Shown here: piece by piece, positions 1-62,911 of the stretch
Position numbering within the stretch: position 1 is the first letter of the stretch
Layout: each line of letters opens with the position of its first letter
Assembly (NCBI GenBank): GCA_021791495.1
Contig: JAJYWN010000051.1
Span: 64,219-127,129, forward strand
DNA: 62,911 bases
Direction of reading: 5' to 3'
Source of the DNA: Bacillota bacterium
Lineage (GTDB): Bacteria > Bacillota > Sulfobacillia > JAJYWN01
Notes under the pieces: model-generated
Told to the model about the DNA's origin: nothing
The model's input: the letters and a program-made list of their open reading frames with translations, nothing else
The model's database searches: none
Translations under genes and position numbers: made by a program

Positions 1-1371
1 GCCCAAAGGGCCCGCTTCATGCCGGAGGCACCGCAGATCGAGCGCGACTGGGAGACGGTGGGCGAGTTCCTGGCGAAGGTCGAGGGTGAAGACGGCGGTA
101 TCGGCATCAACTTCGGCATGTTCGTGGGCCAGGGGACGGTTCGCGACTTCGCTATGGGGCACGACGACCGGTCGCCGACTGACGAGGAGATGGCGGTCAT
201 GAGGGGGGCGGTGGAGCGGGCCATGCACGACGGGTGCCGGGGCCTATCCACGGGGCGCAGCTACATGCCGGGGCGGCAGGCACAGACCGAGGAAGTCATT
301 GAACTGGCCAAGGTCGCCGCAGTCCCCCAGGGTCTCTACTGCACTCACATGAGGAGCGAGGGGAACGGCATCTTCGAAGCCTTGGAGGAGGCCTTCCGCA
401 TTGGGCGCGAGGGCGGGCTGCCGGTGGAGATCGTGCATCTGAAAGTCTCCGGCAAACCGAACTGGGGTAAGGCCCCGCGGGTGCTGCGGATGATCGAGGA
501 GGCGCGGGAAAGCGGGCTGGATGTGCTCTTCGACGTCTACCCCTACGAGTACTCCCAGGTGGGGCTGCTGCGCGGGGCCATGGGGCTCAGGGACGTGGTG
601 GCGGCGGCCGACCAGCCTGCGGTCGGCCAACCAACCAGCGCATCCACCACCTCCACTTCTCCAGAAGCGCTGGAAGCCCGGGTCATCGCCGAGCTGCCCC
701 GCCTCCTGGCCGACCCGTGGCGCCGGAGCTCGCTGCCGAACTCGGGCATCTGGTGGTGCCCCAAGACGCCGCAGTACAACATGAAGAGCCTCTCCGAGGT
801 CGCCGGCGCCATGGGCTTGGTGGAACTGGACGCCAAGGGGAACCCGCCGGCGCCCGGCACCGAACCTGCGGTCTTCTTCGAAGGACTGCTCCGCGCCGCC
901 GCCCGCCTCCTGGCCGCAAACGACGGCGTGGTCAAGACGGCGGGTCTGATGAACGAGGACGAGGTCCGCCTGATCATCCGCCACCCCCTGGGGATGTTCG
1001 GGACCGACGCCTCGGCCACCGACGGCTCCCGAGACCCGCTCGGGGCCACACATCCGCGCACCTACGGCACCTACCCCCGTATCCTGGGCAAATACGTACG
1101 CGACGAGGGGATCCTTCCGCTGGAGCAGGCCATCATGAAGATGACTTCCCTGCCGGCCCGGCGAGCCGGGGTAACCGACCGCGGCACCATCGCCGCCGGG
1201 CAGTTCGCCGACGTCACCGTCTTCGACCCCCAGACCATCGCCGAGACGGCCACGCCCGAAAACCCGGCGGCGCGGAGCACCGGCGTGGAATACGTGCTGG
1301 TGAATGGGAGACTGGCCTACCGACGGGGGACTTTCACCGATGTCCGATCGGGGAAAGTCTTGCGGTTCTAG
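1..1371 (+). CDS. N-acyl-D-amino-acid deacylase / D-aminoacylase-family amidohydrolase, 5' truncated by window edge
   Basis: The open frame has no stop back to base 1, so the gene starts outside the window and the N-terminal metal-binding HxH region is missing. About 456 residues remain. Family marks visible are RGLSTGRSYMPG (the GLSTGL-Y-PG motif), YCTHMRSEG and VEIVHLKVSG (each with a metal-ligand histidine), VLFDVYPYEYS, and a C-terminal FGTDAS followed by a composite-domain tail (RGTIAAGQFADVTVFDP). This amidohydrolase family hydrolyses N-acyl-D-amino acids, N-acyl-D-glutamate or related ureido/dihydropyrimidine substrates; the exact substrate cannot be read from sequence. A Ser/Thr-rich insert (TSASTTSTS) near base 640 resembles linkers in other enzymes of the window. 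It is on the opposite strand from the ornithine operon. Confidence 0.85.
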   Translation, partial: AQRARFMPEAPQIERDWETVGEFLAKVEGEDGGIGINFGMFVGQGTVRDFAMGHDDRSPTDEEMAVMRGAVERAMHDGCRGLSTGRSYMPGRQAQTEEVIELAKVAAVPQGLYCTHMRSEGNGIFEALEEAFRIGREGGLPVEIVHLKVSGKPNWGKAPRVLRMIEEARESGLDVLFDVYPYEYSQVGLLRGAMGLRDVVAAADQPAVGQPTSASTTSTSPEALEARVIAELPRLLADPWRRSSLPNSGIWWCPKTPQYNMKSLSEVAGAMGLVELDAKGNPPAPGTEPAVFFEGLLRAAARLLAANDGVVKTAGLMNEDEVRLIIRHPLGMFGTDASATDGSRDPLGATHPRTYGTYPRILGKYVRDEGILPLEQAIMKMTSLPARRAGVTDRGTIAAGQFADVTVFDPQTIAETATPENPAARSTGVEYVLVNGRLAYRRGTFTDVRSGKVLRF

Positions 1372-1852
1372 TTTCTCAAACCGTGAATAGTCGGAAAAAC
1401 GGACACTTACCGCTTAGTAAGCATCCGGAAACCCGGATGAACAGCATAGTTATGTAACCTGTCGCTCCGCTAGAAGGCTTGTCTTGACCCCCGCGGGAGG
1501 AGATGTGTCTGGGTTTCCGGACAGTCCGGTGCACCCGTGTGTCCGGAAAACCGACCCTCAGCCCTGAAACTTTGTACTCCTCTAGCACCAACTCGCGCCT
1601 GACAGCATGCCTGAAGGACACCTGTCCGCGCTTTCGCCACCACGGTCCCAAGAACACTCCAAATGGGCTAGACAACTGGGGTTTTGCAGCGCTCACCTAG
1701 GCGACAGGAGTTCGGTCAGCGGTTTCCACATGCCGTGAGGGGGTATCCCCTCGGTCTTGGCTTCCCCGAGCCTGGAAGGGCGCCGTGCCTTCCGTGTCGA
1801 AACCTGTCACCCGCTTCGTTGTACCAATCGGAAAACGGTAGGGAGAGCATAG
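1372..1852. other. gene-free interval with several short inverted repeats
   Basis: No convincing coding frame was found here; the short frames lack family features. Base composition is less GC-rich than in the flanking genes. It holds a 7-bp hairpin (CATCCGG/CCGGATG, 1422-1439), a 10-bp inverted repeat described separately (1514-1549), and a GGACA-CC-TGTCC palindrome at 1616-1627. The GGACAC/GTGTCC core recurs in the other gene-free region at 43.1-43.4 kb. No sigma-A promoter was confidently recognised upstream of the gene at 1853. Confidence 0.5.
1512..1552. repeat. inverted repeat of the GTGTCCGGA type
   Basis: TTTCCGGACA at 1514-1523 and TGTCCGGAAA at 1540-1549 are perfect reverse complements around a 16-nt loop. 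They extend to GG/CC pairs with one bulged A. The right arm (CCCGTGTGTCCGGAAAAC) resembles the arms near 43.13 and 43.40 kb (CGCGTGTGTCCCGAATAC), so it is probably a member of the same dispersed repeat. There is no T-run on either side, so a Rho-independent terminator is unlikely. Confidence 0.6.
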
Positions 1853-2419
1853 ATGCTCATCGGCCTGGACCTGGACGGTGTAATCGTCAACTCCATTGAA
1901 TATTGGCGAAGGGTTCTGAACCGCGAAGCCGGTACACACTATGGCCCGCACGACCTGCCGGAACCCTATTCCACCCGCGAGCAGGCGGCGGCCGCTGATG
2001 CCCATGAGTTGGAGATGCTCATCGCCCCACCGCCGATGGCCGGTGCTGTGGCTGCGATCTCTCGCCTGAGAGAGGCCGGCCACACCTTGGTCGTCATAAC
2101 GGCTAGGTCGCGGCGTCTGCGCCGCCTGACCGAGGCCTGGCTCTCTTACCACGGCATCAAGGTCGATGATATGCATTTTTTGCAGGGCGCCGACAAGACA
2201 CCGCTGGCCAAGGCACTGGGGCTGGACGTCATGGTCGAGGACACACCCGTCAATGCGGTTTCCTTGGCCGTTGCCGGTATCCGCGTTCTCCTCTTCGCCG
2301 CCCCCTATAACCAGGGTACTGGCAGTCGACTGGACCGCATCGAGTTCTGCGACAGCTGGGATGACGTGATTGCAGCCGTCTCCCGGGCGTCCGCCTTGGG
2401 CAGGGCTGCCGGTGAATAA
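1853..2419 (+). CDS. HAD-superfamily hydrolase, 5'(3')-deoxyribonucleotidase-like
   Basis: A 188-residue protein with the HAD phosphatase motifs in order. Motif I is LDLDGVIVNS at residues 5-14, with the nucleophile and acid/base aspartates. Motif II is VITARS near residue 82, the motif III lysine lies in DKTPLAKALG, and motif IV is VEDTPVNA near residue 140. Length and a small cap between motifs I and II (about 15-70) match the NT5C-type nucleotidases and related small phosphatases. The ATG is preceded by GGGAGAG, a fair ribosome-binding site. It stands alone on the plus strand, convergent with amrS. The substrate is not determinable. Confidence 0.8.
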   Translation: MLIGLDLDGVIVNSIEYWRRVLNREAGTHYGPHDLPEPYSTREQAAAADAHELEMLIAPPPMAGAVAAISRLREAGHTLVVITARSRRLRRLTEAWLSYHGIKVDDMHFLQGADKTPLAKALGLDVMVEDTPVNAVSLAVAGIRVLLFAAPYNQGTGSRLDRIEFCDSWDDVIAAVSRASALGRAAGE

Positions 2420-2473
2420 CAGGTCGACCGGGCCGGCAGTGTATTGCTCACCTGGCCCAGACTTGCCCCGAAG

Positions 2474-3496
2474 CTAGACCCTGGCCCGTAACGCGGCCTC
2501 GACCACCTTAATCGTCTCGCCGCACTCCGGGCAGTGCCCGTCCCGCAGGCGGTTGCGGCGTAGCCCCATGCCGCCGCGCTCCAAGACCTTGGTTCCGCAG
2601 GCTGGGCAGACGGTGTCGTGTCCGTCGCCCCCGGCGATGTTGCCTACGTAGACATAATGCAGCTTCTTCTGGGCAATATTGTAGGCCATTTGTAGCGTCT
2701 GCGCCGGCGTGGGGTCGATCTCCAGCTTGTAGTTGGGGAAATACCTTGAGAAATGTAGCGGAATACCCGGATCGATCGAGGCCACCCAGTCAACCAGCTC
2801 GCCGATCTCCTCCGCCGAGTCGTTCAAGGTCGGGATGATGAGATTCGTCAGCTCCACGTGGACCCCGGCCCCGTGGGCGATCTCCACCGTCCGCTGCACT
2901 GGCCCCAACCCGCCCTTGCAGGTGTGGTGGTAGAACTTCTCCGTGAACGCCTTAACGTCGATGTTCATGGCATCGATGTGCGGGATGATCTCCTTGAGCG
3001 GCTCCTCGGTAACCGACCCGTTTGTTACCATAACGTTCTTCAGTCCGGCTTCGTGAGCCAGCTTAGCCGTGTCCAGGACGTACTCGTACCACATGAAGGG
3101 CTCGGAGTAGGTGTAGGCGATGCCGACGTTGCCGCCGGGCTCGTCCCGCTGCCGCACGGCGATGCGCACCGCCGCCTCCGGCGCGATTTCCACGGTCGGG
3201 GCGTTCTGTTGGGAGATCTCCCAGTTCTGGCAGAAGGCGCAGGCCAGATTGCATCCGAAAGTGCCCATGGAAAAGATGTAGGAGCCAGGATAGAAGTTAT
3301 AAAGGGGCTTCTTCTCGATGGGGTCCATGCCGTAGGAGGCGACACGGGCGTAGTTCAGGGTTAGGAGCTTGCCCCCCTCGTGGCGGCGTACTTTACAGAA
3401 TCCGTTCCGCCCCTCCGGGATGACGCACATCTTCGGGCACAGGTGACACTGCACCCGCCCGTCGTCCCGCTTCACATAATACATCGCTTCCCGCAC
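2474..3496 (-). CDS. amrS: AmmeMemoRadiSam system radical SAM enzyme
   Basis: Radical-SAM protein of about 340 residues. The CxxxCxxC cluster motif is at Cys82, Cys86 and Cys89 (GCNLACAFCQNWEIS). A preceding Cys-rich segment (QCHLCPKMCVIPEGRNGFC, Cys17-34) and a C-terminal zinc-ribbon-like part with two CxxC pairs (CPACG, CPECG) are typical of the family formerly annotated as pyruvate-formate-lyase-activating-like. I chose the GTG at 3496 (MREAMYY), which follows GGGGGAGGGGTGG; a GTG three codons upstream is the alternative. It lies 24 bp (15 bp from the alternative start) downstream of the fused AmrB/AmrA gene and is the last gene of the ornithine operon. The reaction and substrate are unknown. 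Confidence 0.9.
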   Translation of the reverse strand: MREAMYYVKRDDGRVQCHLCPKMCVIPEGRNGFCKVRRHEGGKLLTLNYARVASYGMDPIEKKPLYNFYPGSYIFSMGTFGCNLACAFCQNWEISQQNAPTVEIAPEAAVRIAVRQRDEPGGNVGIAYTYSEPFMWYEYVLDTAKLAHEAGLKNVMVTNGSVTEEPLKEIIPHIDAMNIDVKAFTEKFYHHTCKGGLGPVQRTVEIAHGAGVHVELTNLIIPTLNDSAEEIGELVDWVASIDPGIPLHFSRYFPNYKLEIDPTPAQTLQMAYNIAQKKLHYVYVGNIAGGDGHDTVCPACGTKVLERGGMGLRRNRLRDGHCPECGETIKVVEAALRARV

Positions 3497-3520
3497 GGAT
3501 ACCACCCCTCCCCCGCCAAG

Positions 3521-4939
3521 CTATTTATACCGGATCACCTCGAACCGCTCAAGCTCCACATCCTTCTCCCGCGGCGAGATGCCGGCCTTCTGCTTGGCGA
3601 TACGCACCTGCTCCGTCACGGTGTCCACGCCTTCCAGGTCGGGGAGGAGCAGGCCACTGCGCGACCCCTTGCGGACGATGACGCCGTAGCGCTTTGGGTC
3701 CAGCTCCTTCTCGCTCTCGATGGGTTCGGCCTCTCCTAACACGTCCACGGATATGGTCAGGTCATCGAGCTCGTTCTCTTCCACGGGGCTGAAGCGGGGG
3801 TCGTGCGCCGCCGCGCTGACGGCGTTCTGGATGATCTCCTCAGCCACCGACTGGGTTGTGGGTCCGATGGTGCCGATGCACCCACGGAGCTGGCCTTCCT
3901 TGTGCAGGGAAACGAAGACCCCCGCCCGCCGCTTCATTTCCGGCGCCATCTCGCCGGGTGCCGGGGGTTTCGGCCGCCGCCCGGTCTGGACATAGGTGTC
4001 CACGGTCTTCCGGGCCAGTTGCACCAAGGGGTGCTCGGTCCCCCGCCGCCGCGCCGCGCGCTCCGTCCGGCCGCGCTCCATGGCTTCCTTGTAGAGGCGC
4101 CCCTGGTCCGGCTTGCCCGTGGGTTTCAGTGAGACCACCCCGTAGCCCACGCCGAAGGGGCCCTCGTAGGAAAGCACCTCGGCATCCACGCCTTGGCCCT
4201 CCAAGGCTCCCAGGAGCATGGTGATTGGCCGGAATCCGCACTCACCGGCAGCCTCGATCAGATCGGGATCGAGGGCCAGAAGCCGTCCGGGATCGGCCTT
4301 ACCCAGCGCGTCCACCACGGCCTGATCGAACTCGACTCCCCGCGGGCTGAACCCGGCCGGCGCGCCCGGCTTCAAGCGGTGGGATAGGTCGCCGCTGGCG
4401 ATGAAGGCCACATGCTCCCCCATCCGCTCGGCCGCGGCCCGCACCGCCTCCCCAAACTCGTAAAGAGTGAGGTAGGGTAGCATGCCGATGCCGATGGGCA
4501 CCAGCTTCGCCTTGACGCCGGCCGCCTTCATGAAATAGAGGGGCACCAGCATGCCGTGGTCCAGCCCGCCGCGCCCCACGCCGTAGCGCCGCGCCATCTT
4601 CTCGTCGAAGGACACCGTCGACACCCCGCGGCCCTTGGCCTCCGCCACGATGGCGTCGGCCAGCCGCGGGTTCCCGCGCCAGACCTGCTCCGTCCCGGCG
4701 GCGCCGAAGCCGGAGAGATCGCCGCGGAATTCCTCCTGCTTCAGCACGGCGATGGCGTCGGCGAAGACCGGACCGTGCGGCCCGACCATGATGAGGGTGT
4801 CGGGCTTGGCGGCCGCCACACGTTGGCCAAGCTCAGTCATGGCGTCGGCCGTTTTGCTCACCTTGCGCGCCTCGGCCCCGCCGACCTCCGGAACCACGAT
4901 CGGCGGGTGAGGCATCACCCCGGCCATGACAATGTTCAT
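3521..4939 (-). CDS. AmmeMemoRadiSam fusion protein: AmrB (MEMO1/LigB-like) + AmrA (AMMECR1 domain)
   Basis: 472 residues in two domains. Residues ~1-270 are MEMO1-like, related to class III extradiol dioxygenases ([37 protein letters not shown]). Residues ~290-472 are an AMMECR1 domain with the hallmark [12 protein letters not shown] and the [11 protein letters not shown] segment. In many genomes the two are separate genes; here they are one frame. The ATG follows GGGAGGGGTTGCA. It is 28 bp downstream of the ornithine racemase gene and upstream of amrS, all on the minus strand, so one transcript is likely. The system's biochemical role is not established to my knowledge; its position suggests, by inference only, a tie to amino-acid fermentation or radical chemistry. 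Confidence 0.9.
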
Positions 4940-4967
4940 TGCAACCCCTCCCTACCGGTCCCGCCGG

Positions 4968-6101
4968 TCACTCCCGGCCAAACGCCTGGGATCCGCCCAC
5001 GAACTCCTTCTTCACATAAGGCGATGTCATCGCCGCCAGTAAGGCGCCGTACCCGACCCGGAACGAAATCTCGTCGCCCACTTTCACGGCCGCGCCCCCG
5101 CCGGCGACGTCTTCCACATCGACCACAAGGTGGTCGCTGCTGGCGCCCAGCACCTCGGCCCCCGGCAGGAGCGGCTCCAAGGCCTCCGGCACCACGTCCT
5201 GCCGCCCCAATGCCAATATGGCCCGCGGGCGCACGCCGCGGTCGGCGAAAGCCGGTTTGTGGCCGAAAGCGTCGTTGGCCGTCTCGCCCACGGGAACGGA
5301 CGGCTTTTCCTTGACCTCGATGACCTCCGCCGTCAGGACGAAGGCGTCCTGGAAAGTGCCGGGGATAGGATCGCGCCGCACTGTGTCCCGGCCCAGCAGG
5401 ATGCCTTCGCCGATGCGCAACTCGTTCACTCCCGGTGGCAGACCGCCCTCCAGCATCAAGGGCAAGGATGACGTGTTGCCACCCGACACCACCGCCAGCG
5501 TCCGGCCCAAGGTACTCTCCAGTTCCGCCTTTATTGTGACCAAGCCTGACAGACAACCCATCGTGGGAACCACGCCGCCGTAGCAGGTGAGGTTGGTCCC
5601 GATGCCGACTACCTCCACCCCGCTCAGGGAACGTAGCTCGCGGGCCAAGGTCGCCAACTCGCCGGCGGCCATGGCCGTCGCCACGCCGTCCCCAATCCAG
5701 AAACCCTCCCGAAGGTCTCCCAGATCTACCATGACCACGACCCCGTGCCGCCGCCCCAGGCGCTCCGCCTCGCGGCTGAGCAGAGCGATGGTGGAAAGCT
5801 CGGAGTTCAGGCTGACGTCGGCCAGGCGGACCACGTCGGCCACCCGGCTTGGCTGTGGCAGGCGTAGCATAGTCAGTTCCGCTCCGATTCCGGCCCGGCG
5901 GAGCCGTTCCAGGTTCTCCAAGCGGGAGTCCCCCAGGGCCGTAACCCCGCCGGCCACGAAAGCCCGCGCCACTTCAAGGTGGCCGGCCGCCGCTTTCACC
6001 ACCCCCAAGACGGAGATACCGTGGCGACCGCACAGGGCCGCCACCGTCCTAACGTTGTGGGTGAGCTTGTCCAGGTCCACCGTGAGCCTCGGCGTGTTCA
6101 T
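4968..6101 (-). CDS. orr: ornithine racemase (alanine-racemase-like, PLP-dependent)
   Basis: 377 residues, an alanine-racemase-type N-terminal PLP barrel. The PLP lysine is in ISVLGVVKAAAGH; DSRLENLERLR and YGGVVPTMGCLSGLV follow, and a beta domain closes the protein. Orr makes the D-ornithine that ornithine 4,5-aminomutase uses. The start is ATG at 6101: it has an excellent site (GGAGGTGAT, 6 nt upstream) and overlaps the glmL stop as ATGA. The 81 in-frame residues upstream are low-quality sequence inside glmL and are rejected. The neighbours (glmL, oraE, oraS, ortB/A, ord) make Orr far more likely than alanine racemase. Confidence 0.92.
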   Translation of the reverse strand: MNTPRLTVDLDKLTHNVRTVAALCGRHGISVLGVVKAAAGHLEVARAFVAGGVTALGDSRLENLERLRRAGIGAELTMLRLPQPSRVADVVRLADVSLNSELSTIALLSREAERLGRRHGVVVMVDLGDLREGFWIGDGVATAMAAGELATLARELRSLSGVEVVGIGTNLTCYGGVVPTMGCLSGLVTIKAELESTLGRTLAVVSGGNTSSLPLMLEGGLPPGVNELRIGEGILLGRDTVRRDPIPGTFQDAFVLTAEVIEVKEKPSVPVGETANDAFGHKPAFADRGVRPRAILALGRQDVVPEALEPLLPGAEVLGASSDHLVVDVEDVAGGGAAVKVGDEISFRVGYGALLAAMTSPYVKKEFVGGSQAFGRE

Positions 6102-7642
6102 CCCGAAATCACCTCCACGGCTCGGCCGATGCCAAGGCTTTCCAAGAGTAGTTCCGTGGCTGTGCCGGGATGCCCTGCCGCGCAGAGTACACCGCAGGCG
6201 GCCATGATGTAATCCCGGTCCACGAGGGCCCGGGCTTCCGCGCGCGGCAAGAGTTCGCGCCCGTGGCCGTATCCTGGGATCCGCGCCAGTATCTTCTGGC
6301 CCACCGGAAGCTGAGTGAGCGGTCCCCCAGTCCCAATCAGCCATCTCACGCGAGTCAAGTCTTTGCCCTCGGCGATGGTCTTCCGGCCACCCGCGCCGTA
6401 CATGTACCTCAACTGCCCCGCGTGGCGCAAGAGAGCGACCCGGACAGCCTCGGCCGTCAGGGCTTCGACGTAAGCCCGTTCCCGACCGTCCAAAGGGAAA
6501 AGGGGGCGGCGGGCCAGCAGTGCCTGGACTTCATCAGCGGTAACCGCCGCGGAGGCGTCGGCGGAGGAGGCGTCGGCGGAGGAGGCGGAGGTGGTGGAGG
6601 TGGTGGAGGTGGTGGAGGTGGCGGAGGTGGCGCCGACGGGGATGGCGTCCGCCCTCAGCATCTCGCCCATGACCCGCGCCACCGTGCTCGCACCGCACAG
6701 TTCCACGATGTTCCGGGCGTTCAGGTAAACCCCAAGGTCTCCCTCGACCGTGCGTTTGGCCAGGGGTTCAGGGGAGACAGTCACGCGCTGGACTTCCTCC
6801 GACCCCTCGGTGACCGAGTGCACGTCGGTGGTGGCGCCGCCCACATCGATGACTACGAGGTCACCCAGGCGTTGGTACAAGGCCTGCGCCGCGGTCATCA
6901 CCGCTCCCGGCGTGGGGATGATGCGCCCGGTCACCATCTGGCGAATCTTGTCCATGCCCGGGGCCACCACGATGTGTTCCTCAAAAACCTCTTGGATGAC
7001 CCGCCGCGTCGGTTCCACGTTCAACTCGTCGATACGGGGGTAGACGTTCTCGACTGGGAAGACCTTGATGCCGGCCGCGCCGAGGATTTCCAGAACTTCG
7101 TCGCGGGCGTCCACATTCCCGGCGAAGATCACCGGCGCCCGCCACCCCGCCGAACCTCTGCCGGCCAGTTCCGCAAGGCACCTGGCGTTTGCGACTACCG
7201 TGGCCCGTTCGCCGTGGTCCACCCCGCCGGCCAGGAGGATGATGTTCGGCCGCAGCTCCGCCACGTGCGCCAACTGACGGTCGCCCAGCACCCCGGCGGT
7301 GACCATCTTCAGGATAGCACCCGCGCCCAAGGCCGCCTCGCGCGCGGCCTTCACGGTCATGTCGTAGACCAGCCCGTGGACGGTCATGCGCAACCCACCG
7401 GCGGCGCTGCTGGTGGCCAGCATCTGGTTCCAGGTCAGGCCCTCCCCCGGCGCCATCGGCCCCTCGCGGCGCAAGTGGTACCGCAAGTCCGCGATGGCCT
7501 GCCGCAACCCCACGTTGACGTCCCCAGTCAGGACGGTGGTGGGGGCCAGCCCGTGGCCGAGAAACCGCGGCGCGGCAAGGTCGAAGGCACTTACTACCGT
7601 GGTGGTGCTGCCAATCTCCGCTACTAAGACGTCTGCTTTCAA
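6098..7642 (-). CDS. GlmL/MutL-family ATPase of ornithine degradation
   Basis: 514 residues with an actin-like ATPase fold: phosphate-binding AEIGSTTTVVSAF at the N-terminus and LVVIDVGGATTDVHSVT near residue 265. GlmL proteins accompany B12-dependent mutases (glutamate mutase, ornithine aminomutase) and are thought to act as reactivase or chaperone partners. An unusual Ser/Thr/Ala linker (GATSATSTTSTTSTTSAS, then repeated SADA units) encoded at about 6550-6635 interrupts the protein just after MLRADAIPV and is made by GGTGGA/GGAGGC microsatellite DNA. The start is TTG at 7642, 3 bp after oraE, with AAGGGCG upstream. Its stop overlaps the orr ATG. Confidence 0.88.
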   Translation of the reverse strand: MKADVLVAEIGSTTTVVSAFDLAAPRFLGHGLAPTTVLTGDVNVGLRQAIADLRYHLRREGPMAPGEGLTWNQMLATSSAAGGLRMTVHGLVYDMTVKAAREAALGAGAILKMVTAGVLGDRQLAHVAELRPNIILLAGGVDHGERATVVANARCLAELAGRGSAGWRAPVIFAGNVDARDEVLEILGAAGIKVFPVENVYPRIDELNVEPTRRVIQEVFEEHIVVAPGMDKIRQMVTGRIIPTPGAVMTAAQALYQRLGDLVVIDVGGATTDVHSVTEGSEEVQRVTVSPEPLAKRTVEGDLGVYLNARNIVELCGASTVARVMGEMLRADAIPVGATSATSTTSTTSTTSASSADASSADASAAVTADEVQALLARRPLFPLDGRERAYVEALTAEAVRVALLRHAGQLRYMYGAGGRKTIAEGKDLTRVRWLIGTGGPLTQLPVGQKILARIPGYGHGRELLPRAEARALVDRDYIMAACGVLCAAGHPGTATELLLESLGIGRAVEVISG

Positions 7643-7645
7643 GGG

Positions 7646-10216
7646 CTACGCCCTTTCTACATCACCTGTCCGCCCGGCGATCTTGCGGGCGATGCCGCCC
7701 GGGTAACCGTCAGCGCGCTCGGTCCCATCGCCCTCCAACTTCTCCCGCCGCCGTCCCACCAGGAAGCTGGCCACATCATGGCCGTGGGTGCCGCGTCCGA
7801 ACCCGGCGTCAAGGCCGCACTCCACTGCCATCTCGTTAGTCACCTGCGTGCCACCCGCCACCAAGATGAACCGATCGCGCATCCCCTTTTCAGTGCAAAG
7901 ATTGGCCAGACGCCGCATGTTGATGCGGTGGATGTCGGCGTGGGTGATGATGGTGGAGATGAGGATGGCGTCGGCGTCCGTCTCGACGGCGGCGTCGATG
8001 ACCTTGTCCACCGGCACCGACGTCCCCAGGTACAGGCACTCGACGCCGAACTTCTCCAAGCCACCGTGCTTGATGTCGATGATCTCCCGCATCCCCACCG
8101 AGTGTTCGTCCTGTCCCACAGTGGCGGCCACCACCTTCATGGGATGCTCGCTGATGTCGTCCCGAATCTCGTCCTCCGACAGCGTGGCGACCGGCTCCGG
8201 GATGACCAGCTTCTCAGGGTCGACGTCAAAGGTCACACGCCCCTTGACCTCCACCACCGACCCCTCGGCCATCTGCATGATCCCAGTGTGGATTACCTCG
8301 GCGTCCTCCAGGCCCATTTTCTTGGCGATTTCCAAGGCCGCGAACTGCGCCACGCGTGGCAACGTCGGAATGAACATAGTCACGGTCACGTACCCGTCGC
8401 CGCTCCACTGCACCTCGGGGCGGAGCCGACCGCCGCCCGCGCCGGCACCCCCGTCCCAGCTAGCGCTCCCTGTGCGTCGCCGCTCCTCGGTCTCCGCCAG
8501 GCGGTTCACCACGTTGTCCTGTTCATCCAGTTCGTCAATGAAGGCGATCCTTTCGGGATTATGTAAAGTACACCCGCCGATGAGGTCGCACACGCGGCCC
8601 TTGCCGGCCGTGCCCGTCCCCGTCTCCGTCCCCATGCCCGTCCGGGTCGCCGCGCCGCCCGCGGCGTATCCGGCCGCCGAAGTCGTAGAGCCCGTGTTTG
8701 GGTTTGCGGCCCCAGGCTCAGTACCGCCGGCGATCAGGTCCTCAGGGATATGGCTGTTCCCAAAATGCTCGCACACCGGCGCGAAGTAATCGGAGTCGCG
8801 CGGGACCACCGTCCCCTGCCCCACCCCGCCCCGTAGCATCCGGACGATGCCGTCGCCGTTCCGCTCCGGGTACATGCCCGAGTCGATGAAGAAACCCTCC
8901 TCCACGGCGGCGAAGTAGCCGCCCACGTCCAGGACCTCCTGCATGAAAAGGACGGCTCGCTCTTTCAGCTCCCGCACCGTGCGCCCCATGACCCCGTCCG
9001 GGTCAAGGTCCAGTTTCACCATTTCCTTCAGCCCGTCCATGCCGACCAAGGCCTGCTTGGCAGTGTCCACCGCCGCCACGTTATTGTAGTGCCAGGGGAC
9101 ATTCCGCCCCTCGTCGGGCGTGATGGTGCTCTGGATGTCGGCGCTGGTCAGTCGGGTCACCAGAAGGTTCAGGACATGGGTGACGGTGGCCTCCCGCATG
9201 TCGGACTCCATGTAACGGGTGTTTTGCTGGGCCCGGATGCGGAAGCGGCCGAACAGCTGCCGCAAGGCGACGGCGTACGGGAGGTCCATCCGCAGGTTCG
9301 GCGCCGGCGGGGCCGTGGGCGGCACGCTAGACAAGGCGATGTTCTCCGCCGGCATGCCCACCTTCTCCGAATAGGCGCAGTTGATGGCGTGCTGCACCAT
9401 GAGTTCGGGCATGACCTTCCAAGCCTCGCGGGCCGTGGCGTTGGCGTTATGGGCCCCGTCGATCTGGACCATATCCGCCCAGGTCATCAGCTTCTTGGCC
9501 TCCGCCGCGTCGACGAAGGACCGGACCATGTTGATGTTCCGGTAGAGGACGTTATACTGTGGGTCCTGGTGCGCGCCGTTGACCCCCTCCTCGGCGAACA
9601 TCACCGCTATCTCCGGCCCCGCCACACCGCTGATGTAGGAGTGGAAGTTGATCGGCCGGCCCACCTCGTCCTCGATGAGGTCCAGAGCTTTGCGGCTGGC
9701 CCGCACCTGCTTTCGGGTGATGGGCACGCCGCCCACCCCCTCGGGCGTCCCCTCGATCAGGCCATCGAAATGGCTTTGCCCCGCCGTCCGGATGACCATG
9801 ATGTGGTCGGCCCCGTGCCAAGCCGCCATCCGCATTCGCCGCAGGTCGTCCTCGAAACGCCCGGAAGCGATCTCAGTGGTGATGACTTCCTGGGGCTGAG
9901 GGTCAAGACCGTCGAAGTACTTCGCCGCCGGCAGCGGGATGCTCTGGTCCAGAGGCGTGCCGGTCTGGAAGTAGGTGAAGGGCCCAAGGTGCTGCGGCGC
10001 CATCGCCGTCCCGCTCCCCGGCCGTTCCCGCCAATGCCAGCCCCACCGGCGCGGGCGATAGTGCTCCAGATCCTGCAGCACGCGCTCAACGTCGAGTTTC
10101 CGGTCCGGTTCGAGACGGTAGCCGTCGCCCGACTTGCCCTCGCCGCCCTTCGCCGTTCGGACCCTTTCCACGTCGCCCTTCTCGAGGTCAGCCCTGGTGC
10201 CGGTCCTTGTCTTCAT
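7646..10216 (-). CDS. oraE: D-ornithine 4,5-aminomutase, large (E) subunit
   Basis: 856 residues. The catalytic PLP/adenosylcobalamin subunit converts D-ornithine to (2R,4S)-2,4-diaminopentanoate. Visible are the conserved N-terminal half (FTYFQTGTPLDQSIPLPAAK, HADIHRINMRRLANL further on) and the B12-binding DxHxxG motif as DEHSVG at about residue 703. It is roughly 100 residues longer than I expect for the family. The excess is low-complexity sequence: an N-terminal extension and two Gly/Ser/Thr linkers encoded near 8585-8700 (GTETGTGTAG) and 8420-8480 (GGAGAGGGRL), either side of CDLIGGCTLHNPERI. The ATG at 10216 overlaps the oraS stop as ATGA. In-frame residues further upstream belong to a shadow of oraS. 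Confidence 0.93.
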   Translation of the reverse strand: MKTRTGTRADLEKGDVERVRTAKGGEGKSGDGYRLEPDRKLDVERVLQDLEHYRPRRWGWHWRERPGSGTAMAPQHLGPFTYFQTGTPLDQSIPLPAAKYFDGLDPQPQEVITTEIASGRFEDDLRRMRMAAWHGADHIMVIRTAGQSHFDGLIEGTPEGVGGVPITRKQVRASRKALDLIEDEVGRPINFHSYISGVAGPEIAVMFAEEGVNGAHQDPQYNVLYRNINMVRSFVDAAEAKKLMTWADMVQIDGAHNANATAREAWKVMPELMVQHAINCAYSEKVGMPAENIALSSVPPTAPPAPNLRMDLPYAVALRQLFGRFRIRAQQNTRYMESDMREATVTHVLNLLVTRLTSADIQSTITPDEGRNVPWHYNNVAAVDTAKQALVGMDGLKEMVKLDLDPDGVMGRTVRELKERAVLFMQEVLDVGGYFAAVEEGFFIDSGMYPERNGDGIVRMLRGGVGQGTVVPRDSDYFAPVCEHFGNSHIPEDLIAGGTEPGAANPNTGSTTSAAGYAAGGAATRTGMGTETGTGTAGKGRVCDLIGGCTLHNPERIAFIDELDEQDNVVNRLAETEERRRTGSASWDGGAGAGGGRLRPEVQWSGDGYVTVTMFIPTLPRVAQFAALEIAKKMGLEDAEVIHTGIMQMAEGSVVEVKGRVTFDVDPEKLVIPEPVATLSEDEIRDDISEHPMKVVAATVGQDEHSVGMREIIDIKHGGLEKFGVECLYLGTSVPVDKVIDAAVETDADAILISTIITHADIHRINMRRLANLCTEKGMRDRFILVAGGTQVTNEMAVECGLDAGFGRGTHGHDVASFLVGRRREKLEGDGTERADGYPGGIARKIAGRTGDVERA

Positions 10217-10587
10217 AGCCTCACCCCCGCCATGTGGATGAAGGCTTTTTCGGCTACGTCCCAAAGCTGGCCGGCGGCCAGTTCCCGTCCCGCCTCGCGA
10301 TAGTCGATCCCCTTCACCTTGGCCACCCTCAGGACCACGTGCCCGGCCCCCTTGCCGAGCAGATGCCGCTCCGCGCAGCCCTCGACGATGGCCTTGGCCT
10401 CCAGGCTGCTGAACCCCATCCGTAAAAGCACGGACCGCTCGATGGAAGGCGAAGTGTGAGTCCTCGCCAGCTCCACGAGCGGTTCGACAACGCGGTCCGT
10501 CAAGTCCCAGAATAGCCGGTGTAGTTCCCCGTCTGTAAGGTGCGCGATCCCCCGGCGACGCACGGGAAAGTCGTCTTCTCTCTGCAT
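10213..10587 (-). CDS. oraS: D-ornithine 4,5-aminomutase, small (S) subunit
   Basis: 124 residues, the expected size of OraS. It forms a heterodimer with OraE and is needed for the 4,5-amino shift. Conserved features include a helical N-terminal part (DFPVRRRGIAHLTDGELHRLFW), LLRMGFSSLEAKAIVEGC, and GAGHVVLRVAKVKG before AGRELAAGQLWD. The ATG is preceded by GGGGGGAGGG. Its TGA overlaps the oraE ATG, which implies translational coupling of the two subunits. The 142-bp gap on its 5' side holds a perfect 36-bp palindrome. Confidence 0.92.
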   Translation of the reverse strand: MQREDDFPVRRRGIAHLTDGELHRLFWDLTDRVVEPLVELARTHTSPSIERSVLLRMGFSSLEAKAIVEGCAERHLLGKGAGHVVLRVAKVKGIDYREAGRELAAGQLWDVAEKAFIHMAGVRL

Positions 10588-10631
10588 TGCGGGCCCTCCC
10601 CCCGATCGGAGGTAGGTCGCTTCTCTGGCGC

Positions 10632-10667
10632 CCTTTCACACTTTCACAATTGTGAAAGTGTGAAAGG
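10632..10667. promoter_or_regulatory. perfect 36-bp palindrome between ortB and oraS
   Basis: Every base from 10632 to 10667 pairs with its mirror, centred on AATT at 10648-10651. Each arm is itself two tandem copies of CTTTCACA, so the site reads as two nested dyads. In RNA it would form a 16-bp stem with an AATT tetraloop. No U-run follows on the minus strand, so it is not a classical terminator. It is AT-richer than its surroundings. Candidate roles are a repressor operator for an internal oraS promoter, or an RNA processing/stability stem that sets ortAB against oraSE levels. Confidence 0.85.
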
Positions 10668-10729
10668 CCGGAAAAGAACACTACCTCTCTCCTCGGTTCC
10701 TGAGTGGGAGGAGGGGCGCCCGACCCGGG

Positions 10730-12200
10730 CTAAACCTCGTTCACACTGACCCCCAGCTCTCCCAGGGTTTGCTTGACGAAGGCTCGGTCGGTCTGGGTCT
10801 CCTCCGCCAGGAAGTCCAGTTCCACGTTGCCGGCGCTTTTCGCGCCGGCGCCCTCCATAGCGTTACGGATTAGCGACCGCCTCATGCGGTTCAGGTCGAA
10901 GTCTGTGACCTTGATCTGTTCGGGTCGCTCCGGGATGACAGTGCTCTCGCCCGGCTTGCTCTCCCGCGGGTCGCCGCGCCGCACCTGGATGCCCTGTTCT
11001 TTGGCGAAATTCAGCTGGGCGTAGTGGTGCTTCCCGGCCCCCGTGTACTCCGTCTCCTGGACCACCACGATCTGGTCCTTATCCAGCCCGCGCGCCAGGG
11101 CCACCGCCGCCGCCAGCGACGTGTTGCCGGCCGGCCCCCGCTCCAGACCTTCCAGCCGGGCCAGCATCTCCGTGACGTAGAAGACCTCTCCCTGGGTGAC
11201 TGTGAGATAGCGGTCCAGGTACCGCAACGGGCGCGCCGCGTTCCGGGGCACGTCGGCCCGGTCCGGCCAAGTGGCGAAAGGTACGCCGAAACCGGTGTGG
11301 CCGGTGGTAAAGGACTTGCGGTTGAAGTCGCGGTCGGAGGCCATGTGGAGTCCAGAAAGGTCGACGCTGGCCCCCACCACCTGCGCCCGGCACCCCACCT
11401 TGCGCAGACCGCGCGCCGTTCCCGTCACGTTCCCGCCCCCCGCGTGGGTGATGACCACCACGTCGGGGAACCGGCCCTCGCGCCGCTTCACGTCCTCGGC
11501 GATCTCCGCCCCGATGGTCTCGATTCCGGCGATGCCGAAGGGCGTATACAGAGAGGCGTTGAAGAAACCGGTCTCCTCCAGAATAGCCAGGAAGACGTAG
11601 AAAAGTTCCGGTCCCACTGTGAGCTGGAGCACCTCGGCGCCGTAAGCCTCGCAGTGCCGGCCCTTCTCCAGTATCTCCGGCTGCCCGACGCCGCGGCTGT
11701 CAAAGACCTCCTGCACCACGATGCACTTTAGCCCCTGCGCCGCCGACATGGACGCCACCGCCGCGCCGTAATTGCCGCTGGTGGCGGAGGCGACGCCCGG
11801 GTATCCCAGCCGCTTGGCGTGGTAGATGGAGACGGAGGCGCGCCGGACCTTGAAGGAGCCGGAGGGGTTCGCCCTCGTCCTTCACGAAAATGCGGGCACC
11901 TTTTCCAGGCGCCGAAATCTCGCGTACCAGGCGCGTGACGTTCTTCAGCTCGATCAGGGGCGTATGGACGACGTTATACTCGGTCTGGATACGGCGGACC
12001 GCATCAAGGGAATAGGCCGCCTTCTTCATCATCTCTTCGTAGTCGAAGGCCACGGGGCCGCGGGCGAACTCGTCGTAGTTGATGCCGATAGCCTGCTTCA
12101 TGATCTCGTTCCGGCGGGCCATGAGACCGGCGTAGCTCATGTCTTTGGTCTCGCGCTCAACCTGTTCCTTGCCCCCATCCTGGTTAGATGCGCCGCTCAC
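10730..12200 (-). pseudogene. ortB: 2-amino-4-oxopentanoate thiolase beta subunit, apparent frameshift
   Basis: OrtB is the PLP-dependent (threonine-synthase-like) subunit that cleaves 2-amino-4-oxopentanoate with CoA to alanine and acetyl-CoA. Two frames together give one full protein of about 490 residues. The first, from GTG 12200, matches to IFVKDEGE. The reading then shifts at about 11865-11875, where GGCGAACCCCTCCGG should yield E-N-P-S-G-S-F-K with the PLP lysine. The second frame continues KVR...ATSGNYGAAVASMSAAQGLKC to the stop at 10730. The net change equals two lost bases or one gained. All other pathway genes are intact, so this is either a recent mutation, a programmed shift or a sequence error. 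The GTG overlaps the ortA stop (GTGA) behind GGGAGGTGG. Confidence 0.85.
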
Positions 12201-12520
12201 CGGTCTCCACCTCCCTTAAGGCGTTCGCGCAGCTCCACGCCTACGTGAACCAGTTCGGGTGGGATGGGCCCGAAGGTGTGAGTGTAAGGCGGGTTTACCG
12301 CTTCCAGCGTCCCCTTTAGGGTACGACCGATGGCCGTGGTGACGGTGACCTCGTCACCCACCGCCGCGTCGTGGTCGAGGAAACCCTTGACACGCATCTC
12401 CAAGGGCACAGCCTGCGTTTCCGGAGGGACCGCCGGCGACCGTTGCCCAGCCGGGAGAACGGTGCTATGGATTTGGACCCAATCCCCTTTGCGGCCTTGC
12501 TCTGTCCCTATGTCCGCCAT
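12197..12520 (-). CDS. ortA: 2-amino-4-oxopentanoate thiolase alpha subunit
   Basis: 107 residues from ATG 12520 (MADIGTEQG), preceded at 11 nt by GGGAG; a GTG four codons earlier would sit too close to that site. OrtA is the small partner of OrtB. Recognisable features are DWVQIHSTVLPAGQRSP, the VPLEMRVKGFL core and the tail TLEAVNPPYTHTFGPIPPEL, typical of the family. It lies 51 bp downstream of ord and its TGA overlaps the ortB GTG. It is intact, which argues that the ortB lesion is recent or artefactual. Confidence 0.9.
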   Translation of the reverse strand: MADIGTEQGRKGDWVQIHSTVLPAGQRSPAVPPETQAVPLEMRVKGFLDHDAAVGDEVTVTTAIGRTLKGTLEAVNPPYTHTFGPIPPELVHVGVELRERLKGGGDR

Positions 12521-12571
12521 TCCAGACACCACTCCCGTGAGTCCTGATTCCCGGCCTTGGACCTGGCTGAC

Positions 12572-13633
12572 CTAGTTCCCCACCGCCGACAGGTCCTTCG
12601 ACTTGACCTTCACCTCGCCCAGGATGGCGCGGGGCACAGGCAGGTCCGCCATGGTACGCAGGCCGGGTTCGGCCGCGACCAGGAGGGGGATCATGTTGAC
12701 GGCGATGGACATGGTGCCGATGCCGCCCGGTACCTCGGGCTTGTTGGAAACGTTGAGGCCCGGAACGCCTTCGATCCAGATGTAGTCGCCGGTGTCCACG
12801 CCCTCCAGGTGCGGGTGAATCTGTTGAGGGTGTTCGAGGGTGATGACCTCGCGCCCTCCCACAAATCCGTGAGCGATGTGGCGGCACCCGGCCACCATCC
12901 CCGGTTCGACGCGCACATGCGGCGTCTCGCGGTAGACCCTTGAGATGATAGGTTCGCGCGTTTGTCGGATGTCGTCCAGGCGCCAGCCCAGGCTGGAGGC
13001 GATGAGGCTCATGGACTCGGGGAAGCCCACGTGGCCGACGATGGTGCCGGCCTCCAGGCCGCGGTAGAAGTCGTCGGGGGTGGTACCGACTCCTTGGGTG
13101 CGCATGACCATAGGGCCGAAGGGGGAAAGGTCGTTGATGCGGGCGGCGCGGATGTGGTGGACCTCCATGCAGACGCCGGTCAGGGCGATGATGAGGGTGT
13201 CAAGGACGAAGCCGGGGTTGATGCCTGTCCCGAGGAGGCGGACGCCGTACTTCTTCGCCAGGGTATCCAGCTGGCGGGCCAGTTCGGGTTCGCGGACCCA
13301 GGGGTAGGCCATCTCCTCGGCGATGGTGATGACGTCCAGGCCGGCGGCCATAATCTCTTCAAGTTCTTTGAAGACATCGCGGGTGAAAGAGGCGGTGGCG
13401 TGGAGGACGATATCGGCGTCGGTCTCTTCGAGGATGCTTTGAAGGGTGGGTGACACGATGACGTCCAGCCGGCGGTCCACGCCACAGATCTCGCCCAAGT
13501 CACGCCCCACCTTAGATTCGGTTTTCGCCACGGCGCCCACGGAGAGAAGGCCGGGTTTGCCGGCGACCATCTTCACCATGCCGCTGCCCATGGCGCCAAG
13601 GCCCCAATGGATGATTCGGATTTCCTTCGACAT
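12572..13633 (-). CDS. ord: 2,4-diaminopentanoate dehydrogenase
   Basis: 353 residues. A Rossmann N-terminus (HWGLGAMGSGMVKMV, glycine motif at residues 11-16) is followed by a dihydrodipicolinate-reductase-like C-terminal domain (GTGINPGFVLDTLIIALTG; GFVGGREVITLEHPQQIHP). The enzyme oxidatively deaminates 2,4-diaminopentanoate to 2-amino-4-oxopentanoate using NAD(P)+. The ATG has GGGGGAG 7 nt upstream. It is the first gene of the ornithine block as read here; the deacetylase gene upstream ends 145 bp away. I did not find a convincing promoter or cobalamin riboswitch in that gap. Confidence 0.92.
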   Translation of the reverse strand: MSKEIRIIHWGLGAMGSGMVKMVAGKPGLLSVGAVAKTESKVGRDLGEICGVDRRLDVIVSPTLQSILEETDADIVLHATASFTRDVFKELEEIMAAGLDVITIAEEMAYPWVREPELARQLDTLAKKYGVRLLGTGINPGFVLDTLIIALTGVCMEVHHIRAARINDLSPFGPMVMRTQGVGTTPDDFYRGLEAGTIVGHVGFPESMSLIASSLGWRLDDIRQTREPIISRVYRETPHVRVEPGMVAGCRHIAHGFVGGREVITLEHPQQIHPHLEGVDTGDYIWIEGVPGLNVSNKPEVPGGIGTMSIAVNMIPLLVAAEPGLRTMADLPVPRAILGEVKVKSKDLSAVGN

Positions 13634-13778
13634 GCTGCGACTCCCCCATTTAGCTGCTGTCTTAGATCGCGCCGGCTCCCACCTAGCTCCCTATGCCCGC
13701 CAGCTTTAACTATTCTTGCCTGCGTGCGACCTTTTCATGGAACCCGGCCCGGCGCCGCGCGTCAGTCTTGGGGGAAGG

Positions 13779-14843
13779 TCACCTGACCCGGTTATCTGGC
13801 GACTGGGTCACGACCCGGATGCGTCGGGCGGGTTTGGCGGGAGTCTCAAAGGTGATGTAGCCGGCCCCGGCGCGGAAGGGGATGTCCGTCGCACGCCCGG
13901 CGGTTTGGCCGCCGCCCGGACCGTAGCCCGTGTCACCGTCCTCCTTGTCGATACGGGCGGTCACGCCAGCGGTCACGCGGCTCACCCGCTCGTCGTCACG
14001 CAGGTAAACCTTGATGGTCACCGGGTTATCGTAGACCACCGGTAGGAGAGCCCGGCCGTTCAAGGTTGAGCGTGCGAAGACCGGCAGGTCGTGGCGGATG
14101 GTGAAGGAGATGGACCCCGACCGGCGACGAAAGCCGAGGATGCGGGCGGCGTCACGGACCTTGATGTACTTCAGTACCTCCCCCACCGGCGCGGCCCATA
14201 GTTCGTCCAGGTGGTCGCCGATGTAATCGATGCCTTCCGCCCCGGTGGACTCGTGGGTGGTGATGATGGCCCATTTCCCTTCCGCGGCGGCCCGGTGGAC
14301 GAAGCTGGGGTCGAACCGGACCGAGGCGTTAAGGTTCAGGAACGCATGAGGGGTGGCCGTGTTCACATCGTCGATCCACCGCAGGTTCGCCACCTCGTCG
14401 TAGTACCCTCGAACACCGAGGAAGTAGGGCTCCGCGGCTTTCATTCTGCTGGGATCTGTGCAGCCGCAGGGCCAGGCCATCGACAGAACGGGCTCGCCTG
14501 TCTCCTGCTCGATGACGCTGACGTTGGGGTCGATCTCGTCGCGACGGTAGGCTTCCACCGCTCCTTCCTCCGGCCTGTCCTTCCAGAAGGCCTGGGGGGT
14601 CTCGTTATGTGGGCTGGGAAGGCACAGGTGCGTGGTGCTGTGTGCACCGATCTCGTGGCCTTCCTCCACCAGCACTTTCAACCACTGGGTGGTGGTTCGC
14701 CAGGCCGGCCCGAACCAATAGTACGTCCCCCGAAACCCAGCCCTGGCCATCTCCTCCCGGCAGCCAGGCCAACCGTCGTCCACCGTGAAGCTGATGGCGC
14801 CTTTCTTATCTCCCAGCCACGTGCAGATCTCGGCTTCGCGCAT
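13779..14843 (-). CDS. polysaccharide deacetylase (NodB-homology) family protein
   Basis: 354 residues. The NodB fold starts near the N-terminus: TVDDGW (residues 20-25, metal and catalytic aspartates) and HEIGAHSTTH (metal-ligand histidines of motif 2). The C-terminal ~120 residues form a beta-rich domain with no clear family. There is no signal peptide, so it may act in the cytoplasm on a small N-acetylated or N-formyl substrate rather than on cell wall. It sits upstream of ord on the same strand and could be co-transcribed with the ornithine operon, but the 145-bp gap leaves that open. Confidence 0.8.
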   Translation of the reverse strand: MREAEICTWLGDKKGAISFTVDDGWPGCREEMARAGFRGTYYWFGPAWRTTTQWLKVLVEEGHEIGAHSTTHLCLPSPHNETPQAFWKDRPEEGAVEAYRRDEIDPNVSVIEQETGEPVLSMAWPCGCTDPSRMKAAEPYFLGVRGYYDEVANLRWIDDVNTATPHAFLNLNASVRFDPSFVHRAAAEGKWAIITTHESTGAEGIDYIGDHLDELWAAPVGEVLKYIKVRDAARILGFRRRSGSISFTIRHDLPVFARSTLNGRALLPVVYDNPVTIKVYLRDDERVSRVTAGVTARIDKEDGDTGYGPGGGQTAGRATDIPFRAGAGYITFETPAKPARRIRVVTQSPDNRVR

Positions 14844-14871
14844 GCGGATGGCCTGCCCTTCGCCTTCATCA

Positions 14872-14904
14872 TAAGAAACTGCCCGCCAGTGACCCTTGGC
14901 GGGC
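14872..14904 (-). terminator. probable Rho-independent terminator after cwlD
   Basis: GCCCGCCA and TGGCGGGC form a perfect 8-bp stem around an 8-nt loop (14881-14904). On the minus strand it is followed by AGTTTCTT, a modest U-rich tail. It lies downstream of cwlD and just upstream of the deacetylase start, which separates the two transcription units. Confidence 0.6.
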
Positions 14905-15007
14905 GATCCGGTTACGAGGGTAGTTTGGCGTTTTTGGGCCTGCTCCTGCTATTGCGGCATAGGCTGCGAAACGCTGTGCCGCCGGGCTCTCTTGGGCCGC
15001 GACGACC

Positions 15008-15769
15008 TCACTTGCCGTCCTGCGACGACTCCAGCATGAAGCGGACGATCCCCGAGTACAGGCCCCAGGCGAGTTTGGCCTGATACACGGGGTCCTGCAG
15101 CAGCCGACGTTCCGTGGGGTTGGAGAGAAAGCCAAGCTCAGCCGTGGCTGCCGGGCAGGGGGCGTAGTGCAAGATCAACTGGTTCAACTCCGCCGGCCTA
15201 TCGAGGCGCTTGCTGTGGCTGACTTTCAGAAGCTCCTCCTGCAGGACTTTGGCGAACACCCGCCCGCCTGGATTGCCATCGGGATGAAAGAAGACCTGCG
15301 TCCCATCCCAGCGGGAGGAGCCGATGCCGTTGATGTGTACGCTGAGGAAGATGTCGGCGCCCACTTTCTTCGGCATCTCGGCGCGGACCTGAAGGTCGTT
15401 GTTCTTCCGTTTGCCCAGCTTGGTTCCGGCCTCCGCCTCGCTGAGGTCCTTATCGGACTCCCGAGTCATCAGGACGCGGAAACCGGCCTTCTGCAGCAGT
15501 CCCTTGAGGCGGAAAGAAATCTGCAGGACCAAGGTCTTTTCGTGGAGGCCGTTAATGGTGATGCCTGGGTCCGGTCCCCCATGGCCCGGGTCGATCAGGA
15601 TTAGCTTCCCAGCGAGGGCCTGACTTAAGGCAGGAACGTCGGCCAACCCGAAGATGTTTTCGCGCGGGGACGCGGCCTCGAGCCCGGCCAGAGCCACCGC
15701 ACAGACCACAAGAGGGGTCCAAAGGAGCCGGCCCAGCCTGCGCCACCTGAGCCACCAGCACCACCGCAC
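15008..15769 (-). CDS. cwlD: germination-specific N-acetylmuramoyl-L-alanine amidase
   Basis: 253 residues. An N-terminal signal or anchor helix (residues ~9-30) precedes an Amidase_3 domain: KLILIDPGHGGPDPG with the first zinc histidine, GLHEKTLVL with the zinc glutamate, IFLSVHING, and the catalytic TAELGFLSNPTE. CwlD produces muramic-delta-lactam precursors in spore cortex, and its place downstream of rplM-rpsI is the classic Bacillota location. The GTG start follows GGAGAGGGG at 11 nt. This gene is one of the two direct signs (with sigH) that the organism belongs to a spore-forming lineage. Confidence 0.88.
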   Translation of the reverse strand: MRWCWWLRWRRLGRLLWTPLVVCAVALAGLEAASPRENIFGLADVPALSQALAGKLILIDPGHGGPDPGITINGLHEKTLVLQISFRLKGLLQKAGFRVLMTRESDKDLSEAEAGTKLGKRKNNDLQVRAEMPKKVGADIFLSVHINGIGSSRWDGTQVFFHPDGNPGGRVFAKVLQEELLKVSHSKRLDRPAELNQLILHYAPCPAATAELGFLSNPTERRLLQDPVYQAKLAWGLYSGIVRFMLESSQDGK

Positions 15770-16096
15770 GACGAAACACGCCCCTCTCCGCGAAGGCAGA
15801 CTTACGGGGTAACCTTATGCGGCGGCGACAGCACGCAAAACAGCAGAAAGGAGACCTCTGTCCACTGGGGTTGGGGGGGTATCCGCCGCTATTGGGTCGC
15901 GGGGGTCGATTCGGGACACTCTTCCAAGACGAGCATGGCATCTGGGATTTACTCCACCTGTGATTGCTGCCGCGCCTTAGCGGAAACCACGGGCGGAATG
16001 GCACTCAGAGGCCAGTTGCCCCTGTTTGTCAACAATCTCAAGGGGAAGGACCTCTGTCCTTCCCCTTGGGTTTCATCTTCTCTCAGGTGGCCCTGC
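15770..16096. other. intergenic interval between rpsI and cwlD
   Basis: About 330 bases without a supportable gene. It contains the strong hairpin annotated at 16031-16068 and otherwise no repeat or frame that I could assign. A promoter for cwlD is expected here but no convincing -35/-10 pair was seen. Confidence 0.4.
16031..16068 (-). terminator. strong hairpin after rpsI, likely terminator
   Basis: A perfect 13-bp stem (CAAGGGGAAGGAC / GTCCTTCCCCTTG, 16039-16051 and 16056-16068) with a CTCT loop. It lies 29 bases past the rpsI stop on the minus strand. The following bases (AGATTGTT) are only partly U-rich, so termination may be incomplete. Confidence 0.55.
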
Positions 16097-16489
16097 TTAA
16101 CGCTTGGAGAACTGAGGCGCCTTGCGGGCCTTCTTCAGACCGTACTTGCGGCGCTCCTTCATCCGCGGATCGCGCGTCAACAGCCCGGCCTTCTTCAGCG
16201 GGGTACGGAGGTCCACATCGATTCTGGACAACGCCCGGGCGATGCCGTGGCGTATGGCGCCGGCCTGCCCGGCGAACCCGCCGCCGGTCACCCGGACGTC
16301 CACATCGTACTTATCGGAGGCGTTCACGACCACCAGGGGCTGCCGGACGGCGCCGCGCAGGGTCTCAATGGGAAAGTAGTCGTCCAAAGTCTTCTCGTTA
16401 ATGGTAACGCCACCGTTGCCGGGCCGCAGGTAGACACGAGCCACGGAGTTCTTGCGGCGTCCGGTTGCGACGGTCAGAGGTTCAGGCAC
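16097..16489 (-). CDS. rpsI: 30S ribosomal protein S9
   Basis: 130 residues, full length. It has the family start [21 protein letters not shown], the [19 protein letters not shown] core and the basic tail ending in the invariant FSKR, which reaches the P-site tRNA. The GTG start has GGAGG 9 nt upstream; a closer ATG is out of frame and stops after four codons. It forms the usual pair with rplM, 21 bp downstream of it. Confidence 0.97.
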
Positions 16490-16510
16490 TTAGCATTTCC
16501 TCCTTAAAAC

Positions 16511-16948
16511 CTAGAGCGCGGGCTCCCACTTTTCTGGTTTCTGCGCCTCGTGCGGGTGGTTGGCGCCCCGGTATACCTTCAGCTTCCGGAACATCGCCCG
16601 CCCGATGCGATTATGCGGCAGCATCCCCCGGATGGCCATCTCCACGGCACGCTCGGGCTTCTCCTTCATGAGGCGCCGGTAGTTGGTGACGCGCAGCCCG
16701 CCCGGATAGCCGGTGTAATGGGTCCGCGTCTTGGTGTCCAGTTTGTTACCGGTGAGGACGGCCTTATCCGCGTTCACTACGATAACATGATCACCCGTGT
16801 CAATGAACGGGGTGAAGATGGGCTTGTGCTTTCCCCGCAGGATCCTGGCCGCCTCGGCCGCCAGACGTCCCAAGGGTTTGCCTTCGGCATCAATCACGTA
16901 CCACTTGCGTTTGATGTCATCGGGCCTGGCAAAATAGGTCGTGTTCAC
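16511..16948 (-). CDS. rplM: 50S ribosomal protein L13
   Basis: 145 residues from the GTG at 16948 ([21 protein letters not shown]), which has GGAGG 8 nt upstream. A TTG five codons earlier overlaps that site and is less likely. The conserved [22 protein letters not shown] and [18 protein letters not shown] blocks are intact. L13 is an early 23S rRNA assembly protein. The gene follows truA by 52 bp, the common Bacillota order truA-rplM-rpsI. Confidence 0.96.
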
Positions 16949-17000
16949 CGTTGCTGCCTCCAATCGAACACTACTATTCTAGTACGGGGGTACCCCCCTG

Positions 17001-17786
17001 TCAACTGAATACCTGCTCCGGCTCGTCGTAAGCGACCTCCACGAGGCACAGCCCCCGCGCCTGCGCCGCCCGCCCCGCCAGTTGCCGGTCCTTCGCCGCC
17101 AGCACTCGCCCCGCGTCATCCGGCCCGCGCTGCCCGCGTCCGACCTCCAGCAGGAACCCCACGATGTTCCGCACCATCCGGTACAAGAACCCGTTGGCGG
17201 TGATGGTGAACGTCACCAGTTCCCCGCCTTGATCGTCGCGCCGTTCCCGCCGGCACGCCAGGTCGTACACCGTCCGCACCGGCGTGGTCTTCACGCTTCC
17301 CGCCGACCAGAAGGACGTGAAGTCCCGCGTGCCCACAAAGGCCTTCGCCGCCGCCTCCATGGCCGCCACATCCAGCGGCTTGGGCTGGTGGTACGTGTAC
17401 AGCCGCAAGAGCGGGTGCGGGTAGGGCGAGACCCAGATGGCGTAGGAATACGTCTTCCTCTTCGCGCTCCGCTGGGCGTGGAACCGGGCCCCGGCTTCCT
17501 CCGCCCGGTACACGGCGATCTCGCGGTTGAAATGCACGTTCAAGGCTAGGGGCAGCCGGTCCACCGGCACCGTCGACGTCGTCCGGAAGTTGGCCACCTG
17601 ACCCAAAGCGTGCACCCCGGCGTCCGTGCGCCCGGCGCCGACCACCGCCACTTTCTCGCCCGTCACTCGGAGGATAGCTTTCTCCAATTCCTCCTGGACC
17701 GTTCGGTGCCCGGCCTGCCGCTGAAAGCCGTGAAAACCGGTGCCGTCATAGCGGAGGGTCAGCTTGATGTTGCGCGTTTCAAACAC
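17001..17786 (-). CDS. truA: tRNA pseudouridine(38-40) synthase
   Basis: 261 residues. It contains the catalytic GAGRTDAGVHALGQ with Asp55, the N-terminal LRYDGTGFHGFQRQ, FTITANGFLYRMVRNIVG, and a normal C-terminus. TruA isomerises uridines 38-40 of tRNA anticodon arms. The GTG start overlaps the last codons of ecfT by 8 bp, which suggests translational coupling with the ECF genes. Confidence 0.95.
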   Translation of the reverse strand: MFETRNIKLTLRYDGTGFHGFQRQAGHRTVQEELEKAILRVTGEKVAVVGAGRTDAGVHALGQVANFRTTSTVPVDRLPLALNVHFNREIAVYRAEEAGARFHAQRSAKRKTYSYAIWVSPYPHPLLRLYTYHQPKPLDVAAMEAAAKAFVGTRDFTSFWSAGSVKTTPVRTVYDLACRRERRDDQGGELVTFTITANGFLYRMVRNIVGFLLEVGRGQRGPDDAGRVLAAKDRQLAGRAAQARGLCLVEVAYDEPEQVFS

Positions 17787-18576
17787 CGCGCCTCAGCCTC
17801 CACACCAATGCCGCCACGCCCACCGTCACGGCCAGCGCCACGAAGTCCACGGCGTGCACCTTCAACTGGCGCATGCGCGTCCGCCCTTCCCCACCCCGGT
17901 AACACCGGGCCTCCATGGCCAGGGCCAGCTCATCGGCGCGCCGGAACGCGCCCACGAAAAGCGGCACCAGGATCGGTAACAGGCTACGCGCCCGCGCCGT
18001 CAATCCGCCGCTGCTGAACTCGGCACCCCTCGCCATCTGCGCTTTCATAATCTTGTCCGCTTCCTCGATCAAGGTCGGGATGAAGCGCAGGGCGATGGTC
18101 ATCATCATGGCGAACTCGTGGGCCGGCACCCCCAGGCGGGCGAAGGGCCGCATCATGCTTTCCAGCCCATCGGTGAGGGCGATGGGCGATGTCGTCAAGG
18201 TCAGAAGCGACGTGGTCATCACCAACAGGAGCAACCGCAGGGCCATGTACAGCCCCTGGACCAGCCCTTCGCGCGTGACCTTCAGGATTCCCAGATGCCA
18301 GATGACGGTGCCCGGCGTCAGGAACACCTGAAAGGCCATGGTGATGATGAGCAGAAAAACCAAGGGCCGCAGACCTTCGAGAATGTACCGCAAGGGCAAC
18401 CGCCCGGCCACCACGCCCAACAGGGCCAGACCCGCCATGGCGGCGTACCCCCAGCCCACGGCAAAGAAAAGGATAATGACGTAAAGGGTCAGCGCCGTGA
18501 TCTTGGTGCGCGGGTCCAGCCGGTGCAGGAAGGAGTTGCCCGGGATGAACTGGCCGATGACCGCCTGCCGCATCAT
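17779..18576 (-). CDS. ecfT: energy-coupling factor transporter transmembrane protein EcfT
   Basis: 265 residues with several hydrophobic helices. It has the two Ala-Arg-Gly-type coupling motifs: KAQMARGAEFS at about residue 180 and LAMEARCYRG toward the C-terminus, the latter a slight variant of the usual A-R-G/x. EcfT links the two ATPases to exchangeable vitamin-binding S subunits; no S-component gene is in the window, so this is a group II (shared) module. It overlaps ecfA2 by 4 bp and truA by 8 bp. Confidence 0.93.
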   Translation of the reverse strand: MMRQAVIGQFIPGNSFLHRLDPRTKITALTLYVIILFFAVGWGYAAMAGLALLGVVAGRLPLRYILEGLRPLVFLLIITMAFQVFLTPGTVIWHLGILKVTREGLVQGLYMALRLLLLVMTTSLLTLTTSPIALTDGLESMMRPFARLGVPAHEFAMMMTIALRFIPTLIEEADKIMKAQMARGAEFSSGGLTARARSLLPILVPLFVGAFRRADELALAMEARCYRGGEGRTRMRQLKVHAVDFVALAVTVGVAALVWRLRRGV

Positions 18577-19487
18577 GCCCGGCCCACCTCCCGCCGGCGT
18601 CTGTCGTCCTGGTTCGCGCCGCCCTGGCTGGGAGCGCCCTTACGGCCCATGACGCGCAGCACCTCGTCCGCCGCCTCTTCCACGGTCAGTGCCCGCGTCG
18701 CCACAGGAATCCCGCGGCCCGCCAGTTCCTGCAGCACACCCGTGACCGGCGGCACATCCAGCCCGATCTCTTTCAGCTCCGCGCCCCGCTGGAAGATGTC
18801 GCGCGTGGGCCCATCCATCGTGATGCGCCCGCGCTGCAGGACTACCACCCGCGATACCAGGCGCGCCACATCCTCCATGTTATGGGAGACCAGCACCACG
18901 GTGAGGCCCTTTTTCCGGTGCAGCCCCGCCACGTACCCCAGGATCTCCTCGCGCCCCCGAGGGTCCAGCCCGCTGGTGGGCTCGTCCAGTACAAGCACGC
19001 TGGGGCGCATGGCCAGCACTCCGGCCAGGGCCACGCGGCGCATCTGCCCTCCGCTCAAGGCGAAAGGCGACCGCTCCCCCAGCTCCCGCGGCTTCAACCC
19101 GACCGCGGTGAGGGCATCTTCCACCCTTTCCTTGATCTCCGTCTCGCCCAGCCCCAGGTTCTTGGGCCCGAAAGCGACATCGGCGAAGACCGTCTCTTCG
19201 AACAACTGGTACTCGGGGAACTGGAAGACCAGGCCCACCTTCCGCCGGGCCTCGCGCCCCGCCCCTTTCTCGTTCAGGTCGACGCCGTCCACCAGGACCC
19301 GCCCCGAAGTGGGTTTCAACAGCCCGTTGAGATGCTGGATCAGCGTGGACTTACCCGACCCGGTAGGGCCGATGAGGCCGAGGAACTCGCCGTCGGCGAC
19401 GGTGAGGTCGATGTCTTCCAAGGCCATGGTCTCGAAGGGCGTGCCCTTTCCGTAGACGTGGTTTAGTTTTTCGACCACAAGAGGCAT
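18573..19487 (-). CDS. ecfA2: energy-coupling factor transporter ATPase EcfA2
   Basis: 304 residues. The ABC ATPase motifs are in order: Walker A GPTGSGKST, Q-loop VFQFPEYQLFEETV, signature ALSGGQMRRVALAG, Walker B VLVLDEPTSGLD and the H-loop VSHNMEDV. The QFPE Q-loop is characteristic of EcfA2. It pairs with EcfA1 to drive vitamin or metal uptake through EcfT. The ATG lies within the last codons of ecfA1 (25-bp overlap). The C-terminal ~25 residues are Arg/Asp-rich and less conserved. Confidence 0.94.
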   Translation of the reverse strand: MPLVVEKLNHVYGKGTPFETMALEDIDLTVADGEFLGLIGPTGSGKSTLIQHLNGLLKPTSGRVLVDGVDLNEKGAGREARRKVGLVFQFPEYQLFEETVFADVAFGPKNLGLGETEIKERVEDALTAVGLKPRELGERSPFALSGGQMRRVALAGVLAMRPSVLVLDEPTSGLDPRGREEILGYVAGLHRKKGLTVVLVSHNMEDVARLVSRVVVLQRGRITMDGPTRDIFQRGAELKEIGLDVPPVTGVLQELAGRGIPVATRALTVEEAADEVLRVMGRKGAPSQGGANQDDRRRREVGRA

Positions 19488-20314
19488 AGCGCATCCACCA
19501 GTTCGGTCGCCGACAAAACGCCTTCGGGCAGGGCCAGCCCCGCCCGCCGCAGCCGGTCGGCCAATTCCGCCACCTGGGGCACGTCCAGCCCCATCTGGCG
19601 CAGTTCACGGACCCGCGCGAAGACCTCGCGCGGCGTCCCAGAAAAAGCGATGCCGCCGGCCGCCATAACGTACACCCGGTCCGCCCGGACGGCCTCTTCC
19701 ATGTAGTGGGTGATGTGGACCACCGTGATACCCTTGTCCTGGTTCAGGCGGGTCACGGTGTCCAGCACCTCGCCGCGCCCCAGCGGGTCCAGCATGGCCG
19801 TGCTTTCATCCAGCACGATGACCTCCGGCTCCATCGCCAAGATACCGGCGATGGCCACCCGCTGCTTCTGACCGCCCGACAGGAGGTGTGGCTCCCGCCG
19901 CGCCATCCCTTCCATCCCTACGGTGGCCAGAGCTCGCCCCACCCGCCCGCGGATCTCGGCCGGCGGGACACCCAGGTTCTCCGGCCCGAAAGCCACGTCT
20001 TCCTCGACCACCGTCGCCACCAACTGGTTGTCAGGGTTCTGGAACACCATCCCGGCGGTGCGGCGGACTTCCCAGACCTTGTCGGGGTCGGCGGTGTCCA
20101 TCCCATTGACCAGCACACGCCCTTCCGTAGGCAGAAGGAGGGCGTTGAAGTGCTTGGCCAGCGTGGACTTACCCGATCCGTTCGCGCCGACGATGGCGAC
20201 GAACTCGCCGGGTTCAATGGATAGGCCGACGTCTTTTAACGCCAGAAGGGCGTTCTCTTTGCCCTCGTTGTAGCAGTGAGAAAGCCCTTCGGTGGAAATG
20301 ATGGCGATCGCCAT
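19463..20314 (-). CDS. ecfA1: energy-coupling factor transporter ATPase EcfA1
   Basis: 283 residues. Walker A is GANGSGKST, the Q-loop is MVFQNPDNQLVATV (typical of EcfA1), the signature is LLSGGQKQRVAIAG, and Walker B is VIVLDESTAMLD, with the Ser in place of Pro that this subfamily shows; the H-loop is HITHYMEEA. It is first of ecfA1-ecfA2-ecfT, 48 bp downstream of rplQ, which is the standard extension of the alpha operon in Bacillota. Confidence 0.95.
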   Translation of the reverse strand: MAIAIISTEGLSHCYNEGKENALLALKDVGLSIEPGEFVAIVGANGSGKSTLAKHFNALLLPTEGRVLVNGMDTADPDKVWEVRRTAGMVFQNPDNQLVATVVEEDVAFGPENLGVPPAEIRGRVGRALATVGMEGMARREPHLLSGGQKQRVAIAGILAMEPEVIVLDESTAMLDPLGRGEVLDTVTRLNQDKGITVVHITHYMEEAVRADRVYVMAAGGIAFSGTPREVFARVRELRQMGLDVPQVAELADRLRRAGLALPEGVLSATELVDALCLLWSKN

Positions 20315-20362
20315 GGGGCACCAGTCCCCTATTTTGGGCTTGGTCCCGGCCCGTCCCGGCGC

Positions 20363-20701
20363 CTAGACCAGTTCAATGATGGCCATCGGCGCCGCGTCGC
20401 CGCGCCGCGGCTGAGTCTTCAGAACGCGCGTGTAGCCACCGGCCCGGTCGTTATACCGGGGGGCGATGGTATCGAACAGCTTCTTGGCCACGTCCTGATC
20501 CAAGAGGTAGCTGATGACCTGCTTCTTCGAGTGGAGGTCGCCCTTCTTGGCTAGGGTGATCATGTGTTCGGCGATGGAGGCCAGCTCATCCGCCCTGGTC
20601 TCGGTGGTCTCGATCCGGCCGGCGGCCAGGAAAGAGGTGACCAGGTTACGGAGCATGGCCCGCCGGTGCGGGCTGTTGCGTGACAGTCTGGAATAGCTCA
20701 C
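20363..20701 (-). CDS. rplQ: 50S ribosomal protein L17
   Basis: 112 residues: [22 protein letters not shown] at the N-terminus and [20 protein letters not shown] in the middle, both diagnostic of L17. The C-terminus ([22 protein letters not shown]) is complete. It follows rpoA by 15 bp and closes the alpha operon core. L17 sits near the exit tunnel. Confidence 0.97.
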
Positions 20702-20716
20702 AGGTGATTCCTCCTG

Positions 20717-21664
20717 CTATTCTTCGGGTTCGGCCAGGGAAAGGCCCAGGGCGTTCAGCTTGTTCCGGACTTCTTCGAGCGACTTCTTGCCCAGGTTCCG
20801 GACCTTCATCATCTCGGCCTCAGTCTTTTCGACCAGTTCGGCCACAGTGTTGATGCCGGCCCTCTTCAGGCAGTTATAGGAGCGGACCGACAGGTCCAGT
20901 TCCTCGATGCTCATCTCCAGAACGCGCTGGCGTTCGTCCTCTTCCTTCTCGACCATAATCTCGACCTGGTCGATGTCCTCGGTCAGGCCGATGAAGAGCA
21001 TGATGTGCTCGGACAAGATCTTCGCCGCCAGGCTGGTGGCCTCGTCCGGCTTGATGCTGCCGTCCGTCCACACCTCGAGGGTCAACCGGTCGAAGTCGGT
21101 GACGTTACCGACGCGGGTGTCCTCCACGGTGTAGTTGACCTTCCTCACCGGAGTGAAGATGGAGTCCACGGCGATGACACCGATGGGCTGGTCGGGACGC
21201 TTGTTCCGTTCGGCCGGGATATAGCCCCGTCCCTTTTCCACGGTGATCTCCATGACCAGCCGGGCGTCACCCTCCAGGGTGGCGATGTGCAGGTCGGGAT
21301 TGAGGATCTCGACGTCGGGGTCGGTGATGATGTCCCCGGCCCGGATCTCGCCTTCACCCTCGATCTCCACCCGGATGATCTTCACGGCGTCCCCGTGCAT
21401 GCGGAAACGCAGCTTCTTCAGGGACAGGATGATGTCGGTGACGTCTTCGCGGACACCCGGGACGGTGGAGAACTCGTGCAGCACTCCGTCGATGCGGACC
21501 GAAGTGACCGCCGCGCCGGGGAGGGACGAAAGCAAGACTCGGCGCAAGGAGTTACCGAGGGTGATGCCATAGCCGCGCTCCAGGGGCTCCACCACGAACC
21601 GACCGTAGGTGAAGTCCTCGCTCATCTCCGACATTTCGATCCTGGGCTTTTCTATTTCAATCAT
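20717..21664 (-). CDS. rpoA: DNA-directed RNA polymerase subunit alpha
   Basis: 315 residues. The N-terminal assembly domain ([41 protein letters not shown]) is joined by a short linker to the C-terminal UP-element/activator-binding domain ([32 protein letters not shown]). Size and order are normal. It lies 54 bp downstream of rpsD. There is a single copy in the window. Confidence 0.98.
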
Positions 21665-21718
21665 TAAATGAAAACCCTCCCCAGTCAGGGCCCATAGGGT
21701 TGCCTTACAGCGGACCTA

Positions 21719-22348
21719 TTACTTGGAGTAGAGCTCGATGATGAGGTGCTCCTGCACCGGAACGTCGATCTCCTCACGTACCGGCAGGCGCAGCACGGTG
21801 GCCCGGAGGGCTTCGTGCTCGACCTGCAGCCACTGCGGCGAGGTGCGCCGCGTCAACCCTTCCGCCAACTGCTGGATGCGGGGCGACTTCCGGCTGGTTT
21901 CCACCACGGCGACCACGTCGCCGGCGCGGAGCTGGAAGGACGGGATATTGACCTTGCGTCCGTTCACCGTGAAATGACCGTGGCGGACCAACTGGCGGGC
22001 TTCGGCCCGGGACCCGGCCATGCCCATGCGGTAAACGACGTTGTCCAGCCTAGTTTCGAGAAGTTGGAGCAGATACTGGCCCGTGACCCCCTTGGCCTTC
22101 GCCGCGCGCTCGAAGTAGCGGCGGAACTGGCGCTCCAGGATGCCGTAGATGCGGCGCGCTTTCTGCTTCTCACGCAGCTGGAGCAGGTACTCACCCTGCT
22201 TGCGGCGACCGAAGCCGTGGGCTCCGGGGGGCGCGGCCTTCTGCTTCGACATAGGGCACTTGGACGTATAGCAACGTTCGCCCTTTAAGAACAACTTGGT
22301 TTGCTCGCGCCGGCAAAGGCGGCAAACCGGTCCGGTATATCTGGCCAT
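21719..22348 (-). CDS. rpsD: 30S ribosomal protein S4, zinc-binding form
   Basis: 209 residues from ATG 22348 ([15 protein letters not shown]), which follows AGGAGG at 11 nt; 15 upstream in-frame codons are discarded. Four cysteines near the N-terminus (Cys9, Cys12, Cys26, Cys31) mark the C+ zinc form. The S4 RNA-binding domain ([35 protein letters not shown]) is intact. S4 nucleates 30S assembly and in some bacteria autoregulates the alpha operon; no such leader was recognised here. Confidence 0.96.
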
Positions 22349-22362
22349 CGCTAAAGTACCTC

Positions 22363-22755
22363 CTAGACCCTTCTCCGCTTGGGCGGCCGGCACCCGTTAT
22401 GGGGGATCGGCGTGCAGTCCCTGATGGTGGTAACCTCCAGGCCCGCCGCCTGCAAGGAGCGGATGGCGGCCTCGCGGCCGGCTCCCGGACCCTTGACCAG
22501 GCATTCCACCTCGCGCAGGCCGAACTCCATGGCCTCCTTGGCGGCGGCTTCGGCGGCCATCTGGGCGGCGAAGGGGGTGCTCTTTTTCGAACCCTTGAAG
22601 CCCATGCCACCGGAGGTGGCCCACGACAGCGCGTTGCCCTGTGTGTCGGTAATGGTCACGATGGTGTTATTGAAGGTCGAACGGATGTGGGCCACACCCC
22701 GTTCCACCAGGCGTCGTTCCTTTTTCTTGGGTTTGGCGGCTCCTCTTCGTGCCAA
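22363..22755 (-). CDS. rpsK: 30S ribosomal protein S11
   Basis: 130 residues: the core [40 protein letters not shown] and the conserved C-terminal [17 protein letters not shown]11 lies in the 30S platform next to the Shine-Dalgarno helix. It is 13 bp downstream of rpsM and 14 bp upstream of rpsD. Nothing unusual. Confidence 0.98.
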
Positions 22756-22768
22756 GGCTTACCCTCCT

Positions 22769-23140
22769 CTACTTCTTGCGGCGGACGCCGACCGTGCGCT
22801 TGGGCCCCTTTCGGGTCCGGGCGTTGGTCTTAGTCCGCTGGCCGCGAACAGGGAGTCCCCGGCGATGGCGAAGCCCGCGGTAGGACCCGATATCGATCAG
22901 CCGTTTGATGTTCTGCTGGACTTCGCGCTGAAGATCGCCCTCCACCTTATAGGTGCGGTCGATATTCTCGCGGAGCCGGGAAACTTCTTCTTCTGTCAAG
23001 TTGCGCACCCGGGTGGCGGGGTTGACACCGGTTTCGTCAACGATCCTTCGCGCGGTCGTGAAGCCGATGCCGTAAATGTACGTCAGGGCCACGTCGACGC
23101 GCTTGTCCCGGGGTAGGTCTACACCGGAGATGCGAGCCAT
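22769..23140 (-). CDS. rpsM: 30S ribosomal protein S13
   Basis: 123 residues: [59 protein letters not shown] and a basic C-terminal tail that contacts the P-site tRNA. Full length. It follows rpmJ by 16 bp as in other Bacillota. Confidence 0.98.
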
Positions 23141-23156
23141 CTGCTAAGGCTCCCCC

Positions 23157-23270
23157 CTATCCCTGTCTCTGCTTGTGCTTCGGGTTCTCGCAGATGACCC
23201 GCAGAGTACCCTTGCGTTTGATGATCTTGCAGTTCTCACAAATCTTCTTGATCGAAGGACGTACCTTCAC
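23157..23270 (-). CDS. rpmJ: 50S ribosomal protein L36, zinc form
   Basis: 37 residues, read from GTG 23270 to TAG at 23157. The sequence is [20 protein letters not shown] and onward to [11 protein letters not shown]. The CxxC...C...H ligand set (Cys11, Cys14, Cys27, His32) marks the zinc-binding form of this smallest large-subunit protein. It lies between infA and rpsM, its canonical place. Confidence 0.96.
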
Positions 23271-23337
23271 TGTCCAAACCTCCCGCGACGCGGCGGCTCC
23301 TCCGATACACGGCGCCACCGGCGACCATTTGCCACAC

Positions 23338-23556
23338 CTATCTCAGCCGGCGAGTGATGCGACCCCTGGTGAGGTCGTAGGGTGAAAGCTCCACCAACAC
23401 TCGATCGCCCGGTAGGACTCGAATGAAATTGATCCGGATCCTGCCCGAGACATGTGCCAAAACACGATGACCGTTCTCCAGTTCCACCCGGAACATGGCG
23501 TTCGGCAATGGCTCGACGACCGTGCCCTCGACCTCAATCACGTCCTTATCGGCCAT
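23338..23556 (-). CDS. infA: translation initiation factor IF-1
   Basis: 72 residues, a single OB-fold: [38 protein letters not shown], and the end [15 protein letters not shown]. Full length. IF-1 binds the 30S A-site during initiation. It is 17 bp downstream of the KOW-protein gene and upstream of rpmJ. Confidence 0.97.
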
Positions 23557-23573
23557 GCGCTGTCACGACCTCC

Positions 23574-23981
23574 TCACCGGTCTTGCCCTCCTCCATCATC
23601 CGCGTCCGACGGCGACGGTTCCCCCGGAGGTTTCGTCCGGGCGATGAACTCCGCCAGAGCCCGGCGGATGCTCTCGTCCGTAGCCCATTTCGGACGGGCT
23701 TGCACCTTTCTCCGGCCCGGTCTCCCGGGCTTCAGTTCCCTGCCGACTGTGGCCACGAAGGCCCGGGTCATGGCCAGATGCCGGATGTTCTTCTTCTTCG
23801 GCCTGGCCACCGGCCGCCTGTCGCCGTCGGCGACCAGCACATGGTGCTCGTCGAGGCGCTCGGTGATGACGGCGGCCGTACCCTTGTCCCGCCCCGCCCG
23901 GGAAATGACGATGCGCCCGGGTTGGAACGCGTCAGCAGGTTCACCATCTTCCTCTTTGCCGGAAAAGGCGGTAATTTCCAT
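23574..23981 (-). CDS. KOW-domain RNA-binding protein of the spc cluster
   Basis: 135 residues. Residues ~18-65 form a KOW/L14e-like RNA-binding domain (FQPGRIVISRAGRDKGTAAV, VLVADGDRRPVARPKKKNIR). A basic stretch (ELKPGRPGRRKVQARPK) and an acidic tail (SDADDGGG) follow. Small proteins of this kind are found between map and infA in many Clostridia and are taken to bind ribosomal RNA; the function is not proven. The first ~17 residues are acidic and poorly conserved, so a later start is possible, but no better codon with a binding site was seen. Confidence 0.8.
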   Translation of the reverse strand: MEITAFSGKEEDGEPADAFQPGRIVISRAGRDKGTAAVITERLDEHHVLVADGDRRPVARPKKKNIRHLAMTRAFVATVGRELKPGRPGRRKVQARPKWATDESIRRALAEFIARTKPPGEPSPSDADDGGGQDR

Positions 23982-24024
23982 TATTTCCTCCCGCCTGCCA
24001 GCGTATCCTCGCAGGTCAAACCCC

Positions 24025-24774
24025 TTACTCCGCCACGGTCAGGATCTCTGGACCGTTCTCGGTGATGGCGATACTGTGTTCGAAGTAGGCGGAAAGCCGC
24101 CTATCCTTCGTCACGACCGTCCATCCATCCTCCAAGACCTCGACCTCGAAGGTCCCGGCGTTGATCATCGGTTCCAGCGCCAGGGTCATCCCCGTCCGGA
24201 GGACCGGACCCAATCCGGGCGGCCCGAAGTTCGGAACCTGGGGTTCCTCCCACATCTTCCGCCCCACACCGTGCCCCACGTACTCCCGCACCACCGAGAA
24301 GCCGTAAGATGCCACGTACGACTCAATGGCATGCGATATGTCCGACAGACGCCCGCCGGGCTGGGCCTTGGCGATCCCTGCGTCAAGGGCGCCACGGGTC
24401 GCTTCCAGGAGCCTTCTCGCTTCTTCGCTGACTTCGCCGACGGCCGCGGAAAAGCCGGCGTCACCAACGAATCCCTCGACAATGGCCCCCACATCGACGC
24501 TGAGCAAGTCCCCATCCCGGAGCTTCCTCCGGCCAGGGATCCCGTGCACCACCTGCTCGTTCACGGAGGTGCAGATGCTGGCCGGAAAACCCATATATCC
24601 TTTGAACGCCGGGACCCCGCCCAATTCCCTGATGCAGCTCTCCGCTGCGCGGTCCAGTTCCTGGGTGGTGATACCCGGCCGGATCTTCTCTCTCAACAAC
24701 TTCATCGTTTCGCCGACGACCCGTCCGGCCTTCCGCATAGAGTCCAGCTCGGCCGCGGACTTGATGATGATCAC
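24025..24774 (-). CDS. map: methionine aminopeptidase, type I
   Basis: 249 residues. It has the pita-bread fold ligands: DLLSVDVGAIVEGFVGDAGF (two Asp), VGHGVGRKMWEEPQVPNFG (His), GMTLALEPM (Glu) and the final Glu in TENGPEILTV. HGIPG with the substrate-binding His is also present. There is no N-terminal zinc extension (type Ia). The GTG start is 5 bp past the adk stop. It removes the initiator Met from nascent chains. Confidence 0.96.
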   Translation of the reverse strand: MIIIKSAAELDSMRKAGRVVGETMKLLREKIRPGITTQELDRAAESCIRELGGVPAFKGYMGFPASICTSVNEQVVHGIPGRRKLRDGDLLSVDVGAIVEGFVGDAGFSAAVGEVSEEARRLLEATRGALDAGIAKAQPGGRLSDISHAIESYVASYGFSVVREYVGHGVGRKMWEEPQVPNFGPPGLGPVLRTGMTLALEPMINAGTFEVEVLEDGWTVVTKDRRLSAYFEHSIAITENGPEILTVAE

Positions 24775-24779
24775 CGGTC

Positions 24780-25424
24780 CTACTCCAGTGCGGCCATGAT
24801 GGCCGCCGTCACTTGGTCGATGCCCACGCCGCCGTCCACCGTCCGGACCAGACCCTTACGGCTGTAGTAGTCGATGAGGGGCTTGGTTTCCTTCTTATAG
24901 ACGGCCAATCTCTCCCGCACCGTGGCCTCAGTATCGTCGGCACGCTGGTACAGCTCGCCCCCGCACGCGTCGCAGATTCCCGCGATCTTCGGCGGGCTAT
25001 ATTTCACGTGATAGCTTGCGCCGCACTTGCACATCCGGCGCCCCGAGATCCGCAGTACCAAGTCCTCTTCCGGCACATCGATGTTGATGACGTTATCCAG
25101 ATGCCGGCCGCCCTGTTCAAGGATGACGCCGAGGGCGTCGGCCTGCTCCACCGTGCGCGGGAACCCATCAAACAGGAACCCCGCCGCCGCGTCCGGCTGC
25201 GTCAGCCGTTCGCGGACCACACCCAGGACCACCTCGTCCGGGACCAGGAGCCCGGCGTTCATGTAACTCTGGGCCTTCTTCCCGACTTCGGTGCCACGGG
25301 CCACGGCCGAACGGAGCATATCGCCAGTGGAGATGTGGGGGATGCCCAGCTTTCCGGCGATGACCTTGGCCTGTGTCCCTTTTCCGGCGCCCGGAGGTCC
25401 GAGCAGTATGATTCGGTGACCCAT
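24780..25424 (-). CDS. adk: adenylate kinase, zinc-lid form
   Basis: 214 residues. The P-loop is GPPGAGKGTQA, and DGFPRTVEQADAL is present. The LID holds four cysteines (CKCGASYH... CDACGG), i.e. the zinc-binding type of Gram-positive bacteria. It sits between secY and map as usual. It interconverts AMP, ADP and ATP. Confidence 0.97.
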   Translation of the reverse strand: MGHRIILLGPPGAGKGTQAKVIAGKLGIPHISTGDMLRSAVARGTEVGKKAQSYMNAGLLVPDEVVLGVVRERLTQPDAAAGFLFDGFPRTVEQADALGVILEQGGRHLDNVINIDVPEEDLVLRISGRRMCKCGASYHVKYSPPKIAGICDACGGELYQRADDTEATVRERLAVYKKETKPLIDYYSRKGLVRTVDGGVGIDQVTAAIMAALE

Positions 25425-25437
25425 CGAACAAGACTCC

Positions 25438-26700
25438 CTATTTCAAGAACCCTTGGTAATGCCGCATCAAGAGGTGGGCTTCCAACTGCTTCATGGTCTC
25501 CAAGGCCACGCCTTCCACGATCAGCAGAGCCGTGCCGCCCAGGTACACGCTGGGGATATCCGACAGGGCCCGGGCCGCCATGGGCAGCACGCCGGCAACG
25601 AAAGCCAGGAACAGCGCGCCCGGCAGGGTGATGCGTTCCAGCACCCGCGCCAGGTAGTCCGAAGTCGGACGCCCGGGACGCAGGCCGGGGATGAAGCCGC
25701 CGTACTTCTTGATGTTGTTCGATACTTCCACTGGGTTGAAGGTGATGGCCGTGTAGAAATAGGTGAAGAAGATGATGAACAGCGAGTACAGGAAGTAGTA
25801 CCAGTTGCCCTGCGGCGTCAGCGTGGCGGCGATCTTCTGGAACACGGCGTTATGAATGAACTGCGCCACCGTCGCCGGGAACAGCAGGATGGACGACGCG
25901 AAGATGACCGGGATCACGCCGGCGTGGTTCACCCGCATCGGAATGTGGGTGGACTGGCCGCCGTAGACCTTCTTGCCGACCACGCGCTTGGCGTACTGGA
26001 CCGGGATTCGGCGCTGGCCTTCCGTCACCCACACCACGCCGGCGATAACCGCGATGGCGATGACCGTCAGGATAACGAGGTTCAGGTAACTGATGCGCCC
26101 GGAAGTCAGGTACTGGTAAAGGTTACCCGCGCCGGCCGGGAGTCTGGAAACGATACCGGCGAAGATGATCAGCGAGATACCGTTCCCGATACCGAACTCG
26201 GTAATCTGCTCGCCCAGCCACATCAGAAAGGAGGTGCCGGCCGTCAGCGTCAAAGCGATCAAGGTAAACTCGGCGAAAGTGGGGGTGATGACTGCTTCCC
26301 GCAGCCCGTAGGCCATACCGTAGGCCTGAATCAGGCCCAGGACCACGGTGCCGTAGCGGGTCCACTGGGTCATCAGCTTGCGGCCTTCCTCGCCGCCTTC
26401 CTTCATTAGTTTCTCCCAGGACGGGATGACGATGGTCAGAAGCTGAATGATGATGGACGCGGTGATGTAAGGTGTCACGTTCATGGCCATGACCGTGAAC
26501 GACTTGAAGGCGCCGCCGGAGAACATGTCCAGCCAGCCCCACAGCGTACCCTCCTGGAACAAGCGCTGGATGACGGAAATGTCCACTCCCGGTACGGGGA
26601 TATGGGCGCCCACGCGCAGGATCAGGATCGCGTATAACGTGAACATGATCCGGCGTCTAAGGTCCGAGATGCGGAAAGCGTTGCGGAGGGTTCCAAACAC
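25438..26700 (-). CDS. secY: protein translocase subunit SecY
   Basis: 420 residues with ten predicted transmembrane segments. Signatures include the plug region PGVDISVIQRLFQ...MFSGGAFKSFTVMAMNVTPYI, GNGISLIIFAGIVSRLP, and the C-terminal loop VRPGRPTSDYL-type sequence (LRPGRPTSDYLARVLERITL). It forms the channel with SecE/G, whose genes are not in the window. The ATG directly abuts the rplO stop. Confidence 0.97.
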   Translation of the reverse strand: MFGTLRNAFRISDLRRRIMFTLYAILILRVGAHIPVPGVDISVIQRLFQEGTLWGWLDMFSGGAFKSFTVMAMNVTPYITASIIIQLLTIVIPSWEKLMKEGGEEGRKLMTQWTRYGTVVLGLIQAYGMAYGLREAVITPTFAEFTLIALTLTAGTSFLMWLGEQITEFGIGNGISLIIFAGIVSRLPAGAGNLYQYLTSGRISYLNLVILTVIAIAVIAGVVWVTEGQRRIPVQYAKRVVGKKVYGGQSTHIPMRVNHAGVIPVIFASSILLFPATVAQFIHNAVFQKIAATLTPQGNWYYFLYSLFIIFFTYFYTAITFNPVEVSNNIKKYGGFIPGLRPGRPTSDYLARVLERITLPGALFLAFVAGVLPMAARALSDIPSVYLGGTALLIVEGVALETMKQLEAHLLMRHYQGFLK

Positions 26701-27174
26701 CTAGATCACCTCCGCTTTTCCACCAGCGGCTTCGATCTTTTCTACCTTCCCACCAGCAGCCTCGATCTTCTGAATGGCGCTCTGGCTGAACCGGTGCGCC
26801 TTCACGGTCAAGGCTTTCTCGATGTCGCCCCCGCCCAGGACGACGACGCCGTCCAGGACGTGACGGATGATCCGCTTATCCAGAAACTCTTCGGGCCCCA
26901 CCACGCTGCCGGCGTCGAAGACGTTCAGCGAACCGACGTTCAGTTCGACGAAGTCGGCGCGGAAACGAGCGTTATTGAAACCGCGCTTGGGGAAGCGGCG
27001 GCTCATGGGCGTCTGGCCGCCCTCGAAACCGGGGCGGATGTGCGGGCCGGAGCGGGCCTTCTGGCCCTTATGGCCGTAACCCGCGGTCTTTCCCAGCCCC
27101 GAACCCAGGCCGCGACCCACGCGGCGGCGGGTCGTCTTCGCTCCGGGGGGCGGGGCGAGCTCGTTCAGTTTCAT
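26701..27174 (-). CDS. rplO: 50S ribosomal protein L15
   Basis: 157 residues. The Gly/Arg-rich N-terminus (RRVGRGLGSGLGKTAGYGHK) and the globular part (FPKRGFNNARFRADFVELNV, LTVKAHRFSQSAIQKIEAAGG) are normal. The C-terminus carries an extra copy of the IEAAGGK unit: IEAAGGK-VEK-IEAAGGK-AEVI. That is a roughly 30-bp in-frame tandem duplication at 26710-26770. It overlaps rpmD by 4 bp and abuts secY. Confidence 0.96.
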   Translation of the reverse strand: MKLNELAPPPGAKTTRRRVGRGLGSGLGKTAGYGHKGQKARSGPHIRPGFEGGQTPMSRRFPKRGFNNARFRADFVELNVGSLNVFDAGSVVGPEEFLDKRIIRHVLDGVVVLGGGDIEKALTVKAHRFSQSAIQKIEAAGGKVEKIEAAGGKAEVI

Positions 27175-27365
27175 GCCTGTCCCTCCTCCACCGGGGTGAC
27201 CTTGACCAGGTGGGAGACCTTGTCAATCATCCCCCGGATGCTGGGCGTGTCCTCTTGCACGACCGAACTGTGGGTCTTGCCCAGCCCGAGTGTGCGGACG
27301 ACGACCTTCTGATCCGCCCGCTTCCCGGCCAGCCCTTTTACTAGAGTGATCTTGATTTTGCCCAT
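27171..27365 (-). CDS. rpmD: 50S ribosomal protein L30
   Basis: 64 residues from ATG 27365 (MGKIKITLVKGLAGKRADQK), preceded by GGGAGG at 9 nt. The TLGLGKTHSSVVQEDTPSIR block is diagnostic. The longer frame upstream runs through the 95-bp GC-rich repeat and is not coding. It is separated from rpsE by 133 bp, an unusually wide gap in this operon, because of that repeat. Confidence 0.96.
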   Translation of the reverse strand: MGKIKITLVKGLAGKRADQKVVVRTLGLGKTHSSVVQEDTPSIRGMIDKVSHLVKVTPVEEGQA

Positions 27366-27396
27366 TCCCAAAAGCCTCCCAGGCGTTAAGGCCTGA

Positions 27397-27489
27397 AGTT
27401 CAGGCGCGGGGGCCGGGGTCCCGCAGCCGCCGGCGCAGCCGGACCGAGCCCGGCGGAGCGTTCGTGCGGCGGAGGGTGTGGCCCCCACC
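27397..27489 (-). repeat. copy of the ~95-bp hairpin repeat between rpsE and rpmD
   Basis: The segment is the reverse orientation of the tandem repeat at the window's right end. It has the same start AGTTCAGG, the GGGGGCCGGGGTCC block, the central GCCGCCGGCGCAGCCGG and the CCCGGCGGAGCG blocks, and ends GGCCCCCACC. It has diverged at several positions. The arms can fold into a long GC-rich stem. It is placed in the middle of the S10-spc operon, 31 bp upstream of the rpmD start. Confidence 0.85.
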
Positions 27490-27498
27490 CTAATCGAC

Positions 27499-27999
27499 CT
27501 AGGCCTTCAAGTACTCGACCGTCTTGCCGCGCAGCCGCGCCACATCTTCCACGCTCTTCAGAGCTTTCAGCGCTTCCATGGTGGCGTAGACCACGTTGTT
27601 GGGGTTGGCCGAGCCCAGGGACTTGGACAAGACGTCCCGGATGCCCGCCGCTTCCATGACCGCACGAACCGGACCGCCGGCGATGACACCGGTGCCTTCC
27701 GAGGCGGGCTTGATTAGCACCCTGCCGGCGCCGAATACACCGATGGCCTCGTGGGGGATACTCGTCCCGACCCTCGGTACCGCGACCATGTTCTTCTTGG
27801 CTTCCTGGGTACCCTTACGGATGGCCTCGGAAACGTCCAGGCCTTTCCCCAGGCCGCTGCCGACGTGACCATCGCCGTCGCCCACGACCACCAGGGCCGC
27901 GAAGCTACGGCGCCGTCCGCCTTTGACCGTTTTGGAGACGGGGTTGACCGAGACGACCCTCTCCTTGAGTTCCATCTGGCTGTAATCGATTCTCGGCAT
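27499..27999 (-). CDS. rpsE: 30S ribosomal protein S5
   Basis: 166 residues. The N-terminal dsRBD-like part ([40 protein letters not shown]) and the C-terminal domain ([20 protein letters not shown]) are complete. The loop [20 protein letters not shown] is conserved. It affects decoding accuracy. It lies 12 bp downstream of rplR; its 3' side is the GC-rich repeat. Confidence 0.98.
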
Positions 28000-28011
28000 G
28001 CTGCGACCTCC

Positions 28012-28380
28012 CTAAAACTCGAGACCCGCTTCCCGGGCCGCGGCGGCCAAAGCCGCCACGCGTCCATGGTACAGGTACCCGCCGCGGTCGAAGACGACCC
28101 CTTTGATGCCCTTCTCCAGAGCACGGCGGGCCACCACTTCGCCCACGACCTTGGCGGCGTCCACGTCGTTGCCTTTCGCGGCTTTCTCCCGGACCGCGGG
28201 GTCCAGAGATGAAGCCGAAGAAAGGGTCACGCCGGATTCGTCGTCGATAATCTGGGCGTAGATATGCTTCTGGCTGCGAAAAACGTTGAGCCGCGGGCGC
28301 TCGGCGGTTCCGGCCAGGGTCTTGCGGACCCGAGCGTGCCGCCGCAGGCGGGCCACATTCTTGGGTTCCTTCTTGATCAT
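28012..28380 (-). CDS. rplR: 50S ribosomal protein L18
   Basis: 122 residues: [60 protein letters not shown]. Complete; it binds 5S rRNA. It is 14 bp downstream of rplF. Confidence 0.98.
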
Positions 28381-28394
28381 CGGTCTTCGACTCC

Positions 28395-28934
28395 TTACTT
28401 CTTTCCGGTTTTGCCGGCCTTGTGACGTACCTTTTCGCCGGAGTACCGGATGCCTTTTCCCTGGTAGGGTTCGGGCAGCTTGATGGCCCGGATGTTGGCG
28501 GCCAATTGACCGACGGCTTCCTTATCCGCACCCTTGACGATGATTAGGTTCGGGTTCGGAACATCGAGATCGATGCCGGTGGGCGGGACGACCTCCACGG
28601 GGTGGCTGTACCCGATGGTGACCGTGATCTTGGGGCCGCTCTTCACCGCGCGGTAGCCGGTGCCCACGATCTCGAGGGACTTCTGATAGCCCTGGGTGAC
28701 GCCCACGAGCATGTTGCCGACCAGTGTGCGGGACAGGCCGTGGAGCGAGCGGTGGATGTCGGAATCCGAGGCCCGCTCGACGATGACCTTGCCGTCTTCC
28801 GTCCGGGCGGTGATGCCACCGGGCAGTTCACGGGACAATGTCCCCTTGGGGCCCTTCACGACGACCGTCGGGCCCGCTATGTCCACGGTCGCCCCGGCCG
28901 GGATGGCCAAAGGCTTTTTCCCGATTCTGGACAT
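28395..28934 (-). CDS. rplF: 50S ribosomal protein L6
   Basis: 179 residues: [20 protein letters not shown] and the two repeated L6 domains, ending with the 23S-binding signature [20 protein letters not shown]. Normal size. It lies 37 bp downstream of rpsH. Confidence 0.98.
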
Positions 28935-28971
28935 TGCACTTACCTCCTATAAACCACGGTAGATGTTGCTC

Positions 28972-29370
28972 TTACCAGACGAAGGCGAGGACTTCGCCCC
29001 CGAGACCCTCGGTGCGGGCCTTGCGGTCACTGAAAATACCCCTGGGGGTCGAAAGGATGGCCACCCCGAGCCCGCCCAGGACTTTGGGGACGTCATCTCG
29101 CTTCACGTACACACGAAGCCCAGGACGGGAAATCCGCCGGATCCCGGAGATGACCTTCTCCTTGTTCGGACCGTACTTCAGGTAGACCCGAAGCGTCCCC
29201 TGAGGGCCTTCCTTCACGAACTCGTAGTCCCTGATGAAGCCCTCTTCTTTCAGAATCTGGCTGATGGACCGCTTGATCCGGGACGCCGGGATGTCCACCT
29301 TATCGTGGCGGGCAGAACTGGCGTTTCGAATGCGGGTGAGCATGTCCGCAATGGGATCTGTCATCGACAT
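28972..29370 (-). CDS. rpsH: 30S ribosomal protein S8
   Basis: 132 residues: [20 protein letters not shown], the [20 protein letters not shown] block and [20 protein letters not shown]. Complete. S8 binds helix 21 of 16S rRNA. It is 58 bp downstream of rpsN. Confidence 0.98.
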
Positions 29371-29428
29371 GCGCCTAAAACCTCCTATCTAACGGCATCC
29401 CCGTACGTGTTCGACCACGAGACGATGC

Positions 29429-29614
29429 CTACCAGCTGGCTTTGGTGACGCCCGGGATTTCGCCTTTATGCGCCCTCTCGCGGAAGCACAGGCGGCACAT
29501 CCCGAACCGGCGCATGTAGCCGTGAGTCCGACCACAGATCCGGCAGCGGTTGTACTTGCGGACCCCGAACTTGGGTTCTCTCTTCCACTTTTCGATCAAA
29601 GACTTCTTCGCCAA
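29429..29614 (-). CDS. rpsN: 30S ribosomal protein S14, type Z (zinc)
   Basis: 61 residues, the short S14 form with two CxxC pairs ([20 protein letters not shown]). It has [20 protein letters not shown] at the start and the [11 protein letters not shown] end. The zinc form is usual in the Bacillota spc operon. It is 15 bp downstream of rplE. Confidence 0.98.
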
Positions 29615-29629
29615 GGCGTCGACCCCCCG

Positions 29630-30166
29630 TTACTCCCGGAATGGCATGCCCAGCAGGCTGAGCAAGCCCTTGGCTTCCTCATCCGTATTGGCAGTGGTTA
29701 CGATGGTCACATCCATCCCCCGGACCTTCTCGACCTTCTCGTAGTCGATCTCCGGGAAGATGAGCTGCTCTCTGACACCCAGCGTGTAGTTGCCGCGGCC
29801 GTCGAACCCGCGCGTGGAAACGCCGCGGAAGTCGCGGACCCGGGGCAACGCCACGTTGAACAAGCGGTCCAGAAAGTCATACATTCTTTCGCCGCGCAGG
29901 GTGACGGAGCACCCGATGGGCATCCCCGCGCGGATCTTGAAGTTGGCGATGGACTTCTTGGCCTTGTTGATCACCGGCTTCTGCCCGGTGATCTGCGCCA
30001 GGTCTGCGGCGGCGGCGTCGAGCGCCTTGGAGTTCGCGATGGCGTCCCCCACGCCCATGTTCACGACCACTTTGGCCAGTTTGGGCACCTGCATGATGCT
30101 ACTGTACTTGAACTTGTCCATCAGCGCCGGCACTGCTTCGCTTCCGTATCTCTCTTTCAGCCTCAT
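29630..30166 (-). CDS. rplE: 50S ribosomal protein L5
   Basis: 178 residues: [60 protein letters not shown] and [20 protein letters not shown]. Complete. It contacts 5S rRNA and the P-site tRNA. It is 31 bp downstream of rplX. Confidence 0.98.
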
Positions 30167-30197
30167 GTCCTAAACCTCCCAAGCCCGTTACCGGCGA

Positions 30198-30518
30198 CTA
30201 TTTGTCGACAACGTCCCCGCAACGGCTGCAAACCCTGATGCTGCGGCCGTCTTCAAGGTCCTTATGCGCCAGCCGCGTGGGCTCGTTGCACTTCGGGCAC
30301 ACCAGCATGACGGCGGAAGAGGCGATGGCGGCTTCTTTATCCACCACACCGCCCTGCATGACCTTGTTCGTCGGGCGCTGGTGCTTCTTCACGAAGTTGA
30401 CCCCTTCCACCACGACGCGGCCTTCGTCGGGGAGGACGCGGGTGACCTTGCCCTTTTTCCCCTTGTGCTTGCCGGAGACGACCATGACGTTGTCGCCTTT
30501 TCTGACGTGCACCTTCAT
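30198..30518 (-). CDS. rplX: 50S ribosomal protein L24
   Basis: 106 residues. The KOW motif (KGDNVMVVSGKHKGKKGKVT) is at the N-terminus. The C-terminal part carries a zinc-ribbon-like set of two CxxC pairs (LVCPKCNEPTRL, RVCSRCGDVVDK). It is an assembly-initiating protein of the 50S subunit. It lies 17 bp downstream of rplN. Confidence 0.97.
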   Translation of the reverse strand: MKVHVRKGDNVMVVSGKHKGKKGKVTRVLPDEGRVVVEGVNFVKKHQRPTNKVMQGGVVDKEAAIASSAVMLVCPKCNEPTRLAHKDLEDGRSIRVCSRCGDVVDK

Positions 30519-30535
30519 TGTCTTGGCGCCTCCCT

Positions 30536-30904
30536 CTAAAGGACTTCCGGGGCCAGGGAGATGATCTTCATGAACTCTTTCTCCCGGAGTTCCCTGGCAA
30601 CGGGGCCAAAAATGCGGGTCCCGCGCGGCTCGTTATCGTCCTTAAGTAACACCGCCGCGTTCTCGTCGAACTTGATGTAGGAGCCGTCGGGCCGGCGGAG
30701 GCCCCGGCGCGTCCGGACGATGACGGCTTTCACCACGTCGCCCTTCTTCACGACGCCGCCGGGAGCGGCTTCCTTGACGGCCGCCACGATGATATCTCCG
30801 ATGTTGCCGTACTCGCGATTGGAGCCCCCCATCACGCGGATGCACAGGACTTCCTTGGCTCCAGTGTTATCGGCCACATTCAGTCTGGTCTGTGGACGGA
30901 TCAT
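30536..30904 (-). CDS. rplN: 50S ribosomal protein L14
   Basis: 122 residues: [39 protein letters not shown], and the end [19 protein letters not shown]. Full length and typical. It is 14 bp downstream of rpsQ. Confidence 0.98.
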
Positions 30905-30918
30905 CGTCGGTGGCCCCC

Positions 30919-31176
30919 CTACTTGGCTCGCTCGATGATCTCAACGACACGCCATCTCTTCTCGGCGGAAAGCGGGCGGGTCTCCATGAGCCGCACGCGG
31001 TCGCCGGTCTTGGCTTCGTTGTTCTCATCGTGGGCCTTCAGTCTCTTCGTGGTCTTCAAGCGCCGGCCGTAAAGGGGGTGCTGAACAAGCCTCTCCACGG
31101 CGACGACGACGGTCTTATCCATTTTGTCGCTGACTACGGTCCCCACGCGGACCTTTCGGTTGCTGCGATCTTCCAC
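30919..31176 (-). CDS. rpsQ: 30S ribosomal protein S17
   Basis: 85 residues, OB-fold: [60 protein letters not shown]. Complete. It is 18 bp downstream of rpmC. Confidence 0.98.
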
Positions 31177-31194
31177 TGCTATATCCCCCCTGGC

Positions 31195-31413
31195 CTACCG
31201 GGAAGCCGGCGCCGTATTGGCGGCGGCTACTTCCCGTTCGCGCTGCACCGTCTGCACCCGGGCGATCGTCCGGCGGAGTTGGCGCAGGCGGATGGGATTC
31301 TCCAACTGCCCGGTTGCCTGCTGAAAGCGGAGGTTGAAGAGTTCCTCTTTCAAGGCGGCCAGCCGCTTCTTCAGTTCCTCGTCCGAGAGGTTACGAACTT
31401 CCTTCGCTTTCAC
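31195..31413 (-). CDS. rpmC: 50S ribosomal protein L29
   Basis: 72 residues from GTG 31413 ([20 protein letters not shown]); the family core [20 protein letters not shown] and [16 protein letters not shown] follows. The start lies inside the last codons of rplP (23-bp overlap), with GGTGAGG as binding site. In-frame residues further upstream are rplP in another frame and are discarded. The C-terminus has a short Ala-rich tail. Confidence 0.94.
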
Positions 31414-31837
31414 CGGCCTCACCACCCACTTCTTCACGCTTGACGAACTTAGTCCTGATGGGCAACTTGTGCCCGGCCAGCCGCATGGCCTCGCGGGCCA
31501 GGTCTTCCGGGACACCGGCCAATTCGAACATGACCCGGCCGGGTTTGACCACGCTTACCCAGTACTCCGGCGCGCCCTTGCCGCTGCCCATACGGGTTTC
31601 AGCGGGCTTGGCGGTGACCGGCTTGTCGGGGAAGATCTTGATCCAGACCTTGCCGCCACGCTTGATGTACCTGGTCAGAGCGATACGGGCCGCTTCAATC
31701 TGCCGGTCGGTAATCCAACCTGGGTCCAGGGCCTGCAGACCGAACTCGCCATACGTAATCTCGGCGCCGCGATAGGCGGTGCCCCTCATGCGACCGCGAT
31801 GTTGCTTGCGGTACTTGACCCTCTTCGGCATCAACAT
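31391..31837 (-). CDS. rplP: 50S ribosomal protein L16
   Basis: 148 residues: [60 protein letters not shown], and AHKL-type [16 protein letters not shown]. It organises the A-site finger region of 23S rRNA. The acidic Gly/Glu/Ser tail overlaps the rpmC start. Confidence 0.98.
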
Positions 31838-31842
31838 GGCGG

Positions 31843-32505
31843 TCAGTTGCTCCCTTCCGCGGCCGGCCGGCGTGCTTCGGGAAGGACGTCGCCCTTATAG
31901 ATCCACACCTTGATGCCGACCTTACCGGCCTGAGTGTGGGCGGCGGTGGCGCCATAGTCGATATCGGCCCGCAAGGTGTGCAGAGGGACGGTACCTTCGT
32001 GCGACCGCTCGCGGCGGGCGATTTCAGCCCCGCCCAGGCGGCCGGAGACGGTGATGCGGATCCCCTTGGCGCCCAGCCGGACCGCACGGGTCAGCGCGGT
32101 CTTCATAGCGCGGCGGAAATGGGTCCTCTTCTCCAGCTGCTGGGCGATGCTTTCCGCGACCAGCTGGGCGTCGATCTCGGGCAGTTTGATCTCGATGATG
32201 TTCACCGCGACCTGCTTACCGGTGATGCTCTCCAACTCCTTGCGGAGGTTCTCCACGCCGGTGCCGCCCTTGCCGATGACCATGCCGGGTTTGGCCGTGT
32301 GGATGGTGACTTTGATGCGGTTCGCCGCGCGCTCGATTTCCACCCGCGGCACTCCGGCGGCGTAGAAGCGGTCATGGATGAACCGGCGGACGCGGACGTC
32401 CTCGTGGAGTAGGTCCACGTAGTCCCTTTTCTTCGCGTACCATCTGGCATCCCAATCACGGATGATGCCGATGCGCATACCCTTCGGGTGCGTCTTCTGA
32501 CCCAC
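31843..32505 (-). CDS. rpsC: 30S ribosomal protein S3
   Basis: 220 residues: [20 protein letters not shown], the KH domain ([20 protein letters not shown]) and the C-terminal [20 protein letters not shown]. Complete; part of the mRNA entry tunnel. It is separated from rplV by 3 bp and from rplP by 5 bp. Confidence 0.98.
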
Positions 32506-32508
32506 TTC

Positions 32509-32871
32509 CTAGCCCTCCTTCCTTTCGCGGACAACGACCGTGATGTGGCTGGTCCTCTTCTTGATCGGGAAAGCCTGCCCGCGCTGGCGCGGTTGGAACC
32601 GCTTGTACACGGGCCCCTGATCCACGAAGGCCTCCGCCACATACAGGGTGTTGGTGTCCATGTCGTAGTTATGGCCGGCGTTGGCCACGGCCGAGCGCAG
32701 GACCTTCTCGATAATGAGGGACGCCTTCTTCGGGACGAACCTCAAGATCGCCAGGGCTTCGTCGACGGGCTTGCCGCGGATGAGGTCGATAACTATCCTG
32801 GCTTTGCGCGGAGCGATAAGGATGTTCTTCGCCATCGCTTTCGCCGCCGCCTGAGTTTCCGCCATGCCCAA
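32509..32871 (-). CDS. rplV: 50S ribosomal protein L22
   Basis: 120 residues: [59 protein letters not shown] and the beta-hairpin end [14 protein letters not shown] that lines the exit tunnel. Complete. The first eight or so residues (MGMAETQAA) are an unconserved extension. Confidence 0.97.
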
Positions 32872-32882
32872 AACCCCCTGTC

Positions 32883-33167
32883 CTATTTCAGCGCCGTGGA
32901 CCTCTCGGTGTGGGCCCCGTGGCCGCGGAAAGTGCGGGTGGGAGCGAATTCACCGAGGCGGTGACCGACCATGTCTTCGGTAATGTAAACGGGCACGTGC
33001 TTCCGCCCGTCGTACACGGCGATGGTGTGGCCGATCATGTCGGGCATGATCTGGCTGGCCCGTGACCAAGTCTTGACCGGCCGCTTCTCGTTCTTCTCGT
33101 TCATGACTTCGATCTTCTTCAGAAGATGGGGCGCCACGAACGGGCCTTTCTTAACCGATCTACCCAT
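32883..33167 (-). CDS. rpsS: 30S ribosomal protein S19
   Basis: 94 residues: [72 protein letters not shown]. Normal. It lies 21 bp downstream of rplB. Confidence 0.98.
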
Positions 33168-33188
33168 GCCTGTAAAGCCTCCTCCGCC

Positions 33189-34016
33189 CTACTTCGTCCG
33201 CCGCTTGACGATGAAGCGGTCGGAGTACTTGCCCTTCTCGCGGGTGCGGTGCCCGAGGGCGGGCTTGCCCCAAGGGGTGGTCGGGTTGCGGCCGATGGGC
33301 GACTTGCCTTCGCCGCCGCCGTGGGGGTGGTCCACTGGGTTCATGACCACACCGCGCACCGCGGGGCGACGGCCCATCTTGCGGATCCGACCGGCCTTCC
33401 CGATGTTGATGTTCTCATGGTCTACGTTTCCCACCTGACCGATGGTGGCCCGGCAGTCCACGGAAATCAGCCGCATTTCACCCGACGGCATCCGGAAGTG
33501 GGCGAACTCGCTTTCCTTCGCCAGCAACTGGGCGGAACTGCCCGCCGTGCGGACCAACTGCCCGCCACGGCCCACCGAAAGTTCCACGTTATGGACGAAG
33601 GTGCCCACCGGGATGCTCCGGATCGGCAGGGTGTTGCCGGGCTTGATGTCGGCGTTGGAACCGGACATGACCGTGTCGCCCACGGCCAGACCCAGCGGCG
33701 CCAAGATGTAGCGCTTCTCGCCGTCGGCGTACTGTAGAAGGGCGATGTTGGCCGAACGGTTGGGGTCGTATTCGAAGCCGACGACCTTGGCCGGAATGTT
33801 GTCCTTATTCCTCTTGAAGTCGATGACCCGGTACTTCCGCCTCACCCCGCCGCCGCGGTGCCGGACCGTGATCTTCCCACGGAAGTTACGACCGGCGTTC
33901 TTCTTCAGCGACCGGAGGAGAGACCGTTCCGGTGCTTCCCGGGTAATCTCCTCGTAGGTCGACACGGTCATCGCGCGTCTCCCCGCCGAGGTAGGTTTGT
34001 ACCCTTTGACCGGCAT
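33189..34016 (-). CDS. rplB: 50S ribosomal protein L2
   Basis: 275 residues. The N-terminal [20 protein letters not shown] and [20 protein letters not shown] are typical. The conserved C-terminal signature [20 protein letters not shown], with the functionally important His, is intact. L2 supports peptidyl transfer and subunit association. It follows rplW by 19 bp. Confidence 0.98.
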
Positions 34017-34035
34017 GTGCTTCCCTCCTTGCTAC

Positions 34036-34326
34036 TTACGAAAGGCCCTCAAAGGCCGTGATGCGCTGTCCCGGAGCCAAGGTGACGATGGCCTTCTTGC
34101 GTTCCGGGCGGAACCCGCTGTAGCGGCCCATCCGGCGCTCCTTACCCAGCAGGCGGAGCGTGTTCACCTTCACTACAGAGACTTTGAAGATGGTCTCGAC
34201 AGCTTCCTTGACCTCGGTCCGGTTGGCGTCCACGGCGACCCAGAAAGCGTACTTGCCGTCGGCCATGGCCGAGTTGGTCTTCTCCGAAACGATGGGCCGG
34301 ATGATGACGTCCTGCGGCGTCTTCAC
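34036..34326 (-). CDS. rplW: 50S ribosomal protein L23
   Basis: 96 residues: TPQDVIIRPIVSEKTNSAMA, KYAFWVAVDANRTEVKEAVE, KVNTLRLLGKERRMGRYSGF. Complete. It forms the docking site at the tunnel exit for SRP and trigger factor. It overlaps rplD by 4 bp. Confidence 0.98.
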   Translation of the reverse strand: MKTPQDVIIRPIVSEKTNSAMADGKYAFWVAVDANRTEVKEAVETIFKVSVVKVNTLRLLGKERRMGRYSGFRPERKKAIVTLAPGQRITAFEGLS

Positions 34327-34952
34327 TTCGTCAACACCTCCGTGATGACATCCGCGGCGTCCTTCGTCATGACCAGGTAGTCGTGGGTGAGAACATCACG
34401 TACGTTCACGTCCACCGCCACCTCGGCCTTGACTCCGGCGATGTTCCGCGAGGCCAGTTCGACGTGGTCGTCCCGGACGGCGGTGACCACCAGGGCCTTG
34501 TCGTCGGCGACTTTCAGGTTGACCAGGATCTGTGCCATCTCGCGGGTGCGCGGCTCGGTCAGGGCCAACTGATCCAGGAGGATCAGGTTCCCGGTCTGAA
34601 CTTTCGAAGTGAGAGCGGACTTCAGGGCCGCCCGGCGCGCCTTCTTGTTCAACCGCATCTCGAAGTCACGGGGATGCGGACCGAAGGTGACACCGCCCTT
34701 CCGCCAGATGGGCGAACGGGTGGACCCTTGGCGGGCCCGGCCGGTACCCTTCTGCCGCCACGGCTTCCTCCCGCCGCCCGCCACGTCGCCGCGCTCTTTC
34801 GTTTGAACGTTGCCGGCGCGCTGGTTGGTCTCGTAGGCAACTACCGACTCGTGAAGCAAGGCCTCATTGACTTCGGCCCCAAAAACCTCATCGGAGAGGT
34901 CGACCTCGCCGAGGTTTTCGCCTTTAGTGTTTAGCAGGGCCACTTTGGCCAA
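34323..34952 (-). CDS. rplD: 50S ribosomal protein L4
   Basis: 209 residues. The tunnel loop TKERGDVAGGGRKPWRQKGT-GRARQGSTRSPIWRKGG is clear, followed by the alpha/beta globular domain (ALTEPRTREMAQILVNLKV). In some bacteria L4 controls the S10 operon by binding its leader; no such leader was identified. It is 30 bp downstream of rplC. Confidence 0.98.
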   Translation of the reverse strand: MAKVALLNTKGENLGEVDLSDEVFGAEVNEALLHESVVAYETNQRAGNVQTKERGDVAGGGRKPWRQKGTGRARQGSTRSPIWRKGGVTFGPHPRDFEMRLNKKARRAALKSALTSKVQTGNLILLDQLALTEPRTREMAQILVNLKVADDKALVVTAVRDDHVELASRNIAGVKAEVAVDVNVRDVLTHDYLVMTKDAADVITEVLTK

Positions 34953-34982
34953 CTTGACAACCTCCCTTCTCTCTCGACGCTC

Positions 34983-35618
34983 CTAGCTCTTGGTGGCGTT
35001 CCTGATGGAAACCAGAGAGCCGGTGGCGCCGGGAACGGCCCCCTTGATGAGGAGGAGGTTCTTTTCCGGGTCCACCCGGACCACGCTGAGGTTCAGGACG
35101 GTGACACGGTCGCCGCCCAGGCGGCCGGGCATCCGGCGGCCCTTGAACACGCGCGAGGCGTCTCTCGACTGGAGAGAGCCGACGCGCCGGTGGTACTTGG
35201 AGCCGTGGGCCATGGGCCCACGCTTGAAGTTGTGACGTTTGATGCCGCCGGCGAAACCCTTGCCGCGGCTGGTGCCGGTGATGTCCACCACTTCGCCGGG
35301 GGCGAAGATGTCGGCCTTGATCTCCTGGCCGACCTGGTAGTTGCCGGCGTCCTCCAGGCGCAGCTCCTTCACATAGCGGAAGAAGCCGGTCTGGTTCTTC
35401 TTGAAGTGCCCCGCTTCCGGCTTGGTAAGCTTCTTCTCGTTCACCGGGGAGAAGCCCACTTGCACGGCGGAGTACCCGTCATGGTCTTCGGTCTTCTTCT
35501 GTACCACGACGCAGGGGCCGGCCTCGATGACGGTGACGGGGTAGACTTCCCCTTTCTCACCGAAGATCTGGGTCATGCCCACTTTTTTTCCGATGATCGC
35601 TTTCTTCAACACTTGCAC
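34983..35618 (-). CDS. rplC: 50S ribosomal protein L3
   Basis: 211 residues: [60 protein letters not shown] and [19 protein letters not shown]. Complete; it reaches the peptidyl-transferase centre. It is 19 bp downstream of rpsJ. Confidence 0.98.
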
Positions 35619-35637
35619 CCCCAGACACGTGGCCGGG

Positions 35638-35946
35638 CTACAGTTTGATCTCGATATCCACGCCGGCGGGCAGGTCCAGCCTCATCAGCGCGTCAACCGT
35701 CTTAGGCGTGGGGCTCAGGATGTCGATGAGCCTCTTGTGCGTCCGCATTTCAAACTGCTCGCGGATGTCCTTCTCCCCGTTGGGGGCGGTCAGGACGGTA
35801 TAGATGCTCTTCTCCGTGGGGAGAGGAATGGGCCCGGAAACGTTGGCCCCTGTCCGGCGGGCAGTCTGAACGATCTTCTCGGCCGACTGGTCGAGGATCT
35901 TATGGTCAAAGGCGCGTAGCCGGATGCGGATTTTCTGTTCGGCCAC
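35638..35946 (-). CDS. rpsJ: 30S ribosomal protein S10
   Basis: 102 residues: [60 protein letters not shown] and [12 protein letters not shown]. Complete. It is the first gene of the S10 cluster, 89 bp downstream of tuf. The gap contains GC-rich inverted segments but no clear terminator, so tuf readthrough into rpsJ is likely. Confidence 0.98.
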
Positions 35947-36035
35947 TAAAGGCCCCTCCTTTCCTGTGCGGGGCGGCGGTTCCGCCGGACTTCATCGGCC
36001 GGCGGCCGCCTCCCCAGACAGGCACGAACTCTCGG

Positions 36036-37223
<1,188 letters not shown>

Positions 37224-37244
37224 AGCTCTCCTCCTTACCGAGAA

Positions 37245-37264
37245 AAGCCTGAAAATCCAGGCTT
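37245..37264 (-). promoter_or_regulatory. hairpin in the tuf leader
   Basis: AAGCCTG and CAGGCTT form a 7-bp stem around a GATTTT loop on the minus strand, followed by TTCTC and then the tuf ribosome-binding site. It could be a weak attenuator or a 5'-stabilising stem. No clear promoter was identified between it and the upstream repeat. Confidence 0.4.
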
Positions 37265-37324
37265 ATCCACTATGATTCCCAGAAACCGCATTTTCTTCAG
37301 GGGTCGTCCAATTCCTGCCAATAT

Positions 37325-37440
37325 CAACTTGGTGGGGGCCGCTTGAACTTGGTGGGGGCCGCACTCTCCGCCACCTGAACACTTCGCCAGGCGAAGCCTG
37401 GCTGCGCTGGTGGCTACGAGGCTCCGGCCCCCACACCCCC
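37325..37440 (+). repeat. copy of the ~95-bp hairpin repeat upstream of tuf, with a partial duplicate
   Basis: From 37345 the sequence follows the window-end repeat: GAACTTGGTGGGGGCCGC, a CTCCGCC block, a central dyad (CGCCAGGCGAAGCCTGGC), a GCGCTGGTGGCTAC block and GGCCCCCACACC. The arms are diverged in a compensatory way in the central dyad. A 20-bp partial copy of its left end precedes it (37325-37344). Orientation is the same as at the clpC end and opposite to the rpmD copy. Confidence 0.85.
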
Positions 37441-37470
37441 CAAAACAAACACGCGACTTGCCGGTGAATT

Positions 37471-37502
37471 CAAAAACTAAGCCCTCCCGCGGGGGAGGGC
37501 TT
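37471..37502 (-). terminator. Rho-independent terminator after the tRNA cluster
   Basis: A perfect 10-bp stem (AAGCCCTCCC / GGGAGGGCTT, 37479-37502) with a 4-nt loop is followed on the minus strand by AGTTTTTG. It lies directly after tRNA-Thr and before tuf, so most tRNA transcripts should end here and tuf probably has its own promoter or depends on readthrough. Confidence 0.8.
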
Positions 37503-37503
37503 G

Positions 37504-37576
<73 letters not shown>

Positions 37577-37586
37577 ACTGACTATT

Positions 37587-37663
<77 letters not shown>

Positions 37664-37675
37664 TCGCTATCTTTG

Positions 37676-37759
37676 TGGAGAGGGGAGGATTCGAACCTCC
37701 GAAGTCGTCCGACAACAGATTTACAGTCTGCCCCCTTTGGCCAACTTGGGTACCTCTCC
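37676..37759 (-). tRNA. tRNA-Tyr (anticodon GUA)
   Basis: 84 nt, a class II tRNA with a long variable arm. The acceptor is GGAGAGG/CCTCTCC with A73; the anticodon loop CTGTAAA gives GUA. CCA is not encoded. First gene of the cluster, about 40 nt downstream of the predicted transcription start. Confidence 0.95.
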
Positions 37760-37805
37760 ATGAGCCCGGCGTCGAAAAACATTGCCCTAGCCAAAGGCAA
37801 TTTAG

Positions 37806-37834
37806 ATGATAACATACCGTCATGCTACTGACAA
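37806..37834 (-). promoter_or_regulatory. sigma-A-type promoter of the tRNA-Tyr/fMet/Thr cluster
   Basis: On the minus strand TTGTCA (37834-37829) and TATCAT (37811-37806) are spaced by 17 bp. The expected start near 37799 lies about 40 nt upstream of tRNA-Tyr. Confidence 0.65.
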
Positions 37835-37990
37835 GCGAAACGGCCCGGCAAAACTACCCTTGTGCAGCGCGATGCTGGCGTCGCAGACCGTTATCTTACA
37901 GCTGGGCGCGCAGCGAAGTCAATCCGAAGTCAATCGGTCGATTCACGCCAGAGGATTGACGATGGCAGCAGATTCACGATGGCAGTAGAT

Positions 37991-39871
37991 CTAGGATGGC
38001 AAAGGAAGCTTGAGGCACATGACCGTACCGCCCGCCGGCCTGACCTTGGCCCAGAGATCGCCGCCGTGGCGCCTGGCCACGTCGCGGCTGATGTAGAGAC
38101 CCAGCCCGATACCGCCGGGCTCGCGTTGAGTGAGGTTGGTGGCCCGGTAGAACCCGTCGAACACCCGTTCCAACTGATCGGCGGGGATACCGATGCCTTC
38201 GTCTTCCACTTTCACCACCACGGCATCGCCGCCCGGTTCGACGTTCACCCAGATTCGGCCCCCCGGCGGCGAGTATTTGGTAGCGTTACTGAAAAGGTTG
38301 GCCATGAGTTCGGTCAGTCGCTGGGAATCTCCCATGACCGATAGAGCCGGCACCGGCGGAAGTGACACCAAGAAGTGGTGTTCGGTGGCGTTCTGGTATG
38401 GTGCGACGCTCTCCCTGATGATCTCCAAGAGGTCCACTAGCTGAAGGCGCAGCGGGAGACGCCCGCTGCTGACACGATAGCCGTTGATGATGTCGTTGAT
38501 CAGGCCCCCCAGCCGGTCCAATTCGGAAGCAGCCAACTGCAGGTAACGGCCAACCGACTCCTCGCAGGGGGGCTTCAGCCGACGGGTCGACAATTGCAGC
38601 AGCCCCATGGCGGCGGCCAGCGGGTTCCTCAGCTCATGGGCCATAACGCTCAGAAACTCGTCCTTTGCCTGCTCCAAGCGGCGCAACTCGGTGACGTCAT
38701 GGAAGGCGGTGACGGTCATGGCCACCCGTCCCTCTTCGTCCTTGACCGCTCCCGAAGTGTACGCCACCCTCACCCGCCGGCCATCCGGACGCTCAATGAT
38801 GAACTCTTCATTGTCTATAACCTCGCCGGCGGCAATCCGTTTCGGAATCTCACGCTCAGACGGGACAGGGGTGCCGTCAGGATAGTACTGGTTCCGGGAG
38901 GGATACCCCTCGAGGTCAGCCGCCTGCTCTGGGGGGATCCCGGTGATTTCCGCCGCCTTGCGGTTTCGCAAGACCACCAGTCCCGTGGCGTCGCGGATGG
39001 TCACACCCTCGGCCAGGTTGGATAGAAGCGCCCTCAACTGCGCGGTCTGCCTCTCGGCCTCGGCCCGGGCCGCCTGCTCTCTGGCCAGTAACTCCGCGCG
39101 TTCACCTTCAGCCCGCTTGCGTTCGGTGATGTCCACCGCCGCCCCGTTCAGCCCGATAACTCGCCCGGTCTCGTCATGCACGGGGTCGAGCGTTAGGTCG
39201 AACACCCGCGGAGCGCCGTTGATCATCAAAGGTATCTCACGTCGGACTCCTTGGCCACTTTCGATGACACCGCGTTTTAGACTCATCAACTCCTCGGCAC
39301 TACCCAATTCCTCGACCTCGTCGTCACGCCGGCCGATAAAATGATCGCCCGGAGCCGGACCCATAGAGTTATACACCCAGCTATAGCGCAGTTCGGAGTC
39401 GGCGGTAAACACCATGATAGGTGAAGTCTGCAGCGTTAGGCGGAACCGCTCCTCGCTTTCGTGCCGGGCGCGAGTGGCCAAGACCTCTCCCGTCACATCT
39501 ACCGCGATACCGACGATGCGAGTGACGCGGTCCTCGTGCTTGAAGGGGCAGTAGTGGACTTTCAGGTACCGGCTCTTCCCGTCCTTACGCGGGAAGTCGA
39601 TGGGCTCCAGCGCCGCCATCTGACCCGATTGCCCGACTTGCCTGAGGACGTCGATCAGGCCGGATTTCCGAAACGCCGCTCCAACCGTCTCGACGCCCCG
39701 GCCCAACAGATCCTCTTCCCTTACTTCTCGACCCAGTCCGAAACCGATGAGCTCGCAATTGGCCCGGTTCGACATGAGGAAGACCATGTCCGGATAGCTC
39801 ACCGCCACCATGGGCATCCCCATGGCGTCCCCCACTTCGGCCATGAACCGAAGGCTTGCCGTGTCTTCCAT
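37991..39871 (-). CDS. PAS-domain sensor histidine kinase, orphan
   Basis: 626 residues from ATG 39871 (MEDTASLRFMAEVGDAMG), with GGGAGCAGGAG upstream. The order is three PAS/PAC modules (~5-125, ~135-260, ~285-400), each ending in V-D-I/V-T-type strands (VDVTGEV, VDITERKRAE, HDVTELRRLE). A HisKA dimerisation domain with H-box FLSVMAHELRNPLAA follows, then a HATPase_c domain (N-box ELMANLFSNATKYS, G1 VEDEGIGI, G2 GIGLGLYISRDV). There is no transmembrane helix, so it is probably cytoplasmic, sensing a ligand, redox or light. No response-regulator gene is nearby. The 300 in-frame residues upstream overlap the M20 gene and are rejected. Confidence 0.88.
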   Translation of the reverse strand: MEDTASLRFMAEVGDAMGMPMVAVSYPDMVFLMSNRANCELIGFGLGREVREEDLLGRGVETVGAAFRKSGLIDVLRQVGQSGQMAALEPIDFPRKDGKSRYLKVHYCPFKHEDRVTRIVGIAVDVTGEVLATRARHESEERFRLTLQTSPIMVFTADSELRYSWVYNSMGPAPGDHFIGRRDDEVEELGSAEELMSLKRGVIESGQGVRREIPLMINGAPRVFDLTLDPVHDETGRVIGLNGAAVDITERKRAEGERAELLAREQAARAEAERQTAQLRALLSNLAEGVTIRDATGLVVLRNRKAAEITGIPPEQAADLEGYPSRNQYYPDGTPVPSEREIPKRIAAGEVIDNEEFIIERPDGRRVRVAYTSGAVKDEEGRVAMTVTAFHDVTELRRLEQAKDEFLSVMAHELRNPLAAAMGLLQLSTRRLKPPCEESVGRYLQLAASELDRLGGLINDIINGYRVSSGRLPLRLQLVDLLEIIRESVAPYQNATEHHFLVSLPPVPALSVMGDSQRLTELMANLFSNATKYSPPGGRIWVNVEPGGDAVVVKVEDEGIGIPADQLERVFDGFYRATNLTQREPGGIGLGLYISRDVARRHGGDLWAKVRPAGGTVMCLKLPLPS

Positions 39872-40174
39872 CTCCTGCTCCCAGCCTGTATTGGGCCGCC
39901 GCCGGCCTATGGCCATGCCCCGCCCCAGCCTCCCCCCGCGAAACGCCGCCGACGGAATTCGGCTGCGCCTCCGATGTTTTTCACATTCTGGCAAGGGATT
40001 CCTCCCAAGACGCTCCTGGGTGGTGGGCGAAAGTCCTCGACCGCCGAGACCAACCGCCCGGTTCGTCCGCAGAGGATAACCGCACTTCAACGGGGTATAG
40101 CACTGTAGACGGTACAGATCGCGGCACTGCTGGACAAAGCGAGCGGGCAAGCGTCTGGACAAGGAGGCCTCACT
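39872..40174. other. divergent intergenic region between the kinase and the M20 hydrolase
   Basis: About 300 bases separating two divergent genes. It should hold both promoters, but no confident -35/-10 pair was seen. The right end carries AAGGAGG, the ribosome-binding site of the M20 gene. Confidence 0.4.
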
Positions 40175-41353
40175 ATGGCGGACATCAACCGTTGGGTCAT
40201 TGAGCTGCGTCGGGAATTCCACCGTTTCCCCGAGCTGAGCGGCGAGGAGAGAAGGACGGCGGCGCGCGTGGAGGAGATTCTGGGGTCGCTGGGCATCGAG
40301 ACCCGGCGCGTAGCCGGGACCGGCGTGGTCGGGCTTCTGCGCGGGGGCGCCGGAGTGAAAGCCCCAATGAAAGCTGACGGACAGCCGCGGCGTACGGTCG
40401 CCCTTCGCGCCGACATGGACGCTCTGCAGCAGACCGAAAAGACGGGACTTCCCTTCGCCTCGGAGAACCCCGGTGTGATGCATGCCTGCGGCCACGACTC
40501 CCATGTCGCCATGCTCCTCGGCGCGGCCCGCGCCTTGGCCGAACAGCGGGAGGCCCTGGGCGGGGACGTGGTCTTTCTGTTCCAGCCGGCCGAAGAGCTG
40601 ATCGACGGAGCCAAGGGTATGATCCGAGATGGCGCCCTGAACGGGGTCGACGCCGTCTTCGGCATCCACGTCTTCGACAATCTGCCCAGCGGTCAGGTGT
40701 CCTTGGAGCCCGGGCCGGTGCTGGCCGGCGCCGATATTTTCAAGGTCACCTTCCGCGGCAAGGGTGGACACGGCGCCATGCCCTATCAGGGGATCGACAC
40801 CATCACACCGGCCTGCTACGGGCTATTGGGACTGCAGTCGATGGTCGTGAAGGAGCTGGACGCCCGCCGGCCGGTGGTCCTCAGCGTGGGCCAGATCCAG
40901 GGAGGCACCCGCTTCAACATCATCGCCGACGAGACGTGGTTTCACGGTTCCATGCGTTACTTCACGCCCGGCACCAGCGATGTTATGGAGGAGAAGATCC
41001 GCCGCCTGGTGTCCGGAGTGGCCCTGGCGCACCGCAACAGCGTGGAAGTGGAGTACACGCGGGGCGTTCCGCCAACGGTTAATGACCCTGCCCTGACGGC
41101 CCTGGCCCGTCAGGTCGCGACCGCCGAGTTTGGCGAGAGCCGCCTCTCACGGATGGACCCGGTTATGGGCAGCGAGGACTTCTCCTATTTCGCCGAAAAG
41201 GTCCCGGGAGTCTTCGCCTGCCTGGGAACGCATAACGAGGCCAAGGGCATGGTCTATCCCAACCACCACCCCCAGTTCACGGTGGACGAGGACGTCCTGG
41301 AGCTGGGCGTGAAACTCCACGCCGGATTTGCCAAGGCGTTTCTGGGGAAATAG
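40175..41353 (+). CDS. M20-family amidohydrolase (N-acyl amino acid / hippurate hydrolase-like)
   Basis: 392 residues. M20D signatures: EFHRFPELSGEE, VALRADMDALQQTE (metal Asp), MHACGHDSHVAMLLGAARAL (Cys/His ligands), FLFQPAEE (Glu), VFGIHVFDNLPSGQVS, and GSEDFSYFAEKVPG (last Glu/His region). The family removes N-acyl groups from amino acids, indole conjugates or peptides; the substrate is not predictable. The ATG follows AAGGAGG at 7-8 nt. It is divergent from the kinase and convergent with the UbiD remnant. Confidence 0.88.
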   Translation: MADINRWVIELRREFHRFPELSGEERRTAARVEEILGSLGIETRRVAGTGVVGLLRGGAGVKAPMKADGQPRRTVALRADMDALQQTEKTGLPFASENPGVMHACGHDSHVAMLLGAARALAEQREALGGDVVFLFQPAEELIDGAKGMIRDGALNGVDAVFGIHVFDNLPSGQVSLEPGPVLAGADIFKVTFRGKGGHGAMPYQGIDTITPACYGLLGLQSMVVKELDARRPVVLSVGQIQGGTRFNIIADETWFHGSMRYFTPGTSDVMEEKIRRLVSGVALAHRNSVEVEYTRGVPPTVNDPALTALARQVATAEFGESRLSRMDPVMGSEDFSYFAEKVPGVFACLGTHNEAKGMVYPNHHPQFTVDEDVLELGVKLHAGFAKAFLGK

Positions 41354-41358
41354 CGGAC

Positions 41359-42836
41359 TTAAGTGGTGTCCCAGGGGTTCCGCCACGGGTAGCCCTTCAG
41401 GGCCCCCTCTGGTGGCGCTTCGACCGTACTATTATCGCCGACCTCACCGTGGCGGGCCGTCATCCGGCGCAGCTTCTCACCGATTTCGAAGTAGCGCCCC
41501 TCGGCCGCCTGGCGGGCTTCGGCGTCGTGTTCGGTCGACCAGAAGCCCAGGGGTGACCCGAACCAGGGCCGGCGCGGTGCCAGGGGAGGAAGTCCAAGCT
41601 CATTCCATAGCTCCAGGGCCTTCTCCATGTAGTCTTTTCCGGGAAGTGCGGTGGGCGGCAGGGGCCACTTCATGGTGGCATCGATGAGCATGCCCGAGCT
41701 GAGCCGCGGCGTCGGGAGGTCCGCCCAGGTGGGGCCGGCCACCATCTCGGCCGCTACCGTTTTCCCTTGGATGATCTGCACATCGCGGTGCGGTTGCATC
41801 CGGGTGGCCAGAGCGAAGTAGACCGAATCGGCGTCGTGGGGATCGATATCCTCGTCCACGGCGATGGCGATTTTCCCGAGGCGCAGCAACGCCGCAATTC
41901 CGTACAGGGCGCGCCACACCTCATCCCGCTTGGGGCTGGCCAGGCGGACGACGCAGATGTCGTAGGCGCCCACAGATTCGGGGAAGGCCACATCCCGCAC
42001 GCAGCGCACACCCAGCTGGTTGCGGAGCAGGCCCAAGGCCATGGCTTCGTTGGACACGCGGCGGATGAGGCTGCTTTCACTGGGCGGGTATTGGCTGAGG
42101 AAGACCTGCACGATGGGGTTCCTGCGGTGGGAGATGCAAGTGGGGGCGAAAGCATAGGCCCAGCAGCGCTCGAACATGTATCCGCGGGACTCGCCGTGCG
42201 GCCCCTCGGCCTCCAGGCGGTCCGGGTCCACCACCCCTTCGATCACGATCTCGCTGGCCGCTGGAACATCCAGATCCACCGTCTCGCAGTGAGCCATCTC
42301 GAGGGGCTCCCCGGCCAAAGCCCCAGCCACCGCCATTTCGTCCACGCCATAGGGGATCTTCGCGGCCGCGCAGGCGCCGGCGGCAGGCGGCGCGCCCACG
42401 GCGATGGCCACCTCCAATGGTCGGCCCAAAGCCCGACACTTGTCCATGTGGATGTGCAGGTGCTGGCTTTCCAGCGCGTGCAATCCCAACCACCCCGGCG
42501 CCTTCAACATGACCCGGTAGGTACCGGCGTTAGGTACACCTGTTTCCGGGTCTCGGCTAATGACGCAGGTGGCGGCCCGCCGGAACCCGCAGTTCCCGGT
42601 GCCCCGGTGGGGTCGGCCTGCCTCCCGGTGACGTTTCGGAAGAGAAACCCGCGCCTTGCCGCGGGCGGCAGTCCCCGGAACGGCCACCGGGCCAGCGCCA
42701 TGAGTTGCGAGTCCTTGTCGATGGGACGGTCGATCACCCAGAGCAGCCCGCGCTGGTCCAGCCGGCGCAGTGACTCCCGCAGGTCCAGCTGCCGCTCGCT
42801 CTTGCCGACTTCCCTTGCCTCTTCTTCCCCACTCAC
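41359..42836 (-). pseudogene. UbiD-family decarboxylase, broken (internal deletion plus frameshift)
   Basis: The N-terminal part (ATG 42836, DLRESLRRLDQRGLLWVIDRP... GFLFRNVTGR) is in one frame. The rest (ATCVISRDPETGVPNAGTYR onward to the stop at 41359) is in another. Compared with the intact UbiD at 44095-45324 roughly 60-100 residues are missing between FRNV and ISRDPETG, with the junction near 42590-42630. Downstream motifs are well kept (EAEGPHGESRGYM, FLSQYPPSESSL, DEDIDPHDADSVYFALATRM), so the lesion is fairly recent. The longest frame extends upstream to 43149, but that extension is not UbiD-like. UbiD enzymes use prenylated FMN. Confidence 0.75.
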
Positions 42837-43098
42837 CCATAGCGCCCCCCGGCCCCGCGGCGACCGCTCGCTTCACGCCCGAATAGGAGGTGGCTGTGCC
42901 ACGGCAGTGTCCAGACCGGAGTAACCTTATGAACTTACGCAGGAATGATGCAGAGATAGGAACCGCGGTGATATTTCCCCACCTGGGTCGCGGGGAGGGG
43001 GCGGGCCGGGGTGGCTTCCCGAACTTTCCGCCGCGCCAGAGGCATAAGCGTTCGGACCTTTCGACCGTTCCGGAGTCGCTTGTGTCTGCAGGAACTAG

Positions 43099-43150
43099 TG
43101 TGTCGATTCGGGACACACGATTGGGGAAACGCGTGTGTCCCGAATACACA
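43099..43150. repeat. 14-bp perfect inverted repeat (GGGACACACG type)
   Basis: ATTCGGGACACACG (43106-43119) and CGTGTGTCCCGAAT (43132-43145) are exact reverse complements around a 12-nt loop. Outer TGTGT/ACACA pairs extend the stem past a bulge. The right arm with its flank matches the minus strand at 43390-43418 at 25 of 29 positions. Confidence 0.75.
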
Positions 43151-43389
43151 TCGGGGTCCGATGCCGTCTCCCGGGGTGGTTCCCGGATGTATCGCTGGGT
43201 GCTCCCGGATGACAGGCATCCTCCGACTTGCGCATGGACACGAATTACCGCAGGTAAATGAGGATGGTGCCGGTCGGCGGCATATCCTGGCGCGATGCAC
43301 AGACTGGCCGGCGTTGGTCCCCCACCTCGCCAGACGAACTCCCGACCCCGAACAAGGGCTCATCGGTCGCCGCCGACGGCTTCGGTGGT

Positions 43390-43444
43390 GAAGTGTGTAT
43401 TCAAGACACACGCGATTCCCCTGAATTGTGTCCTGAGCGGACAC
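43390..43444. repeat. second copy of the GTGTC-type repeat with alternative hairpins
   Basis: The minus strand reads GGGGAATCGCGTGTGTCTTG then AATACACA, nearly the sequence of the first copy in opposite orientation. TCAAGACACA (43401-43410) pairs with TGTGTCCTGA (43427-43436) with one mismatch. Alternatively GTGTCC (43428-43433) pairs with GGACAC (43439-43444), so two exclusive folds are possible. Confidence 0.65.
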
Positions 43445-43492
43445 TGTAGTTCCAATTCCCACTATCGCCCAGGAATGACGCCGGGGAGCGAC

Positions 43493-44098
43493 CTACTTCG
43501 CGACCTGCTCCGTTGGGAAACTCGCCCGTTCTGTTGCTGACACCGGCCCCGACACGCTGGTCGAACTTGACCTTTTCCGCGGAGAGAGGCGGCGCCCAGC
43601 CAAGTAGCCGGCGAGAAACGCCAGAACCAACACGATCAGGGCGACAGGTGCCGCGGCCCAGAGCAGCGACCACTGGAAGAACCCCGCGGCGACCAGGCTG
43701 CCATAGGCGTATAAGCAATAGGGCAGCGCCACCGCGACGGCTGTCACGAGCCCCGGCGTGTAACTCCAGGCGAATAGCGCTTGCCCTGCATGGGTGAGGA
43801 CGTTCGCGAAAAGGAGCAGGACACCCGCGGCGAACCACGCGGTCTGTCCCTTGGCTCCAAGATAACTGGCGGTGCACACTCCTATGAAGATGGCTGCCAC
43901 CATGGTGCTGAAACGAGCGGTCGTGGTGCCTTGTGCCCGCTCCAGTATGATCCGGGCCAGGCGATAGCGGCCGAAACGCTGTATGAGGACGGGCCCGTGC
44001 CGGGCCAGCCACCTTTCCACCAGAAGGATCTCTTCTGCGTCGTGAATCAAGAAGACCAACGGGAAAAGCCAGTAGAACCAGGCTGCCGGCACGGTCAC
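43493..44098 (-). CDS. HXXEE-domain integral membrane protein
   Basis: 201 residues from GTG 44098, which overlaps the ubiD stop as GTGA and has AAGGAGG 10-12 nt upstream; an ATG eight codons earlier is possible. The defining motif HDAEEILLVERW lies in the first helix region (residues ~18-30), followed by about five hydrophobic helices and a basic, Ser-rich cytoplasmic tail. The function of HXXEE proteins is not known. Tight overlap with UbiD suggests coupled expression, perhaps a transporter or membrane partner for the decarboxylase substrate or product (inference). Confidence 0.75.
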   Translation of the reverse strand: MTVPAAWFYWLFPLVFLIHDAEEILLVERWLARHGPVLIQRFGRYRLARIILERAQGTTTARFSTMVAAIFIGVCTASYLGAKGQTAWFAAGVLLLFANVLTHAGQALFAWSYTPGLVTAVAVALPYCLYAYGSLVAAGFFQWSLLWAAAPVALIVLVLAFLAGYLAGRRLSPRKRSSSTSVSGPVSATERASFPTEQVAK

Positions 44099-45324
44099 CG
44101 TTTGTCCCCCTCCTTCAGCCATTCCTCGGGCCGGATCCGTTCCATGACGTCGGCTTCGTTGAAGGCATCGACGTCGGAATCCACCACCACCACGTGTTTC
44201 AGTTCGTCGTGGTGTGGGAAGGCCGCCATCCCGGCGACCACGCCTTGGCCGTCCACCTTCTTGTCGATGGAAATGTAGGCGTGGAACCGGCAGCAGCCTG
44301 AGATGGGGAAATGCACGGCCCTAACGTTCGGGACGGCCCGCCTGATCTCCTCATAGATCCCGGCTTCCTTCGGGATGCCGCCGAGGATGGAAGTGTCGGC
44401 GTGACCGACCAGGATGTTCAGGTACATGGCGTCGCGGCGGTGAGTGATGGCCCGCACCTTCGCCACCGGCGACCAGCGCTGCGGTCCGTAATAGCCGGTG
44501 AACTCCCCGAAAGGGCCTTCCGGCTCGCGGACGCCTGGAAGCACCTCGGCCTCGACCACGATTTCCGCCTCCGCCGGCACCATTAGGCGGCTGCCGAAGG
44601 CCTCCGAGGGCACCAGCCGCAACGGCTCCCCAAGTACGCCTCCGATGACCTCCAGTTCGTCGTCGGCCATGGGGCAGATGGCTTCGGAGGCCAGGTAAAA
44701 GCCAGGATGGTGCCCAAGGACGTGGGCGATGGGCAAGGGCTCCCCCCACTCCTCGGCCCGCCTGAAGTAGTCCCAAAGGTGCCGTGGCGACATCCACAAG
44801 CCCAGCTTATCGTGGTCCTTCACCAGCATCCGGTGGTGCGAGGAGTTGTAGACGCCGGTATCGGGATCGGCGGCGATGATGGCGTCCACCAGGTAGGGGT
44901 GGCCGTCCATTTCGTGGTGGGTGACTACGGGCAGATCGAACAAGTTCGCCTCCTTGCCGACCTTGACGACTTCCTTCACCGGCGCCTCCTCTCGGGAGAC
45001 TACCACCGGCTTGACCCGCTCGCGGGCGCGGCGGGCGAATTCAAAGCTGGTTTCCATGCGCCACTGGTTGCGCGGCAGATCCAGCGCCACAGCGCATTTC
45101 CGCCGGTCGGCGAAGACGTTCGTCACCAGGCGGAACCCGGACGGCTCACCGCGGAGATTGCGGACGTTCTTGAACAGAAGGGTCGGCGAGCGGCCTTCCC
45201 GCTCCAGGTGTCGTTGGAGGGCGGTGATCTCGAACTTCGGGTCGATCTCGCGGTCGATGGTGACGAGGTCCGCCGGCGCACCGGCAGTTAGGTCACGCAG
45301 GAATGAGCGGAGGTCCTTGGGCAA
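44095..45324 (-). CDS. UbiD-family decarboxylase (prenyl-FMN dependent)
   Basis: 409 residues, slightly short for the family but with all blocks: DLRSFLRDL, TLLFKNVRNLRGEP, VTHHEMDGHPYLVDAIIAADPDTGVYN (metal and prenyl-FMN region), VREPEGPFGEFTGYYGPQRW with the E-x-x-x-G-E-F-T-G signature, ILGGIPKEAG, and VVVDSDVDAFNEADVMERI. The family reversibly (de)carboxylates aromatic or unsaturated acids. No ubiX (prenyltransferase) gene is in the window. The TTG start follows GAGAGG; the zinc-ribbon gene is 13 bp upstream and HXXEE overlaps downstream, so this is a three-gene operon. Confidence 0.9.
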   Translation of the reverse strand: MPKDLRSFLRDLTAGAPADLVTIDREIDPKFEITALQRHLEREGRSPTLLFKNVRNLRGEPSGFRLVTNVFADRRKCAVALDLPRNQWRMETSFEFARRARERVKPVVVSREEAPVKEVVKVGKEANLFDLPVVTHHEMDGHPYLVDAIIAADPDTGVYNSSHHRMLVKDHDKLGLWMSPRHLWDYFRRAEEWGEPLPIAHVLGHHPGFYLASEAICPMADDELEVIGGVLGEPLRLVPSEAFGSRLMVPAEAEIVVEAEVLPGVREPEGPFGEFTGYYGPQRWSPVAKVRAITHRRDAMYLNILVGHADTSILGGIPKEAGIYEEIRRAVPNVRAVHFPISGCCRFHAYISIDKKVDGQGVVAGMAAFPHHDELKHVVVVDSDVDAFNEADVMERIRPEEWLKEGDKR

Positions 45325-45337
45325 TGGTATCGCCTCT

Positions 45338-45487
45338 CTACTCGGTTATCTCTTCCGCCTCGTCATCCAGAAACTCGGCCCCACAAAAGGGGCACCAGAG
45401 CTTCCGTCCTTTGTGGCGGAAATCGACGGTGGCGGCATAGAAGCGTTTGTGGCAGTGGGGGCACTTCACCCAGAAAATGCGCGCCAA
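45338..45487 (-). CDS. small zinc-ribbon protein in the UbiD operon
   Basis: 49 residues from TTG 45487, with AGGAGG 10 nt upstream. The sequence has two CxxC knuckles, VKCPHCHKRFYA and LWCPFCGAEF, separated by a basic loop (DFRHKGRKL), and an acidic tail (DDEAEEITE). It stops 13 bp before the ubiD start. It may play the part of the small third subunit seen in some hydroxyarylic-acid decarboxylase operons, though I cannot show homology to it. It may instead be a regulatory or metal-delivery protein. Confidence 0.8.
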   Translation of the reverse strand: MARIFWVKCPHCHKRFYAATVDFRHKGRKLWCPFCGAEFLDDEAEEITE

Positions 45488-45795
45488 GACGGATGCACCT
45501 CCTGTGATGGGCGAAGGAATACGACGCGCGGCCCGGCGTCGCCTGCCCTGATACCCCTTGGCCGCTCGGTGTGGTCACCTGTCCGGACAAGCGATAGGTC
45601 ACCCGCGCCCGCATCTCGATGGTGAGCTCCCGCGACGGGCTTACCCGTGGCGTCGTCGAGCAATTGACCGCGGAGGTCGAAGGTCTCCTCTGGCGCGGCC
45701 AGGGCGGGGGCAGGGGAAGCATGACTGGCCCCGAAGAGAGCTAGAAGTAAGAGGAGGAGATACCAGACCGAACGTCGCCGAGTGGGTTTGGGCAT
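45485..45795 (-). pseudogene. secreted protein remnant with signal peptide, frameshifted
   Basis: From ATG 45795 the frame begins with a clear Sec signal peptide (basic MPKPTRRR, then a Leu-rich core, then a likely cleavage after ALA near residue 34), followed by TFDLRGQLLDDATGKPV. After that point the same frame loses sense, while a second frame continues ELTIEMRARVTYRLSGQVTT, which resembles a carboxypeptidase-regulatory-like beta domain. A frameshift near 45640 is therefore likely. The 3' end overlaps the zinc-ribbon gene start. The function is not assignable. Confidence 0.45.
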
Positions 45796-45887
45796 CTTCG
45801 CACCCCCGGTTCCGAAGAGACGAGGACCTGTCCTTCTCCGTTATACCGTTTTCTGGCAGGGGATGCCGTTTTCCGTTCCGACTAGGA

Positions 45888-47441
45888 ATGGAGGTGTTCG
45901 CCTTGGTGTTCCGGATCCTGGATGTCCTGATCGCTACGGTATTCGCCGGCTGCCTGGTTTTCTGGCTTTGGGCCGAATTAGTGTTCTACCAGGCCGTGAG
46001 AGCTTACATCGATCAAGACCCTCTGCACCCCACCGCCCCTACCCTGGATGGCTTCCCCCGCCCCACGAAAGCCCTGGCCCGTTTCTGGCTCGGCCCGGCG
46101 GAAAAGAAGCAAGGTGTCTTGTCGTGGGACGAGAAGATGGCCGTCGTCCGCCGCTACCGTTGGACTGAAGTGCTGTTCGCGGGGTTGGCCTTGCTGGTCT
46201 TCCTCGCCGGCCTATGGCGGTTCTGGCAGGGTGACCAAGGTGGCTTGCTGTCTTTGAGCGCCTCTTCCAAACGGCAAGCATCACAACCGATCGCCGCGAT
46301 ACAGCTGAGCATCTCCCGGCACCCGCTGATAGCTGACTTTTCGCGAACGGGGCGCTCCCTCCCAGAGACGGTCGACCCCTATTCCAGTGACCCTTCGCAA
46401 GTGGATGTCCGAAGCAAGGACCTGACTTCGATGGATTTGAGCGGCCGGGGATCCGTCCTGGCTTTCGCGAACTTTGACTCTAAGACCAAATGGCCTGACA
46501 AGGACAAGATGCCACCCGATTTCAAACCCGAGACGGTGATGGAAACGGGAAAGAACCCCGGTCTGGGCCTGGCGTCCGTCCATGCGGCCGGGATAACGGG
46601 CAAGGGTGTCGGCATCGCCATCATCGACCAGGCGCTGTTAGTGGACCACGCCGAATACAAGGCCGAGCTACGGCACTATGAGGAGATCCACTGGCCGGCG
46701 CAATACCCGACCGCCACGATGCACGGAGCGGCCGTGGCCTCCATAGCCGTCGGCAAGACGGTGGGGGTCGCTCCGGACGCGGATCTGTATTACATTGCTG
46801 AGCAGCACACTTCTTTCGAACCCCCTTATGACCTTGACTTCATTCCGCTGGCCCAATCCATTGAACGGGTTCTCCAAATCAACCAGACGCTGCCGAAAGA
46901 GAACAAGATCAGAGTGATTTCGATCTCCCGAGGATGGGCTCCGACAGATAGGGGTTACGCCGAAGTCACAAGAGCTGTCAACAAGGCGAAATCCCAGGGG
47001 GTTTTCGTGGTCAGTTCGTCGGTGGCGCAGACCCACGGGCTCTCCTTCCACGGATTGGGCCGCGATCCACTGGCCTCCCCGGAAAAGCCTGAATCTTATG
47101 GCCCCGGGTCTTGGTGGGCCAAGGACTTCTACGACGGGCGATACCCTAACGTCGAAAGGGGCGACGTGCTCCTGGTCCCCATGGACTCACGGACCACGGC
47201 CAGCCCCACCGGAACAGAGGACTACGTCTTCTATCGCTCGGGCGGCTGGAGCTGGTCCATTCCCTACATCGCCGGCCTTTACGCCCTGGCATGCCAGGTA
47301 GACCCGAAAGTGACACCCGATTCCTTCTGGGACGCCGCGCTGGCCACGGGCGACACGGTGGATATCGATGCGGGCGGCCGTGTCGTCCACATGGGGAGAG
47401 TGGTGAACCCCGCCGCCCTAATCAAGAGACTCTCCAAATAG
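45888..47441 (+). CDS. membrane-anchored S8 (subtilisin-like) serine peptidase
   Basis: 517 residues. Two hydrophobic segments (about 5-30 and 100-120) precede a subtilase domain from ~residue 220. The triad is GIAIIDQALLVDH (Asp), ATMHGAAVASIAVG (His) and SGGWSWSIPYIAG (Ser, equivalent to GTSMAxPxxAG). The oxyanion-hole Asn region reads VVSSSVAQ, without the usual Asn, and the Ser block is noncanonical, so activity or specificity may be altered. The start is ambiguous: ATG 45888 overlaps GGAGG, while TTG/GTG codons 15-18 nt later are better spaced. The 3' 80 residues are duplicated downstream. Confidence 0.8.
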   Translation: MEVFALVFRILDVLIATVFAGCLVFWLWAELVFYQAVRAYIDQDPLHPTAPTLDGFPRPTKALARFWLGPAEKKQGVLSWDEKMAVVRRYRWTEVLFAGLALLVFLAGLWRFWQGDQGGLLSLSASSKRQASQPIAAIQLSISRHPLIADFSRTGRSLPETVDPYSSDPSQVDVRSKDLTSMDLSGRGSVLAFANFDSKTKWPDKDKMPPDFKPETVMETGKNPGLGLASVHAAGITGKGVGIAIIDQALLVDHAEYKAELRHYEEIHWPAQYPTATMHGAAVASIAVGKTVGVAPDADLYYIAEQHTSFEPPYDLDFIPLAQSIERVLQINQTLPKENKIRVISISRGWAPTDRGYAEVTRAVNKAKSQGVFVVSSSVAQTHGLSFHGLGRDPLASPEKPESYGPGSWWAKDFYDGRYPNVERGDVLLVPMDSRTTASPTGTEDYVFYRSGGWSWSIPYIAGLYALACQVDPKVTPDSFWDAALATGDTVDIDAGGRVVHMGRVVNPAALIKRLSK

Positions 47442-47511
47442 GCCTATAGGAGTTCATCGGCGGTTTCTCGTTCCATTTGGGGAATGGAGGCGTCCGCCCC
47501 GTGACGCAGGT

Positions 47512-47778
47512 ACTGGTTTCCTGATCCGCAGCCTGATGTTCCCAACGGGGGAGGAGGACTACGTCTTCTATCGGTCGGGTGGGCTTAGCTGGGCCATACC
47601 CTATGTCGCTGGGTTGTACGCGCTGGCCTGTCAGGTAGATCCAGAGATAACGCCCTGGACGTTTTGGAGGACCGCCCTGGCAACCGGCGATTTCGTTCGC
47701 GGCCAATCCGGTGGGCGGGTGTTACGTTTCGGCAAAGTGGTGAACCCGGCTGCCCTTATGGCGAAGCTGCAGAGGTAG
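47512..47778 (+). pseudogene. 3' fragment of a second subtilase copy
   Basis: About 80 residues closely match the end of the preceding peptidase: EEDYVFYRSGGLSWAIPYVA, GLYALACQVDPEITPWTFW, GGRVLRFGKVVNPAALMAKL. It keeps the active-site Ser block but lacks the rest of the enzyme. Upstream of about 47512 the similarity fades. It is best read as what remains after tandem duplication and deletion. The in-frame ATG at 47536 has no good ribosome-binding site. Confidence 0.75.
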
Positions 47779-47835
47779 GACCGGATAGGATAAATACCTC
47801 AGCTATAGCTGCGATGCCCCACAGTATGTACACGC

Positions 47836-47873
47836 AAAAGGCCAGTCCCGAAACCCACATCGGAACTGGCCTT
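47836..47873 (-). terminator. Rho-independent terminator after tRNA-Thr(UGU)
   Basis: AAGGCCAGT / ACTGGCCTT (47838-47846, 47865-47873) with an inner CCGA/TCGG stem is followed on the minus strand by TTTT. It begins 8 bp past the tRNA 3' end. On the plus strand it is followed by CCCTTT and might also serve the subtilase fragment. Confidence 0.8.
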
Positions 47874-47880
47874 CCCTTTG

Positions 47881-47952
47881 AGCTGGTGGTCGGGCTCGAA
47901 CCGACAACCTGCTGATTACAAATCAGCTGCTCCGCCATTGAGCTACACCAGC
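47881..47952 (-). tRNA. tRNA-Thr (anticodon UGU)
   Basis: 72 nt. The acceptor is GCTGGTG/CACCAGC. The anticodon stem GCTGA/TCAGC encloses TTTGTAA, giving UGU, and the T-loop contains GTTCGAGC. CCA is not encoded. In many Bacillota this tRNA lies between sigH and rpmG-secE-nusG; here the downstream side is accessory. Confidence 0.94.
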
Positions 47953-47971
47953 GAATCACTTGAGCACTGGA

Positions 47972-48001
47972 ATTATATCATGAGCCGAGACGACCCAACA
48001 A
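47972..48001 (-). promoter_or_regulatory. promoter of tRNA-Thr(UGU)
   Basis: On the minus strand a perfect TATAAT (47977-47972) is preceded by TTGTTG (48001-47996) with an 18-bp spacer. The predicted start is about 13 nt upstream of the mature tRNA. Confidence 0.65.
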
Positions 48002-48030
48002 GGCGATGAAGAGCTATGAAAGCCCCACGA

Positions 48031-48060
48031 AAAAGCCGCGCCGCATTCGCGGAGCGGCTC
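48031..48060 (-). terminator. terminator downstream of sigH
   Basis: An 11-bp stem with one mismatch (AGCCGCTCCGC / GCGGCGCGGCT) and a GAAT loop is followed on the minus strand by TTTTT. It lies about 75 bp past the sigH stop and before the tRNA promoter. Confidence 0.75.
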
Positions 48061-48136
48061 GTTTCCTTGTTTGTGCCAGACTCACAGGTCGGCGGTGAGC
48101 GCCACCGGCCGGCCACCTGATTGCGGCCCGTCTCGT

Positions 48137-48796
48137 CTACGGCGTCCGGTCCGCCCCATTCCGGTGGTCCAAATACCGCTCCAGCTTCCTCTTCACCCGC
48201 TGCAGGGCGTTATCAATGGACTTCACATGGCGCGACAGGTCGACGGCGATCTCTTGATATGACTTGCCGTCCAAGTACGACATGAGCACCTTCCACTCGA
48301 GGTCACTCAGGATCTCGCCCATCTTTTCCTCGATGTCGCCGAACTCCTCACGGCTGATGATGAGTTCCTCGGGGTCAGTGATCTTCGACCCAGACAAGAC
48401 ATCCAGGAGAGTACGGTCCGAATCCTCGTCGTAGATGGGCTTATTCAACGAGACGTATGAGTTCAACGGGATGTGCTTCTGTCTGGTAGCTGTCTTGATG
48501 GCCGTGATGATCTGGCGCGTGATGCACAGTTCGGCGAAGGCGCGGAAAGAAGAAAGTTTGTCGCTGCGGAAATCGCGGATGGCCTTATAGAGACCGATCA
48601 TGCCTTCCTGGATGATGTCTTCGCGGTCTGCGCCGATGAGGAAATAGGACCGGGCCTTCGCCCGGACGAAGTTCCGGTACTTGTTAATGAGATGTTCAAG
48701 AGCCTGGTGGTCGCCTTCGCGTGCCCATTCGACAATCTCTTCGTCCAGCATGTGGTTCAGCGAAAGCTCTTCCCTGGGCTCAGGGGTAACGCTCAC
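48137..48796 (-). CDS. sigH: RNA polymerase sporulation sigma factor SigH
   Basis: 219 residues, a sigma-70 family factor: region 2 (NKYRNFVRAKARSYFLIGAD, REDIIQEGMIGLYKAIRDF) and region 4 (EWKVLMSYLDGKSYQEIAVD, SRHVKSIDNALQRVKRKLE), with the ITRQIITAIKTATRQKHIPL segment typical of SigH. It directs early sporulation and stationary-phase genes. GTG 48796 is 9 nt after GGAGG; the TTG one codon upstream (48799) is the alternative. A good sigma-A promoter lies about 180 bp upstream, and a terminator follows. Confidence 0.95.
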   Translation of the reverse strand: MSVTPEPREELSLNHMLDEEIVEWAREGDHQALEHLINKYRNFVRAKARSYFLIGADREDIIQEGMIGLYKAIRDFRSDKLSSFRAFAELCITRQIITAIKTATRQKHIPLNSYVSLNKPIYDEDSDRTLLDVLSGSKITDPEELIISREEFGDIEEKMGEILSDLEWKVLMSYLDGKSYQEIAVDLSRHVKSIDNALQRVKRKLERYLDHRNGADRTP

Positions 48797-48972
48797 CAAG
48801 AATCGCCTCCACCAAAGCTCAAATTAAAAACAAAAGCTAGTTCAGACGACCCCGAAGTTCAGGGCATGGTCGTGGAGGATTCAGGAAGAAGGAAACAGGC
48901 AAGGTTCGTCGAAAAGGATGAATGCACGTTAGCTGCCTGCTTTCTTAGGTAGACAAGCCCAACTGCAAACTC

Positions 48973-49002
48973 ATTATACAGCAGTCCGAAAAAGGCCGTC
49001 AA
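48973..49002 (-). promoter_or_regulatory. sigma-A promoter of sigH
   Basis: On the minus strand TTGACG (49002-48997) and TATAAT (48978-48973) are separated by 18 bp. The transcript would carry a leader of about 170 nt before the sigH start; no known riboswitch was recognised in it. Confidence 0.75.
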
Positions 49003-49072
49003 TCATTTCGGGGACGCCTCTTTCGGTTTTTGTGTTTTTGCACGCCCAGAAAAGTCCAGCTAGACGTAGGTT

Positions 49073-49837
49073 CTATTCTTTGGTTTGCAGCATCACGGCG
49101 GCTTTGTCCACCGTCCGCTGCCGCACCACTTCATACATCAAAAGCGCGCCCGCCACTGATGCGTTCAGCGACTGGACCTTGCCGTACATGGGGATACGCA
49201 CCAAGAAATCGCAGCCCTCGGCGACCAGACGCGATAGACCTCGACCTTCGCCACCCACCACCACGGCGATGGGGCCGCGGAGGTCCTGCTCCCAGAGAGT
49301 CCTCTCGCCGTCCATGGTAGCCCCGACGATCCAGTAACCGGCCTTCTTCAGGTCGCCTAGAGCGCGGGGCAGGTTCGTCACCTGAGCCACCGGGATGTGC
49401 GCCACGGCCCCCGCCGAAGTCTTGGCCACAACGCCGGTGAGACCGGCCGAACGGCGCTCCGGGACGATGACGCCGTGGCATCCCGCTCCCTCGGCACTGC
49501 GAATCAGAGCCCCCAGATTACCGGGGTCATTGATGCCGTCGCACACCAATAGGAAAGGGGCCCAGTGACCTGAGGTCGCTGTCGTCGCCGGCGCAGACGC
49601 TGAGGCGGCCTGGGCCAGGATGTCGTCGAAGGACGCGTAGGAAACGGCGGCCGGGTAGGCGATCACCCCTTGATGGGCGCCACCTCCGGTGGCCTGGTCC
49701 AGCACCGCGCGTTCGGCCCGCGTCACCGGGATATCGCGGTCCGCCGCTTGCTGGTAGATGTCCTTCAGCGGACGGCCGGCCAGGTCATTCTGAACGGTGA
49801 TGCGCCGCAAGGGTCGGCCGGAACGCAAGGCCTCCAA
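49073..49837 (-). CDS. rlmB: 23S rRNA 2'-O-ribose methyltransferase, TrmH/SpoU family; start uncertain
   Basis: The frame from TTG 49837 gives 254 residues. Substrate-binding domain first, then the SPOUT knot: LVCDGINDPGNLGALIRSAE (motif 1), PIAVVVGGEGRGLSRLVAEG (motif 2), RIPMYGKVQSLNASVAGALL (motif 3). A Ser/Ala/Thr linker (SASAPATTATSG) lies before motif 1. The family's N-terminal signature YGRNPVLEALRSG is encoded in the same frame but starts upstream of the TTG (to about 49875), where no ATG, GTG or TTG exists in frame before the thyX stop. The true start may be an unusual codon (an ATC at 49856-49858 is in place), or a base is lost. It follows thyX closely. Confidence 0.88.
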   Translation of the reverse strand: MEALRSGRPLRRITVQNDLAGRPLKDIYQQAADRDIPVTRAERAVLDQATGGGAHQGVIAYPAAVSYASFDDILAQAASASAPATTATSGHWAPFLLVCDGINDPGNLGALIRSAEGAGCHGVIVPERRSAGLTGVVAKTSAGAVAHIPVAQVTNLPRALGDLKKAGYWIVGATMDGERTLWEQDLRGPIAVVVGGEGRGLSRLVAEGCDFLVRIPMYGKVQSLNASVAGALLMYEVVRQRTVDKAAVMLQTKE

Positions 49838-49892
49838 AACGGGGTTGCGGCCGTAGATGACGTCTTCGGACGGCGCTTCCCGCCGCCTCCGG

Positions 49893-50681
49893 CTATTCGC
49901 CGCTCTTGGTGCCTGCCTGTCCAGCGTCCGCCCCGCCCTTCGCGATGTGGATGGTCCCGGGGAATTTCACCCGGTTGATGCGCCCGCAAGACATCTTTCC
50001 CTCGCGGCAGATTCCCAACGACACACAAGGTGAACCGGCCCGGGCGAAGATGGTCGGCGCCACGCGCCGCACCTCGATCAACATGGCGTTGGCCAGGCGC
50101 CGGATCTCCCACTGGGCGCGCTCGCAGCACCGGAGTTCGAAGAAGTGCAGTAGAGACCGGGCGTTCATGCTCACGATAATCTTGGTCTCGCAGGCGTTCG
50201 GCAGGACGAAGCGGGCGTCTTCCTTCGGAATACCCGCCGCCGCCAGCTCGGCGTAGGCTTCCTGCAACTGGCCCATGACCTGGCGGAAGCGGGCCGCGGC
50301 CTCGGGAACGGCGGCCACCGACGGAGGGACGACGAACTCAAACCCCCGTTCGCTCACATAGCGCTGGGACTTCTGCGAGTAGGAAGCAATGCGGTGGCGG
50401 ACCAACTGGTGCGTCAGGACCCGGCTGACCCCTTCCACTCCGAACTGAAAATTGACGTGCTCGAAGGGGGATAGGTGGCCCAGGGAGTACAACATGCGGA
50501 CCATCTTCGCGGCTTCCGCGGCCGTCATGTCTTGGTCCAGCTCGGCGATGCCCTTATCGCTGTAGCACAGGCGGGCCGCCCGCGCCACGGCCCTTTCGGG
50601 GTCGGGGGTATAGCTTAGGAGCGTGACCTTCAGAGTGGTTTCGCCCGCCGGCCCCCCGGCCGCCGCCGTCCCGGCGCTCAT
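49893..50681 (-). CDS. thyX: FAD-dependent thymidylate synthase ThyX
   Basis: 262 residues. The ThyX motif appears as VRHRIASYSQKSQRYV near residue 90 (RHRxxSxxxxSxRY). LLSYTPDPERAVARAARLCY, LGHLSPFEHVNFQFGVEGVS and MNARSLLHFFELRCCERAQWEIR are also typical. It makes dTMP with FADH2 and methylenetetrahydrofolate; no thyA is seen. It overlaps mrnC by 4 bp and its stop lies within the presumed rlmB translation-start region. Its C-terminal ~30 residues are Gly/Lys-rich and variable. Confidence 0.95.
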   Translation of the reverse strand: MSAGTAAAGGPAGETTLKVTLLSYTPDPERAVARAARLCYSDKGIAELDQDMTAAEAAKMVRMLYSLGHLSPFEHVNFQFGVEGVSRVLTHQLVRHRIASYSQKSQRYVSERGFEFVVPPSVAAVPEAAARFRQVMGQLQEAYAELAAAGIPKEDARFVLPNACETKIIVSMNARSLLHFFELRCCERAQWEIRRLANAMLIEVRRVAPTIFARAGSPCVSLGICREGKMSCGRINRVKFPGTIHIAKGGADAGQAGTKSGE

Positions 50682-51117
50682 GGCTCTTGCCTCCCTCGAT
50701 CGGTGAACTCCGCGGCCACCTCGTGTACCGTCGCGGTCCGGCCACCCAACCCGCCGGCCAGCAGGTCGGCCCGCTCCAGAAGCTGTGCCAACCGCTCGTC
50801 CCGCCCCGCCAAATACAGGTAGCCGAGCAGTGCCTCGAAGGCCGTGGCCAGGTGGTACTCCTCACCCGTGGCCCCCTTGGGAATCCTCCCCGCGTGGGCG
50901 TTCCGGCCGCGCCGGGCCACGTCCTGCTCCTCCGGCGCCAGATCCGGCCACAGGGCTTTCAAGGTCGCCGCCTGCGCCGCCGCGCGCGACCGGTCCGCCG
51001 TCCGGCGGTGAAGGTCACGACCACGCGAGGCTCCCGCTTCCACCGCCTTGACGCGGACGTGAAGGTCGTAGACAGCGTCGCCGACATGGGCCAGGGCCGC
51101 GATTGAGGGTTCTTCTT

Positions 51118-51136
<19 letters not shown>
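50678..51136 (-). CDS. mrnC: mini-ribonuclease III (23S rRNA maturation)
   Basis: 152 residues: ALAHVGDAVYDLHVRVKAVE (catalytic Asp of the RNase III fold) and RNAHAGRIPKGATGEEYHLA plus TAFEALLGYLYLAGRDERL (second acidic cluster). It has no dsRNA-binding domain, as expected. It overlaps cysS by 19 bp on the 5' side and thyX by 4 bp. MrnC trims 23S rRNA precursor ends in Bacillota. Confidence 0.93.
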
Positions 51137-52524
<1,388 letters not shown>

Positions 52525-52621
52525 GGCTGTTCCCCCTTACGATAACGTAGGCCGCCTCCAAGAGAGGCGGCCTACCGCGGTTCCACTAGAGCTTAACGGC
52601 GGCCCGCTTTCCTCCGTTGGT
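52525..52621 (-). promoter_or_regulatory. short T-box-like leader of cysS, lacking Stem I
   Basis: The minus strand carries CTCTAGTGGAACCGCGG (52591-52575), matching the T-box consensus (AGGGUGGNACCGCG) in its UGGN-ACCGCGG core. The UGGA would pair with UCCA, the tRNA-Cys acceptor end with discriminator U73. It is followed by a perfect 11-bp hairpin (52548-52574) with a 5-nt loop, without a U-run, and then the cysS ribosome-binding site. The promoter at 52628-52657 leaves only about 97 nt of leader, too little for a normal Stem I with a specifier codon. Confidence 0.65.
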
Positions 52622-52627
52622 GGCTCG

Positions 52628-52657
52628 ATTATACGTTTAGCGGCAAAGACCTGTCAA
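52628..52657 (-). promoter_or_regulatory. sigma-A consensus promoter of cysS
   Basis: TTGACA (52657-52652) and TATAAT (52633-52628) on the minus strand, both perfect, with an 18-bp spacer. The -35 element overlaps the stop codon of the RlpA-like gene. Confidence 0.85.
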
Positions 52658-53469
52658 CGCGGGCCAACGATGTCCAGACGGACCACTTCGACTCCCGCTC
52701 CCAGCATGTCCAGGGCCGCGGCGGCGTTACGCGACAGGTCGATGGTCCTCCCTTCCACGAAGGGACCGCGGTCGTTGATGCGGACGACGACCCGGTTGCC
52801 CGTGCGCAGGTTGGTGACCATGACCTTCGTCCCGAAAGGCAGCGTCTTGTGGGCGGCGGTCATGGCGTTTTGATCGAAAATCTCACCGTTGGCCGTGGGG
52901 CGCCCCTGGAAACCGGGGCCGTACCAAGAAGCCACGGCCACCACTGTCTGGGTGACGTCCTCGTCGGGCGCCAGAGCCGTCCAGCGTCCATCGGTCCATT
53001 TCGGTGTCGAGAGAGTTTCGGCCCCCATGGCGCGCCGCAGGTTGTTGGCCCACGCCACAGCCAGGTCGGGAGTACCGAATCCCTGCGCGCCGGCGGAAAT
53101 CTGGTCCACCGTCACCAGCAGTCGCCCTCCCGCCGTCACCGTTATCTGGCCGCCCAGCACCTGGGGCACGATGGTCGTAGGTTCTTTGCCCTGCCTCAGA
53201 TAGTCGTTGAGGCGCTGGGCGACGATCCGTCCTCGTTCCGCCGCGGACAGCCCGCCCAAGGGGCCGCGGAGCCGGACGACCACTTGGCCGTGAAGGAGAA
53301 TCTCCTCGACCAGCCGGCCTCCCAGGGGCACGGCGTGCCTGACTTCGACGGCCGCGGCCGCGGCGGCCGGTGCGCCACCGGTAGGCATGCCGATGGGCAC
53401 GCCGCCGAGGGCCAACAAGGCCGCCAGCATCAACGCGGATGCAGCGATAGTCCCGGTCCTTTTCGTCAA
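52654..53469 (-). CDS. RlpA-like double-psi beta-barrel protein, exported
   Basis: 271 residues. An N-terminal signal peptide (residues ~8-35) precedes a ~130-residue region of unknown fold with an embedded KPxxG-like repeat ([20 protein letters not shown]). The C-terminal RlpA/3D-like domain is at ~175-271: [59 protein letters not shown]. This domain occurs in lytic transglycosylases and in spore or cell-wall proteins. The TTG start has AGGAGG 9 nt upstream. The likely location is the cell envelope. Confidence 0.85.
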
Positions 53470-53711
53470 TTCCTCTAACCTCCTGTTTACTGCAGGCCTT
53501 GCTGTAGCTACTGCTCCAAAATGGCCTGCTGTTACAGGGGGCTAATATGGACCGGGGTGGCAAGTTTTATTCCACGAAGGCCGCCGGACCCGCCACCAGG
53601 CCCATTTCGGTGCCGCAAGGTTGTAGCATGCGATGAGCTATGTGAAACAAGGGCAATGGAGTAAAAGGCAGCTAGAGGCAGGTGAAGGGAGAGGGGTGGG
53701 CGTTGCCGGGT

Positions 53712-54917
53712 TTAGCGGAGGGCGGGGACCAGAACAGTCGCCGTGGCGGTGGCCGCGATGCCCTCGCCGCGGCCAAGGGAACCGAGCCGCTCGTTAGTGG
53801 TAGCCTTGATCGATATCCTCCCCGCGTCCACACCGGCCGCCGCCGCGATGCGTTCGCGCATCAGGGGGATGTGGGGGGCCAGTTTCGGACGCTCGGCGAT
53901 GACCATGGCGTCAATGTTCACCACCTGCGCGCCGGCCGCCCGCACCAAGCGCATGACTTCGGCCAACAGGTTCAGGCTGGAGGCGCCGCGAAACCGCTCG
54001 TCACCGGGCGGGAAATGCCATCCGATATCACCCAGGGCCAGCGCTCCCAGGAGAGCGTCCATGACGGCGTGCAAGAGGGCGTCGGCGTCTGAATGCCCAT
54101 CCAACCCGAGTTCAGACGGGATTTCTGCCCCGCCCAGGACGAGGGGCCGCCCCGCCACGAGACGGTGGATGTCATAGCCCGTCCCCGTCCGGTACTCGCA
54201 GCGGCCGCGGGCGATGACCGACGCCAGTTCCAGGTCGGCCGCAGTAGTGATCTTGAGATTGGCGGGGTCGCCGGTGACAGCGGCGACCGGGAGGCCCGCC
54301 CGCAGGGCCGCGGCGCTCTCATCGGTCAGGGGCGGGGCCGCGTCGGCTCCGGGTCCTGTCGTGGCGCCGCCCCGGCGCAGCAACGTCAGAACCTCTTCCA
54401 AGACTTCCCGCCGAAAGCCTTGCGGCGTCTGCGCCCGGCCCACGCCGTCACGCTCCACCTCTCCCGTGACCAGTCCGCCGTCGAAACGGCGCAGCGAATC
54501 GGCGACCGGGAGGAGTGGCACCGCCGCACCGGAGCGCGCCGCCGCCTCGGCCACCTCCTTGATGAGTTCCGGCGAAACAAAAGGGCGGGCCCCGTCGTGG
54601 ATAAGGACCACACGCGCGCCCGCCGGAACCGCCGCCAAACCGTGGGAAACTGAGTCCTGCCGGCGCTCACCGCCGGCGACGATGCTCCTCACCGCATCGA
54701 AACCGCCCACCCGGACGATCTCCGCGAATTGCTCTAGCTCATCGGGCCCGCCCACCAGGACGATGCCCTCCAGGCCCGCGCCCGCGGCCCGCTGAAACGC
54801 CCCCAGGGACCAAGCCAATACCGGCCGCCCCATCAAGGGCAAAAGGACCTTGTTGATCCCCGCACCCACCCGCCGGCCGCGGCCGGCGGCCACCACCACC
54901 GCCCAGAAGCCGTCCAC
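53712..54917 (-). CDS. ispDF: bifunctional IspD/IspF (MEP pathway)
   Basis: 401 residues. IspD (residues 1-~230) has AVVVAAGRGRRVGAGINKVL, VLIHDGARPFVSPELI and VGRAQTPQGFRREVL. IspF (~240-401) has GTGYDIHRLVAGRPLVLGG, DGHSDADALLHAVMDALLG and GDIGWHFPPGDERF, plus the C-terminal KATTNERLGSLGRGEGIAA. The fusion makes CDP-methylerythritol and then the 2,4-cyclodiphosphate. A Gly/Ala/Thr insert (RRGGATTGPGADAAPP) lies late in IspD. It is 7 bp downstream of the PIN/TRAM gene. Confidence 0.95.
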   Translation of the reverse strand: MDGFWAVVVAAGRGRRVGAGINKVLLPLMGRPVLAWSLGAFQRAAGAGLEGIVLVGGPDELEQFAEIVRVGGFDAVRSIVAGGERRQDSVSHGLAAVPAGARVVLIHDGARPFVSPELIKEVAEAAARSGAAVPLLPVADSLRRFDGGLVTGEVERDGVGRAQTPQGFRREVLEEVLTLLRRGGATTGPGADAAPPLTDESAAALRAGLPVAAVTGDPANLKITTAADLELASVIARGRCEYRTGTGYDIHRLVAGRPLVLGGAEIPSELGLDGHSDADALLHAVMDALLGALALGDIGWHFPPGDERFRGASSLNLLAEVMRLVRAAGAQVVNIDAMVIAERPKLAPHIPLMRERIAAAAGVDAGRISIKATTNERLGSLGRGEGIAATATATVLVPALR

Positions 54918-54923
54918 CGCGCC

Positions 54924-56015
<1,092 letters not shown>

Positions 56016-56134
56016 CTATTCACCTCCTCTATCGACGACTGGGTTCCTCCCTTGCAGGGATAATGGGCCCTTGCCTCCGATTATACCTGTGGTTGGAGAG
56101 GGCGGCAACCCACGACAAAAACCGGCAAGACAAT

Positions 56135-56172
56135 GAAAAGTCGCCACCCTTCTATAGAAAAGAGGGATGGCG
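56135..56172 (-). terminator. probable terminator after the CarD-family gene
   Basis: On the minus strand CGCCATCC pairs with GGGTGGCG (one G·U) around a 15-nt loop and is followed by ACTTTTC. It begins 18 bp past the stop at 56190 and separates it from the PIN/TRAM gene. Confidence 0.55.
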
Positions 56173-56189
56173 AGTGGAGACCCGGCTTC

Positions 56190-56669
56190 TTAGGCTTCGA
56201 ACAGTGCGTCTAATAGTGTGCGGGCCTGCTTTTCGTCGATACTTTTCGCCAAAACCAGCTCACTGATGAGAATCTGCCGGGCGTTATCCAGCATCTTCCG
56301 TTCACCCGTGGAAAGGCCCTTTTCCTTATCGCGGTGCACCAGGTTCCGTACCACTTCCGCCACCTCGTACACGCTTCCGCTGCGGATCTTCTCCAGGTTC
56401 GCGCGATAGCGGCGGTTCCAGTTCGCCGACATCTTGGTCTTCTGGCCGCGCAACACGTCCATGACAGTCTGGACTTCCTGCTCGGAAATGACCTCACGCA
56501 GGCCGACTTCATCGACCGCCTGTGTGGGGATCATCAGTTTCATCTCGCCGATAGGAAGGCGCATGATATAATACTGACGCCGTTCACCGAGGACTTCCTT
56601 CTCTTCGATAGCCTCGATGACCCCGGCTCCGTGCATCGGATAGACGACTTTATCGCCGACGTTGAACAC
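56190..56669 (-). CDS. CarD/CdnL-family transcriptional regulator
   Basis: 159 residues from GTG 56669 (VFNVGDKVVYPMHGAGVIEA), preceded by AAGGGGGG at 7 nt; the 27 in-frame residues upstream lack a binding site. An N-terminal RNA-polymerase-interacting Tudor-like domain (residues 1-60) includes MRLPIGEMKLMIPTQAVDEV, and a helical DNA-binding C-terminal domain (WNRRYRANLEKIRSGSVYEV, RKMLDNARQILISELVLAK) follows. CarD proteins stabilise open promoter complexes, notably at rRNA promoters. Confidence 0.9.
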   Translation of the reverse strand: MFNVGDKVVYPMHGAGVIEAIEEKEVLGERRQYYIMRLPIGEMKLMIPTQAVDEVGLREVISEQEVQTVMDVLRGQKTKMSANWNRRYRANLEKIRSGSVYEVAEVVRNLVHRDKEKGLSTGERKMLDNARQILISELVLAKSIDEKQARTLLDALFEA

Positions 56670-56786
56670 CCGTGTCCCCCCTTCGGGAGAGGGCAAGACT
56701 GTGCTTGTTTCCATATATATCAGAGTACCACGGCCGGTTCTTTCTGTCAAGGAAAGAGGGATTTTACCACAGGCCGCCGGAGATTG

Positions 56787-57179
56787 TCAACAAGATTTTC
56801 CCGGCAGAAGGTCTTCCTCGGCCAGAGTACGGTATAGCGTCCACGAGCCCAACCTGGACTTTCCCGAAGGCCGACGGTCGTAGAAGACTTCGAAGGCCCC
56901 GGTTTCGACAGAACCGTCTGTGCTGGCACGGATGCGAAAGTAGGTCTTGCCGAAACCCCAAGAAGCGTGGCGGCCGCCGGCCCGCAGATTGAAGGGGGCG
57001 CGCTCGAAGATCACTCTTTGCTCCGCGGGGCGCTCGAAGTCCTGCCACTCGGCCAGGACTTCCCGTACGGTGAACCGGCGACCGTGCCAGACGAATGACT
57101 CCGGAGCCGGCGGTCGTTTGGCCGCCACAGGTGGATGGGTGAAGGTCACATCGATTTTTTCGCCGACGAAGGTGGCCAT
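56787..57179 (-). CDS. conserved hypothetical protein, DUF6504-like
   Basis: 130 residues: MATFVGEKIDVTF, PESFVWHGRRFTVREVLAEW, KTYFRIRASTDGSVETGAFE, VFYDRRPSGKSRLGSWTLYR. The pattern (Phe-x-Trp-x-x-Arg then Val-x-x-Val/Leu-x-x-Trp, then a Trp-x-Leu end) matches small actinobacterial and clostridial proteins of the DUF6504 type, whose role is unknown. It lies between the CarD gene and tRNA-Ala; a single-gene unit. Confidence 0.6.
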   Translation of the reverse strand: MATFVGEKIDVTFTHPPVAAKRPPAPESFVWHGRRFTVREVLAEWQDFERPAEQRVIFERAPFNLRAGGRHASWGFGKTYFRIRASTDGSVETGAFEVFYDRRPSGKSRLGSWTLYRTLAEEDLLPGKSC

Positions 57180-57283
57180 GCTTCAACACCGCCCGGTTCG
57201 ATTCTACCAAGCCGGCGCGTCCGCGTCACGACCGGCCGCCGAAAAAGCCGGCCACCAAGAAGGGCGCCGCCCTTGCGCGCGCC

Positions 57284-57334
57284 GTAGCTGCCGTCGTCGC
57301 GTAGCCGCCGTCGTCACGTAGCCGCCGTCGTCAC
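57284..57334. repeat. three tandem 17-bp units upstream of the tRNA-Ala promoter
   Basis: GTAGCYGCCGTCGTCRC is repeated three times head to tail (57284, 57301, 57318). The second and third units are identical and the first differs at two positions. The array ends 1 bp before the -35 element of the tRNA-Ala promoter. Confidence 0.85.
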
Positions 57335-57335
57335 C

Positions 57336-57363
57336 TTGACGGTGGCCTTCGCGGCGGTATAAA
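57336..57363 (+). promoter_or_regulatory. promoter of tRNA-Ala
   Basis: TTGACG (57336-57341) and TATAAA (57358-57363) with a 16-bp spacer. The start is expected near 57370, about 24 nt upstream of the tRNA. Confidence 0.7.
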
Positions 57364-57393
57364 ATGATTTAGCTTAGATAACACAAGCAAGTT

Positions 57394-57466
57394 GGGCGCT
57401 TAGCTCAGCTGGGAGAGCGCACGGTTCGCATCCGTGAGGTCGGGAGTTCGAATCTCCTAGCGTCCA
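57394..57466 (+). tRNA. tRNA-Ala (anticodon CGC)
   Basis: 73 nt. The acceptor GGGCGCT/AGCGTCC contains the G3:U70 pair that marks alanine tRNAs. The anticodon stem CACGG/CCGTG encloses TTCGCAT, giving CGC; the T-arm contains GTTCGAATC. CCA is not encoded. It has its own promoter and terminator, so it is a monocistronic unit. Confidence 0.94.
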
Positions 57467-57473
57467 CAAACGG

Positions 57474-57499
57474 ACCGTCCGTTTAAGGACGGTTTTTTT
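57474..57499 (+). terminator. Rho-independent terminator of tRNA-Ala
   Basis: ACCGTCC / GGACGGT form a 7-bp stem with a 6-nt loop, followed by a run of seven T (the first pairs in the stem). It starts 8 bp past the tRNA. Confidence 0.9.
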
Positions 57500-57597
57500 G
57501 TAAGCCTTCCTGATGGTAGAAGATGCAAGTCCTGCTTCTGTGCAAGCGGCTTTTGGTTTAGAATATTCCCGTGTGATTCTTGAACGGGGTGGCGCTT

Positions 57598-58041
57598 GTG
57601 GCGAACAGAAACCGAAAAACGGCTACGATCACCATAGCGGCTGCGGTCATCCTGGTTCTGGTGGTTTTTGGCGCGCTGTGGACCAAGACCGTGCTACATG
57701 CGGTCGATCAACCGATCTCCGGCAAGATGCCCACTATTCTCCCCATTAAGATTCCGAATCCGAAGGGTTCAGTCTGGACCTATTCCGCCAAGGTGACCAC
57801 CACCGGCGCCAACGGTGTGGCTCTAAGAATCATCGATAAGCAAACCCGCGGCCTCGTGCAGACGGCTTCCAATGCCGACCCACAGGGCACGGCCATGATT
57901 TCCGCTAAGCTGAACCCCCTCCGCGAATACGAACTCATCATCCAGCCCGCCAAGGGTAACACCGAGGCCAACTACACCGGAACCGAACGCCACACCTTCA
58001 ACCTGAAACGCTACCGTATCCTAGAGGTCTTCGGGCGATAG
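57598..58041 (+). CDS. hypothetical single-pass membrane protein
   Basis: 147 residues from GTG 57598 (VANRNRKTATITIAAAVILV), which follows GGGGTGG at 5 nt; a TTG six codons upstream is less well placed. One N-terminal transmembrane helix (~10-30) is followed by an extracytoplasmic, probably beta-rich domain (VWTYSAKVTTTGANGVALRI, LNPLREYELIIQPAKGNTE). No family was recognised. It lies between tRNA-Ala and the next small gene, both on the plus strand. Confidence 0.65.
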   Translation: MANRNRKTATITIAAAVILVLVVFGALWTKTVLHAVDQPISGKMPTILPIKIPNPKGSVWTYSAKVTTTGANGVALRIIDKQTRGLVQTASNADPQGTAMISAKLNPLREYELIIQPAKGNTEANYTGTERHTFNLKRYRILEVFGR

Positions 58042-58176
58042 GCGCGCCCAAAGCGGAGCAACCGACGTGACGGCCGGCGACCCTTGATTCGCTCAGTTTG
58101 ACAGGCGCGTGTCTGGAAACATATAATTCGCTTGGAAAAGTCCGCAAGAGTACCTACCAAGGGGTGGCTTGCCGAG

Positions 58177-58572
58177 ATGAAGGACTTGCTCTGCGACGGT
58201 TTTCAGGATGCGGTGGAAAACAGCCTGGTGCGTCACAAGAGCATCCTCGACGTGCTGACCAAGTTCCAGGAATCCAACGCCCGCGTCAACCGTTCCGTGG
58301 TGAAAGCCGTGACCTCTTGCGGCTGCCTCTCGGTGAAGGCCGGGAAGAAGGAAGTCCCCCCGGACATCACCTTCAGCGAGCTCAAGACTTTCATGGAATC
58401 CCACGTGGAGGGCGCTCTCTGCGAGCACTGCCGCGAAATCATCCAGGCCGAGATGGGCCAGCACCTTTACTACCTGGCGGCACTGTGCAACCTTCTGGGC
58501 CTGAACCTTTACGACACCATCATCACCGAGCACAAGAAGCTGGAGGCCTTGGGCATCTTCCACTGCCAGTAG
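58177..58572 (+). CDS. conserved clostridial hypothetical protein (DUF1573-annotated type)
   Basis: 131 residues from ATG 58177 (MKDLLCDGFQDAVENSLVRH), with AAGGGGTGG upstream; 15 in-frame residues before it are discarded. It is helical and Cys-rich: SILDVLTKFQESNARVNRSV, VKAVTSCGCLSV, LCEHCREIIQAEMGQHLYYL. The cysteines (CGC, CEHC) could bind metal. Proteins of this pattern occur near radA and clpC in Clostridia, often carrying the DUF1573 label; the function is unknown. It converges with radA. Confidence 0.75.
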   Translation: MKDLLCDGFQDAVENSLVRHKSILDVLTKFQESNARVNRSVVKAVTSCGCLSVKAGKKEVPPDITFSELKTFMESHVEGALCEHCREIIQAEMGQHLYYLAALCNLLGLNLYDTIITEHKKLEALGIFHCQ

Positions 58573-58584
58573 AGCCGCCGCTCG

Positions 58585-60066
58585 CTAGCCGCCTAAGGCT
58601 GCCTTCAGTGCTTCGGCCACCGTCTCCACGCCGTTGATCTCGAGGCCCGACCCCGCGAAGGCCGCAAGACCTTTCAGATTCGCTTTGGGCACGACGACCT
58701 TGCGGAAGCCCATCTTTTCCGCTTCGCGCACCCGTTGTTCCGCCTGGGTCACCGCCCGGACCTCTCCCGCCAAGCCCACCTCACCGAAGACCGCCGTGGC
58801 TGCCCCCGTGCTGCGGTCGCGGAAGCTGGAGGCCAGCACCACAGCGAGCCCCAAGTCCACCGCCGGCTCGTCCACGACCATGCCCCCGGCGACTTTCACG
58901 AAAACATCGCAGCCGCCCAGCGGCAGCCCGCAACGCTTCTCCAGGACGGCCAATACTAGCTGCACGCGTTTGATGTCCACCCCGTCGGCGGTGCGGCGCG
59001 GCGGCACGAAGGGTGACGCGCTGACCAGGGCCTGGACCTCGACCAGCAAGGGGCGGGTGCCCTCGATGGCGGGCATCACAACGCCGCCCGGGATCTGGGC
59101 GTGGCGCTCGGAAAGGAAGAAAGCCGAAGCGTCTGGGACGTCCCGGAGACCGCCCGAGCCCATCTCGAACAGGCCCACCTCGTTGGTGCTGCCGAAACGG
59201 TTCTTCACGGCCCGCAGGACGCGGAATTGCACGTTCCGGTCTCCTTCAAAGTAGAGGACGGTGTCCACCATATGCTCCAGCACGCGTGGGCCGGCCAGTG
59301 CCCCCTCTTTCGTCACGTGCCCAATAATGAACACGGGGATGCCACTGGTTTTGGCGAAGTCCACCAGCCTGGCCGCGCACTCACGCACCTGTCCCACGCT
59401 GCCGGGAGCGGATTCCAAGTCGGGCCAGACCATGGTCTGGATGGAATCGACGATCAGGAGGGACGTCGTACTCCCGCTACCGGCGTCGCCGCTACCGCCG
59501 GGCGCGCGGCCGCCGGCGGAACGGCCGCCCCTAGCGCCGTCGTTCGGTTCGTCTGCCGCGAGGGCGGAGGATACCGTCTCAATGACGGCGGAGGCGTCAA
59601 TCTCGTTCAGTACCTCGATGCGGGGGTCCAGACACCCCAGCCGGGCGGCACGCATCCGCAGCTGAGGGCCGGACTCTTCTCCCGAAACATAAAGGACCCG
59701 GCCGCGTGCCGCGGTGCCTTTGGCTACCTGCAAGAGTAAGGTGGATTTCCCGATTCCCGGCTCCCCTCCGACCAGAGTGACCGACCCGCGGACAATGCCC
59801 CCGCCTAGCACCAGGTCCAACTCCGAGGAGCCTGTGGAGACCCGCTGACCGGTCGCCTCGCGGATTTCGGTAATGGGCGTGGGGGTCGCTGTGAACCTCC
59901 CGATCAGGCGTCCGCCGCCGGCTTCCTTCTTTTCCGCTTTCTCCCCCCGTTCTTCGACAAAGGCGTTCCAGGTGCCGCAAGAGGGGCAGCGTCCCTGCCA
60001 CTTCGGGCTCTCGTGACCACAGGACTGACAGACGTAAACGACCTGGTTCCTCGCAGTTTTCGACAA
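58585..60066 (-). CDS. radA: DNA repair protein RadA (branch-migration ATPase)
   Basis: 493 residues from TTG 60066 (LSKTARNQVVYVCQSCGHES), which has GGGGAG 6 nt upstream; the ATG at 60093 has no binding site. It has a zinc finger (CQSCG, CPSCG), a RecA-like core (GGEPGIGKSTLLLQVAKG, LLIVDSIQTMVWPDLESA), the RadA-specific VKNRFGSTNEVG and a Lon-like C-terminal domain (GGCDVFVKVAGGMVVDEPA). A Gly/Ser/Ala insert (GGRAPGGSGDAGSGSTT) precedes Walker B. It is downstream of clpC with a strong hairpin between. Confidence 0.95.
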   Translation of the reverse strand: MSKTARNQVVYVCQSCGHESPKWQGRCPSCGTWNAFVEERGEKAEKKEAGGGRLIGRFTATPTPITEIREATGQRVSTGSSELDLVLGGGIVRGSVTLVGGEPGIGKSTLLLQVAKGTAARGRVLYVSGEESGPQLRMRAARLGCLDPRIEVLNEIDASAVIETVSSALAADEPNDGARGGRSAGGRAPGGSGDAGSGSTTSLLIVDSIQTMVWPDLESAPGSVGQVRECAARLVDFAKTSGIPVFIIGHVTKEGALAGPRVLEHMVDTVLYFEGDRNVQFRVLRAVKNRFGSTNEVGLFEMGSGGLRDVPDASAFFLSERHAQIPGGVVMPAIEGTRPLLVEVQALVSASPFVPPRRTADGVDIKRVQLVLAVLEKRCGLPLGGCDVFVKVAGGMVVDEPAVDLGLAVVLASSFRDRSTGAATAVFGEVGLAGEVRAVTQAEQRVREAEKMGFRKVVVPKANLKGLAAFAGSGLEINGVETVAEALKAALGG

Positions 60067-60071
60067 GAGAA

Positions 60072-60107
60072 CTCCCCCCACCGCTGACTCCATTCGGGTG
60101 GGGGGAG
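60072..60107 (-). promoter_or_regulatory. hairpin that sequesters the radA ribosome-binding site
   Basis: CTCCCCCCACC and GGTGGGGGGAG form a perfect 11-bp stem around a 14-nt loop. The 3' arm contains the GGGGGGAG used by the radA TTG 6 nt later. The bases after it (TTCTCTTG) are U-rich but interrupted. It could act as a translational switch or a partial terminator between clpC and radA. Confidence 0.6.
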
Positions 60108-60137
60108 CCTATTCCTGCCGCTGTCAAGACCGGGCTG

Positions 60138-62699
60138 TCACGGCTCTGGGGTCTCCTCCGACGGAGGTGCCGCCTTGGACCCGCCGCCCGCCGCGGCTAC
60201 CCCGGCCACCTCCCCCGGTCCCTTGTCCGCTTCCCGGAAGATGATGCTGTCATCCACCATGTCCACCACGACCCGAGACCCCGGCGGGAAGCGGCCCTTC
60301 AGCATCTCCTCCGACAGGGGGTCCTCCACATGCCGCTGGATGGCCCGGCGGATGGGCCTGGCCCCGTAGGTGGGGTCGTACCCGGCCTTCGCCAGGAACT
60401 CGCGGGCCGCCGGCGTGACATCCAGATGAACCTCGTGTTCGGTCAGCCGACTCTCGACTTCCCGCAGTTGCAGGTCGACGATACTCTGGAGTTCCTCCTC
60501 GGTCAACTGGTGGAAAACGATGATCTCGTCCACACGGTTCAGGAATTCCGGCCGGAAGGTCCGCTTCAGCTCTTCCAGGACCTTGTCCTTCATAGCATCA
60601 TAGGCGGCCTTCATATCGTTTTGCGCATGGAACCCGAAGGCCGTGTCGCGCTTGATGGTCGTGGCCCCCACGTTCGCCGTCATGATGATGACCGTGTTCC
60701 GGAAGTCCACCGCGCGCCCCTGGGCGTCCGTCAGCCGGCCGTCCTCCAGGATCTGCAGGAGGATATTGAAGGCTTCGGGGTGGGCTTTTTCGATCTCGTC
60801 AAAAAGCACCACCGAGTAAGGCTTGCGCCGGACGGCCTCCGTCAACTGGCCGCCCTCGTCGTACCCCACATAACCCGGTGGTGCGCCCACCAGCCGCGAA
60901 ACATTGTGCCGCTCCATATACTCCGACATGTCCAGGCGGATAACGGCGTCCTCATCTCCGAACATGGCCTCGCCCAAGGCGCGCGCCAACTCGGTCTTGC
61001 CCACCCCCGTGGGCCCTAAGAAGATGAAGGAACCCACCGGTCGCTTGGGGTTTTTCAGCCCCGAACGCGCCCGCCGCATGGCCCGCGACACGGCGCGGAC
61101 CGCTTCCTCCTGGCCGATGATGCGCTTATGCAGCTCCTCCTCCAGGTGGAGCAGGCGTTCCGCCTCTTCCACCGCCAACTGCTTGACGGGGATCCCCGTC
61201 CAACTGGCGACGATTTGGGCGATGTCCTCGGCGGTGACCGTGGTCTGCCCACGGACCTGCTTCTTCTCCCACTCGCCCTTGGCCGTCTCCAGCTTCTCTC
61301 GGAGCTTCTGCTCCTCGTCCCGCAAACGCGCGGCCTTCTCGAACTCCTGGCTCTGGACGGCCGCCTCCTTCTCCTTCCGGGCTTCCTCCACTTGCTTCTC
61401 CAAGGCTTTCAAGTCCGGTGGCGCCGTGATGGTGCGCAGCCGTACGCGCGATGCCGCCTCGTCCATGAGGTCGATGGCCTTATCGGGGAGGAAACGGTCG
61501 GCCACGTAGCGATCCGACAGCTTGACCGCCGACGCCAAAGCTTCGTCGGAGATCTTCACCCGGTGATGGGCCTCATACCGGTCCCGCAAGCCTTGAAGGA
61601 TGAGGAGGGCCTCCTCCACCGTGGGCTCTTCGACCATGATGGGCTGGAACCGCCGCTCCAGGGCCGGGTCCTTTTCCACGTGCTTCCGGTACTCGTTCAG
61701 CGTCGTGGCCCCGATGGCCTGTAGTTCACCGCGGGCCAGGGCGGGTTTGAGGATGTTGGCGGCGTCGATGGCTCCTTCCGCCGCCCCGGCGCCGATGATG
61801 GTGTGCATCTCATCGATGAAGAGGATGACATCGCCGGAATTCCGGATTTCCTCCATGACCTTTTTCAGCCGTTCCTCGAACTCGCCGCGGTACTTGGATC
61901 CCGCCACCACCGAAGCCAGGTCCAGCGTCACCAGGCGCCGGTTGGCCAAGGTCTCCGGAACCTTGCTGGCCACGATGCGCTGGGCCAACCCCTCGGCGAT
62001 GGCCGTCTTACCCACGCCGGGTTCGCCGATGAGCACCGGGTTGTTCTTCGTCCGGCGCGACAGGATCTGGATGACCCGTTCGATTTCCTTATCCCGACCT
62101 ACCACGGGGTCGGTCTTTCCGTCCCGGGCCAGAGCGGTCAGGTCCCGCCCGAAGGAATCCAGGGCGGGGGTCTTTGACTTCGGCGTCCGCCCCGCCGGCG
62201 CGCCGCCGCCCGCCGCCGGGCCGCTGGTAGCGGAAGCCTGTCCGACCAGAAGCTGCATCACCTGGGCGCGGACCTTCTCCAGGTCGGCCCCCATGTTCGT
62301 CAGCACCTTGGCGGCCACGCCTTCGCCCTCGTGGATGAGGCCTAAAAGCAGATGCTCCGTGCCGATGTAGTTGTGGCCTAGAAGGCGCGCTTCTTCGATG
62401 GCCAACTCGAACAGGACCCTTTTGGCCCGTGGAGTCAGTCCGATTTCTCCCGACGGAGGAGCGTCTCCGCCGCGGCCGATGATTTTCTCCACCTCGGACC
62501 GCACCCGCTGCAGTTCGATGCCCATCGACTGCAGCGCGCGGGCTCCCACTCCCTCGCCTTCGCGGATCAGGCCCAGCAGCAGGTGCTCCGTTCCGATGAA
62601 ACCGTAGTTATGGCGCTTGGCCTCTTCCTGGGCCAGGACGACGACCTTCTGCGCCTTTTCCGTAAAACGACCCAAAGGTCCGGACGGACCTGGCAGCAT
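60138..62699 (-). CDS. clpC: ATP-dependent Clp protease ATP-binding subunit ClpC
   Basis: 853 residues. Two Clp_N repeats ([40 protein letters not shown]) are followed by AAA-1 with GEPGVGKTA, a UVR/M domain ([19 protein letters not shown]), AAA-2 with GPTGVGKTE, and a Clp C-terminal domain. The extended Ala/Gly-rich linker ([16 protein letters not shown]) and the C-terminal tail are low-complexity. It unfolds substrates for ClpP. The ATG is preceded by AAAGGGGG at 8 nt. The usual upstream ctsR-mcsA-mcsB lie outside the window, beyond the 95-bp repeats. Confidence 0.96.
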
Positions 62700-62716
62700 T
62701 CGTTGTACCCCCTTTT

Positions 62717-62911
62717 GAACTTGGTGGGGTCCGCTCCCTCCGCCGCCCCTAACGCTCCGCCGGGCTTAGCCCGGCTGCGCCGGCGGCTACAGGACCCCGG
62801 CCCCCACACCTGAACTTGGTGGGGTCCGCTCCCTCCGCCGCCCCTAACGCTCCGCCGGGCTTAGCCCGGCTGCGCCGGCGGCTACAGGACCCCGGCCCCC
62901 ACACCTGAACT
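62717..62911 (+). repeat. perfect tandem array of a 95-bp GC-rich repeat, running off the window
   Basis: Two identical 95-bp units (62717-62811 and 62812-62906) are followed by the first five bases of a third. Each unit starts GAACTTGGTGGGGTCC and ends GGACCCCGGCCCCCACACCT, so its ends are partly complementary. The centre holds GCCGGGCTTAGCCCGGC and CCGCCGG/CCGGCGG dyads. Diverged single copies lie at 27397-27489 and 37325-37440. There are no unique spacers, so it is not a CRISPR array. It directly precedes the clpC ribosome-binding site. Confidence 0.95.

Follow-up and report, generated by a model that had tools for sequence, protein, structure and literature searches.

A dispersed palindromic repeat placed before Shine-Dalgarno sequences in a Bacillota genome: a probable lineage-specific mobile element

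A 95-bp unit that occurs in tandem upstream of clpC was found to belong to a family of long hairpins dispersed through the whole draft genome, and we consider it quite probable that this unit is a lineage-specific, non-autonomous, palindromic mobile element. Its most telling features, both new with respect to the preliminary description of this region, are 1) the placement of the unit 5′ of the Shine-Dalgarno sequence in one orientation, and 2) the in-frame inserts in the protein genes aspS and gpmI. As the closest relatives are of the same order only and offer no same-species pair of occupied and empty sites, we infer mobility from the distribution and nesting of the copies.

Copies in the window and in the genome

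The window, that is, the whole 62,911-bp stretch of DNA analysed, contained the following units and neighbouring features:

62716..62810, plus strand: unit 1 upstream of clpC, full 95 bp, in the majority orientation (the clpC-sense strand, minus, carries the unit's reverse complement)
62811..62905, plus strand: unit 2 upstream of clpC, full, head to tail with unit 1 and 100% identical to it
62906..62911, plus strand: further unit upstream of clpC, initial bases TGAACT only; the window and contig C28 (127129) stop here
62708..62713, minus strand: clpC Shine-Dalgarno AGGGGG, 4 nt from the array, predicted to be 0.83 unpaired in the native context
60138..62699, minus strand: clpC, the gene 3′ of the array, with domains Clp_N, AAA, ClpB_D2-small and UVR
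27402..27494, minus strand: one unit between rpsE and rpmD, minority orientation (the unit strand is the gene-sense strand), 80.4 bits
27499..27999, minus strand: rpsE, stopping 4 nt short of the unit and 69-72% identical to its orthologues in three genomes of the order
27171..27365, minus strand: rpmD, starting 42 nt past the rpsE-rpmD unit
37344..37440, plus strand: full unit between the tRNA genes and tuf, in the majority orientation relative to tuf, 103.7 bits
37324..37343, plus strand: 20-bp partial unit abutting the full tuf unit, an arrangement seen at 7 sites genome-wide
36036..37223, minus strand: tuf, starting about 122 nt downstream of the unit

All three loci had been reported in the preliminary description, and the two identical end-to-end units at the window edge, the diverged opposite-strand copy between rpsE and rpmD (90% complementarity to the clpC unit over 67 nt) and the tuf copy with its partial duplicate were each confirmed. 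The terminal motifs of the unit gave 4 matches in the window, against 0.14 expected from shuffled windows. Since the contig stops six bases into a further unit, the clpC array is longer than is visible. Two other repeats were noticed in the window: a pair of blocks about 337 bp apart (47204-47759), 70-71% identical over 150 and 50 nt, located partly outside long ORFs near a tRNA gene at 47881-47952, and an inverted repeat (10621-10678) with 29-nt arms, no spacer and 86% complementarity at the start of the minus-strand ORF 7646-10681.

A search of the whole draft genome (4.2 Mb, 81 contigs) revealed that the unit is not restricted to these three loci, with 54 matches by a BLAST-type and a covariance-model search alike, the latter comprising 48 full-length matches, 4 partial ones and 2 reverse-strand echoes. 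The copies were located at 32 sites, each with 1-4 head-to-tail units, and the units of every cluster were on one strand; for this count, the end of contig C25 was merged with the start of C17 (infB-rbfA), and the end of C41 with the start of C31. Several arrays lie at contig ends, so the copy counts are minima.

Outside this genome, the unit was not found in 60 relatives, the nearest of them of the same order, apart from one 35-bp match at chance level, and neither unit nor structural model was found, under stricter filters, in 153 other genomes of the class and 397 others sampled from the phylum. A GTDB pattern scan returned four matches, all in coding sequence with unrelated interiors and none fitting the unit profile; the IMG/VR viral contigs scanned contained no unit; and Rfam 15 detected only tRNAs in the window, with nothing but chance hits at the units in a permissive search of the three loci. 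The unit is so far known from one genome, and a lineage-specific element is the best reading of this distribution. Corresponding sites in relatives were empty. The rpsL-rpsG gap, which here holds two units ending directly before GGAGG, measures 23-26 nt in three genomes of the order and contains GGAGG or GGGGG but not the unit; the rpsE-rpmD gap of order-level relatives is likewise without the unit.

A long hairpin with covarying stems

The complementary ends and internal dyads noted in the preliminary description proved real on folding, each unit forming one long interrupted hairpin of -50 to -59 kcal/mol. The imperfect terminal inverted repeats (GGTGGGGGCCG / CGGCCCCCACACC) make a terminal helix of 9 pairs with a 2-nt bulge, in which 96.9% of the cells were paired. 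In 45 aligned copies, the consensus had 26 pairs with 97.8% of pair cells standard, and two-sided compensatory changes were found in 9 of the 26 pairs, compared with 2.7 in shuffles and 1-4 in slid controls, with a covariation score of 0.108 versus 0.067. In 500 shuffles, neither the pairing nor the two-sided changes nor the covariation score of the real alignment was reached. The slid control, unlike the shuffle, corrects for relatedness; the covariation is genuine. Examples among the copies include GCCGGGC/GCCCGGC, GTCGGGC/GCCCGAC, GCCAGGC/GCCTGGC, GCCGAGC/GCTCGGC and GCTACC/GGTAGC. The tuf copy, as previously suspected, retains its central dyad through such changes, having GCCAGGC/GCCTGGC and GCCACC/GGTGGC in place of GCCGGGC/GCCCGGC and GCCGCC/GGCGGC.

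Covariation alone would also fit a functional RNA. One-sided pair changes comprised 17 G-U versus 7 A-C cells, or 10 versus 7 when one recurrent column was removed; as this is no clear strand preference, either single-stranded DNA or RNA could be the molecule under constraint. An intrinsic terminator was rejected because the gene-proximal end of the hairpin carries no T-run.

Position and orientation relative to genes

Mapping against operon joints revealed a strong link. Typically, the unit's reverse complement reads AGGGGGTGTGGGGGCC ... GGCCACCACCAAGTT, followed within a few bases by a Shine-Dalgarno sequence and the next start. At 17 of the 30 non-coding sites, a start codon followed at a distance of 2-23 nt and the unit immediately preceded the Shine-Dalgarno sequence, whereas uniform placement in intergenic DNA, modelled on 20 random 20-kb stretches of the same genome, would put 6.8% within 25 nt of a downstream start (p = 8e-13). 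Thirteen of these sites are given below and four further ones make up the 17; since gene starts were called by a simple codon-usage method, single distances may be off, while Shine-Dalgarno tracts and some of the upstream gene partners were recognised by eye from the sequence.

nusA-rnpM: unit 13 nt before start
infB-rbfA: unit 13 nt before start
ftsH: unit 21 nt before start
divIVA: unit 15 nt before start
clpC: unit 18 nt before start
smc: unit 14 nt before start
tsf: unit 15 nt before start
rpsL-rpsG: unit 13 nt before start
flaG: unit 16 nt before start
atpG: unit 2 nt before start, no separate Shine-Dalgarno tract recognised
prfB (L058:2059-2334): unit about 15 nt before likely GTG start
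ymdB-type gene (TIGR00282): unit 23 nt before start
gamma-glutamyltransferase (L045): unit 16 nt before start

For prfB, the caller's start was 187 nt from the unit, and the model matched from position 52 on. As prfB usually has an upstream frameshift, with which the 170-nt offset of the called ORF agrees, the GTG about 15 nt away is the likelier start, and the gene was counted among the 17.

The preliminary description had the unit in both orientations. This holds for the three loci of the window, but genome-wide there was a strong bias: all 17 start-proximal sites shared one orientation (p = 1.5e-5), and 22 sites in codirectional gaps had the majority orientation versus 4 with the other (p = 5e-4), the few exceptions being rpsE-rpmD, rplL-rpoB, L039 and the dnaE end. 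Two sites lie between convergent genes. At rplL-rpoB (L033:1960-2110; G000 C11), it was also noticed that the unit is adjacent to a terminator-like hairpin and that a 15-bp direct repeat, GCCAGGACTTGCCGC, occurs at a distance on both sides, possibly as a duplicated terminator arm.

When 16 leaders were folded, the Shine-Dalgarno core had a mean unpaired probability of 0.42 natively, 0.50 once the array was deleted (not significant) and 0.25 once it was flipped (p = 0.018); a flipped unit would put CCCCCU beside the Shine-Dalgarno sequence. In view of this predicted loss of accessibility, selection for usable starts can explain the orientation. A strand-specific target could also explain it, and these data do not separate the two.

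Two of the 32 sites were fully coding. In aspS (L059), the only aspS found in the genome, two in-frame units add about 62 aa between VEDRG and VRSPIAKF when compared with the solved AspRS structure 4wj3, and in gpmI, a single unit in the opposite orientation adds about 43 aa in frame (compared with 1ejj); the dnaE reading frame terminates inside a unit (L041). Chance leaves about 61% of unit frames open, so that an open frame by itself says little for selection. The intact frames of two housekeeping genes across the inserts indicate that these are translated, and the inserts in aspS and gpmI show that units entered genes that already existed. The two aspS units are read in different frames, which argues against one conserved peptide.

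At the 7 sites with a partial copy, the initial 17-20 bases of a second unit stand in front of the unit, always with one fixed break point (GGCCGC, then TTG or a variant), and at L041 the interrupted unit survives as two halves. This break point, read on the gene-sense strand, lies within a Shine-Dalgarno-like GGAGGGA. Because it involves no gene start, the nesting favours a preference for such tracts over selection alone, and suggests that the target is preferred irrespective of gene expression. Identity between units was mostly 94-100% within arrays and mostly 78-94% between sites (median 87%), which suggests that most array growth is local copying.

Proposed movement of the unit and its relation to known repeats

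Taken as a non-autonomous mobile element, the unit would be moved in trans by machinery whose probable recognition target is the folded single strand. Insertion, or persistence, of new copies would occur chiefly just upstream of purine-rich Shine-Dalgarno-like tracts in short operon gaps, in the orientation that leaves the ribosome-binding site usable; re-landing inside or beside earlier copies would give nested units and head-to-tail arrays, which slippage or recombination may then even out. The rare copies in protein genes would survive when the reading frame is kept (aspS, gpmI, the dnaE tail), and those in operons would be transcribed as very stable intercistronic hairpins. A bolder extension, which we offer tentatively, is that the integration machinery itself targets Shine-Dalgarno-like purine tracts strand-specifically, possibly via the transcript or the single-stranded DNA of highly expressed operons, and so may have colonised the translation initiation regions of core operons and created intercistronic mRNA hairpins genome-wide.

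The size, imperfect terminal inverted repeats, dispersal and one-genome distribution would also suit a classical MITE, in other words a DNA transposon that has lost its interior but is still moved in trans by a complete IS sharing its ends. We regard this as rather unlikely, since no consistent target-site duplication was found in the flanks of the 32 sites (order-level relatives being the ones available for comparison), the 81-contig draft contained neither a longer element with both unit ends nor a same-strand pair of left and right ends at transposon distance, and the hairpin takes up the entire length, not the ends alone, and its internal stems covary. MITEs such as ERIC, RUP and Correia/NEMIS are 100-200 bp long and are co-transcribed, the transcribed copies forming a long stem-loop, and the orientation of ERIC affects transcript stability (PMC2229807). 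The unit has terminal inverted repeats like these, but differs in that neither a TA target duplication nor a parent IS was found in the draft genome, and in its strong pre-Shine-Dalgarno placement. A full unit flanked on each side by one and the same hexamer, CTCCCT, was seen at a single site (L040:1982-2161) and may represent a target duplication.

Alternatively, the unit could be a cis-acting RNA whose hairpin is retained because it governs how the mRNA of the following cistron is processed, stabilised or translated, its copies multiplying by duplication as selection favours that role. The fixed orientation and spacing before the Shine-Dalgarno sequence, the compensatory stem changes, the predicted accessibility in the native orientation and the many core translation and energy operons involved (rpsG, tsf, infB/rbfA, nusA/rnpM, atpG, prfB, ftsH, clpC, smc) all agree with such a role. 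Yet other downstream genes are functionally mixed (oppB, hutU, flaG, GntR, peptidase, gamma-glutamyltransferase), some copies are antisense (rpsE-rpmD, rplL-rpoB, L039), coding, nested or between convergent genes, the stem changes show no clear RNA-strand preference, and neither an Rfam family nor a relative in the order or class matched. We therefore consider a cis-acting RNA unlikely.

A REP/BIME-type repeat, mobilised by a RAYT acting on single-stranded hairpins, is highly improbable. REP, BIME and REPIN sequences are GC-rich imperfect palindromes with complementary changes, species specific and extragenic (PMC2817692), and the unit resembles them in all these traits; moreover, IS200/IS605-family Y1 transposases are present in the genome. 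However, the unit is about 95 bp rather than 20-40 bp long, is arranged head to tail instead of alternating, lacks the short palindrome headed by GT(A/G)G that is typical of REP (PMC2817692), and was nowhere found flanking a transposase. The best match in the genome to the RAYT model NF047646 scored 32.3 bits against a curated cut-off of 80, and no unit was found in the loci of six Y1 transposase matches. On two defining features, a cognate RAYT and alternating orientation, this class is thus largely refuted. The IS200/IS605 Y1 transposases were likewise rejected as the source, their ends being different and no unit being nearby. Copies of IS200/IS605 with tnpA and tnpB-like genes were observed at L070, L071, L072 and L074, several at contig ends, and the L070 tnpA has an in-frame TAA.

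The preliminary reading of the unit, as a REP/MITE-like or RNA-structural element tolerated or used within operons, thus stands in so far as the unit is dispersed, structured, mobile-like and tolerated in ribosomal and stress operons, but not for REP, given the lack of a RAYT above the curated cut-off and of any unit beside a Y1 transposase, and the head-to-tail arrangement, while a MITE is unproven. An assembly or contamination artefact can be set aside almost completely: although contig ends hold several of the arrays and contamination of the bin is estimated at 4.2%, many contigs, long ones among them, carry units in their interior next to housekeeping genes (ribosomal, ATP synthase, tRNA synthetases), the unit sequence diverges between sites, and a short-read assembly would break contigs at repeats anyway.

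Among known repeats, MIRU, as reportedly described by Supply et al. in 1997, are short head-to-tail tandem repeats in codirectional gene gaps, mostly in one orientation. The unit is similar, as it lies in tandem between codirectional genes mainly in one orientation (22 versus 4). MIRU are placed so that downstream gene expression is spared, and they insert at start codons, carrying an ORF that overlaps the next start with -4 nt spacing (PMC12548453). In contrast, the unit stops 2-23 nt short of the start, with an intact Shine-Dalgarno sequence directly after it and no start-codon insertion or overlapping ORF of this kind; it is also a single long hairpin from another phylum (the gene content here is Bacillota-like), MIRU being compared by description.

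RPE, similarly compared by description, are 105-150 bp long with a long stem-loop, inverted-repeat ends and unclear target duplication, and are found in intergenic regions and in-frame in conserved protein genes (PMC2229807, PMC10969869). The palindromic unit is likewise in-frame in conserved protein genes (aspS, gpmI), though rarely so, 2 of the 32 sites being fully coding. We know of no Shine-Dalgarno-adjacent head-to-tail arrays of RPE. The TAACTGA direct repeats of Beggiatoaceae differ in being seven-base repeats that overlap or replace the Shine-Dalgarno sequence and have no long hairpin. The unit therefore resembles MIRU and RPE but fits the definition of neither, and is best read as a short palindromic mobile repeat.

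This family provides a clean test set, in another phylum, for how MIRU- and RPE-like repeats move, its assets being precise landing before the Shine-Dalgarno sequence, a single orientation, nesting that reveals the target, and in-frame copies in essential enzymes. If the placement is targeted, the unit would be a site-specific mobile element exploiting a sequence that most bacterial genes must keep; if it is selected, the family would be a natural experiment on what operon leaders can tolerate.
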